A stretch of 63,060 nucleotides of DNA. It comes from an uncultured Opitutia bacterium (GTDB taxonomy: Bacteria > Verrucomicrobiota > Verrucomicrobiia > Opitutales > Opitutaceae). Where the stretch lies: the NCBI GenBank assembly GCA_903830425.1, contig CAIKTR010000025.1, forward strand, positions 1 to 63,060. Direction: 5' to 3'. The first letter of the stretch is position 1; the number at the start of each line of letters is the position of its first letter. The notes under the pieces are model-generated. The model did no database searches, was not told the origin of the DNA, and saw nothing but the letters and a program-made list of their open reading frames with translations. Below are positions 1 through 63,060 of the stretch, piece after piece. The position numbers and the translations under genes are program-made.

Positions 1-75
1 CCCGCGGCGGTGGCGGGCAGAGGTGGCTGCGGAAGCTGACGAAGCAGGGGCGGATTTGGCGGCGGCGATCGGTCG

Positions 76-861
76 TCACTGCTTCCAGAGCAGCACGATG
101 CCCTGCGCCCGGTGGCGGAAAAGATTCCGCAACACCCGGAGCATCCCGAGAAATTTTTTGCCGCGCAGGTCGCTGGGGCCGGTCGCCTTCGCATAGGCGG
201 GACGATAGACGAAGCGCATATGGTCCCACGCCCACGGCAGGACGGTGTGGCGGCGGAAGCCGGCGGCGCGCGCGCGGTGGATGATTTTCCGGGGCGGCAT
301 GTCCTTTTCGTGGACGCCAAACTCCTGGACCGCGCGGATCGATGTGGCCGACTGGCTGTGGCCGTCGCCCGGCTCAATGCAAATCACCGTTCCGTCCGGA
401 GCGAGGGCCGCATAGGCCGCCCGCATCGCGGCGTCCTCCGATTCGGCGTGGTGGAGCGCATCGTGGAAGATCACATAGTCTGCCGGCGGATCGATCTTCA
501 CCTCCTCGTAATCAGCGACGCGAAACGAGGCGTTGGGAATCTGCCGCTCCTGGCGCAGTTGCTCGGCAATCGCGATCGCGTCGGGCGAGATGTCGACGCC
601 GACCACCTCGTAGCCGCGCTCGGCAAAGATCAGGCTGAGCCAGCCGGTGCCGCAGCCAAATTCGACGACCCGCGCTGGGGCGGGCCGCATCAGCGAGAGA
701 AAGACGCTGATGTTGATCAGGTAATGGTTGCAGTTCTCGTCGCTGAACGGCTTGCGCATCGCGTGCAGCCGGCCGGCCTCGCCGATCCGGGCGAAATATT
801 CGCGCTCGCCCTGCTTGGGATCGGGCCTCGGGGGATGGTCTTCGGATGAAACGGCTGGCAT
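76..861 (-). CDS. class I SAM-dependent methyltransferase
   Basis: A 261-residue protein with a Rossmann-type methyltransferase core. The SAM-binding glycine loop VEFGCGTGW lies near residue 70, followed by the acidic strand-2 end VVGVDIS and a post-motif II stretch VIFHDALHH. This matches the Methyltransf_11/25 families; the substrate cannot be told. The ATG at 861 is chosen over an upstream in-frame TTG at 936 because the extra 25 residues are low-complexity and unlike the family. There is no signal peptide, so it should be cytoplasmic. It stands alone near the left edge with no visible partner; the basic C-terminal tail is not diagnostic. Confidence 0.85.
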   Translation of the reverse strand: MPAVSSEDHPPRPDPKQGEREYFARIGEAGRLHAMRKPFSDENCNHYLINISVFLSLMRPAPARVVEFGCGTGWLSLIFAERGYEVVGVDISPDAIAIAEQLRQERQIPNASFRVADYEEVKIDPPADYVIFHDALHHAESEDAAMRAAYAALAPDGTVICIEPGDGHSQSATSIRAVQEFGVHEKDMPPRKIIHRARAAGFRRHTVLPWAWDHMRFVYRPAYAKATGPSDLRGKKFLGMLRVLRNLFRHRAQGIVLLWKQ

Positions 862-1346
862 GGATGAGGAAAATCGCCGCGATGGTTTCCAGATCGCAGG
901 AAAAGGCGAGCCACGGCTTTTGCCGGTCGCGCCCAAATGGGACTAATGGCCCGTTTCTTGCGGTGCGCCCTCAAGGCGGAGCCGGCGATGGGACGACGCG
1001 GCGCCAGAACGTCACGTCCCGGTTCGCGTGGATTTTTTCCCATGGCCCGGCCAAACGTTGTCGCAACGCCTCTTCTTCTTCAAAGGCGAACAGCACGGCA
1101 ACCCATGGTCGTTTCGGGTCGGTCGCAATTCGCTCGAGCGATGGGATGGGGCGCCGCGGCAGTTGCAAAACTTGGCCGTGAGGGGCAGCAGACGGGATTG
1201 GGGACGAAGGGCGAGTGGGATTTTTGTCGTGGCCCTACCGTAGGATAGCGAAAGAGCACCCCTAAGTCAGCCCCGACAAGGGGGCGACTCGCGTGTTGGG
1301 TGCACCGGCACGGTGCCTCAAACGCACATCTTGCTCTCCCCCTATA
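862..1346. other. gene-poor gap, possible gene remnant
   Basis: No convincing gene is seen in these 485 bases. On the minus strand a short open frame (971-1168) encodes a protein-like patch containing RPWVAVLFAFEEEEALRQRL, but it has only a TTG start, a degenerate N-terminus and no recognised family. It may be the relic of a decayed gene. Base composition is lower in GC than the operons that follow. Confidence 0.3.
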
Positions 1347-1733
1347 TCAGTCTGTCCCTACCCGCCCACGTCCTGACTTGGTCTTGGCTCTGTGTTTTTT
1401 CGACTGGATCATCCGCACCTTCTGACCACGGCTCTTCTGTCGACTTCGCCGGCGACTTTTTGCCTGTTCGTCCTGCCTCACCGCCGCAGCCGCCCATATC
1501 CGCTCCTCAAGCTTTGAACACAGCTCCAGCCAAGCAGATTCCCGGTTAGCGACCTGTGACCGCTCCCTCTGGCGCCTGACCTCTACCCCCGTCAGCCTAT
1601 GCCTCAGCCAAACACAGGAGCTAGTTTTTTGGATTTTCTGACCGCCCCTCCCTGACCCGAGAACGAACCTTTCCTCGACATCTTCAGTCCGTATCCCGAG
1701 TGCTGCTAACCGAACTGTAAATTGGGTGTTCAT
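1347..1733 (-). CDS. RF-1 domain peptide-release-factor-like protein
   Basis: A 128-residue protein with the class I release-factor catalytic domain: the GGQ loop (GSGRGGQKIQKTSS) is at residues 26-40, followed by the usual VWLRH.LTG segment and a lysine/arginine-rich C-terminal tail. Stand-alone proteins of this size are related to ArfB/YaeJ and mitochondrial ICT1/C12orf65 and typically rescue stalled ribosomes by hydrolysing peptidyl-tRNA. No codon-recognition domain is present, so stop-codon reading is unlikely. The gene is clearly poorer in GC than its surroundings and sits 38 bases downstream of a truncated, GC-rich relative, which suggests replacement or acquisition by transfer. Start is the ATG at 1733. 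Confidence 0.8.
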   Translation of the reverse strand: MNTQFTVRLAALGIRTEDVEERFVLGSGRGGQKIQKTSSCVWLRHRLTGVEVRRQRERSQVANRESAWLELCSKLEERIWAAAAVRQDEQAKSRRRSRQKSRGQKVRMIQSKKHRAKTKSGRGRVGTD

Positions 1734-1771
1734 GGGACCGAGGTTTGGCGTGCTGTGAGAAACTGTGGAAA

Positions 1772-1888
1772 TCAGCTTGTCCTGTTGATTTTCTGCCCGC
1801 CCGGCCCTGTGCCGCGCACGAACCGCTCCGCCACGTCGGCGCGACGGTGCCCGAGGGCGGCGAGCCGGGCGGCAATGGGGTCGTCCAT
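1772..1888 (-). pseudogene. truncated RF-1 domain gene, N-terminal remnant
   Basis: Thirty-eight codons from an ATG at 1888 to a TGA at 1772 encode the N-terminus of a release-factor-like protein including an intact GGQ (GTGPGGQKINRTS). About 23 of 38 residues match the first 38 of the complete gene just downstream. The frame stops right after the GGQ helix, where the family normally continues for 80-90 more residues; another frame then reads a faintly family-like patch (STVSHSTPNLG) up to the next gene's ATG. The GC-rich composition matches the host genome, so this looks like the original resident gene, broken by a small deletion or by replacement. Confidence 0.65.
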
Positions 1889-2050
1889 GGGAGTGCGCCG
1901 ATCCTGCCAGCTTTCCGCCCGCCCGGCGAGCGTTAGCTGGGCCGCCCCGGCGATTTGGGGTGGCAAAGGCCGGGCGGCGGCTTTTTCCTGATGGAAACTT
2001 TCGTCCGGGCACGGAGTCCAACCCCCGCCCCCCTTCACCCTTCCCCACCC

Positions 2051-3013
<963 letters not shown>

Positions 3014-3071
3014 CCGGGCGTCCGCCCCCGCTGCCTCCGCCCCGGGCGTCCGGGGCCCGGCCGCACGCCGC

Positions 3072-3971
3072 ATGAACCCGCCCCCCGCCCCGGCCAGCCC
3101 CTCGCCGCTCGCCCTCCTGCGCCAGCTGGAGTGGCGGGTGCGCCATGCCGTCGAGAACGTCCTCAGCGGCGAGTACCGCTCCACCTTCCGCGGCCGCGGC
3201 ATGGAGTTCGACCAGGTGGTGAAATATGAGTTCGGCGACGACGTCCGCGACCTCGACTGGAACGTCACCGCCCGCCTCGGCGAGCCCTACCGGAAAAAGT
3301 TCGTCGAGGAGCGCGAGGTCACCCTGCTGCTGGTGTTCGAGGACTCCCCGTCCCTGCACTTCGGCTCCGGCGCGCAGTCCAAGCGCGAGGCCCTGCTCGA
3401 GCTCGCCGGCCTCGTCATGCTCCTCGGGGCCGTCAACCGCGACCGCGTCGGCTTCGTCCACGCCGCGCCCGGCGGCAACCTCCTGCGCGAGCCGGTCCGC
3501 GGCCGGGGCGCCATCCTCCACGCCGCCGCCACGCTCCTCGGCCGCCCCGCCCCCGCGCCCGCCGACCGCGCCCCGGACATCCCGTGGCGCTTCCTCGCCC
3601 GCGCCGCCCCCAAGCACAGCGTGCTGCTCTGGCTCGGCGACTTCCCGCCGCGCGGGGAGCCCGAGGGCTGGGCCGTCCTGCAGCGCCGCTACCAGACCAT
3701 GGGCTGCCGCGTGGACGATCCCTGGGACCGCGCCCTGCCCGCCCAGGAGTCCTTTGCCGCCTACGATCCCACCGCCGGCCGGCTGGTCACGCTGGAGGGC
3801 AGCGCCGCCGAGCGCGCCGCGCACGCGGCCTGGGCCGCCGAGCGCGAGCAGGCCTGGCAGGCGCTGTTTCCCGACCGCCTCAGCCGCCTCGTCGTCGGCA
3901 CCGACCAGAACCGCCTGGACGCCCTGGTGCGGTTTTTCCACGCCCGGATGAACGCCGGCGCGCGGCGCTGA
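3072..3971 (+). CDS. DUF58 domain protein
   Basis: A 299-residue soluble protein with the DUF58 signature GRGMEFDQVVKYEFGDD at 41-57 continuing to DLDWNVTAR, then a degenerate VWA-like fold beginning LLLVFEDSPS near residue 85. DUF58 proteins are almost always encoded beside MoxR and Bat genes and are thought to act as adaptor or scaffold in that complex; the biochemical role is not established. It starts 58 bases after moxR and 22 bases before batA, consistent with one transcript. No transmembrane segment is present. Confidence 0.92.
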   Translation: MNPPPAPASPSPLALLRQLEWRVRHAVENVLSGEYRSTFRGRGMEFDQVVKYEFGDDVRDLDWNVTARLGEPYRKKFVEEREVTLLLVFEDSPSLHFGSGAQSKREALLELAGLVMLLGAVNRDRVGFVHAAPGGNLLREPVRGRGAILHAAATLLGRPAPAPADRAPDIPWRFLARAAPKHSVLLWLGDFPPRGEPEGWAVLQRRYQTMGCRVDDPWDRALPAQESFAAYDPTAGRLVTLEGSAAERAAHAAWAAEREQAWQALFPDRLSRLVVGTDQNRLDALVRFFHARMNAGARR

Positions 3972-3993
3972 GCCGCCCCCACCGCCGCCCCCG

Positions 3994-5052
3994 ATGACTC
4001 CCCTTTACGCCGCCTCCTCCTGGACCCAGGCCGTCGGCGGCTACCAGCTCAAGGAGCCCCTCTGGCTCCTCGCCCTGCTCGCCCTGCCGGTGCTGGTCTG
4101 GATCCGCGGCCGGCGCCGTGTGCCCGTGCTGCTCGTGCCGTTTGCCGCCGCCTGGCACCGCCCCTCGCTCACCTCGGGGGCGCGCTGGCCGGCCGCCCTC
4201 GCCCTGCTCGGGCTCGCCCTGCTGATCGCGGCCCTCGCCCGCCCCCAGCGCGTCGACGACCGGCGCGAGGTCCACACCCAGGGCTACGACATCATGCTGG
4301 CGATCGACCTCTCCGGCTCGATGCTCGCGGAGGATTACGAGCGGGGGGGCGACCGCCTCAACCGGCTCCAGGCCATCAAGCCGGTCATCCAGGCCTTCAT
4401 CACCGACCGCCCCAGCGACCGCATCGGCATCGTCGTCTTCTCCGGCCGCGCCTACACGCTCGCCCCGCTGACCTTCGACCACGACTGGCTGGCCCGCCAG
4501 ACCGAGCGCCTGAAGATCGGGCTGATCGAGGACGGCACGGCGATCGGCGACGGCCTGGGCGTGTCGCTCACCCGGCTGGAGCAGGCCAAGCGCGAGAGCG
4601 GCGGCAAGCGCTCCGGCGCCTTCGTCGTGCTGCTGACCGACGGGGCGAACAACCGCGGCGCGCTCACCCCCGAGCAGGCCGCCGACCTCGCCCGGAGCCG
4701 CGGGGTGCCGGTCTACACCATCGGCGCCGGCAAGGACGGGATCGTCCCCTTCCCCGTGTTCGACGACAAGGGCAACAAGCTCGGCTACCGCCGGATGATG
4801 GCCGACCTCGACGAGGGGGCGCTGCGGCAGATCGCCGACACCACCGGCGGGCATTTCTTCCGCGCAATCGACACCGACACCGTCGAGTCCGCCTTCAAGG
4901 CGATCGATCGCGCCCAGAAGATCGAGTTCCAGTCCAAGAGCTACCTCATCACCACCGAGTTCTTCCCCTGGGCCGCCGGACCCGGGGCCCTGCTGCTGCT
5001 GCTCGCCGCCCTGTTCGCCCGTCCCCTCTGGTCCCGGGAGGCCGCCGCATGA
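3994..5052 (+). CDS. BatA-like VWA protein
   Basis: A 352-residue inner-membrane protein. Two N-terminal transmembrane helices lie near 23-38 and 66-82, followed by a VWA domain with an intact MIDAS motif DLSGS at 105-109 and the later TDGANNRG loop, and a C-terminal helix near 323-345. This is the BatA topology, with the VWA domain expected in the periplasm. The DxSxS residues predict metal-dependent ligand binding. The stop overlaps the next start by four bases, so BatA and BatB are translationally coupled. Confidence 0.93.
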   Translation: MTPLYAASSWTQAVGGYQLKEPLWLLALLALPVLVWIRGRRRVPVLLVPFAAAWHRPSLTSGARWPAALALLGLALLIAALARPQRVDDRREVHTQGYDIMLAIDLSGSMLAEDYERGGDRLNRLQAIKPVIQAFITDRPSDRIGIVVFSGRAYTLAPLTFDHDWLARQTERLKIGLIEDGTAIGDGLGVSLTRLEQAKRESGGKRSGAFVVLLTDGANNRGALTPEQAADLARSRGVPVYTIGAGKDGIVPFPVFDDKGNKLGYRRMMADLDEGALRQIADTTGGHFFRAIDTDTVESAFKAIDRAQKIEFQSKSYLITTEFFPWAAGPGALLLLLAALFARPLWSREAAA

Positions 5053-6905
5053 CCTTCGCCTGGCCCCACCTCTGCTGGCTCCTGCTCGTGCCCGCCGCCC
5101 TGCTCGTCGCGGAGATCGCCCGCCGCCGGCGCGCGGCCGCCGGGACGCATCCCAAGATCCTCCACGCCGTGGCCGGCGCGCACGACCTGTCCCTCGTCGC
5201 CCGGGCCGCCGCCCCGCACCGCACCCGCCCCTGGCTCGGCGTGGGCCTGGCGCTCGTCATCGTCGCCCTCGCCCGCCCGCAGTGGGGCCGCCTCGAGGAG
5301 CCGGTCTTTGACCAGGCCCGCGAGATCCTCATCGCGATCGACCTCTCCCGCTCGATGCTGGCGCCGGACGTCAAGCCCTCCCGCCTCGAGCGCGCCAAGC
5401 TGCTCACCCAGTCCCTGCTGGAAAAGCTCGCCGGCGAGCGCGTCGGGCTCGTGACCTTCTCCGGCACCGCCTTCCTGCAGAGCCCGCTCAGCTCGGACTA
5501 CGAGATCCTGCGCGAATTCCTGCCCGCGCTGAACCCCGGCTTTCTCCCCGAGGGCGGCACCAACTACCGCGCCCTGATCACCACCGCCCTCACCGCCTTC
5601 GGCCGCACCGCCGCCGACCGCTTCCTCATCGTCCTGAGCGACGGCGAGGCGACCGATGACGACTGGAAAGCCCAGGTCGCGGAGCTGAAGACCAAGGGCA
5701 TCCGGGTCATCAGCCTCGGCATCGGCACCACCGCGGGCGCCATGATCCCCGACGGCACCGGCGGCTTCGTCAAGGACGAGCGCGGCGCCGTCGTGCTGTC
5801 CAAGCTCGAGGGCGGCACGCTCCAGGAACTCGCCCAGGCGACCGGCGGCACCTACCGCGACGCCAGCACCTGGATCGACCTGGCCCGCGTGCTCAGCGCC
5901 ACCGTCGAGGCCGGGCAGAAGGGGAAGTTCAGCGAGAAAAACACCGTGCGGCTCGTCGAGCGCTTCCAGTGGCCCCTCGCCTTCGGGCTCTGGTGCCTCC
6001 TCGTCAGTTATTGCTACGAGTTCCCCGTCCAGCCCCGGCCGCGCGAGCTGCAGCTGCGCGGGCAGCCCCCCGCCCCCGGGCCCAACTCCGCGGAACCGCC
6101 ACCGGGCCGCACGCCGCGGGTCGCCACGGCCGCGCTGATCCTGCTCGCGGCCTTCCCCTCCGCGCCCGCCGCCGAGGGCGCGGAGCCCGCCGCCCCCCCC
6201 GTTCCCCCGCTGACCAAGATCGTCACCCGCCTCTCCGCCCAGGACACCCGCTCCGCCCGCGACTGGGCCGAGTTCGCCCGGGAAACCATCACCTGGGGCC
6301 AGCACTTCCAGACCCAGTCGCGGCCGGTGCCGCCGGGGCCGGTCCACGACGCCCTGGCCGCCGTCGAGCTCGGCGCCGCCCTCGACGCCAAGACCGCCGA
6401 CTGGCCCAAGCTGCGCGCGGAACTCGCCGCCCTGCTCAAGGCGCCCGAGGAGAAAAAGCCGGACCAGTCCAAGCAGCAACAGGACCAGCCCAAGGATCAG
6501 CCGAATCAAAAGAACCAGCCGCAGGACAAAAAAGAGCAGCCGCCGGAGCAAAAGGACCCGTCGAAGGATCCGTCCCAGCAGTCGAAGCCGGACACCTCCT
6601 CGGCGCCAAAACCGTCGCCGGACTCCCCGGAAAAACCGCCGGCCCCGCCGAAGAACGGCCCGCCGCCGGAGTCGGCTTTCGGCGACCTGCAGTCGCCCCC
6701 GAAATCCCCGCCGCCGCGCGACACCCAGAAGGTCGGCGGCGTCCCCGAAAAAAAGGAGGCGGACAAAAAACCGGCCGACCCCCTTCTGGCGCTGCCCCTC
6801 CAGAAACTGGACCAGCTGCGCAACCAGGACTCCCCGGCCGAACTCTACCAACTGATGGACGCCGGCAAAAAGACCGCGCCCAAGAAAACAGGCAAAGACT
6901 GGTGA
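5049..6905 (+). CDS. BatB-like VWA protein with fused BatC-like tail
   Basis: A 618-residue protein, nearly twice the length of a normal BatB. Residues 1-330 follow BatB: two N-terminal helices, a VWA domain with MIDAS DLSRS at 98-102 and LSDGEATDDD later, and a helix near 308-325. After a proline-rich linker a second signal-peptide-like segment VATAALILLAAFPSAPA occurs near 357-373, then a helical stretch and a Lys/Gln/Pro-rich tail (about 460-600). The hydrophobic segment and charged, disordered tail resemble the start and end of a separate BatC-type protein, so I read this as an in-frame BatB-BatC fusion; canonical TPR repeats are not obvious in the tail. Confidence 0.85.
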   Translation: MTFAWPHLCWLLLVPAALLVAEIARRRRAAAGTHPKILHAVAGAHDLSLVARAAAPHRTRPWLGVGLALVIVALARPQWGRLEEPVFDQAREILIAIDLSRSMLAPDVKPSRLERAKLLTQSLLEKLAGERVGLVTFSGTAFLQSPLSSDYEILREFLPALNPGFLPEGGTNYRALITTALTAFGRTAADRFLIVLSDGEATDDDWKAQVAELKTKGIRVISLGIGTTAGAMIPDGTGGFVKDERGAVVLSKLEGGTLQELAQATGGTYRDASTWIDLARVLSATVEAGQKGKFSEKNTVRLVERFQWPLAFGLWCLLVSYCYEFPVQPRPRELQLRGQPPAPGPNSAEPPPGRTPRVATAALILLAAFPSAPAAEGAEPAAPPVPPLTKIVTRLSAQDTRSARDWAEFARETITWGQHFQTQSRPVPPGPVHDALAAVELGAALDAKTADWPKLRAELAALLKAPEEKKPDQSKQQQDQPKDQPNQKNQPQDKKEQPPEQKDPSKDPSQQSKPDTSSAPKPSPDSPEKPPAPPKNGPPPESAFGDLQSPPKSPPPRDTQKVGGVPEKKEADKKPADPLLALPLQKLDQLRNQDSPAELYQLMDAGKKTAPKKTGKDW

Positions 6906-6910
6906 TCCCC

Positions 6911-9358
6911 ATGCGCCGCTTCCTCTCCCTCCTTGTCCTCTGCGCCCTCGCCGGCGCCGCCCGCGCCCAGTCCGTGCACTGGGAAGGCAACCCCGACGAC
7001 CCGTCCGAGGTCCAGCTCGTGTTCGAGGACTGCGCCCCGGACGGGGATCCCCGGCTGCCCGCCCTGGCGGACACCACGCTGACCCTGACGGGCAACTCCT
7101 CCCAGACCTCCATCATCAACGGCTCCTTTTCCCGCTCCCATATTCTCGCCTACAGCGTCCGGGCGCGCCGGGCCGGCGCCACGCTGCAGGTCCCGGCCTT
7201 CACCGTCCAAACCAACAAGGGCCCGAAGCCGGTCTCCGCCTTCACCGGCGGCGCCGCCCGCGTCATCTCCGATGCCACCGTGAATGCCCGGCTCGTGCCG
7301 GGGGCCGCCAGCGTCTGGGCGGGAGAGGTGTTCCCGCTGACCTACGTGCTGGATGCCGCCCGGCGCAGCTTCAGCCAGCTGGCCAGCGGCATCGACTGGA
7401 ACTCCGCCCCGCTCGTGGCCGAGGACTGGTCGAAGCCCGAGCCGTCCGAGCTCTCCCTCAACGGCGAGGCCCGGCTCAACATCACCTCCCGCGCCCGCGC
7501 CTACGCCAAGTCGCCCGGTCCGCTCACGCTCAACCCCACCACCCAGCTGGTCAACATCGCCACCGGCACCGGCGGCTTCGGCCTGTTCCAGCAGCAGCGC
7601 GTCGAGCAGCTCGCGGTGAGCTCCCGCCGCCCCGAGCTGACCGTGAACCCGCTCCCCACGCCGGCCCCCGCCGGCTTCAGCGGCGCCGTGGGCCAGTTCC
7701 GGCTGGTGTCCCGGGTCGTCCCCGCCACCGCCGCCGTCGGCGAGCCCGTCACCTGGACGCTCGAGCTGAGCGGCACGGGCAACTGGCCCGACCTCGCCGG
7801 CCTGCCCCAGCGCGAGGTCTCCAAGGATTTTCAGGTCGTCCAGCCGCAGGCCAAGCGCACGCCGGCCGAGGGCCGGCTCTTTGACGTCACCCTGGCCGAG
7901 GACGTGGTCCTCGTCCCCACCCGGCCCGGGACCTATGCGCTCAATCCCGTCACGTTCGTTTATTTCGATCCGAAGGCGGGCGCCTACAAGACCCTGGGCA
8001 CCGCGCGCACCACGCTGACCATTACCCCGGTCGGGGCCGCGCCGCGCTTCCAGGTCGGGCTGCCCGATCCCGCGCAGCTGACGCCGCCCGAGCCGCCCGC
8101 GCGGGGCCCGGCGGCGGTGGCGCCCGCGCCGCCCGCGACCATTCCCCGCGACCCCCTCGCCGGCACCGCCCACGCGGCCGTGCCCTGGCCCCTCGACCAG
8201 TTCCTGCTCCTGCTGGCCGCACCCCTGGCGGCGGGCGTGCTCTTCTGGGCCGGGCTCGCGCTCCAGCGCTCCCGCCAGACCGACCCGGCGCGCATCCGCC
8301 GCGCCGCCCGGGCCCGGCTCGCCGCCACGCTCCGGCAGCTCTCCGCCACCGGCGCCGCCGACCAGTCCGCCCTGATCCTCGCCTGGCAGCACGACGCCGC
8401 CATCCTCTGGGAAATCCTCCAGGCCGCCCCGCCGCCCTCCGCCTTGCCGGGCGCCGCCTGGAGCCGCCTGTGGACGGAGGCCGACCGGGCCCTGTACCGC
8501 GCCGCCACCGCCCTGCCGCCCGACTGGGTGGAGCGCGCCCAGGCCGCGCTCGCCGCCAAGCGCGTGCCGGGCTGGGCCCCCTGGACCGCCCTGCGCCTGC
8601 GCAATCTCGCCCCGTTCCTCGTCCTCGTGACCGCCGCCGTCCTCGCCCCCTCCCTCCGCGCCGAGGACGCGGCCGCCGTGTACCGCCGCGGGGATTTCGC
8701 CGCCGCGGAAAAAGTCTGGACGGCCGACGTCGCCCGGGATCCGGCCAATCCCCACGCGCGCCACAACCTCTCCCTCGCCCTGGCGCAGCAGGACCGCTGG
8801 GACCTGGCCCTGGCCCAGGCCACCGCGGCGTTCGTGCAGGACCCGGCCAGCGAGCCCATCCGCTGGCAGTTCACCCTGGCCGGAGAGCAGGCCGGATTCC
8901 TGCCCGTGCCGCTCGCCGCCTTCCCCAAGCCCGGCCCGCTGCAGTCGCTCGCCCAACTCGCGTCCCCCGGCGCCTGGCAGCGGTGGCTCGTCGCCGCCTC
9001 CGCCCTCCTCGCCGGTTCGCTCGGCCTCCTGCTCTACGGCGCCTACCGCCGGCCCGCCGTCTGGCGCACCCGCTGCGCCGTCGCGGGGCTGGGCGCCAGC
9101 GTCCTGCTGGCCGGGACGGCGCTGCTGGCCCGCCATGCCTATGGCCAGGCCGCGGACGCCCGGGCGGTCATCGTCTGGCGCGGCAGCATGCTGCGCTCCA
9201 TCCCGACCGAGGCCGACACCACCCAGAAAAGCACGACACTCGCCGCCGGCAGCGTGGCGGTCGTGGACCGGACCTTCCTCGGCTGGGCGCACCTCGCCTT
9301 CGACCACGGCCAGACCGGCTGGGTGCGGCAGGACGACCTCGTCCCGCTGTGGCGGTAG
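6911..9358 (+). CDS. BatD-BatE fusion: BatD, TPR and SH3 domains
   Basis: An 815-residue protein beginning at ATG 6911 with a signal peptide (MRRFLSLLVLCALAGAARA). Residues 20-425 form the beta-rich BatD oxygen-tolerance domain, followed by a transmembrane helix near 430-452 and a cytoplasmic helical part. A second signal-like helix FLVLVTAAVLAPSLRA lies near 568-583, then TPR-like helices (AAAVYRRGDFAAAEKVW), two further helices near 690-745 and a C-terminal bacterial SH3 domain with GWAHLAF and GWVRQDDLVPL. The second half is the architecture of BatE. It follows batB by five bases and ends the operon; no terminator hairpin is evident after it. Confidence 0.88.
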   Translation: MRRFLSLLVLCALAGAARAQSVHWEGNPDDPSEVQLVFEDCAPDGDPRLPALADTTLTLTGNSSQTSIINGSFSRSHILAYSVRARRAGATLQVPAFTVQTNKGPKPVSAFTGGAARVISDATVNARLVPGAASVWAGEVFPLTYVLDAARRSFSQLASGIDWNSAPLVAEDWSKPEPSELSLNGEARLNITSRARAYAKSPGPLTLNPTTQLVNIATGTGGFGLFQQQRVEQLAVSSRRPELTVNPLPTPAPAGFSGAVGQFRLVSRVVPATAAVGEPVTWTLELSGTGNWPDLAGLPQREVSKDFQVVQPQAKRTPAEGRLFDVTLAEDVVLVPTRPGTYALNPVTFVYFDPKAGAYKTLGTARTTLTITPVGAAPRFQVGLPDPAQLTPPEPPARGPAAVAPAPPATIPRDPLAGTAHAAVPWPLDQFLLLLAAPLAAGVLFWAGLALQRSRQTDPARIRRAARARLAATLRQLSATGAADQSALILAWQHDAAILWEILQAAPPPSALPGAAWSRLWTEADRALYRAATALPPDWVERAQAALAAKRVPGWAPWTALRLRNLAPFLVLVTAAVLAPSLRAEDAAAVYRRGDFAAAEKVWTADVARDPANPHARHNLSLALAQQDRWDLALAQATAAFVQDPASEPIRWQFTLAGEQAGFLPVPLAAFPKPGPLQSLAQLASPGAWQRWLVAASALLAGSLGLLLYGAYRRPAVWRTRCAVAGLGASVLLAGTALLARHAYGQAADARAVIVWRGSMLRSIPTEADTTQKSTTLAAGSVAVVDRTFLGWAHLAFDHGQTGWVRQDDLVPLWR

Positions 9359-9389
9359 GCGCGCGATTACTGCACTCGCCAACAATTAC

Positions 9390-11231
9390 CTACTTCGCCG
9401 TCGGCCACGGGTTGTCGAACGGGCTCCAGCCGCCGGCATAGCGCGCGAAATGGGTGAGATGCACGCCCCGTCGCAGATAGCCTAGGGTCCGCTCCATCGG
9501 GATGTGCTCGGACAATTGGGTGATCCCGGCCGCCGCGGCATCGGCGGCAAACTGGTCCAGCCGCGCGTCACGATCCGGCGCAGCCAGCGGCAGGGCGGCC
9601 AGCTGGGCAAAACGGAGCGGCAAGCGCTCCCGTTTGATCCGCGCCAGCACGGCCGCATCGTCCGCCACTTGTTCCGCCTGGTCGAAACACTCCGCGGCGA
9701 ACGCCAGCAGCTCCGGCGTCAGGTAGGCGCTGTCCGGCCGGTCATAGCAGCTGGCATGCAGGTGTTGCGACTCCACCAGCTGGATCAGGGCGTTGATATA
9801 CCGGAACAGCGGTTCGCCGCCGCGGCCGTAGGTCCCGAGGAGAAACTCGTGGAGCAACGCGCGCTCGTCGGCCGCCGGGTCCCACAGCAGCTTGGCCAGC
9901 AACCAGGCCCGCAAGGCCGAAAATTCCCCGCCGCCGCCCGGCGGATTGGCCCCTTGCTCGAACACGCCCTTCACGTGGTTGCGGGCAAACAGGCGCACGT
10001 TCGCCGCCAGCGCACCCAGGTTGGGATAGGGCAGGACGTAGTTGGCAAAGTTCGTGACATAATCCCAGACATACACCCGGTCACAGATGCGCCCCCACGC
10101 CGTAAGATCCTCGACAAACGTGGGGCCGGAGCCGGCGCTGTGGGCGAAGAGCATCTTTTCGCCGCAGCGCTCCAGCGGGTGGGCAAAGCAGCATTCGATG
10201 CTGCAGAGCCGGACGATGACGTTGGGGCGGGGCCGCACCCGCCGGGGAGCCTGGCGGGTGTACAGATAGGCCAGCGTGTCGATGGCCACGTGCGGATGCT
10301 CGGGCGCGATGGCCTCGGCGAGCCGGTTGACGAAGCGGATCAGGCTCCCGCTGTAGCTGCCCTCCTCCGCGTCGACGGCCCGGCAGGCGGGACACTGGCA
10401 CGGGTTGCCCCAGTCGTTTTGCGACACCGACACGATGCTCGCCTCCGGCTCGGCCCGGAGCCAGGCGCGGACTTGGTCGAGCGCGAGGGCAAACACCGCG
10501 GGATTCGACAGGCAGAGCTGCGTCTCCTTGCGCAGCCGGACGCCGTCAATCTCGGAAAAATACTCGGGGTGCGCCTCAAAGTGTCGCTCGACTGGCACCA
10601 GGGCGTTGAACGTGTGCACAAACGGCCCGGCGTATTTCACGCCGCCGCCGTGTCTGGGCGCGAACGCGGAAAAGTGACCGTTGCACTTGTTGCGCGCGGC
10701 CCAGTCCGGGTCCAGCGCGTCGCAGCAATACGGCTCGCGATATTCCAGCGCCGGGGCCTGACGGTCGTGGATCGGCCCGATCGTGACCCGGCGGCGCCGG
10801 GGGATCCGACTGACCTCCGGGCTGAACCACCGGCAGTCGAGATACTTCTCCAGAAAGGTATAAACCCCATAAAGCGTGCCGCGGCGGCCGGCACCGGCAA
10901 TGAGCAGATGGTCGCCGCCGGTCTGGATCAGGAAGGATTCGGCCGCCGCGTCCTCAGCCAAGGGGCTGGCGGAAGTAGACCAGCGGCTGCTGCGCCCAAC
11001 CCAGATCTCGGACGGCTGCCGCGGGGCCGCATCGCTGACGACGGGCAGTTCCGCTCCACCGATTTCCGCCAGATACCGGCGCAATTCGGCGGCCGCATGC
11101 CGTTCCGGCTCATCGGCGCCGGCGCCGATGACAATCCTCCAGGCGGACTGGCCGTCGGCCGAAAGCAGGTGCATCGCACCGTCGTCGTGGACGGATTCGG
11201 TGGGTTTTGACGGGACCAGGGGATTTGGCAT
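9390..11231 (-). CDS. DUF4838 carbohydrate-active-like protein
   Basis: A 613-residue protein with an N-terminal domain resembling the alpha-glucuronidase accessory fold (RHAAAELRRYLAEI..GAELPV, residues about 45-75) and then the DUF4838 core, recognisable by GTLYGVYTFLEKYLDCRWF and the cysteine-bearing NDWGNPCQCPACRAVD. Such proteins are frequent in Verrucomicrobia and Planctomycetes polysaccharide loci and are regarded as glycosidase-like, but no catalytic residues are proven. No signal peptide is seen. The ATG at 11231 is preferred to a TTG at 11267. No other carbohydrate gene flanks it, so its substrate is unknown. Confidence 0.8.
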   Translation of the reverse strand: MPNPLVPSKPTESVHDDGAMHLLSADGQSAWRIVIGAGADEPERHAAAELRRYLAEIGGAELPVVSDAAPRQPSEIWVGRSSRWSTSASPLAEDAAAESFLIQTGGDHLLIAGAGRRGTLYGVYTFLEKYLDCRWFSPEVSRIPRRRRVTIGPIHDRQAPALEYREPYCCDALDPDWAARNKCNGHFSAFAPRHGGGVKYAGPFVHTFNALVPVERHFEAHPEYFSEIDGVRLRKETQLCLSNPAVFALALDQVRAWLRAEPEASIVSVSQNDWGNPCQCPACRAVDAEEGSYSGSLIRFVNRLAEAIAPEHPHVAIDTLAYLYTRQAPRRVRPRPNVIVRLCSIECCFAHPLERCGEKMLFAHSAGSGPTFVEDLTAWGRICDRVYVWDYVTNFANYVLPYPNLGALAANVRLFARNHVKGVFEQGANPPGGGGEFSALRAWLLAKLLWDPAADERALLHEFLLGTYGRGGEPLFRYINALIQLVESQHLHASCYDRPDSAYLTPELLAFAAECFDQAEQVADDAAVLARIKRERLPLRFAQLAALPLAAPDRDARLDQFAADAAAAGITQLSEHIPMERTLGYLRRGVHLTHFARYAGGWSPFDNPWPTAK

Positions 11232-11276
11232 CGGGGATTCTGGCGAGGAATGCCGCTGGGTAGCCAAGACTCAAGC

Positions 11277-11825
11277 TCAGCCTGCTTGCAGCGTCTTCCG
11301 CACCATGCGCGCCATCGACTCGGCGGGGTTGAGCCCGGCCACCGCATCGACCGCGACCCACGCGAGTTCCTTGGACTCATGGGACACCGACAGCGCTTCC
11401 GCCGGGTCCGCCTCCAGCAGGAAGCGCAGGTCGTAGTGCCAGTGGCCCGGCTCCGCCCCGCGCGCGGGGATCCAGTGCCGGTCGAGGTCGAAAATTTCCG
11501 GGGCCACCGCCCGCACCCGCGTCAGCCCGCTTTCCTCCTCCGCCTCCCGCCGCGCCACCGCCCGCAGGTCGGGGTCGCCGTCGGCGTGCCCTCCCAGCTG
11601 CAGCCAGCGGCCGAGCTTGCGGTGGTGCGTCAGCAGCGTCCGCCGGCGCTCCCGGTCCACGATCCAGGCCGAGCCCGTCAGGTGCCCGGTGAGCTGCGTG
11701 CGGAGCAGACAGTCGGCGTGGCCGGCGACGAACCGGAGCGTCGCCGCCGTCATTGCCGCCTCGGCCGCGTCCAGCGGCCGCCCGGCGTGGGCGCGCAGCA
11801 GGTCCAACACGGCGGTGCGGTGCAT
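11277..11825 (-). CDS. NUDIX hydrolase
   Basis: A 182-residue NUDIX enzyme. The NUDIX box reads GGHADGDPDLRAVARREAEE then ESGL, near residues 78-101; the REAEEESGL core that binds magnesium is intact, while the first glutamate of the consensus is an aspartate. The N-terminal 60 residues are helical and precede SAWIVDRERRRTLLTHH, the first strand of the fold. The family hydrolyses nucleoside-diphosphate-linked substrates; the specific one cannot be told. The gene lies 18 bases downstream of the LOG-family gene, suggesting co-transcription and perhaps nucleotide clean-up. Confidence 0.88.
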   Translation of the reverse strand: MHRTAVLDLLRAHAGRPLDAAEAAMTAATLRFVAGHADCLLRTQLTGHLTGSAWIVDRERRRTLLTHHRKLGRWLQLGGHADGDPDLRAVARREAEEESGLTRVRAVAPEIFDLDRHWIPARGAEPGHWHYDLRFLLEADPAEALSVSHESKELAWVAVDAVAGLNPAESMARMVRKTLQAG

Positions 11826-11843
11826 GGGGGCGGAGGTCGGGCG

Positions 11844-12425
11844 CTAGCGGGTCTCAAACCACTTGGTCTCCGCCGGGGTGCCGGCCGCGTGCTCGATCTG
11901 GTCAAAGATGTCCGGCACCGTCGTCGCCACCCGGAACAGGTCGAGGTTCGACGGCTTGAAGAATTTCTCGCGCACCATGCGGTCAAACAGCCGGAGCAGG
12001 TCGTCGTAAAACCCATCCTGGTTGAAGAAGACGCAGGGCTTCCGCACCACGTCCAGCTGGCGCAGGGTGAGGATCTCCAGACATTCCTCGAGCGTGCCGA
12101 ACCCGCCCGGCAGCGTGACGAAGGCGTCGGCCCGCGTCTCCATCAGCAGCTTGCGCTCGCGCATGGTGACGACCGTCACGAGCTCGTCCGCCTGGTCGTA
12201 GGCCAGCTCGCGCAGCTTCATGAATTCCGGGATGACGCCGACCACGTGGCCGCCGCTGGCCTTCACCGCGCGCGCCACCGCGCCCATCAGGCCGGTCTTG
12301 CCTCCGCCATACACCAGGCCCCAGCCGCGCGCCACGAGCAGGCGGCCCAGCTCCGCCGCGGCGGCGGCGTATTTCGGATCAATCCGGTCGCTGGAGGAGC
12401 AATAGACGCAGAGCAACTTGGGCAT
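11844..12425 (-). CDS. LOG-family (TIGR00730) Rossmann phosphoribohydrolase
   Basis: A 193-residue protein with the LOG-family signatures: YGGGKTGLMG at 39-48, MRERK at 88-92 and PGGFGTLEE at 106-114. Characterised members release adenine or cytokinin base from nucleoside 5'-monophosphates, and bacterial relatives overlap with the PpnN nucleosidases. It is cytoplasmic and of typical length. It heads a short minus-strand unit with the NUDIX gene and diverges from gluQ across an 82-base gap carrying a 22-base perfect palindrome. Confidence 0.9.
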   Translation of the reverse strand: MPKLLCVYCSSSDRIDPKYAAAAAELGRLLVARGWGLVYGGGKTGLMGAVARAVKASGGHVVGVIPEFMKLRELAYDQADELVTVVTMRERKLLMETRADAFVTLPGGFGTLEECLEILTLRQLDVVRKPCVFFNQDGFYDDLLRLFDRMVREKFFKPSNLDLFRVATTVPDIFDQIEHAAGTPAETKWFETR

Positions 12426-12438
12426 GGCTTCTTTGAAC

Positions 12439-12460
12439 CGTGAATCCGCGCGGATTCACG
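12439..12460. promoter_or_regulatory. 22-base perfect palindrome in divergent gap
   Basis: The sequence CGTGAATCCGCGCGGATTCACG is its own reverse complement with no spacer and lies between the divergent LOG and gluQ genes, 14 bases upstream of the LOG start. Perfect, spacer-free symmetry fits a site for a dimeric regulator. A dispersed repeat is the alternative. Confidence 0.45.
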
Positions 12461-12507
12461 CTAATTATCATGACCTCGGCCCGAATTTGTGAAGCGTAGG
12501 GAGATCA

Positions 12508-13380
12508 GTGGTGACCCCTGCTCCAGCTTACCGCGGCCGGCTCGCGCCCTCGCCCACCGGCCACCTGCACCTCGGCCACGCACGCACCTTCTGGGTGGCG
12601 GCGGAGCGCGCCCGGGCGGCGGGGGGCACGCTGGTCCTGCGCAGCGAGGACCTGGATGCCGTGCGCTTCCGCCTGGATTTCGCCGCCGCGATGCTCGAGG
12701 ACCTGCACTGGCTCGGCCTCGACTGGCAGGAGGGCCCCGGGGTCGGCGGCCCGCACGCCCCCTATGAGCAAAGCGCCCGGCGCCCGCTCTACCGCGCGGC
12801 GCTGGAGCGGCTCCACGCCGCCGGGCTGATCTTCCCCTGCACCCGGACGCGGCGCGACGTGCTCGAGGCCATCGGCGCCCCGCATGAGGGGGCCGGCCCG
12901 GACGACGAGCCGGTCTACCCCCGGGAGTTCCGCCCGCCCGCCGGCGCCCCCCTCCCGCCGCTCGGGGCCACGATCGGCGTCAACTGGCGGCTGCGCGTGC
13001 CGGACGGCGAGGAACTGGCGTTCACCGACGGCCGCCTCGGCGCGCAGCGCGCGACGGCCGGGCGCGACTTCGGCGACTTCCTCGTCTGGCGCCGGGACGA
13101 CGTGCCGAGCTACCAGCTGGCCTGCGTCGTGGACGATGCCGCCATGGGCATCACCGAGGTGGTGCGCGGCGACGACCTGGTCCGGAGCACCTTCCGGCAG
13201 CTCCTGCTCTACCGGGCCCTCGGGGCCGCCGTCCCGGCCTTTTACCACTGCCCGCTGCTGCGCGACGCCCTGGGCGAACGGCTCGCCAAGCGCCATGACG
13301 CCCTGAGCCTGCGGACGCTGCGGGGTCAGGGAGTGACCCCGGCGGAGCTCCGCGCCCGGTTCGCGGCGGCCGAGGGCTGA
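12508..13380 (+). CDS. gluQ: glutamyl-Q tRNA(Asp) synthetase
   Basis: A 290-residue truncated glutamyl-tRNA-synthetase paralogue lacking the anticodon-binding domain, the hallmark of GluQ-RS, which glutamylates queuosine-34 of tRNA(Asp). The class I motif LAPSPTGHLHLGH ends at residue 24 and the KMSKS counterpart is LAKRHDA near 258-264. The zinc-site region keeps one cysteine (FPCTRTRRD) rather than a full set. The start is a GTG with a GGGAG motif a few bases upstream, one of the few genes here with a Shine-Dalgarno-like site. Confidence 0.9.
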   Translation: MVTPAPAYRGRLAPSPTGHLHLGHARTFWVAAERARAAGGTLVLRSEDLDAVRFRLDFAAAMLEDLHWLGLDWQEGPGVGGPHAPYEQSARRPLYRAALERLHAAGLIFPCTRTRRDVLEAIGAPHEGAGPDDEPVYPREFRPPAGAPLPPLGATIGVNWRLRVPDGEELAFTDGRLGAQRATAGRDFGDFLVWRRDDVPSYQLACVVDDAAMGITEVVRGDDLVRSTFRQLLLYRALGAAVPAFYHCPLLRDALGERLAKRHDALSLRTLRGQGVTPAELRARFAAAEG

Positions 13381-13476
13381 CCCGCGGCGCGGCGGGAGAG
13401 GTTGCAGTCCGGGCCACACCGGCTCAGTCTGGGTTGGTCCAGCCGCTCCGTTCCACGATTCGCACCCCCCACGCCC

Positions 13477-13821
13477 ATGCCCTACCTCAAAATCCAGACG
13501 AATCTTCCGATCGGGAAAAAGTCCCAGCAGACCATCCTGCGCAACGCCTCCGCCCTCGTCGCCCGCGAACTAGACAAGCCCGAGGAGATGGTGATGATCG
13601 CGCTGCAGCCCGACACGACCATGTTGTTTGCCGGCAGCGACGAGCCGGTCGCCTTTCTGGAGCTGAAGAGCGTCGGGCTCCCGGCGCGCGGGACGAAGCG
13701 GCTCAGCCTGGCGCTGTGCGAGCTGATCGAGGAGCACCTCGGGATCACCACGGACCGCGTCTACGTGAAGTTCATCGACGTCAACCGCGGGATGTGGGGC
13801 TGGAAGGGCGACACGCTCTGA
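13477..13821 (+). CDS. MIF/tautomerase superfamily protein
   Basis: A 114-residue protein of the macrophage-migration-inhibitory-factor family. After removal of Met, Pro-1 (MPYLKIQTN) would be the catalytic base; Lys-32-region residues are less clear. The C-terminal VYVKFIDVNRGMWGWKG matches the MIF consensus. Members form trimers and tautomerise phenylpyruvate or related enols; a physiological role in bacteria is generally unknown. It is 96 bases after gluQ and 38 before the DUF5069 gene, all in one direction. Confidence 0.88.
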   Translation: MPYLKIQTNLPIGKKSQQTILRNASALVARELDKPEEMVMIALQPDTTMLFAGSDEPVAFLELKSVGLPARGTKRLSLALCELIEEHLGITTDRVYVKFIDVNRGMWGWKGDTL

Positions 13822-13859
13822 GCCCTGACCCCCGCGCCAACGCGTCCGCCTTATTTTTC

Positions 13860-14306
13860 ATGATCAACTACCAACATCCCGATCTCACCCAACATCCGCC
13901 CCGCAGCGTGCGTGTCCGCCTGGGCGGCTACGTCCATCTTCCCCGCCTGCTGGACAAGGCCCGGGCTTCCCTGCGCCGCAAGGGCGGCGAGTACCACTAC
14001 AACTGCCCCCTGGACCAGCACTTCTTCGTCTTCACCGGCATCAACCACCGCAAGATGCTCGCCGCGGTCAAGACCGGCAAGTCCGACACCGCGATGCTGG
14101 CCTGGGTGACGCGGAACACGAAGCGCACGGCGAGTGAAATCGCGGCCTGGTCCGCCTGGCTCGACCAGCACGGTCCCGGCGGCGCCGAGGGGCACGCCTG
14201 GGTCGCGGAGACGCTGCAGCGGCTCGCCCCGAACCGCACGGACGTGCACTCCTTTGCCGACCTGCTGGATCTGGACGATTACGTCAGCTACGGCGGCCAG
14301 GGCTGA
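13860..14306 (+). CDS. DUF5069 domain protein
   Basis: A 148-residue cytoplasmic protein. The N-terminal pattern HPPRSVRVRLGGYVHLPRLLDKARA and the later FFVFTGI and TAMLAWV segments are typical of DUF5069 proteins, common in Verrucomicrobia and Planctomycetes. No catalytic motif is evident and function is unknown. It is the last plus-strand gene before a convergent junction with the MazG-like gene. Confidence 0.8.
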   Translation: MINYQHPDLTQHPPRSVRVRLGGYVHLPRLLDKARASLRRKGGEYHYNCPLDQHFFVFTGINHRKMLAAVKTGKSDTAMLAWVTRNTKRTASEIAAWSAWLDQHGPGGAEGHAWVAETLQRLAPNRTDVHSFADLLDLDDYVSYGGQG

Positions 14307-14327
14307 GGCCGGCCACGGTGGGCGCGC

Positions 14328-14354
14328 GGAGTTCGGCACCGGGTGCCTAACTCC
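14328..14354. terminator. hairpin between convergent genes
   Basis: GGAGTT and AACTCC pair around an inner GGCAC/GTGCC stem with one mismatch and a three-base loop. It sits between the convergent DUF5069 and MazG-like genes. There is no U-tract on either side, so termination is inferred from position only. Confidence 0.4.
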
Positions 14355-14375
14355 GGGCGCAGCCGCCCGGAGCCA

Positions 14376-14741
14376 TCAAAGCTCGGTGTATTTCTCCGAG
14401 CGGCCCCGCGACTTCTCGACGGGGTATTTTTTCGCGTTGGCCGCCATCTTGGCGTCGATCGCCGCCGCCACATCGAGCTGGGTCGCGTTGGCGAACTCCA
14501 GCGCGTAGATCACCACGTCGGCCAGTTCCTCGGCGATCTTCGCCCGCTTCACCGGGTCGTGGACGATCGCGCGCGACTGCTCGGGGGTCGCCCAGAGGAA
14601 ATGCTCCATCAGCTCCCCGGCCTCGGCGGCCAGGGCCATGCTGAGGTTCTTGGGCGAGTGGAACTGCTCCCAGTCCCGCTCCCGCACAAAGGCGAGCACG
14701 CGGGCCTTGAGTTCGGCCGTCGTCGTCGTGGCGTCGTTCAT
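14376..14741 (-). CDS. MazG-like nucleotide pyrophosphohydrolase
   Basis: A 121-residue all-alpha NTP pyrophosphatase. The metal-binding signature is split as usual: EAGELMEHFLW around residues 40-50 (ExxE) and EELADVVIYALEF around 71-83 (ExxD). Short proteins like this resemble RS21-C6/dCTPP1 and hydrolyse non-canonical or excess dNTPs to the monophosphates. ATG at 14741 is chosen since the longer frame upstream is not family-like. Single gene. Confidence 0.9.
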   Translation of the reverse strand: MNDATTTTAELKARVLAFVRERDWEQFHSPKNLSMALAAEAGELMEHFLWATPEQSRAIVHDPVKRAKIAEELADVVIYALEFANATQLDVAAAIDAKMAANAKKYPVEKSRGRSEKYTEL

Positions 14742-15066
14742 CCCGCCAGCCTGCGGATCCCGCGGGGGTCGCGCAACCTTCGCGTGACGCCCGAAAAAAT
14801 CCTTGGCACGACGCCGCGACTCTGCAGAGTGCACCCCGTTCCCATGACCGTTCAGCACCAGCATCTCCGCGGCTCCGCCGGCACTTCGATTACGAAGGCC
14901 GTCGCGGCTTTCTGTCGCGGCCAGATGCGACCGGTCGTCCTTAATTGGGGTAAACACCAGACCGGCTCGGGCTTCCAGGCCTAAACTTCCGTTTAACGGA
15001 CCACGTTTAGAAAATCCTGAAGCCCGGCGGCCCACCAGCCCCGAGGCGCAGCCTCCATTTTTTCCC
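14742..15066 (+). other. 325-base gap upstream of the Hsp20 gene
   Basis: No gene is supported. A 46-codon open frame starting at 14844 has no recognisable features. The 13-base element TCCGTTTAACGGA (14988-15000) is an inverted repeat 66 bases before the Hsp20 start; it does not match the CIRCE element of HrcA. Confidence 0.3.
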
Positions 15067-15468
15067 ATGCACACCATCATCCACCCCCTCCGTCCGGCTC
15101 GTCGCCCGCGCAGCGCAGATGTTTCGTCCTCCCCGGCCGGACACCGCAAACCGAGCTACGACTGCCGCGAGCAGGCCGATGCGGTGAAGCTCACGGTCTA
15201 CGTCCCCGGCGTCGAGGCCGCGGGCGTGGAGATCGAGGCCCGCGGGCCCGACCTCGTCGTGACCGCCCGCAAGGCGCATTTCGTCCGCGTCAACTGGCAG
15301 GCCCTCCACCTCGAGGGCGCCCAGCGCGACTATCAGCTGCGGCTGCGGCTCGGCCACGGGCTGGACTTTGGCGCCCTGCAGGCGGAGATCCACCATGGGG
15401 TCCTGACGGTGGTCCTGCCCAAGCGGGTGCCGCTGCGGTCTGCCGCGCCGGCCCGGCGAGTGGCCTGA
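15067..15468 (+). CDS. Hsp20/alpha-crystallin family protein
   Basis: A 133-residue small heat-shock-like protein. After a variable N-terminal arm (1-28) comes an alpha-crystallin fold: YDCREQADAVKLTVYVPGV, the middle strands, and the diagnostic end IHHGVLTVVLPK, the counterpart of the A.x.x.nGvL motif. It should act as an ATP-independent holdase in the cytoplasm. The I-x-I/V C-terminal tail that drives oligomerisation is not clear. No known heat-shock operator is visible upstream. Confidence 0.8.
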   Translation: MHTIIHPLRPARRPRSADVSSSPAGHRKPSYDCREQADAVKLTVYVPGVEAAGVEIEARGPDLVVTARKAHFVRVNWQALHLEGAQRDYQLRLRLGHGLDFGALQAEIHHGVLTVVLPKRVPLRSAAPARRVA

Positions 15469-15570
15469 GCGCCGGGGGACGGCCGGCCGGCCGATCACCG
15501 GCGCCCGGGGCCAGAATTTATTAAATTTTTGGCACCTTGCGCCGTAGGAGTGGTCAGGGTGTTCACCGCC

Positions 15571-15762
15571 ATGCATCAATCCAACCTCCATTCTCACTTG
15601 CCGCCGGCAAGCGCGGTTCCCGCCATCGTCCGGGTGATCACGCGCGAGGATGTGCTGTGGGACCGGCCGACCTTCAAGGCGCCGCCGCTGATTGTATCCG
15701 TGCCCCCGGCGGACCAGCTGTTTGCGGTCAGCGCCGTCTCGGTCAGCCGCTCCGGACGCTGA
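15571..15762 (+). CDS. small hypothetical protein
   Basis: A 63-codon frame from ATG 15571 with no recognised domain. It reads like a short soluble protein (AIVRVITREDVLWDRPTFKAPPLIVSVPP). An AT-rich patch (about 15515-15532) upstream could hold a promoter, which is the main support besides length. It converges on rlmJ. Chance coding is possible. Confidence 0.4.
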   Translation: MHQSNLHSHLPPASAVPAIVRVITREDVLWDRPTFKAPPLIVSVPPADQLFAVSAVSVSRSGR

Positions 15763-15771
15763 GCCCGGCCG

Positions 15772-16644
15772 TCAGGCCCGCTCCGGCACCAGCCAGCGGG
15801 ACTTCGCCCGGCCGCCCGGTTCCTGCGCCAGCGCGCCGGCCAGCCAGTCCAGCATCCGCCGGGCCTCGCCGTCAAACTGCCACGGCGGGTTGATCACCAC
15901 CAGTCCGCAGCCCTTCATCTTCAGGGCCGACTGCTCCCCCGCCACCGTCAGTTCCAGTTCCAGAGTCGGCGGCAGCGGCAGGGCCAGCAGCTCGGCAAAG
16001 AAGGCGTCCACCCGGGCCCGCTCGGTCAGGGGATACCAGATCGCGTACACCGCGCTCGGCAGCCGCCGCAGCCCCTCGGCCACCGCGCGGGCCACCCGCG
16101 CAAACTCGTCCTGCGCCTCAAACGGCGGATCGATCAGGACCAGCGCGCGCCGCTCCGGCGGCGGCAGCAGCGCCCGCGGCGCGCCGTAGCCGTCCAGCGC
16201 GGACACCTGCACCCGCGCCGCGCGGCCGAACTCCAGGTCCAGCCGTTCGCGCTCGTCCGGCTGTTTCTCGCAGAACACCAGCCGATCCTGCGGCCGGGCC
16301 AGCAGCTGGGCGATCCAGGGCGATCCGGGGTAGTAGCGCAGCGTGTCATCCGGCGCGCCCTTCTGCTCCGCAAATTTCCGCACCAGCGCCACATACTCCG
16401 CCAGCCCCTCCGGCAGGTCGGGGCGGGCCCACAGGCGGCCAATGCCCTGCGGGTATTCCGGCGCGCGCGCCAGCGTGTCGCCCTGCGCCGCCACCGTCAG
16501 GTCGTAGCCGCCCCGGCCCGCATGGGTGTCGAGATAGAGGAAGCCCTTCTCCTTCCGTTGCAGCGCGGTCAGCAGCCGCCCGAGCAGGGCGTGCTTCATC
16601 ACGTCGGCGAAGTTCCCGGCGTGGAAGTGGTGGCGGTAATTCAT
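15772..16644 (-). CDS. rlmJ: 23S rRNA (adenine(2030)-N6)-methyltransferase
   Basis: A 290-residue RlmJ homologue. It begins with the family hallmark MNYRHHFHAGNFADVMKH, then the TRGGYDL-type SAM region (DTHAGRGGYDL near 38-48), the amino-methylase motif DPPF (VLIDPPFE) and a second NPPW near the C-terminus. It methylates A2030 of 23S rRNA before subunit assembly in E. coli. It starts 12 bases after the YhcH gene, so the two are probably co-transcribed although functionally unrelated. Confidence 0.93.
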   Translation of the reverse strand: MNYRHHFHAGNFADVMKHALLGRLLTALQRKEKGFLYLDTHAGRGGYDLTVAAQGDTLARAPEYPQGIGRLWARPDLPEGLAEYVALVRKFAEQKGAPDDTLRYYPGSPWIAQLLARPQDRLVFCEKQPDERERLDLEFGRAARVQVSALDGYGAPRALLPPPERRALVLIDPPFEAQDEFARVARAVAEGLRRLPSAVYAIWYPLTERARVDAFFAELLALPLPPTLELELTVAGEQSALKMKGCGLVVINPPWQFDGEARRMLDWLAGALAQEPGGRAKSRWLVPERA

Positions 16645-16656
16645 GCCTCCGCCCGG

Positions 16657-17175
16657 CTACGGCCGGCCGGTGGCGCCGGCCGGGACCGGAACCTTGATCA
16701 CCGTCTTGCGCACCAGGGTCGGCGCGGCGTCCGTCCGCAGCCCCGGCATGTGGCCGTCGGCCGGGAAAAACACCGCCACCTCCCCGGCCCGCACGCGCAG
16801 CACCGAGGCGTCCGGGCAGTCGGCATAAACGATGACATCGCGCTCGGCGTGGTACGGCTGCCGCGTGGTCAGGCGCGCGATGTCGGCCAGTTCCATCGCC
16901 TCGACGCCCTCGAACATGACCTGCACGTCAATGTACTTCCGGTGCGATTCAAAAAAGGCATCCGCGCGGACCTTGGCCGGGTAGACCTGCTCGAGGGCAA
17001 ACGACCCGCCGGCCAGCTCGATCCGCTGCGAATCGCCCGCCGCCAGGCCGCGGAGCCGCACCGCCGCCGGCGACCCGTCGCGAAACAGTTCGTCCAGATA
17101 AGCAAAGGCCGGGCCGAAGATTTCCAGCGGTGCGACCTGCGCGCGAACCGGGTCCAGTGCGCCATGTAGAGCCAT
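16657..17175 (-). CDS. YhcH/YjgK/YiaL family protein
   Basis: A 172-residue protein of the DUF386 (YhcH) family, a double-stranded beta-helix fold. Conserved parts are FESHRKYIDVQVMFEGVE and VAVFFPADGHMPG, which include the likely metal-site histidines and acids, and the final VRKTVIKVP. Characterised relatives include NanQ and TabA, which act on sugar anomers or influence biofilm. No sialic acid genes are nearby, so the substrate is open. ATG at 17175 gives the family N-terminus. Confidence 0.85.
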   Translation of the reverse strand: MALHGALDPVRAQVAPLEIFGPAFAYLDELFRDGSPAAVRLRGLAAGDSQRIELAGGSFALEQVYPAKVRADAFFESHRKYIDVQVMFEGVEAMELADIARLTTRQPYHAERDVIVYADCPDASVLRVRAGEVAVFFPADGHMPGLRTDAAPTLVRKTVIKVPVPAGATGRP

Positions 17176-17283
17176 GCCCCCATCCACGCTCTCCCCCGCC
17201 ACGCTGGCAAGCGCCGAAACGGCCGGGGCCGGGCCCCGCTCGTCGCCCTTGCCAACCCGCCCTCCACGCGGCGGAATCCGCCC

Positions 17284-18120
17284 TTGCCCGTGCCCTCCGA
17301 CGTCATCCGCATCCTTTCCGATCTGCACTACGGTGACCGGGGCAGCCGCCTGCGTTCGTGGCCGACGCTGCGGCCGCTGTTCGAGGGGGCCGCGGCGCTG
17401 GTGCTGAACGGCGACACGCTGGACACGCGGCCCAGCCGGGTCCCCGGGGCGGCGTCGGCCCTGCGGGCCGAAATGGAGGAGTTTTTCCGCCGCTCGGCCC
17501 CGCCGACCACGTTCCTGACCGGCAACCACGACCCCGACCTCTCCTCCCACCACACCCTCGACCTGGCCGGCGGCCAGGTCTTCGTCACGCATGGCGACAT
17601 CCTCTTCGAGGACCTGGTGCCGTGGAGCCAGGATGCGCCGCTCGTGCGCCGGCTCATCGCGGAGCAGCTCGCCGCCCTGGCGCCGGGGGCCCGCGGCGCC
17701 CTGGAGCCGCGGCTGGCCGTCTTTCGCCGGGTCGCCGCCGCCATCCCCCAGCGGCACCAAGCGGAGCGCAACGGCCTGAAATACGCCGCGGGCTTCCTCG
17801 CCGACACGGTCTGGCCCCCGGCGCGCATCCTCCGGGTGCTCCGCGCCTGGCGCCAAGCTCCCGGGCTGGCCGCCGCCCTGACGCGCCGGCATCGCCCGCT
17901 GGCCCGGTTCGCCCTCATCGGCCATATCCACCGGCCGGGCTGCTGGCGGCTGCCCAACGGCGTCGTGGTCCTCAACACCGGCTCGTTCTGCCCGCCGCTC
18001 GGCGCCGCCCTCATCGACGTGCGCCCCACCCGCCTGACCCTGCGCGCCGTGGTGCGGCGCCGGGGCGAGTTTCGGCCCGGCGCGGTCCTCGCCGAGTTTC
18101 CGCTCGGCCCCGCCGCCTAG
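17284..18120 (+). CDS. LpxH-like metallophosphoesterase
   Basis: A 278-residue calcineurin-type phosphoesterase. All metal motifs are present in order: SDLHYGD near residue 12-18, NGDTLDTRP, TGNHDPD, THGD and GHIHRPG. The order and spacing resemble UDP-2,3-diacylglucosamine pyrophosphatase (LpxH/LpxI step of lipid A), but the family is broad and I keep the substrate open. The start is either TTG 17284 or GTG 17290; there is no ATG before the first metal motif. It diverges from the YhcH gene. Confidence 0.8.
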   Translation: MPVPSDVIRILSDLHYGDRGSRLRSWPTLRPLFEGAAALVLNGDTLDTRPSRVPGAASALRAEMEEFFRRSAPPTTFLTGNHDPDLSSHHTLDLAGGQVFVTHGDILFEDLVPWSQDAPLVRRLIAEQLAALAPGARGALEPRLAVFRRVAAAIPQRHQAERNGLKYAAGFLADTVWPPARILRVLRAWRQAPGLAAALTRRHRPLARFALIGHIHRPGCWRLPNGVVVLNTGSFCPPLGAALIDVRPTRLTLRAVVRRRGEFRPGAVLAEFPLGPAA

Positions 18121-18176
18121 CCGCGGGCTGCAGTCGCGTCTTGCGGCCGGCCGCCGACCGCCGTCTTACTGTCGCC

Positions 18177-18476
18177 ATGAGCATCGAGTTCGGCTGGTGG
18201 AACAAGGATCCCGACGGAAAAAAATTCCAGGTCAGCGCGGTCGTGCACGGCGGCAACATCGAATGGACCAAGCACCAGGGCCACCACTCGTCCTGGGATC
18301 CCTACACCCCGGACGATGACGACCGCGAGCGGCTCATCTACGAGGCCGAGAAGCGCGTGCCGCGCCGCCTGATTTCCACCAAGCAGTTCGAGGAGATCAA
18401 GCGGCTGAGCGACAATACCGGCCCGGGCAAGATTTCCGGCCGGCGCGTCACCGGCAACGGCCCGTCGTACAACTGA
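18177..18476 (+). CDS. conserved-looking hypothetical protein
   Basis: A 99-residue soluble, very hydrophilic protein that I do not recognise. It opens with MSIEFGWWNKDPDGKKFQV, has HGGNIEWTKHQGHH and WDPYTPDDDDRE, and a basic helix RRLISTKQFEEIKRL. The Trp/His-rich middle and the good codon bias support a real gene. It starts 56 bases after the phosphoesterase gene and converges on the NUDIX gene. Confidence 0.65.
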   Translation: MSIEFGWWNKDPDGKKFQVSAVVHGGNIEWTKHQGHHSSWDPYTPDDDDRERLIYEAEKRVPRRLISTKQFEEIKRLSDNTGPGKISGRRVTGNGPSYN

Positions 18477-18494
18477 GCCGCCGGGCGGCCGGCG

Positions 18495-19052
18495 CTACCG
18501 ACCCACCAGCGACCAGATCAGCCGGAACGGCCGGCCATAGTCCTGCGGCCGCGCCGCCATCCGCCGGGTCAGCTCCCCCGGCTCGAGCCACGCGCCGGCC
18601 TGGATCTCCTCCGGGTGGAGGACAAACGGCCCCTCGTGCCGCAGCCGGTAGACCCAGCAGAACTCCCAGCCGGTCTCCGCGCACGCCTCGATCCGCCGCC
18701 AGCGTTCCGGCGGCGCCGCCAGCTGCAGCCCGAGTTCCTCCCCCAGTTCGCGCACCGCCGCGGGATCGTAGTCCTCGCCCGCATCCACGTGGCCCGAGCA
18801 GGAGGAATCCCAGAGGCCCGGGGACAGGTCCTTCGTCCAGGAGCGCTGCTGCAGGAAGACCTCGCCGGCGGCATTGAACACCAGCACATGGACCGCCCGG
18901 TGCCAGAGCCCGCGCGCATGCACCTCCCGCCGCCGGGCCCGGCCCACCGGCTCGTCCCGCTCATTCACGACGTCAAAATATTCGTCCGGCCCGGGCGGTC
19001 CGCCGCCGGCCCCGACCCCCACGCCATGCCCCGCCTTTACATTCCGGTTCAT
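18495..19052 (-). CDS. NUDIX hydrolase, IDI/YfcD-like
   Basis: A NUDIX protein with the extended start EYFDVVNERDEPVGRARRREVHARGLWHRAVHV that marks the isopentenyl-diphosphate isomerase/YfcD-like group. The NUDIX box is GHVDAGEDYDPAAVRELGEE followed by LGL. WTKDLSPGLWDSS is also typical. The substrate is not determined. Start is uncertain: ATG 19052 overlaps a repeat element, and GTG 19022 is a credible alternative that gives about 175 residues. Confidence 0.8.
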   Translation of the reverse strand: MNRNVKAGHGVGVGAGGGPPGPDEYFDVVNERDEPVGRARRREVHARGLWHRAVHVLVFNAAGEVFLQQRSWTKDLSPGLWDSSCSGHVDAGEDYDPAAVRELGEELGLQLAAPPERWRRIEACAETGWEFCWVYRLRHEGPFVLHPEEIQAGAWLEPGELTRRMAARPQDYGRPFRLIWSLVGR

Positions 19053-19082
19053 TCGTGTCCATTCGTGGCTCCCCAACCGGAA
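19042..19082. repeat. inverted repeat enclosing tandem 10-base repeat
   Basis: TTCCGGTT (19042-19049) and AACCGGAA (19075-19082) are perfect 8-base inverted repeats. Between them are two near-identical 10-base units, CATTCGTGTC and CATTCGTGGC (19050-19069). The element fills the gap between a divergent gene pair. It may be a dispersed repeat of the host genome or a regulatory site. Confidence 0.5.
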
Positions 19083-19088
19083 AATACC

Positions 19089-19523
19089 ATGCCGAAAATC
19101 GATGTCAGCAAAGTCGCCGAGATTCTGAAGAAGAACCAAATTGATCCCGCCGTGCTGCGGCGCGTGATCGAGGAAATGAACATCGCGGTGCAGCCCGACA
19201 CCGGGGAAGAGAAGCCGCCGGCGGTCAAGAAGCAGTGGGTCATCGTCCTGTCCGATCCCGAAAGCCGCCTGCCCAAGGGCGACTTCGTCGGCTGGGTGCT
19301 GCAGATTCCGGAGAATGAGAGCGTCGTCACCACGCCCGACCGCGTCTTCCGGGCCATCTACGACTTCAACGCCTCGAAGAAAGGCCGCCTGCTGCCGGTG
19401 AAGACCGTTGGCGAGGCCTTCGAAAACGTCCCGGCCAAGCACTTCAAGGACGCCGACGTCTGGGTGAAATCCAAGATTCCGGTCCTCATGCTGCGGACCG
19501 ACAACGAAATCCCGAAGGAGTAG
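19089..19523 (+). CDS. hypothetical protein
   Basis: A 144-residue soluble protein of unknown function. It begins MPKIDVSKVAEILKKNQID, a short helical lead, and continues with a compact alpha/beta-looking domain from KKQWVIVLSDPESRLPKGDFVGWV to KIPVLMLRTDNEIPKE. No signal peptide or membrane segment is seen. It diverges from the NUDIX gene over the repeat element and ends 15 bases before the convergent DUF192 gene. I do not recognise a family. Confidence 0.7.
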   Translation: MPKIDVSKVAEILKKNQIDPAVLRRVIEEMNIAVQPDTGEEKPPAVKKQWVIVLSDPESRLPKGDFVGWVLQIPENESVVTTPDRVFRAIYDFNASKKGRLLPVKTVGEAFENVPAKHFKDADVWVKSKIPVLMLRTDNEIPKE

Positions 19524-19538
19524 CGCGGGGCCGCCGAG

Positions 19539-20066
19539 CTAGCGTCCCAGCCCGAACAGCCGGGGCTCAAAGTCGCGCGCCTGCAGCGCTGCGGCCAGCG
19601 CGGTCAGGTCGAGCCGGGCGCCCGGCGGCACGCCGTGGGCGCGGTACCAGCCCTGGGGCAGCTCCACGGCAAACTGCAGCCGGTCGCTCCGCGAGCGCAC
19701 CGTCCGCTCGTCAAACGGCAGCAGGGGATAAATCTCGGCCAGCTCGCCGTTCGGCGTGAAAAACCCGATGTCGAGCGGCGTGGGCGTGTCATGCATCCAG
19801 AAGCTCAGGGGCTGGGCGGTGCGGTAGACAAAGATCATGCCCTCGTCCGGGCCGAGGTCGCGCCGGCCCATGAGCCCGCGCTCCATCTCCAGGGGGAGCA
19901 CCGCCACCTGCAGGCGCACGGTCTGGTCGCCGAGGCGGATGGCAAAAAAATCCCCGCCGGTTTTCGGCGCCGCCGGGGGCGCCGGGGGCTTCGCCCCGCA
20001 GCCCGCCACCACGAGGAGCAGCGCGAGCCAGCCGGCGGACCAAGAAACCAGATTTGCGTTTTTCAC
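19539..20066 (-). CDS. DUF192 lipoprotein
   Basis: A 175-residue protein with a lipoprotein signal peptide ending LVVAGC (lipidated Cys near 23), a short proline linker and a DUF192 domain. The domain is recognised by VAVLPLEMERGLMGRR, GMIFVY, SFWMHDTPTPLDIGFF and the LPFDERTVRS segment. DUF192 proteins are widespread small extracytoplasmic proteins of uncertain role. The gene diverges from the M24 peptidase gene. Confidence 0.88.
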   Translation of the reverse strand: MKNANLVSWSAGWLALLLVVAGCGAKPPAPPAAPKTGGDFFAIRLGDQTVRLQVAVLPLEMERGLMGRRDLGPDEGMIFVYRTAQPLSFWMHDTPTPLDIGFFTPNGELAEIYPLLPFDERTVRSRSDRLQFAVELPQGWYRAHGVPPGARLDLTALAAALQARDFEPRLFGLGR

Positions 20067-20117
20067 AGACTCGTTGGCTAATCCTCCCCGCCTCCCACTT
20101 CAACCTCTCTCTCCTCC

Positions 20118-21257
20118 GTGGCCCGCCCCCCGCTTCCGCCCCTCCTCTACGCCGACACGGCCACCAGTTCGGACCAGCGCTATTTCAGCGGCGTCGAGGT
20201 GCACGACCCCTTCATCGCCTTCGGGATCGGCCGGCGGCGGCTGTCCGTCCAGAGCGCGCTGGAGTTCGGCCGGGTGCGGAAGGCCGGCACCTTCGACACG
20301 GTCCTGCCGCTGGAGGCCTGGCGCGCCCGCGCCGAGGCCCGGTGGCCCCGCCGCCGGGTCGGGCCCGCCGAGATCATCGCCACCGTGGCCCAGGCGCACC
20401 GGCTCCGCGCCTTCCGGGTGGCGGACGATTTCCCCGCCGCGCTCTTTCTCCGCCTCCGGGCCCTCGGCCTCCGGCTCGAGCTCGCGGACGGCCCGCTCTT
20501 CCCCGAGCGCGAGGTCAAGTCCGCCGCCGAGGCCGCTGCCCTCCGCGAGGGCAACCGGCTGAGCGCCCTCGGCCTCGCCGCCGCCGAGACCCTGCTCCGC
20601 GCCGCCCGGCCCCGGGGCCGGTACCTGCTGACGCGCGGACGGCGGCTCACCTCCGAGGACGTGAAGTTCGCCGTCGAGAGCGCCATCCTCCGCGCCGGCG
20701 GTCTCTCGCTGGACACCATCGTCGCGGGCGGCGACCAGGCCTGCGACCCGCACGACCGCGGCTCCGGCCCGCTCCGCGCGCATGACCTGATCGTGGTCGA
20801 CATCTTCCCGCGCGTCACCGGGACGGGCTATTTTGGCGACATGACCCGCACCTTCCTGCGCGGCCGCGCCCAGGACGCCCAGCGGAAGCTGGTCGCCACC
20901 GTGCGCGCCGCCCAGCTCGCCGCCCTCCGGGTCATCCGCGCCGGCGTCGACGGGAAGTTCGTGCACCAGCAGGTCTGCGACACCTTCCGCGCCGCCGGCT
21001 ACGAGACGCGCCGCACCCCGGCCGGCTCCGTCGGCTTCTTCCACGGCACCGGCCACGGCCTCGGCCTCGCCGTCCACGAGGCGCCGCGGCTCAGCGGCCT
21101 CGTTTCCTGTCTCCTGCCCAAGGGCGCGGTGGTGACGGTCGAGCCCGGCCTCTATTATCCCGGCCTCGGCGGCTGCCGCATCGAGGATGTCGTGCAAGTC
21201 ACCGCCCGCGCGCCCCGGATGCTCTCCAACTACCACTACGAATGGGAACTCCGCTAA
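20118..21257 (+). CDS. M24 family Xaa-Pro aminopeptidase-like protein
   Basis: A 379-residue pita-bread metallopeptidase. The five metal ligands are recognisable: Asp in VVDIFPR, Asp in FGDMTRTF, His in GTGHGLGLAVHE, Glu in VTVEPGLYY and Glu in IEDVVQVT. The N-terminal domain (1-150) corresponds to the creatinase-like half. It likely removes N-terminal residues, often before proline. The start is a GTG; the stop overlaps rfaE1 by 16 bases, so translation of the two is coupled although the functions differ. Confidence 0.88.
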   Translation: MARPPLPPLLYADTATSSDQRYFSGVEVHDPFIAFGIGRRRLSVQSALEFGRVRKAGTFDTVLPLEAWRARAEARWPRRRVGPAEIIATVAQAHRLRAFRVADDFPAALFLRLRALGLRLELADGPLFPEREVKSAAEAAALREGNRLSALGLAAAETLLRAARPRGRYLLTRGRRLTSEDVKFAVESAILRAGGLSLDTIVAGGDQACDPHDRGSGPLRAHDLIVVDIFPRVTGTGYFGDMTRTFLRGRAQDAQRKLVATVRAAQLAALRVIRAGVDGKFVHQQVCDTFRAAGYETRRTPAGSVGFFHGTGHGLGLAVHEAPRLSGLVSCLLPKGAVVTVEPGLYYPGLGGCRIEDVVQVTARAPRMLSNYHYEWELR

Positions 21258-22231
21258 AGGGCCTGCCCGGCCTGCTCCGCAAAATCGCGCGCCTGCGCAT
21301 CCTTGTTGTCGGCGACCTGATGCTCGACCGCTACATCTGGGGTGATGCCACGCGCATCTCGCCCGAGGCGCCGGTGCCGGTGATCGACGTGGACCGCGAG
21401 ACCTGGACGGCCGGCGGCGCCGGCAACGTCGCCCTGAACCTCGCCGCGCTGGGCGCCCACTGCACGGTCGCCGGCTTCCTCGGGGAGGACGAGGCGGGCC
21501 GCCAGCTGCGCCAGATGCTGGAGGCCAAGGGCATCCAGACCCTCGGCACGCCGGGCCGGGGGCAGACGATCGTGAAAACCCGCGTGATGGTGCAGCGGCA
21601 GCAGCTGTGCCGGATCGACCGCGAGTCCGCGCCCGCCGACTACCGCATGAGCGCCGCCCAGGCCGAGGCCCTGCTCGCGCGGGACATCGCCGCCTGCGAC
21701 GCCGTGATCCTCTCCGACTACGCCAAGGGCATCCTGCACGACGAGCTCATCGCCCGGGTGACCGCGCTGGCCCGCGCCGCCGGCACGTTCATCGCCCTCG
21801 ACCCCAAGCCGCGCCGCCCGCTCGCCTTCCGCGACCTCGACCTGATCACGCCCAACAAGCGCGAGTCGCTCCAGCTCGCGGGGATGGAGCTGCCGCCCCA
21901 CACGCCCTACCCGGCCGCCGAGGTCTGCGCGCGGCTCCACCAGCGCTACCGCACCCGGCATCTCGTCATCACCCTCGGCGAGGAGGGCATGCTGCTCAGC
22001 TCCGGCGGGCGCATCGAGCGGACCATGCCCACGGCCGCGCGGGAGGTCTTCGACGTGTCGGGGGCCGGCGACACCTCGCTCGCCGCGCTCGTGCTGGCGC
22101 TCACCGCACGGGCCCCGCTTGAGGTGGCGGCGCATTTCGCCAACGCCGCCGCCGGCGTCGTCGTGGGCAAGATCGGCACCGCCACGGTCACCCCCGCGGA
22201 GCTCTTGGCCTACGTGGCGCACGAGTCATGA
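21242..22231 (+). CDS. rfaE1: D-glycero-beta-D-manno-heptose-7-phosphate kinase
   Basis: A 329-residue PfkB/ribokinase-family sugar kinase matching the kinase half of HldE. Diagnostic segments are ISPEAPVPVIDV near 38-49, GGAGNVALNLAALGA, and the C-terminal catalytic VSGAGDTSLAA with the base Asp. It phosphorylates heptose-7-phosphate at C1 in ADP-heptose synthesis for the LPS inner core. The nucleotidyltransferase half is not fused here and is not in the window. It overlaps gmhB by four bases, so two successive pathway steps are coupled. Confidence 0.92.
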   Translation: MGTPLKGLPGLLRKIARLRILVVGDLMLDRYIWGDATRISPEAPVPVIDVDRETWTAGGAGNVALNLAALGAHCTVAGFLGEDEAGRQLRQMLEAKGIQTLGTPGRGQTIVKTRVMVQRQQLCRIDRESAPADYRMSAAQAEALLARDIAACDAVILSDYAKGILHDELIARVTALARAAGTFIALDPKPRRPLAFRDLDLITPNKRESLQLAGMELPPHTPYPAAEVCARLHQRYRTRHLVITLGEEGMLLSSGGRIERTMPTAAREVFDVSGAGDTSLAALVLALTARAPLEVAAHFANAAAGVVVGKIGTATVTPAELLAYVAHES

Positions 22232-22758
22232 GCAAGGCCCTGTTCCTCGACCGCGACGGCACGCTGATTCTCGACCAAGTCTACCTCGCCGATCCCGCCG
22301 GCGTGGTCCTCATCCCCGGCGTGGCCGCCGGCCTGCAGCGCGCGCGCACCCTCGGCTACAAGCTCTTCCTCTTCACCAACCAGTCCGGCATCGGGCGGGG
22401 CTACCACACGCTGGACGACACCCTGCGCGTCAACGCCCGGATGGAGGAGCTCCTCGGCCTCGGCTCCCCGCTGTTCGCCGGCGTCTGCATCGCCCCGGAG
22501 GCCCCGGGCCAGCCGGTCGTCTACCGCAAGCCCTCGCCGCGCTTCATTCACGAGAAGCTCGAGCAGCACCAGCTAGATCCCGAGCAGTGCTGGATGGTCG
22601 GCGACTCCGCCGCCGACCTCGGCGCGGGGCTCGCCGCCAAGGTCCGGGTGGCCGCGGTCGGCACCGGCCGGATTGATCCCCGCACCCTGCCGGACGTGTC
22701 CGCCCACCACATCCCGGTCTATCCCAGCTTCGCGGAGTTCGCGGCCACGCTGTGCTGA
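22228..22758 (+). CDS. gmhB: heptose 1,7-bisphosphate 7-phosphatase
   Basis: A 176-residue HAD phosphatase. FLDRDGTLI near residues 6-14 holds the nucleophile Asp and acid Asp, LFTNQSGIGRGYH is motif II, and RKPSPRF plus MVGDSAADL carry motifs III and IV. Family and position directly after the heptose kinase support GmhB. The cysteine-rich zinc loop of enteric GmhB is absent (only CIAPEAPGQP with a single Cys), so it would be a zinc-free variant. Confidence 0.9.
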   Translation: MSKALFLDRDGTLILDQVYLADPAGVVLIPGVAAGLQRARTLGYKLFLFTNQSGIGRGYHTLDDTLRVNARMEELLGLGSPLFAGVCIAPEAPGQPVVYRKPSPRFIHEKLEQHQLDPEQCWMVGDSAADLGAGLAAKVRVAAVGTGRIDPRTLPDVSAHHIPVYPSFAEFAATLC

Positions 22759-22799
22759 CGCCGCGGCGGACGGCGCCCCCCCCGACCGCCCCACCCGCC

Positions 22800-23624
22800 A
22801 TGCCCGAACTCGCCGAGGCCGAATTTTATCGCAAGCGCTGGCACCAGGCCGCCGTCGGCCGGCGGATCACCACCGTGCGCCTGCATCCGGCGGCAAACGT
22901 CTTTCGCGGCACGGACGCCGCCGCCCTGCGTCGCGCCCTGGCCGGGGCCCGCCTGCTCTCCTCCGCCGCGCAGGCCAAGCAGATGCTCTTCCATTTCCGC
23001 GGGGACGCGTGGGTCGGGATTCATCTCGGCATGAGCGGCGAACTCCGCGTCGAGCCCTTCGGCTACGTCCCGCAACGCCACGACCACCTCGTGCTGGGCA
23101 CCGCCCGCCACCAGCTGGTCTTCACCGATCCGCGGATGTTCGGCCGGGTGCAATGGCACCGCGGCGCCACGCCGCCCGGGTGGTGGACCCGGATCGCCCC
23201 GCCGGTTCTTTCCCCCGCCTTCACGGCCGAGGCCGTCGCCGCCTTCCTGCGGCGGCGCGCCCGGGCCCCGCTCAAGGCGGTGCTGCTCCGGCAGGAGCGG
23301 TTCCCCGGCGTGGGCAACTGGATGGCGGACGAAATCCTCTGGCGCGCCGCCCTGCACCCCCGGCGGCGGGCCGGATCCCTCCGGCCGGCCGAGGTCCAGC
23401 GGCTCTGGCGCGAGTGCCGGCAGGTCTGCCGCTCGGCCCTGGCGACGATTGCCGGCCGGGGCGCGCACCTGCCGGCCAGCCTCAACGCCCAGATTCCGCG
23501 CACCTGGCTCTTCCCCCACCGCTGGCAGGACGGGGGCCGGTGCCCGCGCACCGGCGGGCGGCTGGTCCGGGCGGCGGTCGGCGGGCGCACCACCTGCTGG
23601 TCGCCGTTACGACAAAAACTTTGA
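22800..23624 (+). CDS. mutM: Fpg/Nei-family DNA glycosylase
   Basis: A 274-residue Fpg-type enzyme. MPELAEAE gives the catalytic Pro-2 and Glu-3, AKQMLF carries the conserved lysine, MSGEL and DPRMFGRV are family segments, and FPGVGNWMADEILW is the helix-two-turn-helix. Substrate should be oxidised purines in DNA. The C-terminal zinc finger is degenerate: in RCPRTGG and TTCWSP only two of four cysteines remain. ATG 22800 gives the required Pro-2. It lies 41 bases after gmhB. Confidence 0.88.
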   Translation: MPELAEAEFYRKRWHQAAVGRRITTVRLHPAANVFRGTDAAALRRALAGARLLSSAAQAKQMLFHFRGDAWVGIHLGMSGELRVEPFGYVPQRHDHLVLGTARHQLVFTDPRMFGRVQWHRGATPPGWWTRIAPPVLSPAFTAEAVAAFLRRRARAPLKAVLLRQERFPGVGNWMADEILWRAALHPRRRAGSLRPAEVQRLWRECRQVCRSALATIAGRGAHLPASLNAQIPRTWLFPHRWQDGGRCPRTGGRLVRAAVGGRTTCWSPLRQKL

Positions 23625-23667
23625 CCCCGCCGCCGCCTTCGGTTCGCTCAGCGGCCACCTCCCCACC

Positions 23668-24441
23668 GTGACCAACGACTACCCCCTCACCCCGCAGCAA
23701 ATCGCCGCCTACCAGCGCGACGGGTACATCCAACTGAACGACGTCATCACGGGTGACGACCTCACCGCCTTCCGCGACGCGGTGGCGGCCGTGGTCAAGG
23801 AGGACACCGCCCGGCTCGACCCCAACCGGACGCGCAACAGCTACGAGCAGATCTTCATCCAGTGCGTCAACGTCTGGCAGCGCTCCCCCGCCGTGAAGTC
23901 GTACGTGCTGCACCGCCGGCTCGGCTCGATCGCGTCCCGGCTCAGCGGCCTCAGCGTCCGCCTCTGGCACGACCACGCGCTGTTCAAGGAGCCCCACACC
24001 GGCGCCAAGACGCCGTGGCACCAGGACACGCCCTACTGGCCGCACCAGCAAAAGATGCACCAGCTCACCCTCTGGGTCGCCCTGCAGGACGCCACGATCC
24101 AGAACGGCTGCATGTCCTTCCTGCCCGGCACGCAAAAGCTGCTGGACATCGAGCCGGTCAACCTGGCCAACCCGCAGGACCTCTACGACGTCGCGCCGCA
24201 GACCAAGGGCCTGAAACCCGTCACCTGCGAACTCAAGGCCGGCTCCTGCACCGTGCACAACGGCATGACCTTCCACTACGCGGGCCCGAACCGCTCCGCC
24301 GGCATGCGCGAGGTGATCGCCATCATCTACATGCCCGACGGCACCACCTACGCGCCGACCACGCATCCCGTGACCGACCCGCTGGGGCTCCAGGCCGGGC
24401 AGAAGCTCAACGGCGAGCTGTTCCCGCTGGTGTCGGACTGA
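23668..24441 (+). CDS. phytanoyl-CoA dioxygenase family protein
   Basis: A 257-residue Fe(II)/2-oxoglutarate oxygenase of the PhyH family. The iron-binding HxD is in WHQDTPYW near residue 116, and the distal His is in VHNGMTFHYAGPN, with a following Arg (NRS) that would hold 2-oxoglutarate. PhyH members hydroxylate many small molecules; nothing nearby points to the substrate. The start is a GTG at 23668, 43 bases after the glycosylase gene; it is the last gene of this plus-strand run and converges on the binding-protein gene. Confidence 0.88.
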   Translation: MTNDYPLTPQQIAAYQRDGYIQLNDVITGDDLTAFRDAVAAVVKEDTARLDPNRTRNSYEQIFIQCVNVWQRSPAVKSYVLHRRLGSIASRLSGLSVRLWHDHALFKEPHTGAKTPWHQDTPYWPHQQKMHQLTLWVALQDATIQNGCMSFLPGTQKLLDIEPVNLANPQDLYDVAPQTKGLKPVTCELKAGSCTVHNGMTFHYAGPNRSAGMREVIAIIYMPDGTTYAPTTHPVTDPLGLQAGQKLNGELFPLVSD

Positions 24442-24457
24442 GCCGGCCGGCGTCCGC

Positions 24458-25450
24458 TCAGGGCGGCATCCGGAGCAGCGCGGCGATCTCCGGGTCGTCG
24501 AGGTTCTCCGCCGTCGCGACCTTCACGCCCGTGTCGACCAGCGGCGGGACCGGCCGCCCCTGCAGCACGTCCACGATGGCCCGCACGCCCAGGCGGCCCA
24601 TCTTGACCGGATCCTGGAGCACCAGGCCGTGCAGGTCGTGGCGCCGGATCGCGGCCGCGTAGGTCGGGCTGTTCGCGAAGCCGACCAGCTTGACCTGGCC
24701 GCCGCCCAGGCCGGCGTTGGCCAGCGCCAGCAGCATGCCCGCCAGCGTGGACTCGTTGGGCGTGAAGATCCCGTCGACCCGCCCGCCAAACCGGTTGAGC
24801 AGGTTCTGCGCGGCCGCCAGCGCCGTCTCGCGGGTGGCGCCGCCGTGCTGGTTGGAGGAGATGACCTCGATCGCCGGGAAACGCGCCGCCAGTTCCTCGA
24901 GGAAGCCCGCCTCGCGCTCCTCGCAGCTGGCCGAGCCGACCTGGACGCGGAGCAGGATGACCCGGCCCCGGCCGTGGAGCACCTCGCCCAGCCGGCGCGC
25001 GGCCAGCCGCCCGCCCAGCCGGTTGTCGGTGGCGATGAAGCTGACCGGGGCGCGGGATTTCAGGCCCGAGTCCACCACCACCACGGGAATCCCCGCCTGC
25101 GCGGCCTGCTCGACCGGCGCGGCCAGCGCCCGCTGGTCGAGGGGCGCGAGCACGATGCCGCTCACCTGGCGCCCGATGAAATTCTCCACCACCTGCACCT
25201 GCTGGTCGCGGTCGTCCTCGCGCAGCGGCCCCTTCCAGATGATCTCGACCGGCGTCCCCTCGGCCCGCAGTTCCGCCTGCGCCTGCAGCGCCCCGGCGTG
25301 GAGCATCTTCCAGTATTCGTGCGTCGTGCCCATCGGGATGACCGCCACCGTGTAGCCGCGCCCGGCCGCCGGGGCCGCCGCCGGCAGCCGCGGCCCGAGG
25401 GCGAGAGCGAGAATCAGGACGAGGCCGGAGGACAGGCGGGGGAGGGACAT
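24458..25450 (-). CDS. periplasmic sugar-binding (Peripla_BP_4) protein
   Basis: A 330-residue type I periplasmic binding protein. Residues 1-30 are a signal peptide (LSSGLVLILALALGPRLPAAAPA). Then AVIPMGTTHEYWKMLHAGA, VSGIVLAPLDQRAL, IPVVVVDSGL and FIATDNRLGG are standard for ribose/xylose-type binding proteins, as is GIFTPNESTLAGML near the hinge. No ABC permease or ATPase is encoded beside it, so it is an orphan component or serves a sensor. ATG 25450 is chosen to start the signal peptide. Confidence 0.9.
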   Translation of the reverse strand: MSLPRLSSGLVLILALALGPRLPAAAPAAGRGYTVAVIPMGTTHEYWKMLHAGALQAQAELRAEGTPVEIIWKGPLREDDRDQQVQVVENFIGRQVSGIVLAPLDQRALAAPVEQAAQAGIPVVVVDSGLKSRAPVSFIATDNRLGGRLAARRLGEVLHGRGRVILLRVQVGSASCEEREAGFLEELAARFPAIEVISSNQHGGATRETALAAAQNLLNRFGGRVDGIFTPNESTLAGMLLALANAGLGGGQVKLVGFANSPTYAAAIRRHDLHGLVLQDPVKMGRLGVRAIVDVLQGRPVPPLVDTGVKVATAENLDDPEIAALLRMPP

Positions 25451-25579
25451 GGGGGAAGGGGTGCCGGGAGGATGAGCCGGTTTGCGCCGCGGCGTACAGC
25501 CCAACCGCGGGCCGCCGCCGGGGCGAGGGCGGACAAAGCAGGCTGGCCAGCCCCGGAGGCTTCGCTACGCTCCGCGCCG

Positions 25580-26227
25580 ATGAAACTAGCGCCGCACAGC
25601 AAACTCGTCGTCATCGGCGACTCGATCAGCGACTGCGAACGCGCCCGGCCCGTGGGCGAGGGGCTCTTCGGGGCGGTGGGCAAGGGCTACGTCGCCCTGG
25701 TCGAGGGCCTGCTCGGCGCGATCCACCCGGCCCACGCGATCCGCGTCGTCAACATGGGCTGCTCGGGCCACACCGTGCTCGACCTGAAAAACCGCTGGCA
25801 GACCGACGTCCTCGACCTCCAGCCCGACTGGCTCGTCGTCATGATCGGGGTGAACGACGTCTGGCGCCAGTTCGACCTGCCCCGCCAGACCGAGATCCAC
25901 GTCTCGCCCGAGACCTACGGCCGCACGCTCGACGAGCTCGTCGCCCGCACCCGCCCCCGGGTGCAGGGGCTGGTGCTGATGGCCCCGTTTTACCTCGAGC
26001 CCAACCGGGCCGACCCCATGCGGCACCGCATGGACGAGTACGGCGCCCTCGTGCGGCAGACGGCGGCCCGGCATGACGCGCTCTTCGTGGACACCCAGGC
26101 GGCCTTCGATGCCGTGCTCCAGCACATGCATGCCAACGCCATCGCCTGGGACCGCGTCCACCCCAACATCACCGGCCACGCGATCATTGCCCGGGCCCTG
26201 CTGGGCGCCCTCGGCGTGCCGCTGTGA
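25580..26227 (+). CDS. SGNH/GDSL hydrolase
   Basis: A 215-residue SGNH-fold esterase. Block I is VIGDSISD with the nucleophile Ser-15, block II has the Gly in MGCSGHTVLDL, block III is GVNDVW with the oxyanion Asn, and block V is DRVHPN with the catalytic Asp and His. There is no signal peptide, so it is probably cytoplasmic. Family substrates range from lipids to acetylated sugars. It diverges from the sugar-binding protein gene and is followed by tlyA after six bases. Confidence 0.9.
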   Translation: MKLAPHSKLVVIGDSISDCERARPVGEGLFGAVGKGYVALVEGLLGAIHPAHAIRVVNMGCSGHTVLDLKNRWQTDVLDLQPDWLVVMIGVNDVWRQFDLPRQTEIHVSPETYGRTLDELVARTRPRVQGLVLMAPFYLEPNRADPMRHRMDEYGALVRQTAARHDALFVDTQAAFDAVLQHMHANAIAWDRVHPNITGHAIIARALLGALGVPL

Positions 26228-26233
26228 GCGCCC

Positions 26234-26986
26234 ATGACCGCCGCCAAGCTCCGCCTCGATGAGTTGCTGGTCGCGCGCGGCCTGGCCGCGACCCGCGCCC
26301 AGGCCAAGGGGCTGATCATGGCCGGCCGGGTCCGCCACGGCACGGCGCGGCTCGACAAGCCCGGCAAGGACTTTCCGGCCGACCTCGAGCTGGTGGTCGA
26401 GCAGCCGCCGCGCTTCGTCAGCCGCGGGGGCGAGAAACTCGCCGGGGCCCTCGCCCACTTCGCCCTCGAGCTCACCGGCGCCCACGTGCTCGACGTGGGG
26501 GCCTCGACCGGCGGCTTCACCGACTGCGTCCTGCAGGCCGGCGCCGCCGATGTCGTCTGCGTCGACGTCGGCCGCGCGCAGCTGCACGCCAAGCTGCGCG
26601 CCGATCCCCGCGTGACCAACCTCGAGAAGGTCAACGCCCGCCACCTCCAGCCCGCGGACCTGCCCCGCCGCGAGTTTGACGCCGTGGTCATGGACCTGTC
26701 CTTCATCTCCCTCAAGTCGGTCCTGCCCGCCGTCTGGCCGTGCCTCCGGGCCGGCGGCACCCTCATCGCGCTGGTGAAGCCCCAGTTCGAGGCCGGGAAG
26801 ACCGAGGTGGACAAGGGCCGGGGGGTGATCCGCAATCCGGCGGTGCAGCAGGCCACGCTGGACAGCGTGCGCGACTTTGCCCTCGCCGCCCTGCCGGGCG
26901 CCCGGCTCCTCGGCACGCTGGAGTCGCCGATCACCGGCGCGGACGGCAATCGCGAGTTCCTGCTGGGGCTGAGCAAGGCCGGCTGA
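26234..26986 (+). CDS. TlyA family RNA methyltransferase
   Basis: A 250-residue protein with an N-terminal S4 RNA-binding domain ([21 protein letters not shown], residues 6-26) followed by an FtsJ/RrmJ-like SAM domain: [44 protein letters not shown] and LVKPQFEA. TlyA enzymes 2'-O-methylate rRNA ribose; the old 'hemolysin' label derives from the same family. The C-terminal [12 protein letters not shown] is typical. It lies between the SGNH gene and nadK in one direction; the nadK adjacency is common for TlyA in several phyla. Confidence 0.9.
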
Positions 26987-27051
26987 GGCGGCGGACGGCG
27001 CGGTGAAATAAGGTTTTCCCCCTCGCGGCCTTGTGTGTAGGGTGCCGGCGA

Positions 27052-27903
27052 ATGAAGCCCATCCGCCAACTCGCCTTCGTCGTGAATGAGGACAAGCCCG
27101 GCGCCGTGGAGCTGGCGCGCGCGCTGATGGCGGTGGCGAAGGCGGCCGGCGTGCGGCGCAAGCTGACCACGCGCTTTCCCCTCAGCCGGGGATTCCTCCG
27201 CGGCCTCGACGCCTGCTGCGTGATCGGGGGCGACGGCACCCTGCTCGGGGTCGCCCGCGAGGCCGTCCGCGAGCAGGTCCCGATCATCGGCGTGAACCGC
27301 GGCAGCCTCGGCTTCCTCACCACCTTTTCCGCCGACGAGGCCCGCGCCCACTTTGGCGACCTGCTCGGCGGCGCCTACAAGGTCGCCCACCGCTCGATGC
27401 TCACCTGCGCGACCGGCACCGGCGCGCACGACCTCGCCCTCAACGACGTGCTGATCAAGGACGAGGTCAACTCCCGCCTGGTGCGGCTCGAGGTCGTCGC
27501 CGACGGCGAACTCGTCACCGACTACTACTGCGACGGCCTGATCTTCTCCACGCCCACCGGCTCGACGGCCTACAACCTCTCCGCCGGCGGCCCGCTGGTG
27601 CATCCGGCCGCGGCGGTGATCGCGATGACGCCGATCTGCCCGCACACGCTGAGCAACCGCTCCATCATCTTCCGGGAGAACGTGCGCCTGCGCGTCTACA
27701 ACCGCACCGCCCACTCGCGCCTCCTCGTGGCGCTCGACGGCCAGCGCAACCTGAAGGTCGGCATCGGCTCGCCCGTCGAGATTTCCATCTCCAAGCTGCG
27801 GCTCTCGCTGGTCCAGCGGCTCGCCTACTCCCACTTCGCCGTGGTCCGCACCAAGCTGAAGTGGAACGGCGGCGCGGCCGAGGCCCCCCGCCCGGGGGCA
27901 TGA
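27052..27903 (+). CDS. nadK: NAD kinase
   Basis: A 283-residue ATP-NAD kinase. The signature GGDGT is at 59-63, followed by IIGVNRGSLGFL, LNDVLIKDE with the NE/D motif, and DGLIFSTPTGSTAYNLSAGGP. It makes NADP in the cytoplasm. ATG 27052 is chosen; the alternative seven residues upstream add a Cys-rich stretch unlike the family. The gene ends at a strong bidirectional-looking hairpin shared with the convergent EF-hand gene. Confidence 0.93.
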   Translation: MKPIRQLAFVVNEDKPGAVELARALMAVAKAAGVRRKLTTRFPLSRGFLRGLDACCVIGGDGTLLGVAREAVREQVPIIGVNRGSLGFLTTFSADEARAHFGDLLGGAYKVAHRSMLTCATGTGAHDLALNDVLIKDEVNSRLVRLEVVADGELVTDYYCDGLIFSTPTGSTAYNLSAGGPLVHPAAAVIAMTPICPHTLSNRSIIFRENVRLRVYNRTAHSRLLVALDGQRNLKVGIGSPVEISISKLRLSLVQRLAYSHFAVVRTKLKWNGGAAEAPRPGA

Positions 27904-27929
27904 AAAAGCCCCGGCGTTGCCGCCGGGGC
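27903..27929 (-). terminator. rho-independent terminator
   Basis: A nine-base-pair stem GCCCCGGCG/CGCCGGGGC with a TTGC loop, followed on the minus strand by TTTTT. It terminates the EF-hand gene and may also stop nadK transcripts as a convergent junction. Confidence 0.8.
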
Positions 27930-27957
27930 CGCTGACTCGCGGTCGCTCGGACCGGAG

Positions 27958-28245
27958 CTACTTGGGGTCCTGCTCCGCGGCTTGCTCCGCCCGCTCGTGC
28001 TGCTTGGCCGCACGCTCGGTCCGGGCCTTTTCCTTGTCCGCCTTCCGCACGGCCTTCTCCGTCGCATCGAGTTTCCCGTCCTGGTTGGCATCGTACTTCT
28101 TCAGCATCTCGGCCTGGCGTTGCGCCTTCCGGGCCGCCGCCGCTTCCGCCTTGTCGTCCGCCGCCTGCACGGCCGGGACCACCGCCACGCTGGCGATCGT
28201 CATCAGGCCGGTGAGCACTATCAGTTTGAGCATTGGGTTTTTCAT
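27958..28245 (-). CDS. secreted single EF-hand protein
   Basis: A 95-residue exported protein. Residues 1-28 form a signal peptide ending AVQA. The mature part is a highly charged helix with one canonical calcium-binding loop DANQDGKLDATE at 52-63 (positions 1, 3, 5, 12 all suitable). The rest is Lys/Glu/Ala-rich, likely helical or coiled coil. Small EF-hand proteins are numerous in Verrucomicrobia; the role is unknown. It is the last gene of a minus-strand run and is closed by a terminator. Confidence 0.8.
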   Translation of the reverse strand: MKNPMLKLIVLTGLMTIASVAVVPAVQAADDKAEAAAARKAQRQAEMLKKYDANQDGKLDATEKAVRKADKEKARTERAAKQHERAEQAAEQDPK

Positions 28246-28291
28246 GCGCCGCGGAACTTGCTCGGCGCCCCGGCGAAAATCCAGTCCCGTC

Positions 28292-29077
28292 TCAGAGAAG
28301 TTCGATTAATTTTTCCCGGATGCCAGCGAGTCGCTTGTAGCGGGCCATTTCGGGGGTCAGGGTCGCCAGTGCCTGGCGCAAACCCGCCGCGGCGGCGGGA
28401 TCCCGCGCCACGGCGTCGAGGCGGTGGAGGGCGATCCGGATCCCGAAGAGCACGCCGCGGGTGCGCGGCAAGGCGAGCAGCGCCTGGTATTCAACTCGCA
28501 ACCACAGGCGGTCGAGCGCCACCGGCGGCGCGGGCGCCGGCCGCGCGCGGGCCGGGTGCAGGTTGCGCTCGTCGGTCGCGACCAGGCCCCAGTTGTCGCG
28601 GAAACAGGCGGGGCCGGGCTGCAGCCGCGCGAGCAGCTGGTGGATCGGCGCGGCCAGCGCCGCATTGAGCCCGGGCACGGCCGCGTGGATCGCGTCCAGC
28701 GGCTGCCCGATTTTTTCCTCGAGCGCCCAGCCGGTCGGGAAGCACAGCGCCCCGCCCCAGAGGCGGAACCGGCCGGCCGCATCCGGCGCGAGCAGGAGCA
28801 CGTCCGGCTCCAGGCCGGCCCCCAGCGCCGTCACCGTGTCCAGGCCCGGCCGGCCCCACTCCGCGGCGGCCAGCGCCGCCACCTCGGCGAGGAGCGGCTC
28901 GCCCTCGGGCCGGAGGGCGGCGTAGCGGGCGGGGTCTGCCGCCAGCCACTGCGCCCGCTCGGCGAGCAGGGCGCCCGACGGATCCTGCGGGGCGAAAAAG
29001 GGCGCGGCCTCGCCCCGGCGCAGGGTGAGGTGGAAGCGGTGGTCCCCCGCGGGGAACAGGGCGGCCAGCGGGCTCAC
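28292..29077 (-). CDS. DUF3445 heme-dependent N-demethylase-like protein
   Basis: A 261-residue protein of the DUF3445/HODM family. Family-like stretches are FHLTLRRGEAAPFF at the N-terminus, ALCFPTGWALEEKIGQPLDAIHAAVPGLN in the middle and the LRVEYQALLALPRTRGVLFGIRI region. Characterised members are heme-dependent oxidative N-demethylases acting on dimethylamine or similar compounds. Whether heme ligands are conserved cannot be judged here. The start overlaps the stop of the M16 gene by four bases. Confidence 0.8.
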   Translation of the reverse strand: MSPLAALFPAGDHRFHLTLRRGEAAPFFAPQDPSGALLAERAQWLAADPARYAALRPEGEPLLAEVAALAAAEWGRPGLDTVTALGAGLEPDVLLLAPDAAGRFRLWGGALCFPTGWALEEKIGQPLDAIHAAVPGLNAALAAPIHQLLARLQPGPACFRDNWGLVATDERNLHPARARPAPAPPVALDRLWLRVEYQALLALPRTRGVLFGIRIALHRLDAVARDPAAAAGLRQALATLTPEMARYKRLAGIREKLIELL

Positions 29078-31635
29078 GGCCGCACGACCAGCTGGGTGCG
29101 CAGGCCTGGCTGGAAATGCCGCCGGGCGAACGCGGCGAGGTCCGCCAGGCTCACGGCGTCGATCCGGGCGTCGTAGTGCTGCCAGTCGTTGGGCGGCAGG
29201 CCCTGCAGGGCGTCGAGCGCGGCCTGCATCGCCCGGGAGGCGTTGGTCTGCATCCCCTGCCGGCGCGCGGCCTTCAGCCGGGCCTGGCAGCGGGTTAGCT
29301 CCGCCGGCTCCACCCCGCCCTGCTGGACGCGGGCGATCTCGGCGTCGATCTCCGCCAGCACCTCGCCTTCCCGGCCGGGCTGCGTGCCGGCGAAAAAGTA
29401 GAACATGCCGGCGTCGAGGCCGATCACGCGCCCCGAGCGGACAAAGTAGGCGAGCGCCTTTTCCTCGCGCACCCGCAGGAACAGCCGCGAGGCCATGCCG
29501 CTGAAGAGCTCGTCGGCGACCTCCCCCGCGGCAAAGTCGTCCGCGTTGACCCGCGGGCCGGGGAAGGCCTGCAGCACCACCGCCTGCTCGCGCGGCTGCC
29601 GCTCCACGTAGTCGCCGACGTCCGCCGGGCCGGTGAAGCGGGCGGTGGCGACGGGCGCGGGCCCGCGCGGCAGCTTCGCCAGCAGCGCCTGCAGCTTCGG
29701 CCGCAGCTGGCGCGGGTCAAAATCCCCCGCCACCGCCAGGACCACGTTGGACGCCACGCCGAGCCGCCGGTACAGGTCCCGGAGGTCCGCCGGGGTCAGC
29801 GCCTGGACGCCGGCCGCGTTGCCCTGCGCGTCGAGCGCGAGCGGATGCGTCCCGAAGAATTTTTCCCGGACGCGCTTCCGGGCCAGCGTGACCACCTCGT
29901 CGGCGTCCTGCTGCAGCGCGGCCACCTGGGCGGCGCGCTCGAGGCGGAAGGTGGACGGCTTGAAGGCGGGCGAGCTGATCGCCGCGCCCAGCACCGCGAG
30001 CGCGCGGGCGCTGTCCGGCGGCAGGACCTCGACGGCGAGGCCGAGGGAATTGTTGCCGGCGAACGGGTAGAAGGACCCGCCGACCTCCTCGATGAACTGG
30101 GCCACCTCGGCGGCGCTGCGGTCGCGCGTGTCCTTGGCGAGCAGGGTGGCCAGCAGCGCGGTCGCCCCGCGCTTGCCCGGCGCCTCGAACAGCGGGCCGC
30201 CCTGCATGACCAGGCGGAAATGGAGGTTGGGCAGGCGCCGGTCCGGCTGCAGCAGCAGGCGCGCGCCGTTCGGCAGGGTCAGGGCCTGGAAGTCCGGGCG
30301 CGCCGCCCCGGCGGCGGCCGGGGCCCCGGCCGCGGGCGCCGCGGCCTGCGGGTTCAGCGAGATGGAGTTCAGCCGGGCGGGCACCAGGTAGGCCTGGAGC
30401 ACGCGGCGCAGCTCGGCGGGCGTGATGGTCCGCAGCCGCTCGAAATAGGCGCGGCTGAAGTCGAGGTCCCCCACCACGACCTCGGCCGCCCCGAGCCGGG
30501 AGGCCTGGCCGCTCATGGTCTTGCGCGTGTTGATCTCCCCCACCACCAGCTGCCGCAGCGCCTTCCGCAGCTGGGCGGTGGTGAACCCGCGCGCGGCACA
30601 GCGGGCCAGCACGGCCGTGATGGCGGCGACGGCGGGCTCCCGCTTCTCAGGATCGGTCGTGCAGGAGATGCAGAACAGCCCGCTCGTGCCCGGGTTCCAG
30701 CTCGAGGCGTCGATCGCGTGCACCAGGCCGGCCTTTTCCCGGATCTCCTGCCAGAGCACGGAGCTGTCCCCGCTGCCGAGCACGATCGCGAGCAGGTCGA
30801 GCACCGGCGCATCGTCATGCGCCAGGCCGGGAATGGGCCACGCCAGCGCCGCGCGGGTGAGCTCGACCGTCTCGAAGCGGTGCTCGGACCGGGCCGCCAG
30901 CTGCAGCGGCTCGGCCGGCACCAGCACCGGCGCCAGCCGCACGCGGGCCGGGCCGCCGAAATGCGTGGCCACCGCCGCCCGCGTGGCGGCCAGGTCGATG
31001 TCGCCGACGATCACCACCACGAGGTTGTTGGGCACATACCGCGCCCGGTAATACGCCGCCAGGTCGTCCGGGGTGACGGCGGCAAACACGTCGCGGTGGC
31101 CGATGATCGGCTGCCGGTAGGGGTGCTCGCGAAAAGCCGTCGAGAACAGCGCGTCCCACAGCCGGTTGTCCGGGTCGTCCTGCGTCATCGCGATCTCCCG
31201 CAGGATGACGCCCTGCTCCTTCACCGCCTCGTCCGCCGGCAGGGCGGAGTGCAGCACGGCGTCCGCGAGCAGGTCGATCGCGAGGGCGGTGTGCTCGCTC
31301 GGCAGGTCGAGGTAGTAGACGGTGCGGTCGAAGGTCGTGTAGGCGTTGAGGTAGCCGCCGTGGGCCTGGACGGTGGCGGCCAGCTCGCGGCCGGAGCGGC
31401 GGGCCGTGCCCTTGAAGAGCATGTGCTCGAGGTAGTGCGACAGGCCCGCGCCGAGGAAGCCCCCCTCGTGGATGCTGCCGGTCTTCACCCACACCTGCAC
31501 GGAGGCCAGCGCGGCGGAGCGGTCGGGCTTGAGGATGAGGGTGAGGCCGTTGGGCAGGACGGTGCGCTCGACCGGTTCGCGCCAGAAGGGATCCAGCAGA
31601 CGGAGATCCGCCGCGGCGGAGGAGGAAGCAGCCAT
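29074..31635 (-). CDS. M16 family zinc metallopeptidase, two-domain
   Basis: An 853-residue insulinase-family peptidase with both halves in one chain. The N-terminal half has the inverted zinc motif HYLEH at 67-71 and the downstream ligand Glu in the ADAVLHSALPADEAVKEQG region. The C-terminal half (from about 430) is the inactive partner that closes the chamber. No signal peptide is obvious, so it should be cytoplasmic unless exported otherwise. It degrades peptides in related bacteria. Coupled to the DUF3445 gene and 24 bases downstream of the Minf_1886-type gene. Confidence 0.92.
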   Translation of the reverse strand: MAASSSAAADLRLLDPFWREPVERTVLPNGLTLILKPDRSAALASVQVWVKTGSIHEGGFLGAGLSHYLEHMLFKGTARRSGRELAATVQAHGGYLNAYTTFDRTVYYLDLPSEHTALAIDLLADAVLHSALPADEAVKEQGVILREIAMTQDDPDNRLWDALFSTAFREHPYRQPIIGHRDVFAAVTPDDLAAYYRARYVPNNLVVVIVGDIDLAATRAAVATHFGGPARVRLAPVLVPAEPLQLAARSEHRFETVELTRAALAWPIPGLAHDDAPVLDLLAIVLGSGDSSVLWQEIREKAGLVHAIDASSWNPGTSGLFCISCTTDPEKREPAVAAITAVLARCAARGFTTAQLRKALRQLVVGEINTRKTMSGQASRLGAAEVVVGDLDFSRAYFERLRTITPAELRRVLQAYLVPARLNSISLNPQAAAPAAGAPAAAGAARPDFQALTLPNGARLLLQPDRRLPNLHFRLVMQGGPLFEAPGKRGATALLATLLAKDTRDRSAAEVAQFIEEVGGSFYPFAGNNSLGLAVEVLPPDSARALAVLGAAISSPAFKPSTFRLERAAQVAALQQDADEVVTLARKRVREKFFGTHPLALDAQGNAAGVQALTPADLRDLYRRLGVASNVVLAVAGDFDPRQLRPKLQALLAKLPRGPAPVATARFTGPADVGDYVERQPREQAVVLQAFPGPRVNADDFAAGEVADELFSGMASRLFLRVREEKALAYFVRSGRVIGLDAGMFYFFAGTQPGREGEVLAEIDAEIARVQQGGVEPAELTRCQARLKAARRQGMQTNASRAMQAALDALQGLPPNDWQHYDARIDAVSLADLAAFARRHFQPGLRTQLVVRP

Positions 31636-31659
31636 AAGGTGGGCGGACGGGCGCGGGGT

Positions 31660-32097
31660 TCAGGCCGAGCCGACGGGCTCCGGGCTGGCCGGACCGCGGC
31701 CGGATTTGGCGGGCAGGAACGGCTTCACGAACGCGTCGTCAAAGGTGTACAGATCGGTGAAGTCCTCGCGGCGGTCGTTGTCCGTCTTGCTGAAGACATT
31801 ATACTCAATGAGGTTGAAAACGATGTCGCCAAAGTCGGGGCAGCACTTGACGCCCCACGAGTTGAGCACGGTCTTGGCGAGCGGCCCGAACTGGTCGAGG
31901 GCGTAGACCCGCAGGCCCTCGAGCAACTCCGGGCCCGAGACATGGCGGGAGCGCACCGCGCGGGGGGCGTCCTGCTTCTTCAATTCCTTGACCGCGTGAT
32001 CGAGCCCGAGGCGGATGAAGTCATAGGCCTTGCGGTCAAAACGCGGGTCTTCCTTGCAGATGAGCCCGACGATCTCGGCGAAATCCAGGTCTTGCAT
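31660..32097 (-). CDS. Minf_1886 family protein (TIGR04138)
   Basis: A 145-residue protein of a family known mainly from Planctomycetes and Verrucomicrobia. It opens DFAEIVGLICKEDPRFDRKAYDFI and contains HVSGPELLEGLRVYALDQFG and SWGVKCCPDFGDIVFNLIE, all family marks. Function is unknown. It heads the minus-strand run and diverges from the Fur-like gene, a useful phylum marker. Confidence 0.88.
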   Translation of the reverse strand: MQDLDFAEIVGLICKEDPRFDRKAYDFIRLGLDHAVKELKKQDAPRAVRSRHVSGPELLEGLRVYALDQFGPLAKTVLNSWGVKCCPDFGDIVFNLIEYNVFSKTDNDRREDFTDLYTFDDAFVKPFLPAKSGRGPASPEPVGSA

Positions 32098-32174
32098 GAT
32101 TCGGTGGCGTCCCAGTTAGCACACGCCCCGGGGCCGCGCAACCTGCATCCCGCGCGGGCGGGGAGCCGCGCCGG

Positions 32175-32196
32175 GACCTGTCCCAAAGGATAGGTC
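32175..32196. repeat. imperfect inverted repeat upstream of fur-like gene
   Basis: GACCTGTCC, a CAAA spacer, then GGATAGGTC (one mismatch in nine pairs) in the gap between the divergent Minf_1886-type and Fur-like genes, 45 bases before the latter. It may be an operator or a dispersed repeat; nothing here separates the two. Confidence 0.35.
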
Positions 32197-32240
32197 AAAC
32201 GCCCTCGCCGACCCCGCGCGTCGGCCGCATTTTTGGGCCC

Positions 32241-32783
32241 ATGATCGCCCCAACTCAGACAAGTCGCCCCCTGGTGGGCTCCCGGTTCGGACTCGCGACC
32301 CAGTCGCCGATTGCCCTCTCGTGCACCCACCTCAAGCGCTCCGGCCTGCGCATCACCCAGCCCCGCATCGCCCTCCTCACGAGCCTGATCAAGCGCGGGC
32401 GGCCCACCAGCATCGAGCAGCTGCACGGGGAGCTGGCCCCGGGCTCCTGCGACCTGGTGACCGTGTACCGCTGCCTCGCCGCCTTCGAGGACATCGGCCT
32501 GGTGCGCCGCTCGTTTTGCCACAACGGGACCAGCCTCTACACCTTCAACCTGGGCGAGGCCGAGTGCTACCACTTTGTCTGCAAGGGCACCCAGCAGGTC
32601 GAGGAGATCAACGCCGAGGCCACGGCCGAGATCCGGCGCTGCGTGCAGCAGGTGGAGGAGACCCTGAAGGCCCGGGGGTACACCGAGGTCACCCACATGG
32701 TCGAGTTTTTCGGCCGGACTCCCCCGACTCCGCCCACAGCCCACGGTGCGCCTGAAGCCCCGTCGCCGGCGCGCCTGCATTAA
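32241..32783 (+). CDS. Fur family transcriptional regulator
   Basis: A 180-residue Fur-type repressor. Residues 28-95 form the winged helix (LKRSGLRITQPRIALL and CDLVTVYRCLAAFEDIGLV are the characteristic helices). The regulatory domain is unusual: where Fur has HHxHxxCxxC, this protein reads CYHFVCKGTQ, so one His and one Cys of the metal motif remain and the second CxxC cysteine is a Thr. It may respond to a different metal or to none. It converges on a superoxide dismutase gene. Confidence 0.85.
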   Translation: MIAPTQTSRPLVGSRFGLATQSPIALSCTHLKRSGLRITQPRIALLTSLIKRGRPTSIEQLHGELAPGSCDLVTVYRCLAAFEDIGLVRRSFCHNGTSLYTFNLGEAECYHFVCKGTQQVEEINAEATAEIRRCVQQVEETLKARGYTEVTHMVEFFGRTPPTPPTAHGAPEAPSPARLH

Positions 32784-32811
32784 GTCCGCCGGCTTCCCGG
32801 CAGGGCCGCCC

Positions 32812-33591
32812 TCAGGCCTTGAGCGCGGCCGTGTAGTTGGCCTCGACCTGGGCCCAGTTGACCACGTTCCAGAACGCCGCGATATAGTCGGCGCGGCGGT
32901 TCTGGTAGTGGAGATAATAAGCATGCTCCCACACATCGAGCCCGAGCACGGGGGTGGAGCCCTCGCTCAGGGGTGAATCCTGGTTGGCGGTGGTATGCAC
33001 CCTGAGCGCCCCGCCCTGCACGCTGAGCCAAGCCCAGCCACTGCCGAAGTGCTGGGCGGCCGCAGAGGAAAACTGCCGGGTGAAGGCCTCGAAGGAGCCA
33101 AACGTCTGGTCAAGCGCGGCGCGGAGACCCGCGGGCGGCGCGCCCCGCTCCGTCGCGGGGCCCATGACCTGCCAGAACAAGGTGTGATTCGCATGGCCGC
33201 CGACCTGATTGCGCAGAGCCGGGCGGATTTTTTCCGGCAGGGCGCCCAGATTTTTCAGGATTTCATCCGCCGAAAGCTGCTGCAGCTCGGGGTAAGCGGC
33301 CAGCGCCTGGTTGGCCTTGTCGACATAGCCCTGATGGTGTTTTCCGTGGTGGATCTCCAGCGTGCGGGCGTCAAGGTGCGGCTCGAGCGCGGTGAAGGCA
33401 TACCCGAGCTTCGGCAGGACAAAGGGCTGGGCGAGCGGTCCCGGCGCGGGCGGCATCAAGCCCGCGGGAGCGGCGCCGACCAGCGCCCGGGAGGTAACCA
33501 AGCCCAAACCCAGCCAAGCGGCGCCGGCGCCCAACGTCCTGAGGGCCTCGCGCCGCGTTATGGAATTTTTCCGGCGCGAGGGGTGGTTCAT
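32812..33591 (-). CDS. Fe/Mn superoxide dismutase, Tat-exported
   Basis: A 259-residue Fe/Mn SOD preceded by a twin-arginine signal (ITRREALR, Arg 13-14, then a hydrophobic helix to about 40). The metal ligands are in the expected order: His in EIHHGKHHQGYV, His in GGHANHTLFW, Asp and His in LDVWEHAYYLHY. AQHFGSGWAWL is the usual outer-sphere region. Export of a folded, metal-loaded SOD suggests periplasmic protection. ATG 33591 is chosen over a longer frame since it starts the Tat leader. It lies 70 bases after gatB. Confidence 0.92.
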   Translation of the reverse strand: MNHPSRRKNSITRREALRTLGAGAAWLGLGLVTSRALVGAAPAGLMPPAPGPLAQPFVLPKLGYAFTALEPHLDARTLEIHHGKHHQGYVDKANQALAAYPELQQLSADEILKNLGALPEKIRPALRNQVGGHANHTLFWQVMGPATERGAPPAGLRAALDQTFGSFEAFTRQFSSAAAQHFGSGWAWLSVQGGALRVHTTANQDSPLSEGSTPVLGLDVWEHAYYLHYQNRRADYIAAFWNVVNWAQVEANYTAALKA

Positions 33592-33661
33592 GGTGCCGCA
33601 CGCTCTACGCAAATACCGGGATACGCAACTGTCCGACCCCCTTCCGTGCCGGACCGGCGCC

Positions 33662-35122
33662 TTACGGCCCGGCGAGCAACTGGCGCAGCATGGCGTCGAC
33701 CCGCGGCGGATCCGCCCGGCCCTTGGCGGCCTTCATCACCGGGCCCTTGAAGGCGTTGATCGCACTGTCCTTGCCGGCCCGGAACTCCGCCTGGGCCTTG
33801 GCGTTGCCCGCAATCGCCGCGCGGCACCACTGCTCGAGCTCGCCCGCGTCAGTGGGCGCGGCCTTGAGCCCGCGGCGGTCGGCAATGGCCTCCGGGGACT
33901 CCCCGGTGGCGAACATCTCGGTGAAAATCTCCTTCGCCGCATGGGCCCGCACGGCGCCGGACCCCACCAGCTGCACCAGCGCGGCCAGGTGTGACGGGCG
34001 GACCTTCGCCTCGGCCAGCCCCGGCGCCGCCGGGGCGGCCAACTCGCGCAGGAGGTCGTTGACGATCCAGTTGCCCACCACCTGGGCCTGGTCCAGGCCG
34101 GCCAGCCGCACGGTTTCCTCGAAGTAATCCGCGAGCGCCCGCTGCCAGACCAGCACGGAGGTGAGGGTGTAGGGCAGCTGGTAGCGCTCGGCGAAGCGGC
34201 GCTGCTTGGCCAGCGGCAGCTCCGGGCACTCGGCGCGGAGCCGCTCCTGCCAGGCGGCGTCGACCTTCACCGGCATCAGGTCCGGATCGGGGAAATAGCG
34301 GTAGTCGTGGGCCATCTCCTTCGAGCGCAGGGACTGCGAGGTGCCCGTCTGGCCGTCGTAGTCCCGCGTCTCCTGGATCAGGACGCCCCCCCGCTCCAGC
34401 ACGGCGACCTGGCGCTTGATCTCGAGGTCGATGCCGTCGCGCACAAACGAGATGGAATTGAGGTTCTTCAGCTCGACCTTGGTCCCGAGCTTGGTCTCGC
34501 CGACGGGGCGGATGGAGATGTTCGCGTCGCACCGGAGCTGGCCCTTCTCCATGTCGCAGTCCGAGATGCCGCCGTAGATCATCGTCGCCCGCAGGGAGGT
34601 GAGGTACGCGAAGGCCTCCTCGGCGGAATGCATCTCCGGCTCGGAGACGATCTCCAGCAGGGGCGTGCCGGCGCGGTTGTAGTCGACCAGCGATTCCGTC
34701 GCGCTGTGGTGGAGCTTGCCCACGTCCTCCTCGAGGTGGATGCGGGTCAGCGGGACCAGCCGGTGCGCGCCCATCACGTTCCGCGCGGGGCCGGGCAGCT
34801 CGATCTCGACGGCCCCGCCGACGCAGATCGGCTGGTCGTACTGCGAGATCTGGTAGTTCTTGGGCGAGTCGGGGTAGAAATAGTTTTTCCGGTCCCATTT
34901 GCAGACCGGCGCGATGGCCGCGTTGAGCAGCAGGCCGGCCTTGATGGCCGCGTCGAGGGCGGCCTTGTTCATCACCGGCAGCGTGCCGGGCAGGGCCAGC
35001 ACCACCGGGTCCGTCAGCGTGTTCGCCGGCTGGCCGTAGCCTGCGGCGACCCGCGTGAAGACCTTGGAGTGCGTCTTGATCTGGACGTGCACCTCGAGGC
35101 CGATGACCGCTTCGTAGTTCAT
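33662..35122 (-). CDS. gatB: Asp/Glu-tRNA amidotransferase subunit B
   Basis: A 486-residue GatB. The N-terminal NYEAVIGLEVHVQIKT is diagnostic, followed by KWDRKNYFYPDSPKNYQISQYDQP, the HLEEDVGK kinase-like segment, and CDMEKGQLRCDANIS; the C-terminal 150 residues are the YqeY-like tRNA-binding tail. It activates the misacylated tRNA for amidation by GatA. Its ATG overlaps the gatA stop by one base (TGATG), so the subunits are translationally coupled. Confidence 0.96.
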   Translation of the reverse strand: MNYEAVIGLEVHVQIKTHSKVFTRVAAGYGQPANTLTDPVVLALPGTLPVMNKAALDAAIKAGLLLNAAIAPVCKWDRKNYFYPDSPKNYQISQYDQPICVGGAVEIELPGPARNVMGAHRLVPLTRIHLEEDVGKLHHSATESLVDYNRAGTPLLEIVSEPEMHSAEEAFAYLTSLRATMIYGGISDCDMEKGQLRCDANISIRPVGETKLGTKVELKNLNSISFVRDGIDLEIKRQVAVLERGGVLIQETRDYDGQTGTSQSLRSKEMAHDYRYFPDPDLMPVKVDAAWQERLRAECPELPLAKQRRFAERYQLPYTLTSVLVWQRALADYFEETVRLAGLDQAQVVGNWIVNDLLRELAAPAAPGLAEAKVRPSHLAALVQLVGSGAVRAHAAKEIFTEMFATGESPEAIADRRGLKAAPTDAGELEQWCRAAIAGNAKAQAEFRAGKDSAINAFKGPVMKAAKGRADPPRVDAMLRQLLAGP

Positions 35123-36585
35123 CACAGGGAGGGGGTCCGCCGGTGCCAGTCGTGGCCCCGCTCGTAGGCGCCGGCCAGCGCGAGCAGGTTCGCCTCGTCG
35201 AAGGGCCGGCCGATCAGCTGCAGGCCGATCGGCAGCCCCCCGGCCGTGAAGCCGCAGGGAACGCTCACGGCGGGCAGGCCCGCGAGGTTCACCCCGATGG
35301 TGTAGATGTCGCAGAGGTACAGCGCGAGCGGGTCGGACTTTTCCCCGAGCTTGAACGCCGGGACCGGCGAGGTCGGCGTGAGCAGGGCGTCGACCTCGCG
35401 GTAGGCGTTGAGAAAGTCCTGCCGGATGAGCGTGCGGACCTTCTGCGCCCGGAGGTAATAGGCGTCGTAGTAGCCGCTGGAGAGGACGTAGGTTCCGAGG
35501 ATGATGCGGCGCTTGACCTCCGCGCCGAACCCCTCGGCGCGGGACTGCCGGTACAGGTCGACCGCGTCCTTGGCCGCCGTCGACCGGTGGCCGTAGCGGA
35601 CGCCGTCGTAGCGCGCGAGGTTCGACGAGGCCTCGGCCGTGGCGATGATGTAGTAGGTGTCGAGGCAGTACTGGGTGTGGGGCAGCGAGACCTCCTGGAG
35701 GGTGCAGCCCTGCGCGCGGTAAAAGTCCATCGCCCGCTCCACCGCCGCCTGGACCTCCGGGTCCAGGCCCGCGCCGAAATACTCCTTGGGAATGCCCAGC
35801 CGCCACGGGCCGGGGCGCCGCTTCAGCTCCGCCCGATAGTCGGGGATGTCGGCCGGGAACGAGGTTGAATCCAGCGGGTCATGGCCGGCCAGCGCGCCCA
35901 GCATGATGGCCGCGTCCTCCACCGTGCGCGTCAGGGGGCCGATCTGGTCCAGCGAGGACGCAAAGGCCACCAGACCGTAGCGCGAGACGAGGCCGTAGGT
36001 CGGTTTCAGGCCGACCACGCCGCACAGCGCCGCCGGCTGGCGGATCGAGCCGCCGGTGTCGGACCCGAGCGTGGCGATGGCCGCGCCCGCGGCCAGGGCG
36101 GCCGCACTGCCGCCCGACGAGCCGCCGGGAACGCGGGTCAGGTCCCACGGGTTGGACGTCGGGCCAAACGCCGAATTTTCCGTCGAGGAGCCCATCGCGA
36201 ACTCATCGCAGTTCAGGCGGCCCCAGAAGACCGCGCCCGCGGCCTTCAGCCGGGCCGTGACCGTGGCGTCGTAGGGCGAGACAAAGTTGGCCAGCATCCG
36301 GCTGGACGCGGTCAGCGGCTGTCCCGCGACGGCGATCACGTCCTTCAGGCCCACCGGAATGCCGTCGAGCGGGCCCCGCGCCTGCCCGGCGGCGCGGCGC
36401 GCGTCCGAGGCCCCGGCCTGGGCCAGGGCCTCCGCCTCGTCGCGGGAATTGAACGCATGCAGCCGCCCCTCGACCGCCTGGGTGCGGGCCAGGACGGCGC
36501 GCGTCAGCTCCGTCGCGGAAACCGTGCGGGCGGCCAGCAGGTCGCCCAGTTCGGCGATGGACTTGAAAAACAGTTCGTCGGCCAT
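35122..36585 (-). CDS. gatA: Asp/Glu-tRNA amidotransferase subunit A
   Basis: A 487-residue amidase-signature protein. The catalytic triad is placed as in the family: Lys-81 in GIPVGLKD, cis-Ser-156 in GGSSGGSA and nucleophile Ser-180 in GSDTGGSI. It hydrolyses glutamine and passes ammonia to GatB to make Gln-tRNA and/or Asn-tRNA. It starts eight bases after gatC. The operon context leaves no doubt between GatA and other amidases. Confidence 0.97.
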
Positions 36586-36592
36586 GGGCGCC

Positions 36593-36883
36593 TCACTCCA
36601 CGACCTTGGGCACCACGATCAGGTGGTCCCGCTGGGCGGGCGCGTTCCGCAGCGCGGCCTCGACCGGCAAGCCGGGCCGGGCAACGTCCTCGCCCCAGAC
36701 GTTCACCACCGGGAAGGCGTGGGCCGTCGGCTCCACCCCCGTGACGTCGACCTTGGCCAGCTGCTCGATGTGGTGGAGGACCTCCCCGAGCTGCCGGGAG
36801 AACTCCGCCTGCTCCGCCGCCGTCAGGGCGAGGCGGGCGAGTTTCGCCACGTGATCGAGGTCGAGGTGGGGCGCGGACGACAT
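36593..36883 (-). CDS. gatC: Asp/Glu-tRNA amidotransferase subunit C
   Basis: A 96-residue GatC, the small belt subunit that holds GatA and GatB together. The family patterns [12 protein letters not shown] near 9-20, VEPTAHAFP near 50-58 and the Arg-Asn-Ala-Pro (LRNAPAQRD) segment are present. It begins two bases after the pheT stop, so the amidotransferase genes are part of the phenylalanyl-tRNA synthetase transcript. Confidence 0.95.
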
Positions 36884-36885
36884 GG

Positions 36886-39342
36886 CTATTTCCGGATCTG
36901 CCAGGCCGTCGACCGGCCGATCTCGTCCTGAATTTTCTGGCAGACGGCGTTCACCTCCTCGTCGGTCAGCGTCCGCGCGGCGGACCGGAAGACGAGGGAG
37001 AAGGCCAGGCTCTTCTTGCCCGCGGGCAGGCCCTGCCCGAGATAGACGTCGAACGGCTCCACCCGCTCCAGGGTGAAGGCGTCGCTCCCGGCCGCCGCCG
37101 CCAGCCGCACAAGGGTTTGCCGCACCTCTTCGGCCGGCACGCCCACGTCCACGACCAGCGCCAGGTCGCGCAGGACGGCCGGCTGGAGGCTGAAGTCGGC
37201 GTAGCGGCGGCGGGGGCTTGCGGCGCCGAGCAGGTCCGGCAGCACGGCGAAGATGCCCGCGTAAACTTTGCCCTCGACGCCCAGCGCCCGGACCATCGGC
37301 AGGCTCAGCAGGCCGAACCGGACGGTCCAGCCGTTCGCCATCTCGCCGGCGGCGGCGGACTGGCCTTCCTGCCAGCCGAAATAGGGGCCGGCAATCGGCA
37401 CGAGCGGCTGCCGCGCCAGGTCGATCCCGGCGGCGGCTGCGAGCGCGGCCGCGTGTTTCTTGGCGGTGTAGAAATCCGCCGGATCCCGCGGCCGCCAGGT
37501 GCGCTCCCCGAGCGGCTCGGCGAGGATGAAGCCGGCGGCGGCGCACTCGAAGTTCTGGCCGTTGCGCTCGATGAAGATCCGCCCGGTCTCGCAGAGGCGG
37601 GAGACGGTGACCCCGCGGGACTGGTTCAGCTTCAGCGACTCCAGCAGGCCCATGATCAGCGTGGGGCGCAGGTGCGACTGGTCGTCGACCAGCGGATTGG
37701 CCAGGGCGAGCTCCACCGCCGCGGTCTGCGAGACCCAGGTGGTGAGCTCCTTCGCCGGCCGCAGCGTGTAGTTCACGCACTCGTGAAAATCGTGGCCCAC
37801 GAGATAGTCCGTCACGCGCCGGTTGAACCGCACGGTGGGGTCGTCCTCCCCCACGAGCCCAGGGGCCGAGACCACCGCGGCGGGGATCCGGTCGGTGCCA
37901 TGGAGGCGCAGCACCTCCTCCACCAGGTCGATCGGGCGGTCGAGGTCGTCCCGCCAGCTGGGGATCGTGACCGTCCAGGCCGGGCCGCGCGCCGGGGTCG
38001 GCTCCTCGCGGGTGATGTTCAGCTCCAGCGACTCCAGCGCGGCCTGCATGTCGGCCGCCGGGAGGTCGAAGCCGAGCTTCTCGCAAATGTAGCCGGGCGT
38101 CACGACGACTTCCCGCTGCCACGGCACGTCGCCGCCGATCCGGTAGGCCGGGCCGACGACCCGGCCGCCGGCGGTCTCGAGGATCAGGTCGATCGCCCGG
38201 TAGGCCGCCTCCAGCGCGGTGTGGGGGTCCACCCCCCGCTCGTAGCGGTAGCAGGAGTCGGAGGTCAGCCCGAGGCGCTTGGCCGTCCAGCGGATCGACT
38301 GCCGGTTGAAAATTGCGCACTCCAGCACCAGATCGGTGGTGGCGGGGCCGACGCCGGAATTTTCGCCGCCCATGATGCCGGCGATGACCACGGGGCGCTG
38401 CGCGTCGGCGATGACGAGCATCCGGCTGGTGAGCGTCCGCTCCTTGCCGTCCAGCGTGGTGAGCTTCTCGCCGTCGGTGGCCCGGCGGACGACCAGCTGG
38501 TTCCCCCCGAGCTTGTGGGCGTCGAACGCGTGCAGCGGCTGGCCGGTCTCGAGCATGACGTAGTTGCCCACGTCGACGATGTTGTTGATCGGCCGCAGGC
38601 CCACGGCGGTCAGGCGCTGCTGGAGCCAGGCCGGGCTGGGGCCCACCTTGACGCCGGTGAGGACATGGGCCGTGTACAGCGGGCAATCCTCGGGCGAGAG
38701 GACGGTGACGTCGCGCAGGAGCTCGGGGGCGGGGGTCCCGTCCAGCTCGCCCCGGAATTTTTCCTGGGGGTAGACCAGCGGCCGCTTGAACCACGCCGCC
38801 AGCTCGCGGGCGAGGCCGAGGTGCGACAGGCAGTCCGGGCGGTTCGGCGTGATCTCGATGTCAAACACCACGTCGCCCGGCGGGAGCACCTCATTGATGG
38901 GGGTGCCGAGCGCCGGCCGGCCGGCCAGGAGGAGGAGGCCGCTCGCGTCCTCGGCGACGCCGAGTTCCTTGGCCGAGCACATCATCCCGTCGGACGACTG
39001 GCCGCGGATCTTGGACTGCTTGATGACAAAGTCCCCGGGCAGCACGGCCCCGGGCAGGGCCACCGGCACCCGGTCGCCGACCTGGTAGTTCTGCGCGCCG
39101 CAGACGATGGTCTTGATCCCGCCGGCCGGGCCGACGTCGACCTGGCAGAGGGACAGCTTGTCCGCGTTGGGATGCTTGTCGCGCACGAGCACCTCGCCGA
39201 CGACCACGTGGCGGAGCGGCGGGGCGCCGGAGCGCAGGACCTGCTCGACCTCAAAGCCGAGGAAGGTGATGGCGCGGCTCAGCTCGTCGACGGAGGCGTC
39301 GAGCTGGACGTAATCTTTGAGCCAGTTGAGGGAGATTTTCAC
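36886..39342 (-). CDS. pheT: phenylalanyl-tRNA synthetase beta subunit
   Basis: An 818-residue PheT of usual length. Domain order is normal: an N-terminal start MKISLNWLKDYVQLD, EMAP-like tRNA-binding region (about 39-150, with VDVGPAGGIKTIVCGAQNY), B3/B4 editing region with the long WTAKRLGLTSDSCYRYERG stretch near 350-370, the catalytic-like core and a C-terminal anticodon-binding FDX-ACB domain (DFSLQPAVLRDLALVVD and KSLAFSLVFRSAARTLTDEEV). It forms the alpha2beta2 enzyme with PheS. Confidence 0.96.
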   Translation of the reverse strand: MKISLNWLKDYVQLDASVDELSRAITFLGFEVEQVLRSGAPPLRHVVVGEVLVRDKHPNADKLSLCQVDVGPAGGIKTIVCGAQNYQVGDRVPVALPGAVLPGDFVIKQSKIRGQSSDGMMCSAKELGVAEDASGLLLLAGRPALGTPINEVLPPGDVVFDIEITPNRPDCLSHLGLARELAAWFKRPLVYPQEKFRGELDGTPAPELLRDVTVLSPEDCPLYTAHVLTGVKVGPSPAWLQQRLTAVGLRPINNIVDVGNYVMLETGQPLHAFDAHKLGGNQLVVRRATDGEKLTTLDGKERTLTSRMLVIADAQRPVVIAGIMGGENSGVGPATTDLVLECAIFNRQSIRWTAKRLGLTSDSCYRYERGVDPHTALEAAYRAIDLILETAGGRVVGPAYRIGGDVPWQREVVVTPGYICEKLGFDLPAADMQAALESLELNITREEPTPARGPAWTVTIPSWRDDLDRPIDLVEEVLRLHGTDRIPAAVVSAPGLVGEDDPTVRFNRRVTDYLVGHDFHECVNYTLRPAKELTTWVSQTAAVELALANPLVDDQSHLRPTLIMGLLESLKLNQSRGVTVSRLCETGRIFIERNGQNFECAAAGFILAEPLGERTWRPRDPADFYTAKKHAAALAAAAGIDLARQPLVPIAGPYFGWQEGQSAAAGEMANGWTVRFGLLSLPMVRALGVEGKVYAGIFAVLPDLLGAASPRRRYADFSLQPAVLRDLALVVDVGVPAEEVRQTLVRLAAAAGSDAFTLERVEPFDVYLGQGLPAGKKSLAFSLVFRSAARTLTDEEVNAVCQKIQDEIGRSTAWQIRK

Positions 39343-39361
39343 GGGCGGGGAAGAGGGGGCG

Positions 39362-39379
39362 GGCGGCCGCGCGGCCGCC
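39362..39379. repeat. 18-base perfect palindrome between pheS and pheT
   Basis: GGCGGCCGCGCGGCCGCC is self-complementary and lies in the 63-base gap between pheS and pheT, 20 bases upstream of the pheT ATG. In RNA it would make a GC-only hairpin that could affect pheT translation or message stability. It may also be a chance product of GC richness. Confidence 0.35.
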
Positions 39380-39405
39380 GGGGAGCGTCAGGGCGGGGGG
39401 GGCGT

Positions 39406-40449
39406 TCAGGCGAACTGCCGCAGGAAGCGCAGGTCGTTTTGGTAGAAGTAACGGATGTCATCGATGCCGTAGAGCAGCATCGCCAGGCGCTCGAGGCCCA
39501 TGCCAAAGGCGTAGCCGCTCCAGACCTCGGGATCGTAGCCCACCCCGGAGAACACCACGGGATCGACCATGCCGCAGCCCCCGATCTCGATCCACTCCTT
39601 CTTCACCTTGGGCAGATGCTGCGCGCTGAGGTCCACCTCGAAGCTCGGCTCGGTGTAGCCGAAATAGTGCGGGCGGAACCGCGTCTTCGTCTCCGGCCCG
39701 AGCAGCGAGGCGAAGATGTAGTCGAGCAGCGCCTTCAGGTCGCGCACGGTGACGTTCTTGTCCACGTAGAGGCACTCGAGCTGGTGGAAGTTCGCCGAGT
39801 GGGTGGCGTCGGTGGTGTCGCGGCGGTAGGTGCGGCCGGGCGACACGATGCGGATGGGCGGCTCGCCCTTGAGCATGGTGCGGATCTGCACCGAGGAGGT
39901 GTGGGTGCGGAGCAGGTAGCGCTCGTCGGGCGTCTTCTTGGAGACGTTGCCGAAGCGCGCGGTCTCGGGAAAGTAGAACGTGTCCTGGGCGTCGCGCGCC
40001 GGGTGATTGGCCGGGGTGTTCAGGGCATCGAAACAGTAATACTCGGTCTCGACCTCCGGGCCGTCCGCGACGGTGAAGCCGACCTTGCGCAGGATCCGGC
40101 ACATCTCCTCGCGCACCAGCGTGAGCGGATGGTAGGTCCCGGGGCCGGCATCGGGCGACGGCAAGGTGGGGTCCACCGCCGGGCCGAGCTGGGCCTGCAG
40201 TTCGCCGGCCTCGATGGCGCGGAGGGCGCCGTCGAGCAGCTCCTGCAGGCGCGTCTTGGTTTCATTGATGAGCTTGCCCAGCGCCGGGCGCTGCTCCTTC
40301 GGCACGGCGCCCATCTGCTTCATGAGGGCGGTGAGTTCGCCGTTGGGGCCGACCAGGCGGGCCTTGGCGGCCTCAAACTCGGGACGCGAGTGCAGGGCGG
40401 CGAGATCGGTCTGCGCCTTGGCGACGAGGGCGGTCAGGGTGGCTTGCAT
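39406..40449 (-). CDS. pheS: phenylalanyl-tRNA synthetase alpha subunit
   Basis: A 347-residue PheS. An N-terminal coiled coil (1-85) precedes the class II catalytic core with motif 2 YRRDTTDATHSANFHQLE and motif 3 GYAFGMGLERLAMLLYGI; HPLTLVREEM is also diagnostic. It activates Phe in the alpha2beta2 enzyme. It lies downstream of rplT with a terminator-like hairpin between them, which offers a possible attenuation point. Confidence 0.96.
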   Translation of the reverse strand: MQATLTALVAKAQTDLAALHSRPEFEAAKARLVGPNGELTALMKQMGAVPKEQRPALGKLINETKTRLQELLDGALRAIEAGELQAQLGPAVDPTLPSPDAGPGTYHPLTLVREEMCRILRKVGFTVADGPEVETEYYCFDALNTPANHPARDAQDTFYFPETARFGNVSKKTPDERYLLRTHTSSVQIRTMLKGEPPIRIVSPGRTYRRDTTDATHSANFHQLECLYVDKNVTVRDLKALLDYIFASLLGPETKTRFRPHYFGYTEPSFEVDLSAQHLPKVKKEWIEIGGCGMVDPVVFSGVGYDPEVWSGYAFGMGLERLAMLLYGIDDIRYFYQNDLRFLRQFA

Positions 40450-40491
40450 GACGGAGGGCGTTTTTTAACCAGACACGGGGCGGCGAAGCGA

Positions 40492-40533
40492 AGAAAAACA
40501 AAGAGGACGGAACCTCGGCTGAGGCCCGTCCTC
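40492..40533 (-). terminator. terminator or attenuator between rplT and pheS
   Basis: On the minus strand GAGGACGG and CCGTCCTC pair, with an inner CCTC/GAGG stem, and TTTGTTTTTC follows. It lies 50 bases downstream of rplT and 43 bases before pheS. A partial read-through signal would separate ribosomal protein from synthetase levels. No leader peptide with Phe codons is evident. Confidence 0.7.
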
Positions 40534-40582
40534 CGTGGAGTAGACAGGGAGGCGAGCCATGCCGGCTCGCGCGGACCGGGGC

Positions 40583-40972
40583 TTAGGCCTTGGTGGCAGC
40601 CTGGGAGGCGGCCTTGGTCTTGAGCGCTTCCTGGGCCTGCTTGACCAGGGCGGCAAAGGCCACCTCGTCGCGGATCGCGAGGTCGGACAGCACCTTCCGG
40701 TCGAGGCCGATGTTGGCGGCCTTGAGGCCCTCCATGAAGCGGCTGTAGCTGATGCCGGCGCCGCGGCAGGCGGCGTTGAGCCGCACGATCCAGAGACCGC
40801 GGCGGTCGGATTTCTTTTTCTTGCGCGCGATGTAGGCGTACTGCCACGCGTGCTGGACGGCTTCTTTCGCGTAGCGGAAGAGCTTGGATTTGTTGCCGAA
40901 ATAGCCCTTGGCGTATTTCAGCACTTTCTTGCGACGCTTGCGCGAGGCGGGGGAGTTAGTTGCACGAGCCAT
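40583..40972 (-). CDS. rplT: 50S ribosomal protein L20
   Basis: A 129-residue L20, slightly long. MARATNSPASRKRRKKVLKYAKGYFGNKS and RRGLWIVRLNAACRGAGISYSRFM are the usual RNA-binding N-terminus and core. The C-terminal tail is Ala/Lys-rich. L20 binds 23S rRNA early in assembly and in other bacteria represses its own operon. An AAGGA motif ten bases before the ATG is one of the few Shine-Dalgarno-like sites in the window. Confidence 0.96.
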   Translation of the reverse strand: MARATNSPASRKRRKKVLKYAKGYFGNKSKLFRYAKEAVQHAWQYAYIARKKKKSDRRGLWIVRLNAACRGAGISYSRFMEGLKAANIGLDRKVLSDLAIRDEVAFAALVKQAQEALKTKAASQAATKA

Positions 40973-41061
40973 GTTAGTTAGGTTCCTTTATAGGTTAGTC
41001 GCCGGCGGGTCGGCTTAGGATTCACCCGCCAGACGAAGTTAGGATTGAGGGCGGAGGCGGA

Positions 41062-41256
41062 TTAGAGACCGTGAGGCAGACAACGGAGGAGCGGAGGCGT
41101 GTGGGTCTGTGAGAGGACCTTGGCCTTGCCCAACCGGCGTTTTTGCTTCGAGGACTTGGTGCTGGCCATATGCCGGGTACCCGGCGAACGGTGCAGCAAC
41201 TTGCCCCTGGCGGTCAGCTTGAAGCGCTTGGCAACGGACTTTTTGGTCTTTTGCAT
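41062..41256 (-). CDS. rpmI: 50S ribosomal protein L35
   Basis: A 64-residue L35: QKTKKSVAKRFKLTARGKLL, then HRSPGTRHMASTKSSKQKRRLGK, as in the family. It precedes rplT, the normal pairing. The usual upstream neighbour infC (IF-3) is not here; the next upstream sequence is a gap followed by divergently read tRNA genes. So rpmI seems to head this long minus-strand unit. Confidence 0.95.
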   Translation of the reverse strand: MQKTKKSVAKRFKLTARGKLLHRSPGTRHMASTKSSKQKRRLGKAKVLSQTHTPPLLRCLPHGL

Positions 41257-41541
41257 GGAGGAAGTGTTCGAAAACAGAGAACCCGGCGCATTCTGTAAAG
41301 GGTAAACTTAAACTAGACTCACCCGTGACGGCGGGGCGGCGCCGATCCCGGGCGGTCCGGCAGGAGAAAGGGAATCTTGCCACGATGGGCGCCGCAGACG
41401 CCCCGCGGGCCCGCCCAGTCACCCCGGCCACCGCCTGCCAAGCAGTCGACGATCCCCCCGTCCGGAACTGCCGGACGGGATCCGCGCCGCGAGTCGACTC
41501 CCGGCCGCGCGGTGAAAAATCTCGGCAGGCCGGACGGAAAT
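41257..41541. other. gap between rpmI and the tRNA cluster
   Basis: No gene is seen. The sequence is GC-rich in the middle (41330-41520) and must hold the minus-strand promoter for rpmI-rplT; I cannot place it with confidence. An AAACTTAAACTAGACT patch around 41304-41320 is the most promoter-like AT-rich stretch. Confidence 0.3.
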
Positions 41542-41561
41542 CACAGTTGACATCAACTGTG
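41542..41561 (+). promoter_or_regulatory. palindrome overlapping a -35-like TTGACA
   Basis: CACAGTTGA-CA-TCAACTGTG has nine-base arms and contains TTGACA (41547-41552), a consensus -35 box, 39 bases before the tRNA-Lys gene. A good -10 box is not evident (AGTTTT at 17-base spacing). The symmetry suggests a repressor or activator site over the tRNA promoter. Confidence 0.45.
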
Positions 41562-41590
41562 GCATCATGAGTTTTTCACCCTTCGGTTTT

Positions 41591-41665
<75 letters not shown>

Positions 41666-41716
41666 CCGCCCTGTTATTTCCCAGTCAATTTTCTCGCAAA
41701 TGCGCGCTTCTTTCGC

Positions 41717-41791
41717 GCCGGCGTAGCTCAATGGTAGAGCACCTGTTTTGTAAACAGGCGGTTGCGGGTTCGAATCCCATCGCCGGCTCCA
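41717..41791 (+). tRNA. tRNA-Thr (UGU)
   Basis: Acceptor GCCGGCG pairs with CGCCGGC, the anticodon stem CCTGT/ACAGG encloses the loop TTTGTAA with TGT, the T-loop is TTCGAAT, the discriminator is T at 41788 and CCA is encoded. It follows tRNA-Lys by 51 bases and is probably on the same transcript. Confidence 0.96.
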
Positions 41792-41932
41792 CCTTTAGTG
41801 CACAGGCGGCGAAGGACCCGCCGGCGGCCGCCGGCGGACCGCAACAGGTAGAGGATCGACGGTCGCCGAGTTGAGGCGCGCGCAAGATGTTCCCCCAGGC
41901 CCGGACCGAGGGGGACGCGGTTAAGTTTTCAC

Positions 41933-42006
41933 TGCCCGATGGTGTAATGGTAGCACAAACGACTCTGACTCGTTTTGTCTAGGTTCGACTCCTAGTCGGG
42001 CAGCCA
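41933..42006 (+). tRNA. tRNA-Gln (CUG)
   Basis: Acceptor TGCCCGA pairs with TCGGGCA, the anticodon loop CTCTGAC carries CTG, the T-arm has GGTTCGACTCC, discriminator G at 42003 and encoded CCA. The presence of gatCAB nearby suits a genome where Gln-tRNA may be made by transamidation, though a GlnRS elsewhere cannot be excluded. Confidence 0.95.
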
Positions 42007-42346
42007 CTTCAGCCGCGAGCCATCGCCCAATGGCGCCGGCGACAAAGAAAGTTGACAGGCAAGTTTGGTTCACCCCTATTTCACAGACTCCCTGTTTTTT
42101 CACCCTGAATTCACCTCTCAGCGACATGCTGATCATCCCCGACACCTCCAGAAAAATGACCGCCAGTTTCGGCGAGTTCGTCGTGGCGGTTGGAGGTATT
42201 AGCGATCAGGGCAAACAAGCATGAGCTGAGCTTCACGCCTCACGACGTGCGTCGGTTAGCACCAGCGAGGCGACCTCGGTTCTCCCTCCCCTTCCCCACT
42301 CAATAACCTACCCGCCTATCCCCGAACCCCGACCCCCTTTCCTCCA
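42007..42346 (+). promoter_or_regulatory. gap with candidate promoter for the exbB cluster
   Basis: No gene is supported in these 340 bases. TTGACA at 42052-42057 is followed, 18 bases on, by CTATTT, a weak -10. The long untranslated stretch (about 260 bases) before exbB could hold further control; no known riboswitch is recognised. The last 60 bases before the ATG are strikingly pyrimidine-rich. Confidence 0.35.
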
Positions 42347-43015
42347 ATGATCAACCAAAGCCTCCCCCTCGCGTTTCTCCTCGGCGACGACACCATCATG
42401 GAACTGTTCATGAAGGGTCGCCAAATCATGTGGCCGATTCTCCTCCTCTCGTTCGTCGGCCTCACCGTCGTCGTCGAGCGCCTGCTCTTCATCGTCCGTG
42501 AGAACGGCACCCGCGAGCCCGAGGTCGTCGAGAAGATGCTGGAGCACGTCGAGCGCCGGGATATCGAGGGCGCGGTCGAGATCGGCAAGAAGAGCAAGGA
42601 TTTCGTCGCCCGCATTCTGGTGTACAGCCTGACGAACAAGGAGTTCTCCCTCACCAACGCCTTCATCCGCGCCTCCGGGCAGGAACTGGCCCGCTACCAG
42701 CAGGGCATCGCGACGCTCGACACCGTCATCACCGCCGCCCCGATGCTCGGCCTGCTCGGCACCGTCACCGGGATGATGCGCACCTTCGGCAGCATGACGG
42801 GCGACATCGCCACGGCCAGCGGCCAGATCACGGGTGGTGTGGCTGAGGCCCTCATCGCGACCGCCGCCGGTCTCTTTATCGCGATCACCGCCCTCCTGCC
42901 TTACAATTACCTGAATGCCCGCATCGAAGAGGCCAAGCACGAGGTCGCCGACGCGTCCAACGCCCTCGAGCTCATCATCAAGAAGTCCGAGACCAACGCC
43001 CCGTTCAGTCGCTGA
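42347..43015 (+). CDS. exbB: ExbB/TolQ/MotA-family proton channel
   Basis: A 222-residue inner-membrane protein with three helices near 29-48, 124-146 and 164-187. The C-terminal pair carries the family signature APMLGLLGTVTGMMRTF and GGVAEALIATAAGLFIAI. Together with ExbD it converts proton flow into force on TonB. It heads a seven-gene plus-strand cluster. ATG 42347 follows a pyrimidine tract; an internal Met-18 just before the first helix is an alternative start. Confidence 0.93.
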   Translation: MINQSLPLAFLLGDDTIMELFMKGRQIMWPILLLSFVGLTVVVERLLFIVRENGTREPEVVEKMLEHVERRDIEGAVEIGKKSKDFVARILVYSLTNKEFSLTNAFIRASGQELARYQQGIATLDTVITAAPMLGLLGTVTGMMRTFGSMTGDIATASGQITGGVAEALIATAAGLFIAITALLPYNYLNARIEEAKHEVADASNALELIIKKSETNAPFSR

Positions 43016-43067
43016 TTAGCCAAGCAATTGGCGGCGGCATCGTCTACTCCCTCGACCCACCTTATCC

Positions 43068-43502
43068 ATGGCAGGATCATCCGGCGGCAGCAGTGGCGGC
43101 AAAAAGAAGGCACGTATCGAGATCATTCCCCTGATCGACGTCATCTTCTTCCTGCTCGCGACCTTCGTCCTGTTCACGCTTTCGCTGAACAAGTCGAATG
43201 GCCTGGCGGGCGTTAAAGTGCCCGACTCGGAGACGGGCGAACCCCGCGATCCGGCTGATACCGCAACCATCAGCGTGACCCAGGAAGGCACTCTGGCTTG
43301 GAACAAGGATCCCGTTGCGCTCGATGAGTTTATCAACCGTCTGAGGGCTTATCACACCTCGAATCCGGAAGGTCGCATCCTCATCAACGGTGATGAGAAC
43401 GCCTCGTTCTCCGCCGTTTTTGGCTACGCCATCGACGAAGTCCGCAAGTCCGGGGCTTCCAAGGTCTTCATTGAGACCCGCGTCCGCCCGGCGGGCAAGT
43501 AG
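43068..43502 (+). CDS. exbD: ExbD/TolR-family protein 1
   Basis: A 144-residue bitopic protein. The single helix (about 19-40) has the functionally essential Asp-24 in IPLIDVIFFLL. The periplasmic domain carries the ExbD pattern ISVTQEGTLAWN and INGDENASFSAVFGYAIDEVRKSGASKVFIETR. It starts 52 bases after exbB. The first 40 residues are almost identical to those of the next gene, pointing to tandem duplication. Confidence 0.93.
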   Translation: MAGSSGGSSGGKKKARIEIIPLIDVIFFLLATFVLFTLSLNKSNGLAGVKVPDSETGEPRDPADTATISVTQEGTLAWNKDPVALDEFINRLRAYHTSNPEGRILINGDENASFSAVFGYAIDEVRKSGASKVFIETRVRPAGK

Positions 43503-43556
43503 ACTCCGGTCCGCCGCGCCTTTCCTCCCCTTTCACTCTCGCTAAATTTCACCACC

Positions 43557-43985
43557 ATGGCCGGTTCCAGCTCCAAAGTCGAAGACGGCAAGAAGAAGGC
43601 GCGCATTGAGATCATCCCCCTCATCGACGTCATCTTCTTCCTGCTCGCGACCTTTGTTTTGTTCACGCTGTCGCTGAGCAAAATCGCCTCCCTGCCGGTC
43701 AATCTCCCGGTCCCGGTGACGACGCCCAGCCCGCCGGACCCCGACATGGTCACCCTGCAGATTTCCGACCAGGGCACCTGCTACTGGAACAAGGAACTCA
43801 TCCAGATCGGTGAAATCGCCCCCCGTCTCTCCAACCTGAAGACCCGCGTGCCGAATCCCCGGGTGCTGATCGCCGGCGACGACCGGGCCAAGTTTGGCAT
43901 CACGGTGACCGCCCTCGACGAGGTGCGCAAAGCCGGCATCACCCAGGTCTCCGTCGAGACCCGCGTTCGCGCCACCGGTCGGTAA
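43557..43985 (+). CDS. exbD: ExbD/TolR-family protein 2
   Basis: A 142-residue paralogue of the preceding gene. Asp-24 in IPLIDVIFFLL is conserved. The periplasmic domain is diverged (VTLQISDQGTCYWNKELIQIGEIAP, AGDDRAKFGITVTALDEVRKAGITQV). Two different ExbDs could form a heterodimer in the ExbB pore or serve different TonB contexts. Spacing is 54 bases after exbD1 and 21 before tonB. Confidence 0.93.
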   Translation: MAGSSSKVEDGKKKARIEIIPLIDVIFFLLATFVLFTLSLSKIASLPVNLPVPVTTPSPPDPDMVTLQISDQGTCYWNKELIQIGEIAPRLSNLKTRVPNPRVLIAGDDRAKFGITVTALDEVRKAGITQVSVETRVRATGR

Positions 43986-44006
43986 ACCCACGAGCGACCC
44001 TCCATC

Positions 44007-44660
44007 ATGCGCCGCGATTTAATCATCGGTCTCATCGTTTCCCTGCTTCTCCATGGGGGTGTCACTTGGCTGAGCGAGGCCTTCGGGCATCCCGCGCTCA
44101 AGGCCAAGCCCAAGCAGGAGGAGAAGCTGATCCAGATCGAGATGCCGCCCATTGAGCCGGATGAGCCGGAGAAGGTCGTCGCCGAGGACCAGCCCGACAC
44201 CCCGCTTGAATTTGCCCCCCCGATGCAGGCCGACGTGCCGCAGGTGGTGCAGTTGGACTCCTTCGTCCAGCCCCTCCAGCCTCCGCCGCCCGAGAATCTC
44301 AAGCCCAACGCCGGAGCCATCGTGATTCCGCAGGGCGCCGGGCGCGGCCTGGGCAAGGGCATCGAGGTGTTCGACATCTCGAAGCTCGATCAGGTGCCGG
44401 TCCCGAAGTTCCAGGCCCGGCCCCAGTACCCGTTTGAAATGCGCCGCTCCGGTGTGGCGGGCGAAGTCGTGGTGGATTTCATCGTCGATACGAACGGTGA
44501 CGTGCGCAACCCCTACGCCGCGCGTTCCACCCAGCGCGAGTTTGAAGCCTCAGCCGTCCAAGCCGTGGGCAAATGGAAGTTCCGTCCCGGCAAAAAAGGC
44601 GGCCGCTCGGTCAACACTCACATGCAGGTGCCCATCGTCTTCACCCTGAACGAGGAATAA
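44007..44660 (+). CDS. tonB: TonB-family energy transducer
   Basis: A 217-residue protein: an N-terminal helix IIGLIVSLLLHGGVTWL with the His that is typical of TonB, an acidic and Pro-rich middle (about 40-105), and a C-terminal TonB domain starting QYPFEMRRSGVAGEVVVDFIVDTNGDV and ending KWKFRPGKKGGRSVNTHMQVPIVF. It couples ExbBD to outer-membrane receptors. It is followed after six bases by the TPR gene. Confidence 0.92.
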   Translation: MRRDLIIGLIVSLLLHGGVTWLSEAFGHPALKAKPKQEEKLIQIEMPPIEPDEPEKVVAEDQPDTPLEFAPPMQADVPQVVQLDSFVQPLQPPPPENLKPNAGAIVIPQGAGRGLGKGIEVFDISKLDQVPVPKFQARPQYPFEMRRSGVAGEVVVDFIVDTNGDVRNPYAARSTQREFEASAVQAVGKWKFRPGKKGGRSVNTHMQVPIVFTLNEE

Positions 44661-44666
44661 TCCACC

Positions 44667-46067
44667 GTGCCCGACATTTTCCCCCAATTTTCCTCCCGGC
44701 CGGGTCGCCTGGCCCTCATCCTCGTCCTCGCCTTGGCGGCGTCCCCTCGTAGCGGGGCGAACGAACCGGCCCAGCTCACGGAGAGGACCTCTGAGGAGCT
44801 GAACAAGCTCAAGCCCTACACGGATGCCAAGAACTGGGAGGGCGCGCTGGCGCTGCTCGACCGCATGCAGACCAACGTGGGGCCGACCACGTACGACTTC
44901 GCGATCATCGCGGACATCAAGTCGAAGATCTACATGTCGAAGTCCGACTATGCCAAGGCGATCGAGCCCATGGAGGCCACTGTGCGACTCGCGGATGCCT
45001 ACGGCTATTTCGACGAGCATGATGTCGCTGAAAAGGTGTATTATCTGGTCCAACTCTTCTACCAGGAGGCCACCGCGACCAAGTCCGTCGCCCTGCAGCA
45101 GCAGTATTTCAACAAGTCGGCCGGTTACATCAAGCGCTGGATCAACAGCCCCGTGGGCAAGGCTACCGGCGATGCGCAGCGCCAGGACGCCGCCCTGCTT
45201 TACGCCTCCATCCTCTACAACGAGGCCATCATCAATCCCGAGAAGATCGATGCCAAGCTGCTGAAGCAGTCCCAGGCGGAAATTGACAGCGGGCTGCTGG
45301 GCACCCCGCGCCCGAAGGAAACATTCTACGTGCTGATGCTGGCCATCGCCCAGCAGGAGGGCAACTACGCCCGCGCCTCCGAAGTCCTCGAACTGCTCGT
45401 TAAGCAGTACCCCGGCAAGAAGGACTACTGGTCCCAGCTGGTAGCCACCTATCTCAACCTCGCCCTCGACAAGAGCGAGGAGAAGTCCCGCCAGTACAAC
45501 ATCCGCGCCATTCTCGCGGCGGAGCGGTCGCAGGCCCTCGGCTTCGGCAAGACCCCGAAGGACAACTTCAACCTGGTGGGCATCTACATCAATTTGGGCC
45601 AGTACGGCAAGGCCACCGAGCTGCTGCATGCGGGCCTGCGGAAGAAAACGATCGAGTCCACCCAGAAGAACTGGGAATACCTCGCCTACTCGTACCAGCA
45701 GGTCGACAAGCCCTATCAGGCGATCGACGTGCTCAAGGAAGCCGCCGTCCAGTTTCCGAGATCCGGCCAGCTGGACTATCAGGTTGCCCAGATCTACTAC
45801 TCCCTCGACAAGGGCGAGGAGGCCTATCGCAGCCTGTCAGCCGCCGTGGCCAAGGGTAACCTCGAGAAGCCCGGCGCGGTCTACAATTTCCTCGCCTATA
45901 TCGGCTTTGAAAGACGGCGCTATGACGAGGCCCTCATCGCGGTCAACAAGGCCATCTCCTATACCGAATCCTCCCACGACACCCAACTTCCGCGTCTGAA
46001 GCAGGCCATCGAGGACGCGATCAAGGAACGGAACCAGGTCAAGACCACGGCTCCGCGCTCCCTGTAA
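44667..46067 (+). CDS. secreted TPR-repeat protein
   Basis: A 466-residue exported protein with a signal peptide (LALILVLALAASPRSGA, to about residue 35) and TPR-like helical pairs over most of its length, e.g. TDAKNWEGALALLDRM, SKSDYAKAIEPMEATVRLAD, EGNYARASEVLELLVKQYP, YGKATELLHAG and RRYDEALIAVNKAI. It is periplasmic. The start is a GTG six bases after tonB. Its place next to TonB suggests a partner or assembly factor for the complex, in the manner of TPR proteins in other Ton-like systems; that role is inferred. Confidence 0.85.
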   Translation: MPDIFPQFSSRPGRLALILVLALAASPRSGANEPAQLTERTSEELNKLKPYTDAKNWEGALALLDRMQTNVGPTTYDFAIIADIKSKIYMSKSDYAKAIEPMEATVRLADAYGYFDEHDVAEKVYYLVQLFYQEATATKSVALQQQYFNKSAGYIKRWINSPVGKATGDAQRQDAALLYASILYNEAIINPEKIDAKLLKQSQAEIDSGLLGTPRPKETFYVLMLAIAQQEGNYARASEVLELLVKQYPGKKDYWSQLVATYLNLALDKSEEKSRQYNIRAILAAERSQALGFGKTPKDNFNLVGIYINLGQYGKATELLHAGLRKKTIESTQKNWEYLAYSYQQVDKPYQAIDVLKEAAVQFPRSGQLDYQVAQIYYSLDKGEEAYRSLSAAVAKGNLEKPGAVYNFLAYIGFERRRYDEALIAVNKAISYTESSHDTQLPRLKQAIEDAIKERNQVKTTAPRSL

Positions 46068-46089
46068 TCCTGCAACCCCTTTTATCATC

Positions 46090-46638
46090 ATGAAGAAAAG
46101 CTTCGTCTACGTCCTCGCCCCGATTGTCGCGTTGATCATTTTCGGTGCCATCTACTGGAACTTCAGCTCAGGCTATGAGGCCAAGGAAGAAGCCAAGGCC
46201 CTGAAGGTGAAGCAGGAGAAGGAGGCCAAGCTGCTCGCCCAGGCCAAGGCCAACGAGCAGGCCATCAAGGATGCCAACGCCGGGGTGCTGCGCCGCAAGG
46301 CCGAGCGCGAGGCCAAGGAAGCCAAGGACAAGAAGGATCACGAGGCGCGCCTGGTCGCCACGGATGCCCGGGACAAGGCCTTTGCCGACAAGGAGAAGTT
46401 CGCCAAGCTCGTCACCCGCCTGGAGAACGACATCAAGAACGAGCAAAGCGCCATCACCAAGCTCGGGGAGGAGAAGAAGATGGCGGTTGAGGAGCAGGCC
46501 TTCCTCCGCACCTACGTGCAAAAGGCCGAGGAGAACGTCAAAAACCTCCGGCAGGTCCTGGAAAAGATCGCCGCCGCCGATGCCGCCCGTGCCGCCGCGG
46601 AAGCCGCCGCCGCCCGCGCCGCCAAGAATAAAGAATAA
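46090..46638 (+). CDS. membrane-anchored coiled-coil protein 1
   Basis: A 182-residue protein with one N-terminal helix (VYVLAPIVALIIFGAIYW, about 7-24) and then a continuous charged, Ala/Lys/Glu-rich coiled coil to the C-terminus. The coil probably lies in the periplasm. No family is recognised. It is 23 bases after the TPR gene and is paralogous in layout, not obviously in sequence, to the next gene. Confidence 0.75.
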   Translation: MKKSFVYVLAPIVALIIFGAIYWNFSSGYEAKEEAKALKVKQEKEAKLLAQAKANEQAIKDANAGVLRRKAEREAKEAKDKKDHEARLVATDARDKAFADKEKFAKLVTRLENDIKNEQSAITKLGEEKKMAVEEQAFLRTYVQKAEENVKNLRQVLEKIAAADAARAAAEAAAARAAKNKE

Positions 46639-46669
46639 CAACTCATAACCCGCCTACCTTTACCCTCCC

Positions 46670-47209
46670 ATGAAAAAGTGGATGTACGTCATTTCGGTCA
46701 GCGTCCTGCTGGCGGTATTCCTTGCCCTGTATTTCTCCGAAGCCGAAAAGATCGAGCACCGGGAGAAGGCCCAAATGGCCAAGGTGGCCGAGCTGAAGCG
46801 GGTGGAAGACGCCCGCAAGGCCTCCGTCGAGGCCAAGGCCCGCGCCGATGCCGAGAAGCGCGCCGCCGACCGGGCCGCCGAGGAAGCCAAGAAGGAGTCC
46901 GAGAAACTCGCCCGCTGGGAAGAGGACGGCCGCAAGATTCAGGAGGCCACGGACAAGTTCACCACGGAGGCCGACAGCAGCGCCAAGACGGCGGCCGAGC
47001 TTGAGGTCAAGCTCAGCACCCTGCGCGCCGCCAAGGAGAAGCTCAACCGCGAGGCCTTCGAGTTCGCCAAGCAGGTCGAAATGGGCAAGATCAGCCGCCG
47101 CTCCGCCGAAATCGAGATCCAGCGTACCGTCGAGATGATCGCCCGCCGCGCGGCCGAGAGCACCCTCAGCCGCATGCCGGCCATCGCCACTCCCCCGCCC
47201 TCTTCTTAA
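46670..47209 (+). CDS. membrane-anchored coiled-coil protein 2
   Basis: A 179-residue protein with an N-terminal helix (MYVISVSVLLAVFLALYF, about 4-21) and a long coiled coil rich in Ala, Glu and Lys. The C-terminal end becomes mixed (RMPAIATPPPSS). No family is recognised. It is the last gene of the ExbB-TonB cluster and is followed by a strong terminator, so transcription of the seven genes ends here. Confidence 0.75.
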   Translation: MKKWMYVISVSVLLAVFLALYFSEAEKIEHREKAQMAKVAELKRVEDARKASVEAKARADAEKRAADRAAEEAKKESEKLARWEEDGRKIQEATDKFTTEADSSAKTAAELEVKLSTLRAAKEKLNREAFEFAKQVEMGKISRRSAEIEIQRTVEMIARRAAESTLSRMPAIATPPPSS

Positions 47210-47233
47210 GCGCCGGTTCCACCGGAAGTTTTC

Positions 47234-47268
47234 AAGGCCCGGATCGCAAGATCCGGGCCTTATTTATT
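47234..47268 (+). terminator. rho-independent terminator of the TonB cluster
   Basis: A twelve-base-pair stem AAGGCCCGGATC/GATCCGGGCCTT with a GCAA tetraloop, followed by ATTTATTT. It lies 24 bases after the last coiled-coil gene and is the strongest hairpin terminator in the window. Confidence 0.9.
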
Positions 47269-47352
47269 TGCGGAGATATTTTGTTTGCAGTGGCCGGTTG
47301 CACGGCCTTTCCTCCGCCTTCCTTCGGACAGGTCCGGAAGGAGAAATGAGAT

Positions 47353-47429
<77 letters not shown>

Positions 47430-47449
47430 TTTGCCACGCCGCCGGGCGT

Positions 47450-48295
47450 TCAGGCCAAAAAAGGATTATAGCGCAGCTCGTTGCCCGCCGTGGTCATCGG
47501 CCCGTGGCCGGGCGCGATCACCGTCTGCGGCGGCACCCCGGCCAACACCCGCCGCAGGTGCGTCGCCAGCTGCCGTTGGGAATGGTAGCCGCCACCCATG
47601 GAACCGGCAAAAATCAGGTCTCCCGAGACCAGCAGCGCCCCCCCGCTCGGCACCGACGGATTGCTGACCAGGTAGCAATTGTGGGCCGGGGAGTGGCCCG
47701 GCGTATGGAACGCCTTGACCTCAAAGTGGCCGAAACGCAGCCGCTGGCCCTCGGCCATGGGCTCACCGCAGGGCGCGCTGACTCCCGCCGGGCAATAGGC
47801 CTGCGGCAGCCCGAACCGCGCCACCACCTCGCACAGCCCGCCGCTATGCTCCGGCTCCACATGGGTGACAAAAACCGCGTCGACTTCCTTGACCGCCCGC
47901 GGCCACACCGCGGTCAGGGTCCCGATGTCCGGCCCGGTGTCGAACAGGAGGCCGCGGGACGCGCCGCACTCCGTCACCAGGTAGGCATTCGCACAGCCGA
48001 TGCCGTGCGGCATCCGCAGCGGATGCACACAGAAGGGCAGGCTCGTCATCTCGGGCCGCGGATACTGCCCGCACCCCAGCGCGCACAGGCCGACCTCGTT
48101 CAGCCCCAGCACCCCGGCCAGCTGGCGCAATTCCGCCGACGAGAGGTCCGAACGATAGTCCACCGCGTCCAAAATCCGGGCCGTCGCCACGCCGCTCCGC
48201 TGCGCCACCTCCTCCTCGCCCAGGCCCGCCTGGCGCATGGCTTTCTCGAGCACATCGCCCAGTTCGTCCTCCAGCGGCACGGTTAAATTCAGCAC
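47450..48295 (-). CDS. metallo-beta-lactamase-fold hydrolase with N-terminal helical domain
   Basis: A 281-residue protein. Residues 1-75 form a helix-rich region resembling an XRE-type helix-turn-helix ([21 protein letters not shown]). The MBL fold follows: [11 protein letters not shown], the metal region [11 protein letters not shown] at 143-153, [24 protein letters not shown] and APGHGPMTT. The first metal motif is unusual: HxHxDH reads HVEPEH, with the second His and the Asp both Glu. It might bind a different metal or a single ion. It diverges from pyrE. Confidence 0.85.
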
Positions 48296-48373
48296 GGTAG
48301 GCGGAACCTACCGCCGCCCCAGTCAGGTGCAAAATGTTTTTGTTTTTTGCCGGTCAGCCGCCAGCGTCAGGCC

Positions 48374-48943
48374 ATGGCTTCTGACCAGCAAGAGATCCTC
48401 GGCATCTTCACCCGCACCCGCGCGCTGTTGGAAGGGCACTTTGTGCTGCGCTCCGGCCTGCACAGCGGCCACTACTTCCAGTGCGCCCAGGTGTGCCAGC
48501 GGATGGACGCGGTCGAGCGCCTCGCCGAACTCCTCGTCGCCAAGGTGCAGGGGTTCTCCTTCAAGACCGTGCTTGCGCCCGCCATGGGCGGCCTGGTGAT
48601 CGGGCAGGAAGTGGCTCGCCAGGCCAAGGTCCGGTACATCTTTGCGGAAAAGGAGGACAACGTGCTCGTGCTGCGGCGCGGCTTCACGCTGGCGCCCGGC
48701 GAGCCGGTGCTGATCGTGGAGGACGTCGTCACCCGGGGCGGGCGCGTCCTCGAGTGCCTCGAGATCGTGCGCCGGGCCGGCGGCGTGCCGGTGGCCGTGG
48801 CCATGCTGGTGGACCGCAGTGCCGGTCAGGCGCGCTTCGACGTGCCGGCGGTCTCGCTGCTGGAACTGAGCTTCCCGACCTACCCGGCCGACGCCGTGCC
48901 CGACTGGCTCGCCAAGATCCCGGTGCAGAAGCCCGGGAGCTAA
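48374..48943 (+). CDS. pyrE: orotate phosphoribosyltransferase
   Basis: A 189-residue type I phosphoribosyltransferase. The PRPP-binding motif VLIVEDVVTRGGR lies near 115-127; LLEGHFVLRSGLHSGHYFQC at the start and AEKEDN (flexible loop side) match PyrE. It makes OMP in pyrimidine synthesis. ATG 48374 is chosen; the nine residues before it are not family-like. A stable hairpin lies 57 bases after the stop. Confidence 0.92.
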   Translation: MASDQQEILGIFTRTRALLEGHFVLRSGLHSGHYFQCAQVCQRMDAVERLAELLVAKVQGFSFKTVLAPAMGGLVIGQEVARQAKVRYIFAEKEDNVLVLRRGFTLAPGEPVLIVEDVVTRGGRVLECLEIVRRAGGVPVAVAMLVDRSAGQARFDVPAVSLLELSFPTYPADAVPDWLAKIPVQKPGS

Positions 48944-48999
48944 GGCGGACCCAAATGCCCCGTGAGCGGTGCTTGCGGGCCAGATGCCGGGGCTGAAAG

Positions 49000-49028
49000 C
49001 GGGCGCGTGTCATTCGGCCACGCGCCCG
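49000..49028 (+). terminator. hairpin downstream of pyrE
   Basis: CGGGCGCGTG and CACGCGCCCG pair perfectly (ten pairs) around a nine-base loop. No U-tract follows, so it is a possible terminator or mRNA 3'-end stabiliser only. Confidence 0.4.
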
Positions 49029-49161
49029 GCGCCCGAAAGGACCACCGGCCGCAGCGGCCGCGCTGGCATCCGGGGATTGCACCCGGCGGCGGACCCGCCA
49101 GCCTCAGTCCGGTAGTCCATCATGGTGGCTGGGCCGCCTCCCTCCCGCAGTATCTCACAAG

Positions 49162-50250
49162 ATGAAAATAATGGTGCGACCCTTGGCCGTGACGGCAGGC
49201 CTGCTCGGGGCCCTGGCCGCTAACCTGCTGGGAACAGCGCCCGGGGCGGCCGCGACCCTGTTTCGCATCGAGGCCCGAACCACGGAGCCGTTGCTGGTCT
49301 CCGACCGGCCGCAGGAGGACTTCCAGGTCAACTACGTGAATGTGATCCGGGACGGCCAGACCTGGCACATGTGGTACGAAGCCTATCCCCACACGTACCA
49401 AAGCGACGCCGACGGCTATCTCTGTTACGCGCGCTCCGTGGACGGGGTGAAATGGGAAAAGCCCAATCTCGGGCTGGTCGAATATGCGGGCAGCCGCGCC
49501 AACAACATCGTGCTCGCCGGCCCTCCCCTCCACGGCGTCACCGGCCATTGCGTCTTCCTGGATCCCGCGGCCCCCGCGGCGGAACGCTTCAAGGTGGTGT
49601 TCTCCTGCTTCACCCCGGCCCCAGGCACGCCTTGGGGCAGCCAATGGCAGGTGTACGGCGGAACGAGTCCGGACGGCCTCCATTGGCAGCTGATCAAGCG
49701 CCCGCTCCTCGCCTGCAACTCCGACACCCAGACGGTCTGTTTCCGCGACGGTGACCTCTACCGGATGTATGTCCGCGTCTGGAGCCAGGGGGATGGCCAG
49801 GGCCGGCGGCAGGTCGGATACACCGAGTCGCGGACCTTCGGGAATTTTCCGGCCCCCGTCGTGGTGCTGGCGCCGGATGAAACGGATCCCCGCAGCCTCC
49901 ATTATTACAACTCAGCGGCCGTGAAGCTGCAGGACTCGCTCTACGTGACGTTCCCCAGCGTCTATGACGCGCAGACCGGGATCGTGATCCCGCACCTGGC
50001 CGTCAGCCGCGACGGCCGCCAGTGGAGCCCGGTCAGCGAGGTTCCCGGGCTCAGCCTGGGGCGGGGCTTCGACGGGAAGAGCATCTATGTCGGCCCGGGG
50101 GCGGTGCCCGGAAACCGTCCGGGCTCCTGGTGGGTCTATTACTCGGGCTACCGGACGGGCCACGACGATGCGTTCAAGTCCAAGGTGCAGCACCTGGGGG
50201 GCGTCGGGCGCTTCCTGCTCGTCCTGAAAGATCCGGCCGTGACCCCGTAG
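49162..50250 (+). CDS. secreted five-bladed beta-propeller, GH43/GH32-like
   Basis: A 362-residue protein with an N-terminal signal peptide (about 1-31, ending PGAAA). The repeated pattern of YARSVDGVKWEKPNLG, GGTSPDGLHWQL and AVSRDGRQWSPV marks the beta-propeller blades seen in glycosyl hydrolase families 32/43/130 and in hypothetical Planctomycetes/Verrucomicrobia proteins. The catalytic acids cannot be assigned securely, so activity is open. It is periplasmic or secreted and converges on htrA. Confidence 0.75.
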   Translation: MKIMVRPLAVTAGLLGALAANLLGTAPGAAATLFRIEARTTEPLLVSDRPQEDFQVNYVNVIRDGQTWHMWYEAYPHTYQSDADGYLCYARSVDGVKWEKPNLGLVEYAGSRANNIVLAGPPLHGVTGHCVFLDPAAPAAERFKVVFSCFTPAPGTPWGSQWQVYGGTSPDGLHWQLIKRPLLACNSDTQTVCFRDGDLYRMYVRVWSQGDGQGRRQVGYTESRTFGNFPAPVVVLAPDETDPRSLHYYNSAAVKLQDSLYVTFPSVYDAQTGIVIPHLAVSRDGRQWSPVSEVPGLSLGRGFDGKSIYVGPGAVPGNRPGSWWVYYSGYRTGHDDAFKSKVQHLGGVGRFLLVLKDPAVTP

Positions 50251-50274
50251 AGGGGGCACGGCCCGCCCCGGGGC

Positions 50275-51690
50275 TCAGCTGCCCTTGACCTCAATGCGCG
50301 CCACCCTCAGGGCACCGCGATAATAGACGTAGAGCAGATGGCGCCCCGGGGTCAGCACCGCCTTGGCCGAGGCCAGATCGGTCACATATTCCCGGTCGAT
50401 CTGCACCAGAAGAAAATCCGGCATCAGCACGTCGGCATAATACGAGTCCTGATCGACCGCCCGGACCAGCAGGCCGTTGAACCGGGCCGGAATCCGCAGG
50501 CGGGCCCGGGCTTCATCGGTCAGCGGGGTGACGTCGACCCCGGGAATGAGCTCATCCGGTTTCTCGTCGACGGTGGCCAGGGTCACTTCAACCGTGAGCG
50601 GCTTCCCCTCGCGGGAAATGCTCAGCTTCGCCTTGGTGCCGGGTCCCGTCCCGGCAATGAACAGCCGCAGTTCCTCCCAGGAGTTCACCGGCCGGCCGTC
50701 GAAGGCGATCACGACATCCCCCCGCTCCAGCCCCGCCACCGCCGCCGGGGAGTTGGGCGAGACATCCGTGATCATGGCCCCGCGCGCGCCCTTGGGCAGG
50801 TGCAGCGAGTCGGTGTCCTCCGCGGGCACGGTCTGCGCATTCACCCCCAGAAAGCCCCGCGTGACCTTCCCGGTGGCGATCAGGCTCTGCAGCACCGACG
50901 AGGCCAGGTTGATCGGAATGGCAAAGCCGAGTCCTATGCTGCCCCGGGACGTCGATATGATGGCACTGTTGATCCCCACCAGCCGCCCCTTGGCATCCAC
51001 CAGGGCCCCGCCGGAATTGCCCAGGTTGATCGCCGCGTCGGTCTGGATGAAACTCTCGTAGCCGCCCTCCAACAGGCCCAGCTGGTTGCGTCCCTTGGCC
51101 GAAACAATGCCCATGGTGACCGTTTGACCAACGCCGAGGGGGTTGCCCACGGCAAAGACCACATCGCCCACCCTGAGCTTGTCGCTGTCGGCCAGCGTCA
51201 GCGTCGGCAGATTGCCGGCCTCGATCTTGATCACGGCCACGTCCGTCTTGGGATCGGTGCCAATCACCTTGGCGACAAACTCACGATCGTCGGCCAGGCC
51301 CACCTTCAGCTCGTCCGCCCCTTCAACCACATGGTTGTTGGTCAAAATATAGCCGTCCGGGGAAATGATGACCCCCGACCCGAGCCCCTCTTCCTTGTGC
51401 TCGCGCTCTTGGTCCGGGATATTACCGAAGAATTGACGCATCATCGGGTTAGCTGAGATCCGCTCGCGCACTATCTTCTTCGAGTACACCGATACGACCG
51501 CTTTTTGGACGGGTTCGACGATGTCGGCGTAGCTGGTGACCAGGGGCGACTTCGCATCACTTACGGGGCTGGCGTCGACGCGCAGCGCGGGCTTTTTCGG
51601 CAGCGCCGCGTCCTTGCCCAGCAGCGCCGGGCTGGCCAACGGTGAGGCGACGAGGAAGGCGATGAAAACGGAGAATAGCTTGGATTTCAT
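50275..51690 (-). CDS. HtrA/DegQ-like serine protease
   Basis: A 471-residue periplasmic protease. Signal peptide 1-25, then trypsin-like domain with His-120 (ILTNNHVVEG), Asp-150 (DPKTDVAVIKI) and Ser-226 (INLGNSGGAL). A PDZ domain follows (FLGVNAQTV, NSPAAVAGLERGDVVIAFDG, about 290-380) and a C-terminal half-PDZ-like region. It degrades or refolds misfolded envelope proteins. The ATG at 51690 is chosen as the start of the signal peptide. It lies 130 bases downstream of prs. Confidence 0.93.
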   Translation of the reverse strand: MKSKLFSVFIAFLVASPLASPALLGKDAALPKKPALRVDASPVSDAKSPLVTSYADIVEPVQKAVVSVYSKKIVRERISANPMMRQFFGNIPDQEREHKEEGLGSGVIISPDGYILTNNHVVEGADELKVGLADDREFVAKVIGTDPKTDVAVIKIEAGNLPTLTLADSDKLRVGDVVFAVGNPLGVGQTVTMGIVSAKGRNQLGLLEGGYESFIQTDAAINLGNSGGALVDAKGRLVGINSAIISTSRGSIGLGFAIPINLASSVLQSLIATGKVTRGFLGVNAQTVPAEDTDSLHLPKGARGAMITDVSPNSPAAVAGLERGDVVIAFDGRPVNSWEELRLFIAGTGPGTKAKLSISREGKPLTVEVTLATVDEKPDELIPGVDVTPLTDEARARLRIPARFNGLLVRAVDQDSYYADVLMPDFLLVQIDREYVTDLASAKAVLTPGRHLLYVYYRGALRVARIEVKGS

Positions 51691-51820
51691 GGAGATAACG
51701 GAATGACCCAATCTTGGCGTCAAAAGTTCCCCTCTGCAACCAGTCGGTTGCTGGGCACAGAACTCCGCACGACCGGCTCCTGATGCGACGGCCGGACGGC
51801 GGTCCGTCACGGCCTACCCC

Positions 51821-52771
51821 TCAGAATCCCTTGATCCGGAACAGGCTCGTCACGCTCTCGTTGCCGTTGATGCGGACGATCGCCTGCGCGAGCAGCTTGG
51901 CGATGCTGAGCACCTTGATGGGCAGCCCGCGGGTGTCGATCGGGGTGGAGTTGGTCGTGATCAGTTCGTCGATCAGCCCGGATTTCAGGCGCTCCACGGC
52001 AATATCGTTCAGGATGCAGTGGCTGACCGCCGCGGTGATCCGCGCCGCGCCGTTGTCCTTCAGGATCCGGGCGGCCGCCGTCAGGGTGCCCGCCGTTTCC
52101 GTGATGTCGTCCACCAGCAGCACGTCGCAGCCGCTGACATCGCCGACGATGCTCATGGCCTCGACGGTGGTGGCGCTCTTGCGCTTCTTGGCCACCAGCG
52201 CCAGCGCGGCGCCCATGGTGTCCGCGTAGGCCGAGGCCATCTTCATGCCGCCGACATCGGGCGAGCACACGACCAGCGGGCGCTCCCGCTTCTGGGTGCT
52301 GAGGTATTCAAAAAAGACCGGGGACGCGAAGAGATGGTCCACGGGGATGTCGAAGAAGCCCTGAATCTGCTGGCTGTGCAGGTCCATGGTCAGGATGCGC
52401 GTCGCCCCGGCGGCGACCAGGAGGTTGGCGACCAGCTTCGCCGTGATCGGCACGCGGGGCTGGTCCTTGCGGTCCTGGCGGGCGTAGCCGTAGAACGGCA
52501 GCACCGCGGTGATGCGCTGGGCGGAGGCCCGGCGGGCGGCATCAATCATGATCAGCAGCTCCATCAGGTGATGGTTCGTCGGCGGGCAGGTCGACTGGAT
52601 GATGTACACGTCCTGGCCGCGGACGTTTTCGTTGATCTTCACGAAGGACTCCCCGTCCGGAAAGCTGGTGACGGTGGCCTCGCCCAGGGGCATGCCAATG
52701 GCGGCGCAGATTTCCTCTGCGAGCACGCGGTTAGAGTTGCCGGAGAAGATTTTCAGCCGCGTTTCACTCAT
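51821..52771 (-). CDS. prs: ribose-phosphate pyrophosphokinase
   Basis: A 316-residue PRPP synthase of normal length. Landmarks are LKIFSGNSNRVLAEEI, VTSFPDGESFVKI, PFYGYARQDRK, the DLHSQQIQGFF ATP loop, SPDVGG, and the PRPP site DVLLVDDITETAGTL. PRPP feeds pyrE nearby and purine, His, Trp and NAD synthesis. ATG 52771 (MSETR) is preferred to an upstream Met. It follows lpxD by 43 bases at the end of the long minus-strand run. Confidence 0.95.
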   Translation of the reverse strand: MSETRLKIFSGNSNRVLAEEICAAIGMPLGEATVTSFPDGESFVKINENVRGQDVYIIQSTCPPTNHHLMELLIMIDAARRASAQRITAVLPFYGYARQDRKDQPRVPITAKLVANLLVAAGATRILTMDLHSQQIQGFFDIPVDHLFASPVFFEYLSTQKRERPLVVCSPDVGGMKMASAYADTMGAALALVAKKRKSATTVEAMSIVGDVSGCDVLLVDDITETAGTLTAAARILKDNGAARITAAVSHCILNDIAVERLKSGLIDELITTNSTPIDTRGLPIKVLSIAKLLAQAIVRINGNESVTSLFRIKGF

Positions 52772-52814
52772 GCGCGGCACGCTGGGGCTGAACCGCCCCC
52801 GGCGGAAGTCTTTT

Positions 52815-53852
52815 TTATCCTTTCCCCGGCGAATTTTCCAGGTCCCCCACCCGCTTGAAGAGTTCCGGCAGCCGGCGGTGGAGCACCTCGAGGCGCTGGC
52901 CGAGCATGTACGCCATGGCGGGCGAGCCGTTCACATAGGTCCCCGGCTCGACATTGAAGGTCACGGCCGACTGGCCGCCCACCTTGGCCGCCCGGCCAAT
53001 CGTGATGTGGCCGCCAATCCCCGCCTGTCCCCCCAGCACCGCATAATCGCTGATCGTCGCGCTGCCGGAGATCCCCACCTGCGCACACAGGATGACATGG
53101 CGGCCGATGGTGACGTTGTGCGCCACCTGCACGAGGTTATCGATCTTGGTGCCCTCCCCGACCACGGTGCGGCTGAACCGGGCGCGGTCGAGGGTGCTGT
53201 TGGCCCCGATTTCCACGTCGTCCTCGATCACGACATTGCCGACCTGCGGGATTTTCTCGTGCCGGCCGGCGACAAACTCGTAACCGAAGCCATCGGAGCC
53301 GACCACGACCCCCGGCTGCAGGCGGACCCGGTTGCGCAGGATGCACTCGGCCGCCAGGATCACCCCGGGCATGAGCCAGCAGTCGTCGCCAATCTGGGCG
53401 CCGCGGCCCACATAAACCTGGGCTTGGAGGTGGGACCGCTCGCCGATCACGGCCTCCGCCTCCACGACGCACAGCGGGCCGATCGTGGCGGAGGCCGCCA
53501 CCCGGGCCCCCGGCGCCACATGAGCCGTGGGATGGACCCCGGGGGCCGGCTTCGGCCACAGCTGCTGCTCGATGCGCGAGCACAGGCGCGCCAGCGCCAC
53601 GGAGGGGTTGTCGACCAGGAAAAAGAGCTGGTTGGGCTGCGGCTGACCGTCGTAGTCCAAGGGCAGCAGCACGACGGAAGCCCGAGTGGTGGCCGCCTCG
53701 GCCTTGTATTTCAAGTTGCCGAGGAAAGACAACTCGCCCGCCGCCGCCGCCCCCAGGGAGGCGATGGCGCGCACCGACTCGGTGGTGGCGCCCCGCACCT
53801 GCTGGGGCTGCACGATGGCTGCAATTTCATCCGTGGTGAACGAGACCTGCAT
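52815..53852 (-). CDS. lpxD: UDP-3-O-acylglucosamine N-acyltransferase
   Basis: A 345-residue LpxD. The N-terminal uridine-binding domain (1-100) precedes a left-handed beta-helix of hexapeptide repeats ([50 protein letters not shown] with the catalytic His) and a C-terminal helix. It adds the second acyl chain in lipid A synthesis. Its position after bamA and ompH is the widespread arrangement; fabZ and lpxA do not follow here, prs does. Confidence 0.94.
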
Positions 53853-53919
53853 GGCGACAGCGTGGGATCTTTGGCCGGCGGTGCAACGCAGCAGTGTGCG
53901 GGAGGTTCCGTGGGCCCCA

Positions 53920-53951
53920 AAAACAAAAACCCCGGCCTGGTCAGGCCGGGG
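53920..53951 (-). terminator. rho-independent terminator after ompH
   Basis: A stem CCCCGGCCT/AGGCCGGGG with a four-base loop, followed on the minus strand by TTTTTGTTTTT. It sits 26 bases after the ompH stop and 68 before the lpxD start, so lpxD-prs are probably reached only by read-through or from their own promoter. Confidence 0.85.
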
Positions 53952-53977
53952 TGGGAAAAAACGCGCGGGGAGGCCGA

Positions 53978-54655
53978 TTACGGCTTCTTCACGCCGGGCA
54001 GCGTGATCTTGGGCGAGTCGGAGCTCGAGGCGGCAGCCGGGGCGGCGGCGGCCGGGGTCACCGGAGCGGCCACGGACACGGGACGATCCTTGTTGATCTC
54101 CTTGAGGACCTCGTCGGTGACGTCATAGCCGGAATCGGAATAGATGATGTTCGAGACGCCGATCAGGGTCGGGCCCGACTTGTCGATCAGGAGCGTGGCT
54201 CCCTTGCGCTTCGCCACGTCCACGGCGATTTTGCTGATCTCCTCGATCATGAGGTCGCGGAAATTCTTGATGCGCTGCTGGAGCGAGTTGCGGGTGTTCT
54301 GCTGGAAGGTCTGCACCTCGGTCTGCTTGCGCTGGATGTCGCCCATCATGCGCTGGGCCTCGGCGGCGGCGGCGGACTTGGCCTCCGGGGTCTTCGCCGG
54401 GTTGTTCGCCTGTTCGGCGAGCTCCTTGTACTTCTCCACGAGGGAGTTCCCCTCCTTGTTCAGGCGGTCGAGCTCCTCCTGGGCCTTCTGCTCGTCACCG
54501 CGCAGCTTGTTGTTCTGCTCCTCGGTCTTGTAGTGGCTGTCGTAGAGCTTGGCCATGTCGACCACCAGGATCTTGGGGGCCGGCTGGGCTTGGGCAAAGA
54601 GCGCCGCGGCGCCAAACGCCGACAAAGCGAACAAGGATTGGATCGTTTTTTTCAT
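53978..54655 (-). CDS. OmpH/Skp family periplasmic chaperone
   Basis: A 225-residue Skp-like protein. Signal peptide (ending AQAQ, about 1-24), then [17 protein letters not shown], a long charged coiled coil that forms the tentacle (about 45-140), and a C-terminal globular return strand. A tail of Ala/Pro/Ser ([19 protein letters not shown]) is extra. It holds unfolded outer-membrane proteins on their way to BamA, encoded just upstream on the same strand, 39 bases apart. Confidence 0.92.
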
Positions 54656-54694
54656 GGATGGGTAAGGGGGATTAAGGGGCTGAGCTAAGCGGAA

Positions 54695-57067
54695 TCAGTA
54701 GCGCGTGCCAAAGGAAAAATTGAACTGATTGCCGCGCTTGGTCAGGGAGTCGCCGGTCAGCGGAATGCCAAAATCGAGGCTGAGCGGCGAACCCGCCACA
54801 AACAGGCGCAGGCCGAAGCCGATATTGTCGGCATATTGGATCGGGCTGAAGTCGCCCATGCCCCGGTTGACGAAGCCGGCGTCGTAAAAGAGCGCGAACC
54901 GGATGGGGCTCACGATGTCGAGCGAGTACTCCGCGCTGAAAAACCCGTAGGTCTTGCCGCCGATCGGCTCGCCGTAGGCGTCCCGCGGGCTGACCGTGTG
55001 GTATTCAAAGCCGCGCAGGTCCGTCGGGCCGCCGAGATAGTACTTGTTGTAGTAGGCAACGTCCTTGCTGTCGCCGAAGTTCTGGATGACGCCGCCGCGG
55101 ACAATCAGGCTGAGCACCTGCTGCTGGGTCTCGAAGATCGGGAAAAACTGGGATCCCCGCAGCTCCAGGCGGTAGTAGTTGTCATCGCCGCCAAAGGGCC
55201 CGCCAGCGACCTCGGTGACCATGTTGACGTAGTTGCCGGCCGTGGTGTTGACGATCTTGTCGCGAGTGTCGCGCAGGATGGAGAACCCGACCTTGGACAC
55301 CTTGTTGTCGCCCGAGAGCTCGCTGATGACGGAGGAGGCCGACGCGCTGACGTCCTTGATGGTGATGATCGAGTAGGAGTAGGACAGACGACCCTCGACG
55401 AGTTCGAAGAGGCGCTTGCGGCCGTAGACCTCGATGCCCGTGACCACCTGGTTGTAATAGGTGCTGGTGTACTCCGCGCTCTGGCGGAACAGGTTGAAGC
55501 CCATCGCCAGCTGCCGCTGGAAGACCCAGGGCTCCTCGAAGGAAAGCAGCAGGTCGCTCGAGACCGAGCCCACCTGCAGCCGCAGCTTGAATTTCTGGCC
55601 GTCGCCCTGGAACAGGGACCGGCGATTGAACAGGTCGAAGTTGGACTGGGACACCTCGGCGAAGACGGTCGCCCGTTCCAGCGAGCTGAAGCCCGCGCCG
55701 AAGGTCAGGTTGCCGGTGCGCCCTTCCTTGACCGCGATGCGCATGTTCCGACGTCCGGGGATGTTGGTTTCCTGGGGCGTGATGCTCACATCCTCGAAGA
55801 ACCGGGTGTTCTCCAGCTTCAGCTTGCCAATCTTCATGCTGATGGTGCTGAAGACGTCGCCCGGCCCGAGGGTGAGTTCCCGCAGGAGCACCGTGCTCTT
55901 GGTCTTGGTGTTGCCCTGGATGACAATGGACTCGACGTTGAACTTGCCGCTCTCGTTGACGTCGTAGACGAGGTCGATGTTGCCGGTCGTGATGTTCGAC
56001 TTGCGGGTGAGGCGGACCTGCGTCTCGAGGTAGCCGTCGCGGCCGTAAAACTCCTCGATGCGCTCCTTGTCCTTCTCGATCTTGGACGGGGTGAAAATCA
56101 TCCCGCTCTTCTGGCGCAGCACGCGCTTGAGCAGCGCCTCGGGGTGCAGCTTGCTGCCCGTGACCGCGATCGAACCGATCCGGTACCGGCGGCCTTCAAT
56201 CACGCCGATTGTGATGACCAGGCGGTCCGGCTTGGGATAATCAAACGAGATCTTGTTGCGGGGGATTTCCACGTCGAGATACCCCTGCTCGCGGTAGTAA
56301 TCCCGCAGTTTTTCCAGATCGTCGTCAAACTGGTCGTCCTTGAACCGGCCGGTGTCGGTCAGCCAGGAGAAAATATTCCACTTCTTGGTCTCCATCTCGC
56401 CGGCCAGCTTCTTGGGCTTGACGTGGCCGTTGCCGGAAAACTTCACCAGCGAAATGCGCACCTTGGCCCCTTCCTTGATCTTGAAAATCACGGTGCCAAA
56501 GCTCGTGGCGCGGTCGCGCTCAATCGTGTAATTGACCGAAACCTGGTTGTACCCGGACTTCTGGTAGTACTCGCGCACCTTCTCGGCGTCCTCCTTGACC
56601 TGGCGCTCGTCGAGGGAGGCGTTCGGCTTGGTCTTCACTTCCTTGTCGAGGCGCCGGGACTTCACCTTCTTGTTGCCCTCATAGCGCACGGCCAGCACCC
56701 GGAATTTGGGCGTGACCTCCACCACCAGGTTGAAAACCCGCTCGTTCGCCGCTTCCTGCTTGATCTCGATGAACTCGAAAAGGCCGGTCTTGTAGAGCGT
56801 CCGAATGTCGCGGTCGACGATGCTACCGTCGTAGTCCCCGCCCTCGCGCAACTGCATGTTAGCTCGCACAACCTGTTCATTGACAATGGCTGTGCCGATA
56901 AACTTGACCGAGATAGTGCCCACCTTGTAGGCCACGGCGGCTGGCTGATTGGGGGCCCCGGCGGCTTCCTGGGCCCGGAGGGTCGCCCCACCCGCAATGA
57001 GGAGCAGCCAGAAGGCAATAAATGGGCCTGTGACCCGATATAACGGGTTACGTAGTAAAGTTTTCAA
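54695..57067 (-). CDS. bamA: outer membrane protein assembly factor BamA
   Basis: A 790-residue Omp85 protein: signal peptide to about residue 33, POTRA domains over roughly 45-430 (for example VGTISVKFIGTAIVNEQ and GKFNVESIVIQGNTKTKS), then a 16-strand barrel domain ending FNFSFGTRY with the C-terminal aromatic needed for insertion. GPTDLRGFEY near the end holds the conserved (V/I)RG(F/Y) loop. The only available start is a TTG at 57067, inside the 3' end of dnaB (20-base overlap), and no ATG occurs before the signal peptide. Confidence 0.95.
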   Translation of the reverse strand: MKTLLRNPLYRVTGPFIAFWLLLIAGGATLRAQEAAGAPNQPAAVAYKVGTISVKFIGTAIVNEQVVRANMQLREGGDYDGSIVDRDIRTLYKTGLFEFIEIKQEAANERVFNLVVEVTPKFRVLAVRYEGNKKVKSRRLDKEVKTKPNASLDERQVKEDAEKVREYYQKSGYNQVSVNYTIERDRATSFGTVIFKIKEGAKVRISLVKFSGNGHVKPKKLAGEMETKKWNIFSWLTDTGRFKDDQFDDDLEKLRDYYREQGYLDVEIPRNKISFDYPKPDRLVITIGVIEGRRYRIGSIAVTGSKLHPEALLKRVLRQKSGMIFTPSKIEKDKERIEEFYGRDGYLETQVRLTRKSNITTGNIDLVYDVNESGKFNVESIVIQGNTKTKSTVLLRELTLGPGDVFSTISMKIGKLKLENTRFFEDVSITPQETNIPGRRNMRIAVKEGRTGNLTFGAGFSSLERATVFAEVSQSNFDLFNRRSLFQGDGQKFKLRLQVGSVSSDLLLSFEEPWVFQRQLAMGFNLFRQSAEYTSTYYNQVVTGIEVYGRKRLFELVEGRLSYSYSIITIKDVSASASSVISELSGDNKVSKVGFSILRDTRDKIVNTTAGNYVNMVTEVAGGPFGGDDNYYRLELRGSQFFPIFETQQQVLSLIVRGGVIQNFGDSKDVAYYNKYYLGGPTDLRGFEYHTVSPRDAYGEPIGGKTYGFFSAEYSLDIVSPIRFALFYDAGFVNRGMGDFSPIQYADNIGFGLRLFVAGSPLSLDFGIPLTGDSLTKRGNQFNFSFGTRY

Positions 57068-58439
57068 AGCGGGTGATATCTCGAAGGAAAGTAAGCTTCA
57101 ATTCTCCTACCGGGCCGTTTCGTTGCTTGGCAACGATTAACTCCGCCGAATCGGAGGCGACTTGGAATTTTTCGTCAGCATCTTTGGGCCTGGCTAGCAT
57201 CATTACAACGTCTGCATCTTGCTCGATCGATCCGGATTCGCGCAAGTCTGAGAGACGGGGCGGGCGGTTGTCCTTTTCGGACGAGCGGTTCAGTTGGCTT
57301 AATACAAGCACCGGGAGGTTGAGTTCCTTCGCCAGCGCTTTTAATCCGCGCGAGGCCTCCGCCACCTGCTGTTCCCGGGGCACCCGGGCATCGGTCGGGC
57401 TGAGCAGCTGGAGGTAGTCCACGATGATGAACCCGAGCTTGTGCCGGGCGTGCACCCGGCGCGCCTTGGCCCGGAGCTCCATGATGGACAGGTGGCTCGA
57501 ATCGTCGATGAACAGCGGGGCCTTGGAAAAATCGTCCGCCGCCTTGATCAATTCGGACTGCTCGGTGCCGTTCTTGGACAGGAGCCCCTCGCGCAGGAGC
57601 TTCATGTTCACCTTGGCCCGGGAGCAGAGCATGCGCAGCGCCAGCTGGGGCGCGCTCATTTCGAGGGAGAAAATCAGGGTCGCCGCCGCCTCGCCGCCGC
57701 GCCGCGGCATGGCGGCCGCCTCGGCCATGTTGAGCGCCAGCGAGGTCTTGCCCATCGACGGCCGGGCCGCGAGCACGATCATTTCCGCCCGCTGAAAGCC
57801 GAAGGTCAGGGAATCGAGGTCGCGGAACCCGGAGGCAATGCCCGTCAGCTCGCCCTTCTTCATCATCATCTTCGTGATGACGTTCATCGCCTCCAGCGTG
57901 GGCTCCTTCATCGGCTTGGCGGCGTCGGACACGCGGTCCTGCGTCACCCGGAAGATGTCCTGCTCCACCTTGTCGATGAATTCCTCCAGCCCGCCCTGGT
58001 AGCTGTAGCAGTTCTCCACCGCGCCGGTGGCGACCTTGATCAGCTCGCGCAGCAGATAGAGCTCGCGGACCTTGTCGATGAAGTACTGCGCCTGGGCCGT
58101 CGTCGGGATCCGGCCGCTGATCTGCGTCAGGTACGCAAACCCGCCGATGCTCTCGAGCTGCTTGGCGGTCTTGAGCTCCTCGGCCAGGACCGCGACGTCA
58201 ACCGGCGGGTTTTTCTGGTAGAGCTCGCACAGCTTCTCGAAAATCAGCCGGTTGGCGGGCGAGTAGAACGCCGCGCTCGGGAGCTTGGCCTCAAGGCAGC
58301 GCGCGATCGAATCCGACCCGTCGAGCAGACAGCAGGACAGCAGGTACTCCTCCGCCTCGATGCTGTGGGGCGGGGTGCGCCCTACCATCGCCGCCGGGGC
58401 ATCCGGGCGCCGGGTGGAGGGAGGGTTGTCGTCAGCCAT
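57048..58439 (-). CDS. dnaB: replicative DNA helicase DnaB
   Basis: A 463-residue DnaB. N-terminal helical domain with PPHSIEAEEYLLSCCLLDG, then the RecA-like core: Walker A ARPSMGKTSLALN near 231-243, Walker B FIIVDYLQLL, and SQLNRSSEKDNRPPRLSDLRESGSIEQDAD, with the final LTFLRDITRFENF. It unwinds the replication fork. It lies between rplI and bamA; a hairpin separates it from rplI. Confidence 0.96.
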   Translation of the reverse strand: MADDNPPSTRRPDAPAAMVGRTPPHSIEAEEYLLSCCLLDGSDSIARCLEAKLPSAAFYSPANRLIFEKLCELYQKNPPVDVAVLAEELKTAKQLESIGGFAYLTQISGRIPTTAQAQYFIDKVRELYLLRELIKVATGAVENCYSYQGGLEEFIDKVEQDIFRVTQDRVSDAAKPMKEPTLEAMNVITKMMMKKGELTGIASGFRDLDSLTFGFQRAEMIVLAARPSMGKTSLALNMAEAAAMPRRGGEAAATLIFSLEMSAPQLALRMLCSRAKVNMKLLREGLLSKNGTEQSELIKAADDFSKAPLFIDDSSHLSIMELRAKARRVHARHKLGFIIVDYLQLLSPTDARVPREQQVAEASRGLKALAKELNLPVLVLSQLNRSSEKDNRPPRLSDLRESGSIEQDADVVMMLARPKDADEKFQVASDSAELIVAKQRNGPVGELKLTFLRDITRFENFTT

Positions 58440-58514
58440 GGCGAGGGGGCGATTCAGGCGCGGTGGCGGGGGCGCGGCAACAACTGGTTTTCAACAAGAT
58501 GTTCCCATAAACAC

Positions 58515-58543
58515 GAAGGCCGCGTCACTCGGACGCGGCCTTC
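58515..58543 (-). terminator. hairpin between rplI and dnaB
   Basis: GAAGGCCGCGTC and GACGCGGCCTTC pair perfectly (twelve pairs) around a five-base loop, 20 bases after the rplI stop. The minus-strand continuation GTGTTTATG is only weakly U-rich, so partial termination is likely. Confidence 0.55.
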
Positions 58544-58562
58544 GGTTGAATGGAAACCGGGA

Positions 58563-59048
58563 TCAGGCCTGCTCCGTGGCGACCGGGACGATCGGGTTTT
58601 CCGAGACCACGTCGAAGTTGAGCTCGACGGTGACCTCGGGGTGCAGCTTCACCTTCACGGTGTGCTGGCCCAGGGTCTTGACCGGGGTGTGCAGCAGAAT
58701 GCGGCGCTTCTCCAGCGTGACGCCGGCCGCGGTGAGCTTGTCGTGGACGTCGGAGGCCGTCACGGCGCCGAACATCTTGCCGCCCTCGCCCGTCTTCACG
58801 GCGAACGCGAGCGCGACCTTCTCCAGCTGCTTGGCGAGCGCCTGGGCGCCCGTGAGCTCCTCGGCTTCGCGCATGGCGCGGCGCTTTTTGAGCGCCTCGA
58901 CCTGCTTGCGGTTGGCCCCGGTGAGCGGCACCGCAATGCCGCGGGGCAGGAGGTAGTTGCGCGCGTAACCGGCGCGGACTTTGACTTGATCGCCTTCGCC
59001 GCCGAGATTGTCGACGGGTTTGACTAGGAGGATTTCACTGGTGGCCAT
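58563..59048 (-). CDS. rplI: 50S ribosomal protein L9
   Basis: A 161-residue L9. It starts TSEILLVKPVDNLGGEGDQVKVRAGYARNYLLPRG, the N-terminal rRNA-binding domain, followed by the long connecting helix (about 45-80) and the C-terminal domain. It is in the common rpsF-ssb-rplI order, except that rpsR (S18) is missing between ssb and rplI. The start lies 90 bases after ssb. Confidence 0.95.
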   Translation of the reverse strand: MATSEILLVKPVDNLGGEGDQVKVRAGYARNYLLPRGIAVPLTGANRKQVEALKKRRAMREAEELTGAQALAKQLEKVALAFAVKTGEGGKMFGAVTASDVHDKLTAAGVTLEKRRILLHTPVKTLGQHTVKVKLHPEVTVELNFDVVSENPIVPVATEQA

Positions 59049-59138
59049 GAGATGGGTGAGTTGTCGGTTTAGGTTGTAAGGTGTCGCTTCCGGGCTCGCA
59101 CGCGATGGGCGGGCGGCATCCGGTGTTAGGTTTCGTGC

Positions 59139-59618
59139 TTAAAACGGCACGTCTTCGTCGAGGTTTTCCTGCGCGACCGGCTTGGCCGCACCGCTGCGCG
59201 GCGGTGGCGCGTGGCGCTCCGGCGTCGTCTGGTCGATGCCATCCGCCGGGGCGGCGGCTCCGCCGGCGCCACCGGCGCCCGCACCGCGACTGGAGAGAAA
59301 TTGCACGTTGTCCAAGACCACCTTGATCTTGCTGCGCTTCTGCCCGCTCGTCTTGTCTTCCCACTGGTCGAGCTTCAGGCGCCCTTCAACCATCGCCAAG
59401 CTGCCCTTGGTGAGGTACTTGGAAACAAGTTCGCCCTGCTTGCCCCAAGCCTCGATGTCCACGAAGGTCGTCTCATCGCGCGTCGCGCCAGACTCGTCCT
59501 TGAACTGGCGGTTGACCGCGATGCCGAACTGGCAGATGGCCGTGCCCTTCGGCGTGACCCGGAGCTCGGGATCGCGCGTGAGGTTGCCGATAAGGAAGAC
59601 TTTGTTGAGGTAGGCCAT
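59139..59618 (-). CDS. ssb: single-stranded DNA-binding protein
   Basis: A 159-residue SSB. The OB fold starts YLNKVFLIGNLTRDPELR and includes FGIAVNRQFKD and EAWGKQGELVSKYLTKGSLAMVEGRLK. A Gly/Ala/Pro-rich linker (111-150) leads to the acidic tip DEDVPF, which recruits repair and replication proteins. It sits between rpsF and rplI, close to dnaB on the same transcript direction. Confidence 0.96.
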   Translation of the reverse strand: MAYLNKVFLIGNLTRDPELRVTPKGTAICQFGIAVNRQFKDESGATRDETTFVDIEAWGKQGELVSKYLTKGSLAMVEGRLKLDQWEDKTSGQKRSKIKVVLDNVQFLSSRGAGAGGAGGAAAPADGIDQTTPERHAPPPRSGAAKPVAQENLDEDVPF

Positions 59619-59644
59619 GGGTGGGGCGCAACCGTCGAGCCCGG

Positions 59645-59941
59645 TCAGACGGACTGGACGAAGGTGCGGTAAACGCTGTGGTTGAGGCGGAGACGTTCCT
59701 TGAGCTGGCTGGGGCCCTCGCTGGGGGCGGAGAAGTTCACGTGCACGTAGGTCGCGCCGGTGAGCTTCTTGTCGGTGACGCGTACAAAGTCCTTCTTGCC
59801 GATGTTTTCCACGGCGGTGACGTCGCCCTGCACGGCGGCGATTTCCTTTTTGACGCCTTCGATGATCTGCTCGATGGAGTCGGCGTTGCCGCGGTTATCG
59901 AGGATGAAGGTCGCGCGGTAGTTGCGTTTGGAGGGTTTCAT
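59645..59941 (-). CDS. rpsF: 30S ribosomal protein S6
   Basis: A 98-residue S6: KRNYRATFILDNRGNADSIEQIIEGVK, then YVHVNFSAPSEGPSQLKERLRLNHSVYRTF. It binds S18 in the 30S platform. Its ATG overlaps the pth stop by four bases (ATGA), so S6 translation depends on pth. It precedes ssb by 26 bases. Confidence 0.93.
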   Translation of the reverse strand: MKPSKRNYRATFILDNRGNADSIEQIIEGVKKEIAAVQGDVTAVENIGKKDFVRVTDKKLTGATYVHVNFSAPSEGPSQLKERLRLNHSVYRTFVQSV

Positions 59942-60522
59942 TTTGGATCTCTGCGATTAAGCTGGTTCATGGCCGTCTCAGCGCCGCGGGAGAGCAGCAG
60001 GTCGAGGCCTGAAAGGTAGTGGTCGAGGTGTTGAGTGAGGAGAAGCTGTTGGGCGGGGGTGAATTTTCCGAGGACGAAGTCCTTGAGGTCCATCTGCGGC
60101 GGGTCTTTCGGTCCGATGCCTAGGCGATAGCGGGTGAAGCCGTCGCCGAGGTGTTCGAGCAGGCTGGCGACGCCGTTGTGTCCGCCGGCGCTGCCGGTGA
60201 CGGAGACTTTGACGAGCCCGAGATCGATCGTGAGGTCATCGTGGATGGCGATGACCGAGGTCACGGGCACCTTGTGGAACCGCACCAGGGCGCCGAGGGC
60301 GCTGCCGCTTTCGTTCATGAACGTCAGCGGCTTGGCGAAGTAGCAGGTGCGGCCCGGCGCGGGATCCCAGCGGGCCACCTCCGCCTGAAACTGGGGCTGC
60401 GCTTTCCACGCAAGACCCTGCTTCCTGGCAAAGGCATCGACTACGACCCAGCCCAGATTGTGGCGGGTTTTTTCGTAATCGCGGCCCGGGTTGCCGAGCC
60501 CGGCAACGAACGTGATGGACAT
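59938..60522 (-). CDS. pth: peptidyl-tRNA hydrolase
   Basis: A 194-residue Pth. VAGLGNPGRDYEKTRHNLGW (about 6-25) contains the catalytic His, FMNESGSAL and HDDLTIDLG carry the Asn and Asp, and GSAGGHNG is the tRNA-contacting loop. It recycles peptidyl-tRNA dropped from ribosomes. It is preceded by rplY (59-base gap), a conserved pair in many phyla, and overlaps rpsF. Confidence 0.96.
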   Translation of the reverse strand: MSITFVAGLGNPGRDYEKTRHNLGWVVVDAFARKQGLAWKAQPQFQAEVARWDPAPGRTCYFAKPLTFMNESGSALGALVRFHKVPVTSVIAIHDDLTIDLGLVKVSVTGSAGGHNGVASLLEHLGDGFTRYRLGIGPKDPPQMDLKDFVLGKFTPAQQLLLTQHLDHYLSGLDLLLSRGAETAMNQLNRRDPK

Positions 60523-60581
60523 GACTCAAAGAACAATCGTCACCGCCCGCCGCGGTCAAGCGGCGGACGGGACGGGGAAAC

Positions 60582-61370
60582 TTACTTTTTGGCGGGAGCG
60601 GCCGGCTTGGCGGCCGCAACGCCGGCGGCGGGCTTCGCCCCGGCGGCAGGCTTGCCTCCGGCGGCCGGAGCGGCGGCACCAGCGGCCGGCGCAGCGCCAC
60701 CGGCAGGGGCGGCGGCACCAGCGGCGGCACCCTCGGCGGGAGCGGCACCCGGGACGGCCCCTTCGACCGGCGCGGCGGTGGCGACGACTTCCTGGACGAC
60801 CTCGGCCACCGGCTCGACGCACGAAACGACGGGCTGGCCCTTGGTGTCGAGGAACTCGACCCCGGCAATGGGCTTCATCTCACCGGCCTTGATGGTCTCG
60901 CCGACCTTGAGCTCGGTGACGTCCACCACGATGACCTCGGGGAGGTCCTTCGGGAGACAGCGCACGCGGAGCAAATGGGCGTTCATTTCCAACACGCCGC
61001 TCTGGTTCTTCACGCCGAACGACTCGCCGAAGACCTGCACGGGCACGCGCATCTCGAACTTCTCGTCGGGCTTGACCTCCTGAAAGTCGACATGGAGGTA
61101 CTTGTCGGTGAGGGGATCGCGCTGGATCTCCTGGAGAATGGACAGGGCCTTGACCGGCTGGTCGGCGCGCTCGAGCTCGACGAGGACGGCGCGGCCGGCG
61201 ACGGACTTGAGGAAGCGGACGAACTCCGGCCCCTCGATGGAGAGCGACTCCGGGCTGGTGTGCTTCCCGTAGAGGATCGCGGGAACGCGGTTGGCTTTGC
61301 GCAGGCGGCGGGAGGCGCTGCGGCCGGTCTGGGCGCGCGCTGCGACGTTAAGTTTGAACTGTTGTTTCAT
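60582..61370 (-). CDS. rplY: 50S ribosomal protein L25/Ctc with Ala-Pro tail
   Basis: A 262-residue L25 of the long Ctc/TL5 type. The N-terminal domain (FKLNVAARAQTGRSASRRLRKANRVPAILYG) binds 5S rRNA; the beta domain runs to about 195 (KVGETIKAGEMKPIAGVEFLD). The last 60 residues are almost only Ala, Pro and Gly with Lys at the end, which is not needed for the fold and is unusual for the family. ATG 61370 begins the family N-terminus. It heads the long minus-strand run. Confidence 0.93.
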   Translation of the reverse strand: MKQQFKLNVAARAQTGRSASRRLRKANRVPAILYGKHTSPESLSIEGPEFVRFLKSVAGRAVLVELERADQPVKALSILQEIQRDPLTDKYLHVDFQEVKPDEKFEMRVPVQVFGESFGVKNQSGVLEMNAHLLRVRCLPKDLPEVIVVDVTELKVGETIKAGEMKPIAGVEFLDTKGQPVVSCVEPVAEVVQEVVATAAPVEGAVPGAAPAEGAAAGAAAPAGGAAPAAGAAAPAAGGKPAAGAKPAAGVAAAKPAAPAKK

Positions 61371-61481
61371 GGATTTCGTTCCCCCTGTCACCCCGGAATT
61401 GAGGGCAGGCGTAGTGGAAAAGAGGGTCAGGTGATAGGTTTGAACCGACCGAAAGCAACCAAAACTTTGGCCGACCGCTGA

Positions 61482-61515
61482 TTTTCCCGCTCGCGGGGGA
61501 AAACGAGCATTGACA
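61482..61515 (+). promoter_or_regulatory. inverted repeat and -35-like box before tRNA-Asn
   Basis: TTTTCCC and GGGAAAA (61482-61503) flank a short GC-rich centre. Just after is TTGACA (61510-61515), 66 bases before tRNA-Asn, with GTTTTT at 17-base spacing as a poor -10. The region divides the rplY run from tRNA-Asn and must hold both promoters. Confidence 0.35.
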
Positions 61516-61580
61516 ACCCGCTGGATGGCCCTGTTTTTCGTGCCTCTTTGGCCCGGCTCCGTCCGGGTCGAAAGCCACGT

Positions 61581-61655
61581 TGCCCGGTAGCTCAGTGGCA
61601 GAGCAGGTGACTGTTAATCACTTGGTCGTAGGTTCGATCCCTACCCGGGCAGCCA
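61581..61655 (+). tRNA. tRNA-Asn (GUU)
   Basis: Acceptor TGCCCGG pairs with CCGGGCA, D-arm GCTCAGTGGCAGAGC, anticodon loop CTGTTAA with GTT, T-arm GGTTCGATCC, discriminator G at 61652 and encoded CCA to 61655. A terminator hairpin follows after 12 bases. Confidence 0.96.
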
Positions 61656-61667
61656 TTTTAATGACCT

Positions 61668-61691
61668 CAACCCAAGTGGGTTGTAGTTTTT
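61668..61691 (+). terminator. rho-independent terminator after tRNA-Asn
   Basis: CAACCC and GGGTTG pair around an AAGT loop and are followed by TAGTTTTT. Placement right after tRNA-Asn supports the call. Confidence 0.65.
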
Positions 61692-62017
61692 AAATGTCGG
61701 TTCACTAAATTGGCCTAAAATCCACTGGGCCATTTCTGGGCCACTATTAAACTCTGCGGCCTTGCGCTGGCTAACGCGACAACGAGCCACTGCTTCTGAC
61801 GACTTCGACCCTCGTAGTCCGGTTTTCGTGGCTCTGTGGAGCGGACCGGCACAACTACTTCCCCACCCGATCCCGGGTGCCGCACGGAAAATGGCCTAGC
61901 CGCTTCTTAGCCTAGGGTACTTTGAAAGTTATCCATGCTATCGCCAGATTCGGTTCCGTTATCAGGCAACCAAGTCAGATATGACAAGGCGCGCGATTCG
62001 AACCAGGTCGGAGTTTT
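61692..62017. other. gene-free gap with short direct repeat
   Basis: No gene is seen. The stretch is poorer in GC than the genome around it. CTGGGCCA occurs twice (61725-61732 and 61736-61743) spaced by TTT. No integrase or insertion sequence is visible, though tRNA-adjacent low-GC sequence can be left by past integration. Confidence 0.35.
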
Positions 62018-63060
62018 TTATGGCACCTCGTAGACCTCGATGAGCGCAACGCCGGTGGTGTTACCGACCCCGGAAGCCTTCGCGGAATACACCCCCGGCG
62101 GCAGGGTCACCAAAATCGCCGCGTCCTTGCTTGCGGCACTGCTCAGGGCAAAGGCCCCGACCGTGTTGGCCACCGACGTGATCTGTGCGTCACCGGCCCA
62201 ATTGTCATTGGCCGCCACGACCACGTTGGCGCCGTTGATCGCCTGGGTGAGTTCCAACTGGGGATCCGCCAGCACCCCGCCCACCCCGTAGGTGGCGAGC
62301 GTCGGCCCAACCGCGCGGATCAGGACCGTGCGGGAGGCCGTGCCGTCGATGACAAAGCCGGCAATCAGGACCCCTTCGCCGGTGCCCACCTGCGCGCGGG
62401 CCGACAGGTTGATTAGCCGCGGCGTGGTGATGTTGTAGGAGGTGCTGGAGGCGTCGTAGATCTCGGCCAGGGCGATGCCCGTCGTGCCGCCCGTCCCCGT
62501 CACCTGCACCGTGTACACCCCGCTGGCGGGCGTCAGGTAAAGCGCGGCGTCCTTGCTCGCGGCACTGCTCAGCGGGAAGGCCCCGACCGCGTTGCCGACC
62601 GCCGTGAGTTGCGCGTCGCCGGCCCAGTCGTCGTTCGTGGCCAAAGGGGTGCTGGCGCCCTGCGGGATGAGCGCGAGGCTCGGGTCGGCCAGCGTGCCGG
62701 TGACCCCGTAGCTCGCGAGAGTCGGACCGACAGCCCGGACCAGCAACGGCTTGGCGCCGCTGGTGCCGGCGCCGCCGACGACGAAGCCGACGATCAGGGT
62801 GCGGTCGCCCGTGCCCGCGCCGATCCGGACCGACATGTTGCTCAGCCGGGTCGGCGGGGCGACGGTCAGGGGTGCAGACGGAGCCGAGGGGGGACCCTCG
62901 CCCAGGCTGTTGTTGGCCGTGACGGTGAAGGTGTAGACGGTGCCGTCGAGGAGGCCCGTGACGGTGATCGGCGACGAGGTGCCGGTGACCACCACGATCG
63001 TGGCGGTTGACGCCTGCGGACCCCGGCCGCGGGTCGCGAGGGCCCGGACGGTCCCGCTCG
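62018..63060 (-). CDS. large secreted fibronectin-III/RAVGPTL-repeat protein, 3' part
   Basis: The frame is open to the right edge, so the 5' end lies outside the window. Reading toward the C-terminus: the end of a fibronectin type III domain (ITVTGLLDGTVYTFTVTANNS), then two tandem units of roughly 130 residues. Each unit has L.GF V, a RAVGPTLA.YGV.G.LADP core, the NDNWAGDAQ loop, the VGAF.LSSAASKDAA segment and a closing GVAL-E-Y. Such units end many large surface or secreted proteins in Opitutaceae; the function is unknown. The final residues are VYEVP. Confidence 0.8.
   Translation of the reverse strand, partial: SGTVRALATRGRGPQASTATIVVVTGTSSPITVTGLLDGTVYTFTVTANNSLGEGPPSAPSAPLTVAPPTRLSNMSVRIGAGTGDRTLIVGFVVGGAGTSGAKPLLVRAVGPTLASYGVTGTLADPSLALIPQGASTPLATNDDWAGDAQLTAVGNAVGAFPLSSAASKDAALYLTPASGVYTVQVTGTGGTTGIALAEIYDASSTSYNITTPRLINLSARAQVGTGEGVLIAGFVIDGTASRTVLIRAVGPTLATYGVGGVLADPQLELTQAINGANVVVAANDNWAGDAQITSVANTVGAFALSSAASKDAAILVTLPPGVYSAKASGVGNTTGVALIEVYEVP

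Follow-up and report, generated by a model that had tools for sequence, protein, structure and literature searches.

A conserved seven-gene cluster of Opitutaceae that probably encodes a TonB energy transducer with a TtpD-type scaffold and two predicted helical rods

Seven genes in the genome of an uncultured Opitutaceae bacterium probably encode one envelope-spanning TonB energy transducer, in which a TtpD-type scaffold is combined with two helical rods that would brace TonB in place of TtpB and TtpC. The open reading frames fill positions 42347-47209 on the plus strand of the DNA stretch that we analyzed (63,060 nucleotides; the window), which is a single contig of a 3.5 Mb assembly. A reading made earlier from the letters of this DNA had proposed a cluster of ExbB, two ExbD, TonB, a TPR protein and two coiled-coil proteins with short spacings, and both points hold: the open reading frames and Pfam matches give this gene content, and the gaps between consecutive genes are 52, 54, 21, 6, 22, and 31 bp, a range of 6-54 bp.

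The first four genes encode the motor and its transducer. An ExbB-type proton channel subunit of 222 aa (42347..43015, +; PF01618, MotA_ExbB, 2.8e-27) is followed by two ExbD-type subunits of 144 aa (43068..43502, +; PF02472, 9.9e-23) and 142 aa (43557..43985, +; PF02472, 1.4e-24), each with a pore aspartate at position 24, and by a 217-aa TonB (44007..44660, +) with a TM helix carrying SxxxH (S12 and H16), a Pro-rich linker and a C-terminal TonB domain (PF03544, TonB_C, 7e-18). When relatives are aligned, the ExbB channel threonines T139 and T172 are kept in 72/72 and 68/72 sequences, and D24 is invariant in both ExbD1 (71/71) and ExbD2 (74/74). In TonB, the same holds for Y141 and W190 (both 75/75), with P142 present in 74 of the 75 relatives and S12 and H16 in 73 each. 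Four marks of a Ton system are found: the ExbB pore threonines, the ExbD pore aspartate, TonB with SxxxH and its C-terminal domain, and receptors in the genome.

The fifth gene (44667..46067, +), with a GTG start, encodes a 466-aa protein with an N-terminal signal-like stretch that is matched by several Pfam TPR models and by a TtpD profile. Profile comparison aligned it with the TtpD family over 359-384 columns at E-values of 2e-34 to 6e-52 (99.9% probability for the match at 2e-34); an unrelated TPR protein that the source genome also encodes reached 6%. A tblastn search of 72,556 plasmid records with the window protein gave 12 matching records (from Pseudoalteromonas, Alteromonas, and Aeromonas), and in all four that were opened the TPR gene lies directly after tonB in DUF3450-TtpC-ExbB-ExbD-TonB-TPR operons. 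On the strength of the full-length profile match and the shared gene position after tonB, we assign the window protein as a full-length TtpD homologue; a search of solved structures with its profile returned generic and designed TPR proteins only. The corresponding Vibrio operon reads ttpB-ttpC-exbB2-exbD2-tonB2-ttpD, in which TonB2-dependent use of siderophores needs both ttpB2 and ttpD2; deleting either one in V. vulnificus abolishes it (PMC6957404). The suggestion that the whole cluster is an undescribed system is thus only partly upheld, as the TPR protein is a known component, TtpD, while the last two proteins and their pairing with the motor are undescribed in the literature that we searched.

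These last two proteins, here called CC1 (182 aa; 46090..46638, +) and CC2 (179 aa; 46670..47209, +), both begin with MKK, continue into one hydrophobic helix lacking an evident cleavage site, and then into a charged helix. Family alignments and AF2 models agree with an N-terminal signal-anchor followed by one long helix in each, and CC2 ends in a Pro-rich tail. No family in Pfam or NCBIfam matches either of them with a meaningful score, in line with the earlier description of both as being of unknown family, and a search of solved structures with the CC2 profile gave no match. Both genes are under purifying selection, with dN/dS of 0.23-0.31 relative to two relatives. AF2 predicts a single uninterrupted helix for CC1 (residues 3-181, pLDDT 90.5) and for CC2 (residues 3-163, pLDDT 89.7), each modelled as a single chain and of a charged, repetitive composition that AlphaFold readily draws as one long helix. 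At 0.15 nm per residue the predicted helices would measure ~27 nm and ~24 nm, ~20 residues of each lying in the membrane. Hydrophobic residues recur with a period of ~3.5 in the middle and distal parts and show little periodicity near the membrane, which suggests a charged stalk that gives way to a coiled coil. Such single-helix predictions are compatible with the scaffold or reach-extending stalk that had been proposed for these proteins. A more specific version, to which we would give well under an even chance, is that CC1 and CC2 form a paired, inner-membrane-anchored rod of about the width of the periplasm that connects the TonB motor, via the TtpD-like scaffold, with the outer membrane or wall. 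They would then constitute a new accessory stalk that replaces TtpB and TtpC while having no sequence relationship to them.

The profiles of CC1 and CC2 match each other at 98-99% (E-values of 8e-15 to 7e-20), whereas neither exceeds 3% against DUF3450 or TtpC; as these two are helical as well, they serve as a control for the CC1-CC2 match. By this measure the two are related to each other and unrelated to TtpB and TtpC, and descent of CC1/CC2 from DUF3450 or TtpC was ruled out as an explanation. One might still suppose that CC1 and CC2 are TtpB (DUF3450) and the TtpC N-terminal domain in extremely diverged form and the cluster an ordinary Ttp operon, given that all of these are helical periplasmic proteins of TonB-TPR operons. 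We consider this very improbable, as it has to contend not only with the profile comparisons but also with the position of the CC1 and CC2 genes after the motor rather than before it, with their different anchoring, and with a cluster that has no long ExbB (TtpC).

The order ExbB-ExbD-ExbD-TonB-TPR-CC1-CC2 is kept in every relative examined whose sequence is long enough, with median gaps of 51, 46, 15, 9, 23, and 21 bp. Among 100 Opitutaceae genomes, 82 have the TPR gene at an E-value of 1e-3 or better (77 of them strongly), and at all 30 of the best family loci it has ExbD1-ExbD2-TonB on one side and CC1-CC2 on the other, within the limits of each stretch. When 84,980 genomes of named species were scanned, in a survey that shares genomes with the family one and is not independent of it, 77 loci were obtained, nearly all from Opitutaceae/Opitutae (Opitutus, Lacunisphaera, Cephaloticoccus), relatives that place the window in the Opitutaceae (Verrucomicrobiota). 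All seven genes are in order at 65 of these, the other 12 being contig ends or split or overlapping frames, and the first five genes without CC1/CC2 were found at none of the 77 loci where the contig leaves room. Profile searches detected CC2 in 77/77 family genomes where the TPR match is strong, as against 2/23 of the others (Fisher p 1e-19, uncorrected for kinship of the genomes); of the two exceptions, G063 holds a full cluster in diverged form (L122), and in G091 the copy lies at a contig end. Genomes that lack the TPR gene also lack a close ExbB, except for G081 (contig end), G063 (diverged), and G117 (distant). Some genomes have 2-4 TPR copies, each adjoined by CC2, and all 14 loci that were fetched, mostly from genomes that have additional copies or coil genes, hold the full set. 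Diverged complete clusters also occur in two other families of the order (L120 and L121), and among 388 genomes surveyed across the phylum no further TPR relative outside the order reached an E-value of 1e-15.

Because the gene order recurs in dozens of genomes and CC1 and CC2 evolve as coding genes, the cluster is not a chance assembly, and because all seven genes travel together throughout the Opitutaceae, co-inheritance and order strongly support the TPR protein, CC1, and CC2 as parts of the TonB machine, as had been suspected. The conserved gene order for which a survey of Verrucomicrobiota had been proposed is present across the Opitutaceae; the opposite arrangement, ExbBD-TonB by itself with the last three genes elsewhere, was looked for in relatives and did not appear. 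It is conceivable that CC1 and CC2 are envelope proteins that share the operon for co-regulation and act outside the TonB machine, as they have no sequence link to known TonB partners. Yet the TPR gene is followed by both of them in every copy, be it a highly diverged cluster or a second, third or fourth copy elsewhere in a genome; they are absent where the cluster is absent, and no roomy locus has the first five genes alone. We regard this reading as unlikely.

Several further arrangements were noted in these surveys. Genome G005 (7.3 Mb) has four complete copies of the cluster (L139-L142), and at two loci (L149:8050-9729 and L152:4065-5821) three anchored coiled-coil genes rather than two follow the TPR gene. 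A 3.8 kb contig titled Acidobacteria (L047) carries TPR-CC1-CC2, with 57% identity in the TPR protein, and is probably a mis-binned Opitutaceae contig.

The seven genes would form a single transcript. A probable intrinsic terminator (47234..47261, +), with a 12-pair stem, a 4-base loop, and a ATTTATTT tail, lies 25 bp past the CC2 stop and is the strongest hairpin-plus-T-run candidate, and no candidate was found in the six intergenic gaps of the cluster. Candidates totalled 6 against 5.6 expected by chance, and their number was dropped as evidence; what carries information is where the last one lies and how strong it is. The common terminator of the sequence-only reading is favored on these two grounds. 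The window cluster is flanked by tRNA-Lys, tRNA-Thr, and tRNA-Gln upstream (41591-42006) and tRNA-Pro downstream (47353-47429). The upstream tRNAs are found at 50-56 of 68 loci in relatives and the downstream tRNA-Pro at 27 of 68, and by this bracketing the cluster keeps a largely ancestral position.

Four Opitutales genomes (G013, G042, G019, and G126) carry complete Vibrio-type operons (L125, L126, L127, and L128) that contain DUF3450/TtpB, a long (TtpC) and a short ExbB, one or two ExbD (two in L127 and L128), TonB, and a TtpD relative, with no CC1 or CC2. These genomes lack both a close ExbB and the seven-gene set, and their operons account for the family's three best DUF3450 matches. The operons occur far from the gammaproteobacteria, the group of the original description. 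The Vibrio-type operon is frequent among relatives without the seven-gene cluster: DUF3450 was detected in 12/22 genomes lacking the cluster versus 13/78 with it (Fisher p 7e-4, uncorrected for kinship). A strict either/or between the two was rejected, given those 13 genomes. The source genome has no DUF3450 match anywhere at an E-value of 1e-5, and the window cluster is not a Vibrio-type system proper, as TtpB and TtpC are missing. In a tree of ExbB proteins that is otherwise too poorly resolved to place the window ExbB, the ExbB2 proteins of gammaproteobacteria and of Opitutales cluster with one another, apart from the window type, with support of 100/100. SxxxH, which the seven-gene-type TonB keeps (73/75), is missing from the readable Vibrio-type TonB proteins, both gammaproteobacterial and verrucomicrobial, the start position of the one in L125 being uncertain. 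The window cluster therefore seems to join a scaffold of the TonB2 type to a motor and a TonB that are TonB1-like.

In the source genome, 16 TonB-dependent receptor plug domains score above the cut-off. The other ExbB loci comprise one Tol-like ExbB-ExbD-TolA locus on a separate contig (C199), one MotA-like locus, and two with no TonB within the 1.5 kb viewed on each side. With ~16 receptors and no other Ton-type transducer seen paired with ExbBD, the window cluster is likely the main Ton motor of this genome and likely the main TonB machine of Opitutaceae; we infer that it would power receptor-dependent uptake by the proton gradient. Two sequences deserve mention here: a 373-aa frame with a signal-like start and three tandem TonB C-terminal domains (L036; contig C55 of the source genome, ~55170-56100), with no adjoining ExbB match, and, in another family, a different small Ton cluster (L123:8033-12264, G117) with receptor, TonB, ExbB, ExbD, and a 184-aa protein that is anchored, coiled-coil-like and without a Pfam match, where a helical partner may have been taken into use independently. 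The regions upstream of exbB in 71 sequences, searched for Fur boxes, showed no clear difference from shuffled sequences.

The TPR protein and coiled coils could suit other TonB-like machines too. Non-Ton machines such as AglRQS likewise pair a single ExbB with two ExbD, and no receptor gene lies inside or next to the cluster in the source genome. The same pattern and a TPR gene are shared by the PVC-group clusters with a vWA transducer (PMC12204202). The cluster might then be a Tol-like or other non-transport force machine (for outer-membrane stabilization, polysaccharide export, or surface motility) that uses a TonB-type transducer, its rods and TPR protein contacting an outer-membrane partner. 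This we think improbable in view of the canonical SxxxH and C-terminal domain of TonB, the relationship of the TPR protein to TtpD, the separate Tol-like locus, the fact that, despite so many receptors in the genome, no second Ton-type transducer was seen beside ExbBD, and the TonB-dependent receptor genes that follow CC2 in two extra copies of the cluster (L139 and L146).

Under the preferred reading of a TonB energy transducer, the proton gradient would drive TonB through ExbB, which is presumably pentameric, and a presumed heterodimer of the two ExbD subunits; TonB would reach through the periplasm to pull the plugs of TonB-dependent receptors. The TtpD-like subunit would act as a periplasmic scaffold joining TonB and its partners. 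CC1 and CC2 would project from the inner membrane as long rods, charged in the half near the membrane and coiled-coil in the distal half, in the place of TtpB/TtpC, and their most likely role would be to guide TonB, or to brace it, on its way across the periplasm. The shape of the rods is predicted, and we infer complex formation, the ExbD heterodimer, receptor energization, and the bracing role.

A search of the open-access literature, subscription journals being outside its coverage, found no paper on the seven-gene cluster. It shares with the E. coli-type TonB-ExbB-ExbD system the catalytic residues of ExbB and ExbD and the SxxxH and C-terminal domain of TonB, and differs in having a second ExbD, a TPR protein, and two rods in one conserved cluster with the transducer. 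Tol-Pal has homologous motor and transducer types, and TolA has a long charged helix in some clades as well; however, TolB and Pal were not found among the seven window genes with Pfam or NCBIfam, and the TolA-like locus is separate. The PVC-group vWA clusters, of the same superphylum, carry a TPR gene, one TolQ-like (ExbB-like) gene, and two TolR-like (paired ExbD-like) genes, and the consulted part of their description reports no CC1 or CC2 (PMC12204202); the window transducer is instead TonB, and none of the seven proteins has a vWA match (0/7; Pfam and NCBIfam). The Vibrio TonB2/TonB3 systems (PMC6957404) likewise have ExbB, ExbD, TonB, and a homologous TPR protein directly after TonB. Unlike these, the window cluster has neither DUF3450/TtpB nor TtpC (its single ExbB has 222 aa), has two ExbD rather than one, keeps SxxxH in TonB where readable TonB2-type proteins lack it, has an ExbB that seems to fall outside the ExbB2 group in a weakly resolved tree, and adds two helical rod genes after the TPR gene. 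It is therefore best read as a lineage-specific variant of the TtpD-type TonB transporter, with two helical rods replacing TtpB/TtpC. Two conserved Opitutaceae proteins thereby gain a family annotation, and the likely main TonB machine of the family is named. Within one bacterial order the accessory set would have been partly exchanged and the TPR component kept, such that comparing both versions would separate an indispensable accessory function (TtpD) from an exchangeable one (TtpB/TtpC versus CC1/CC2).
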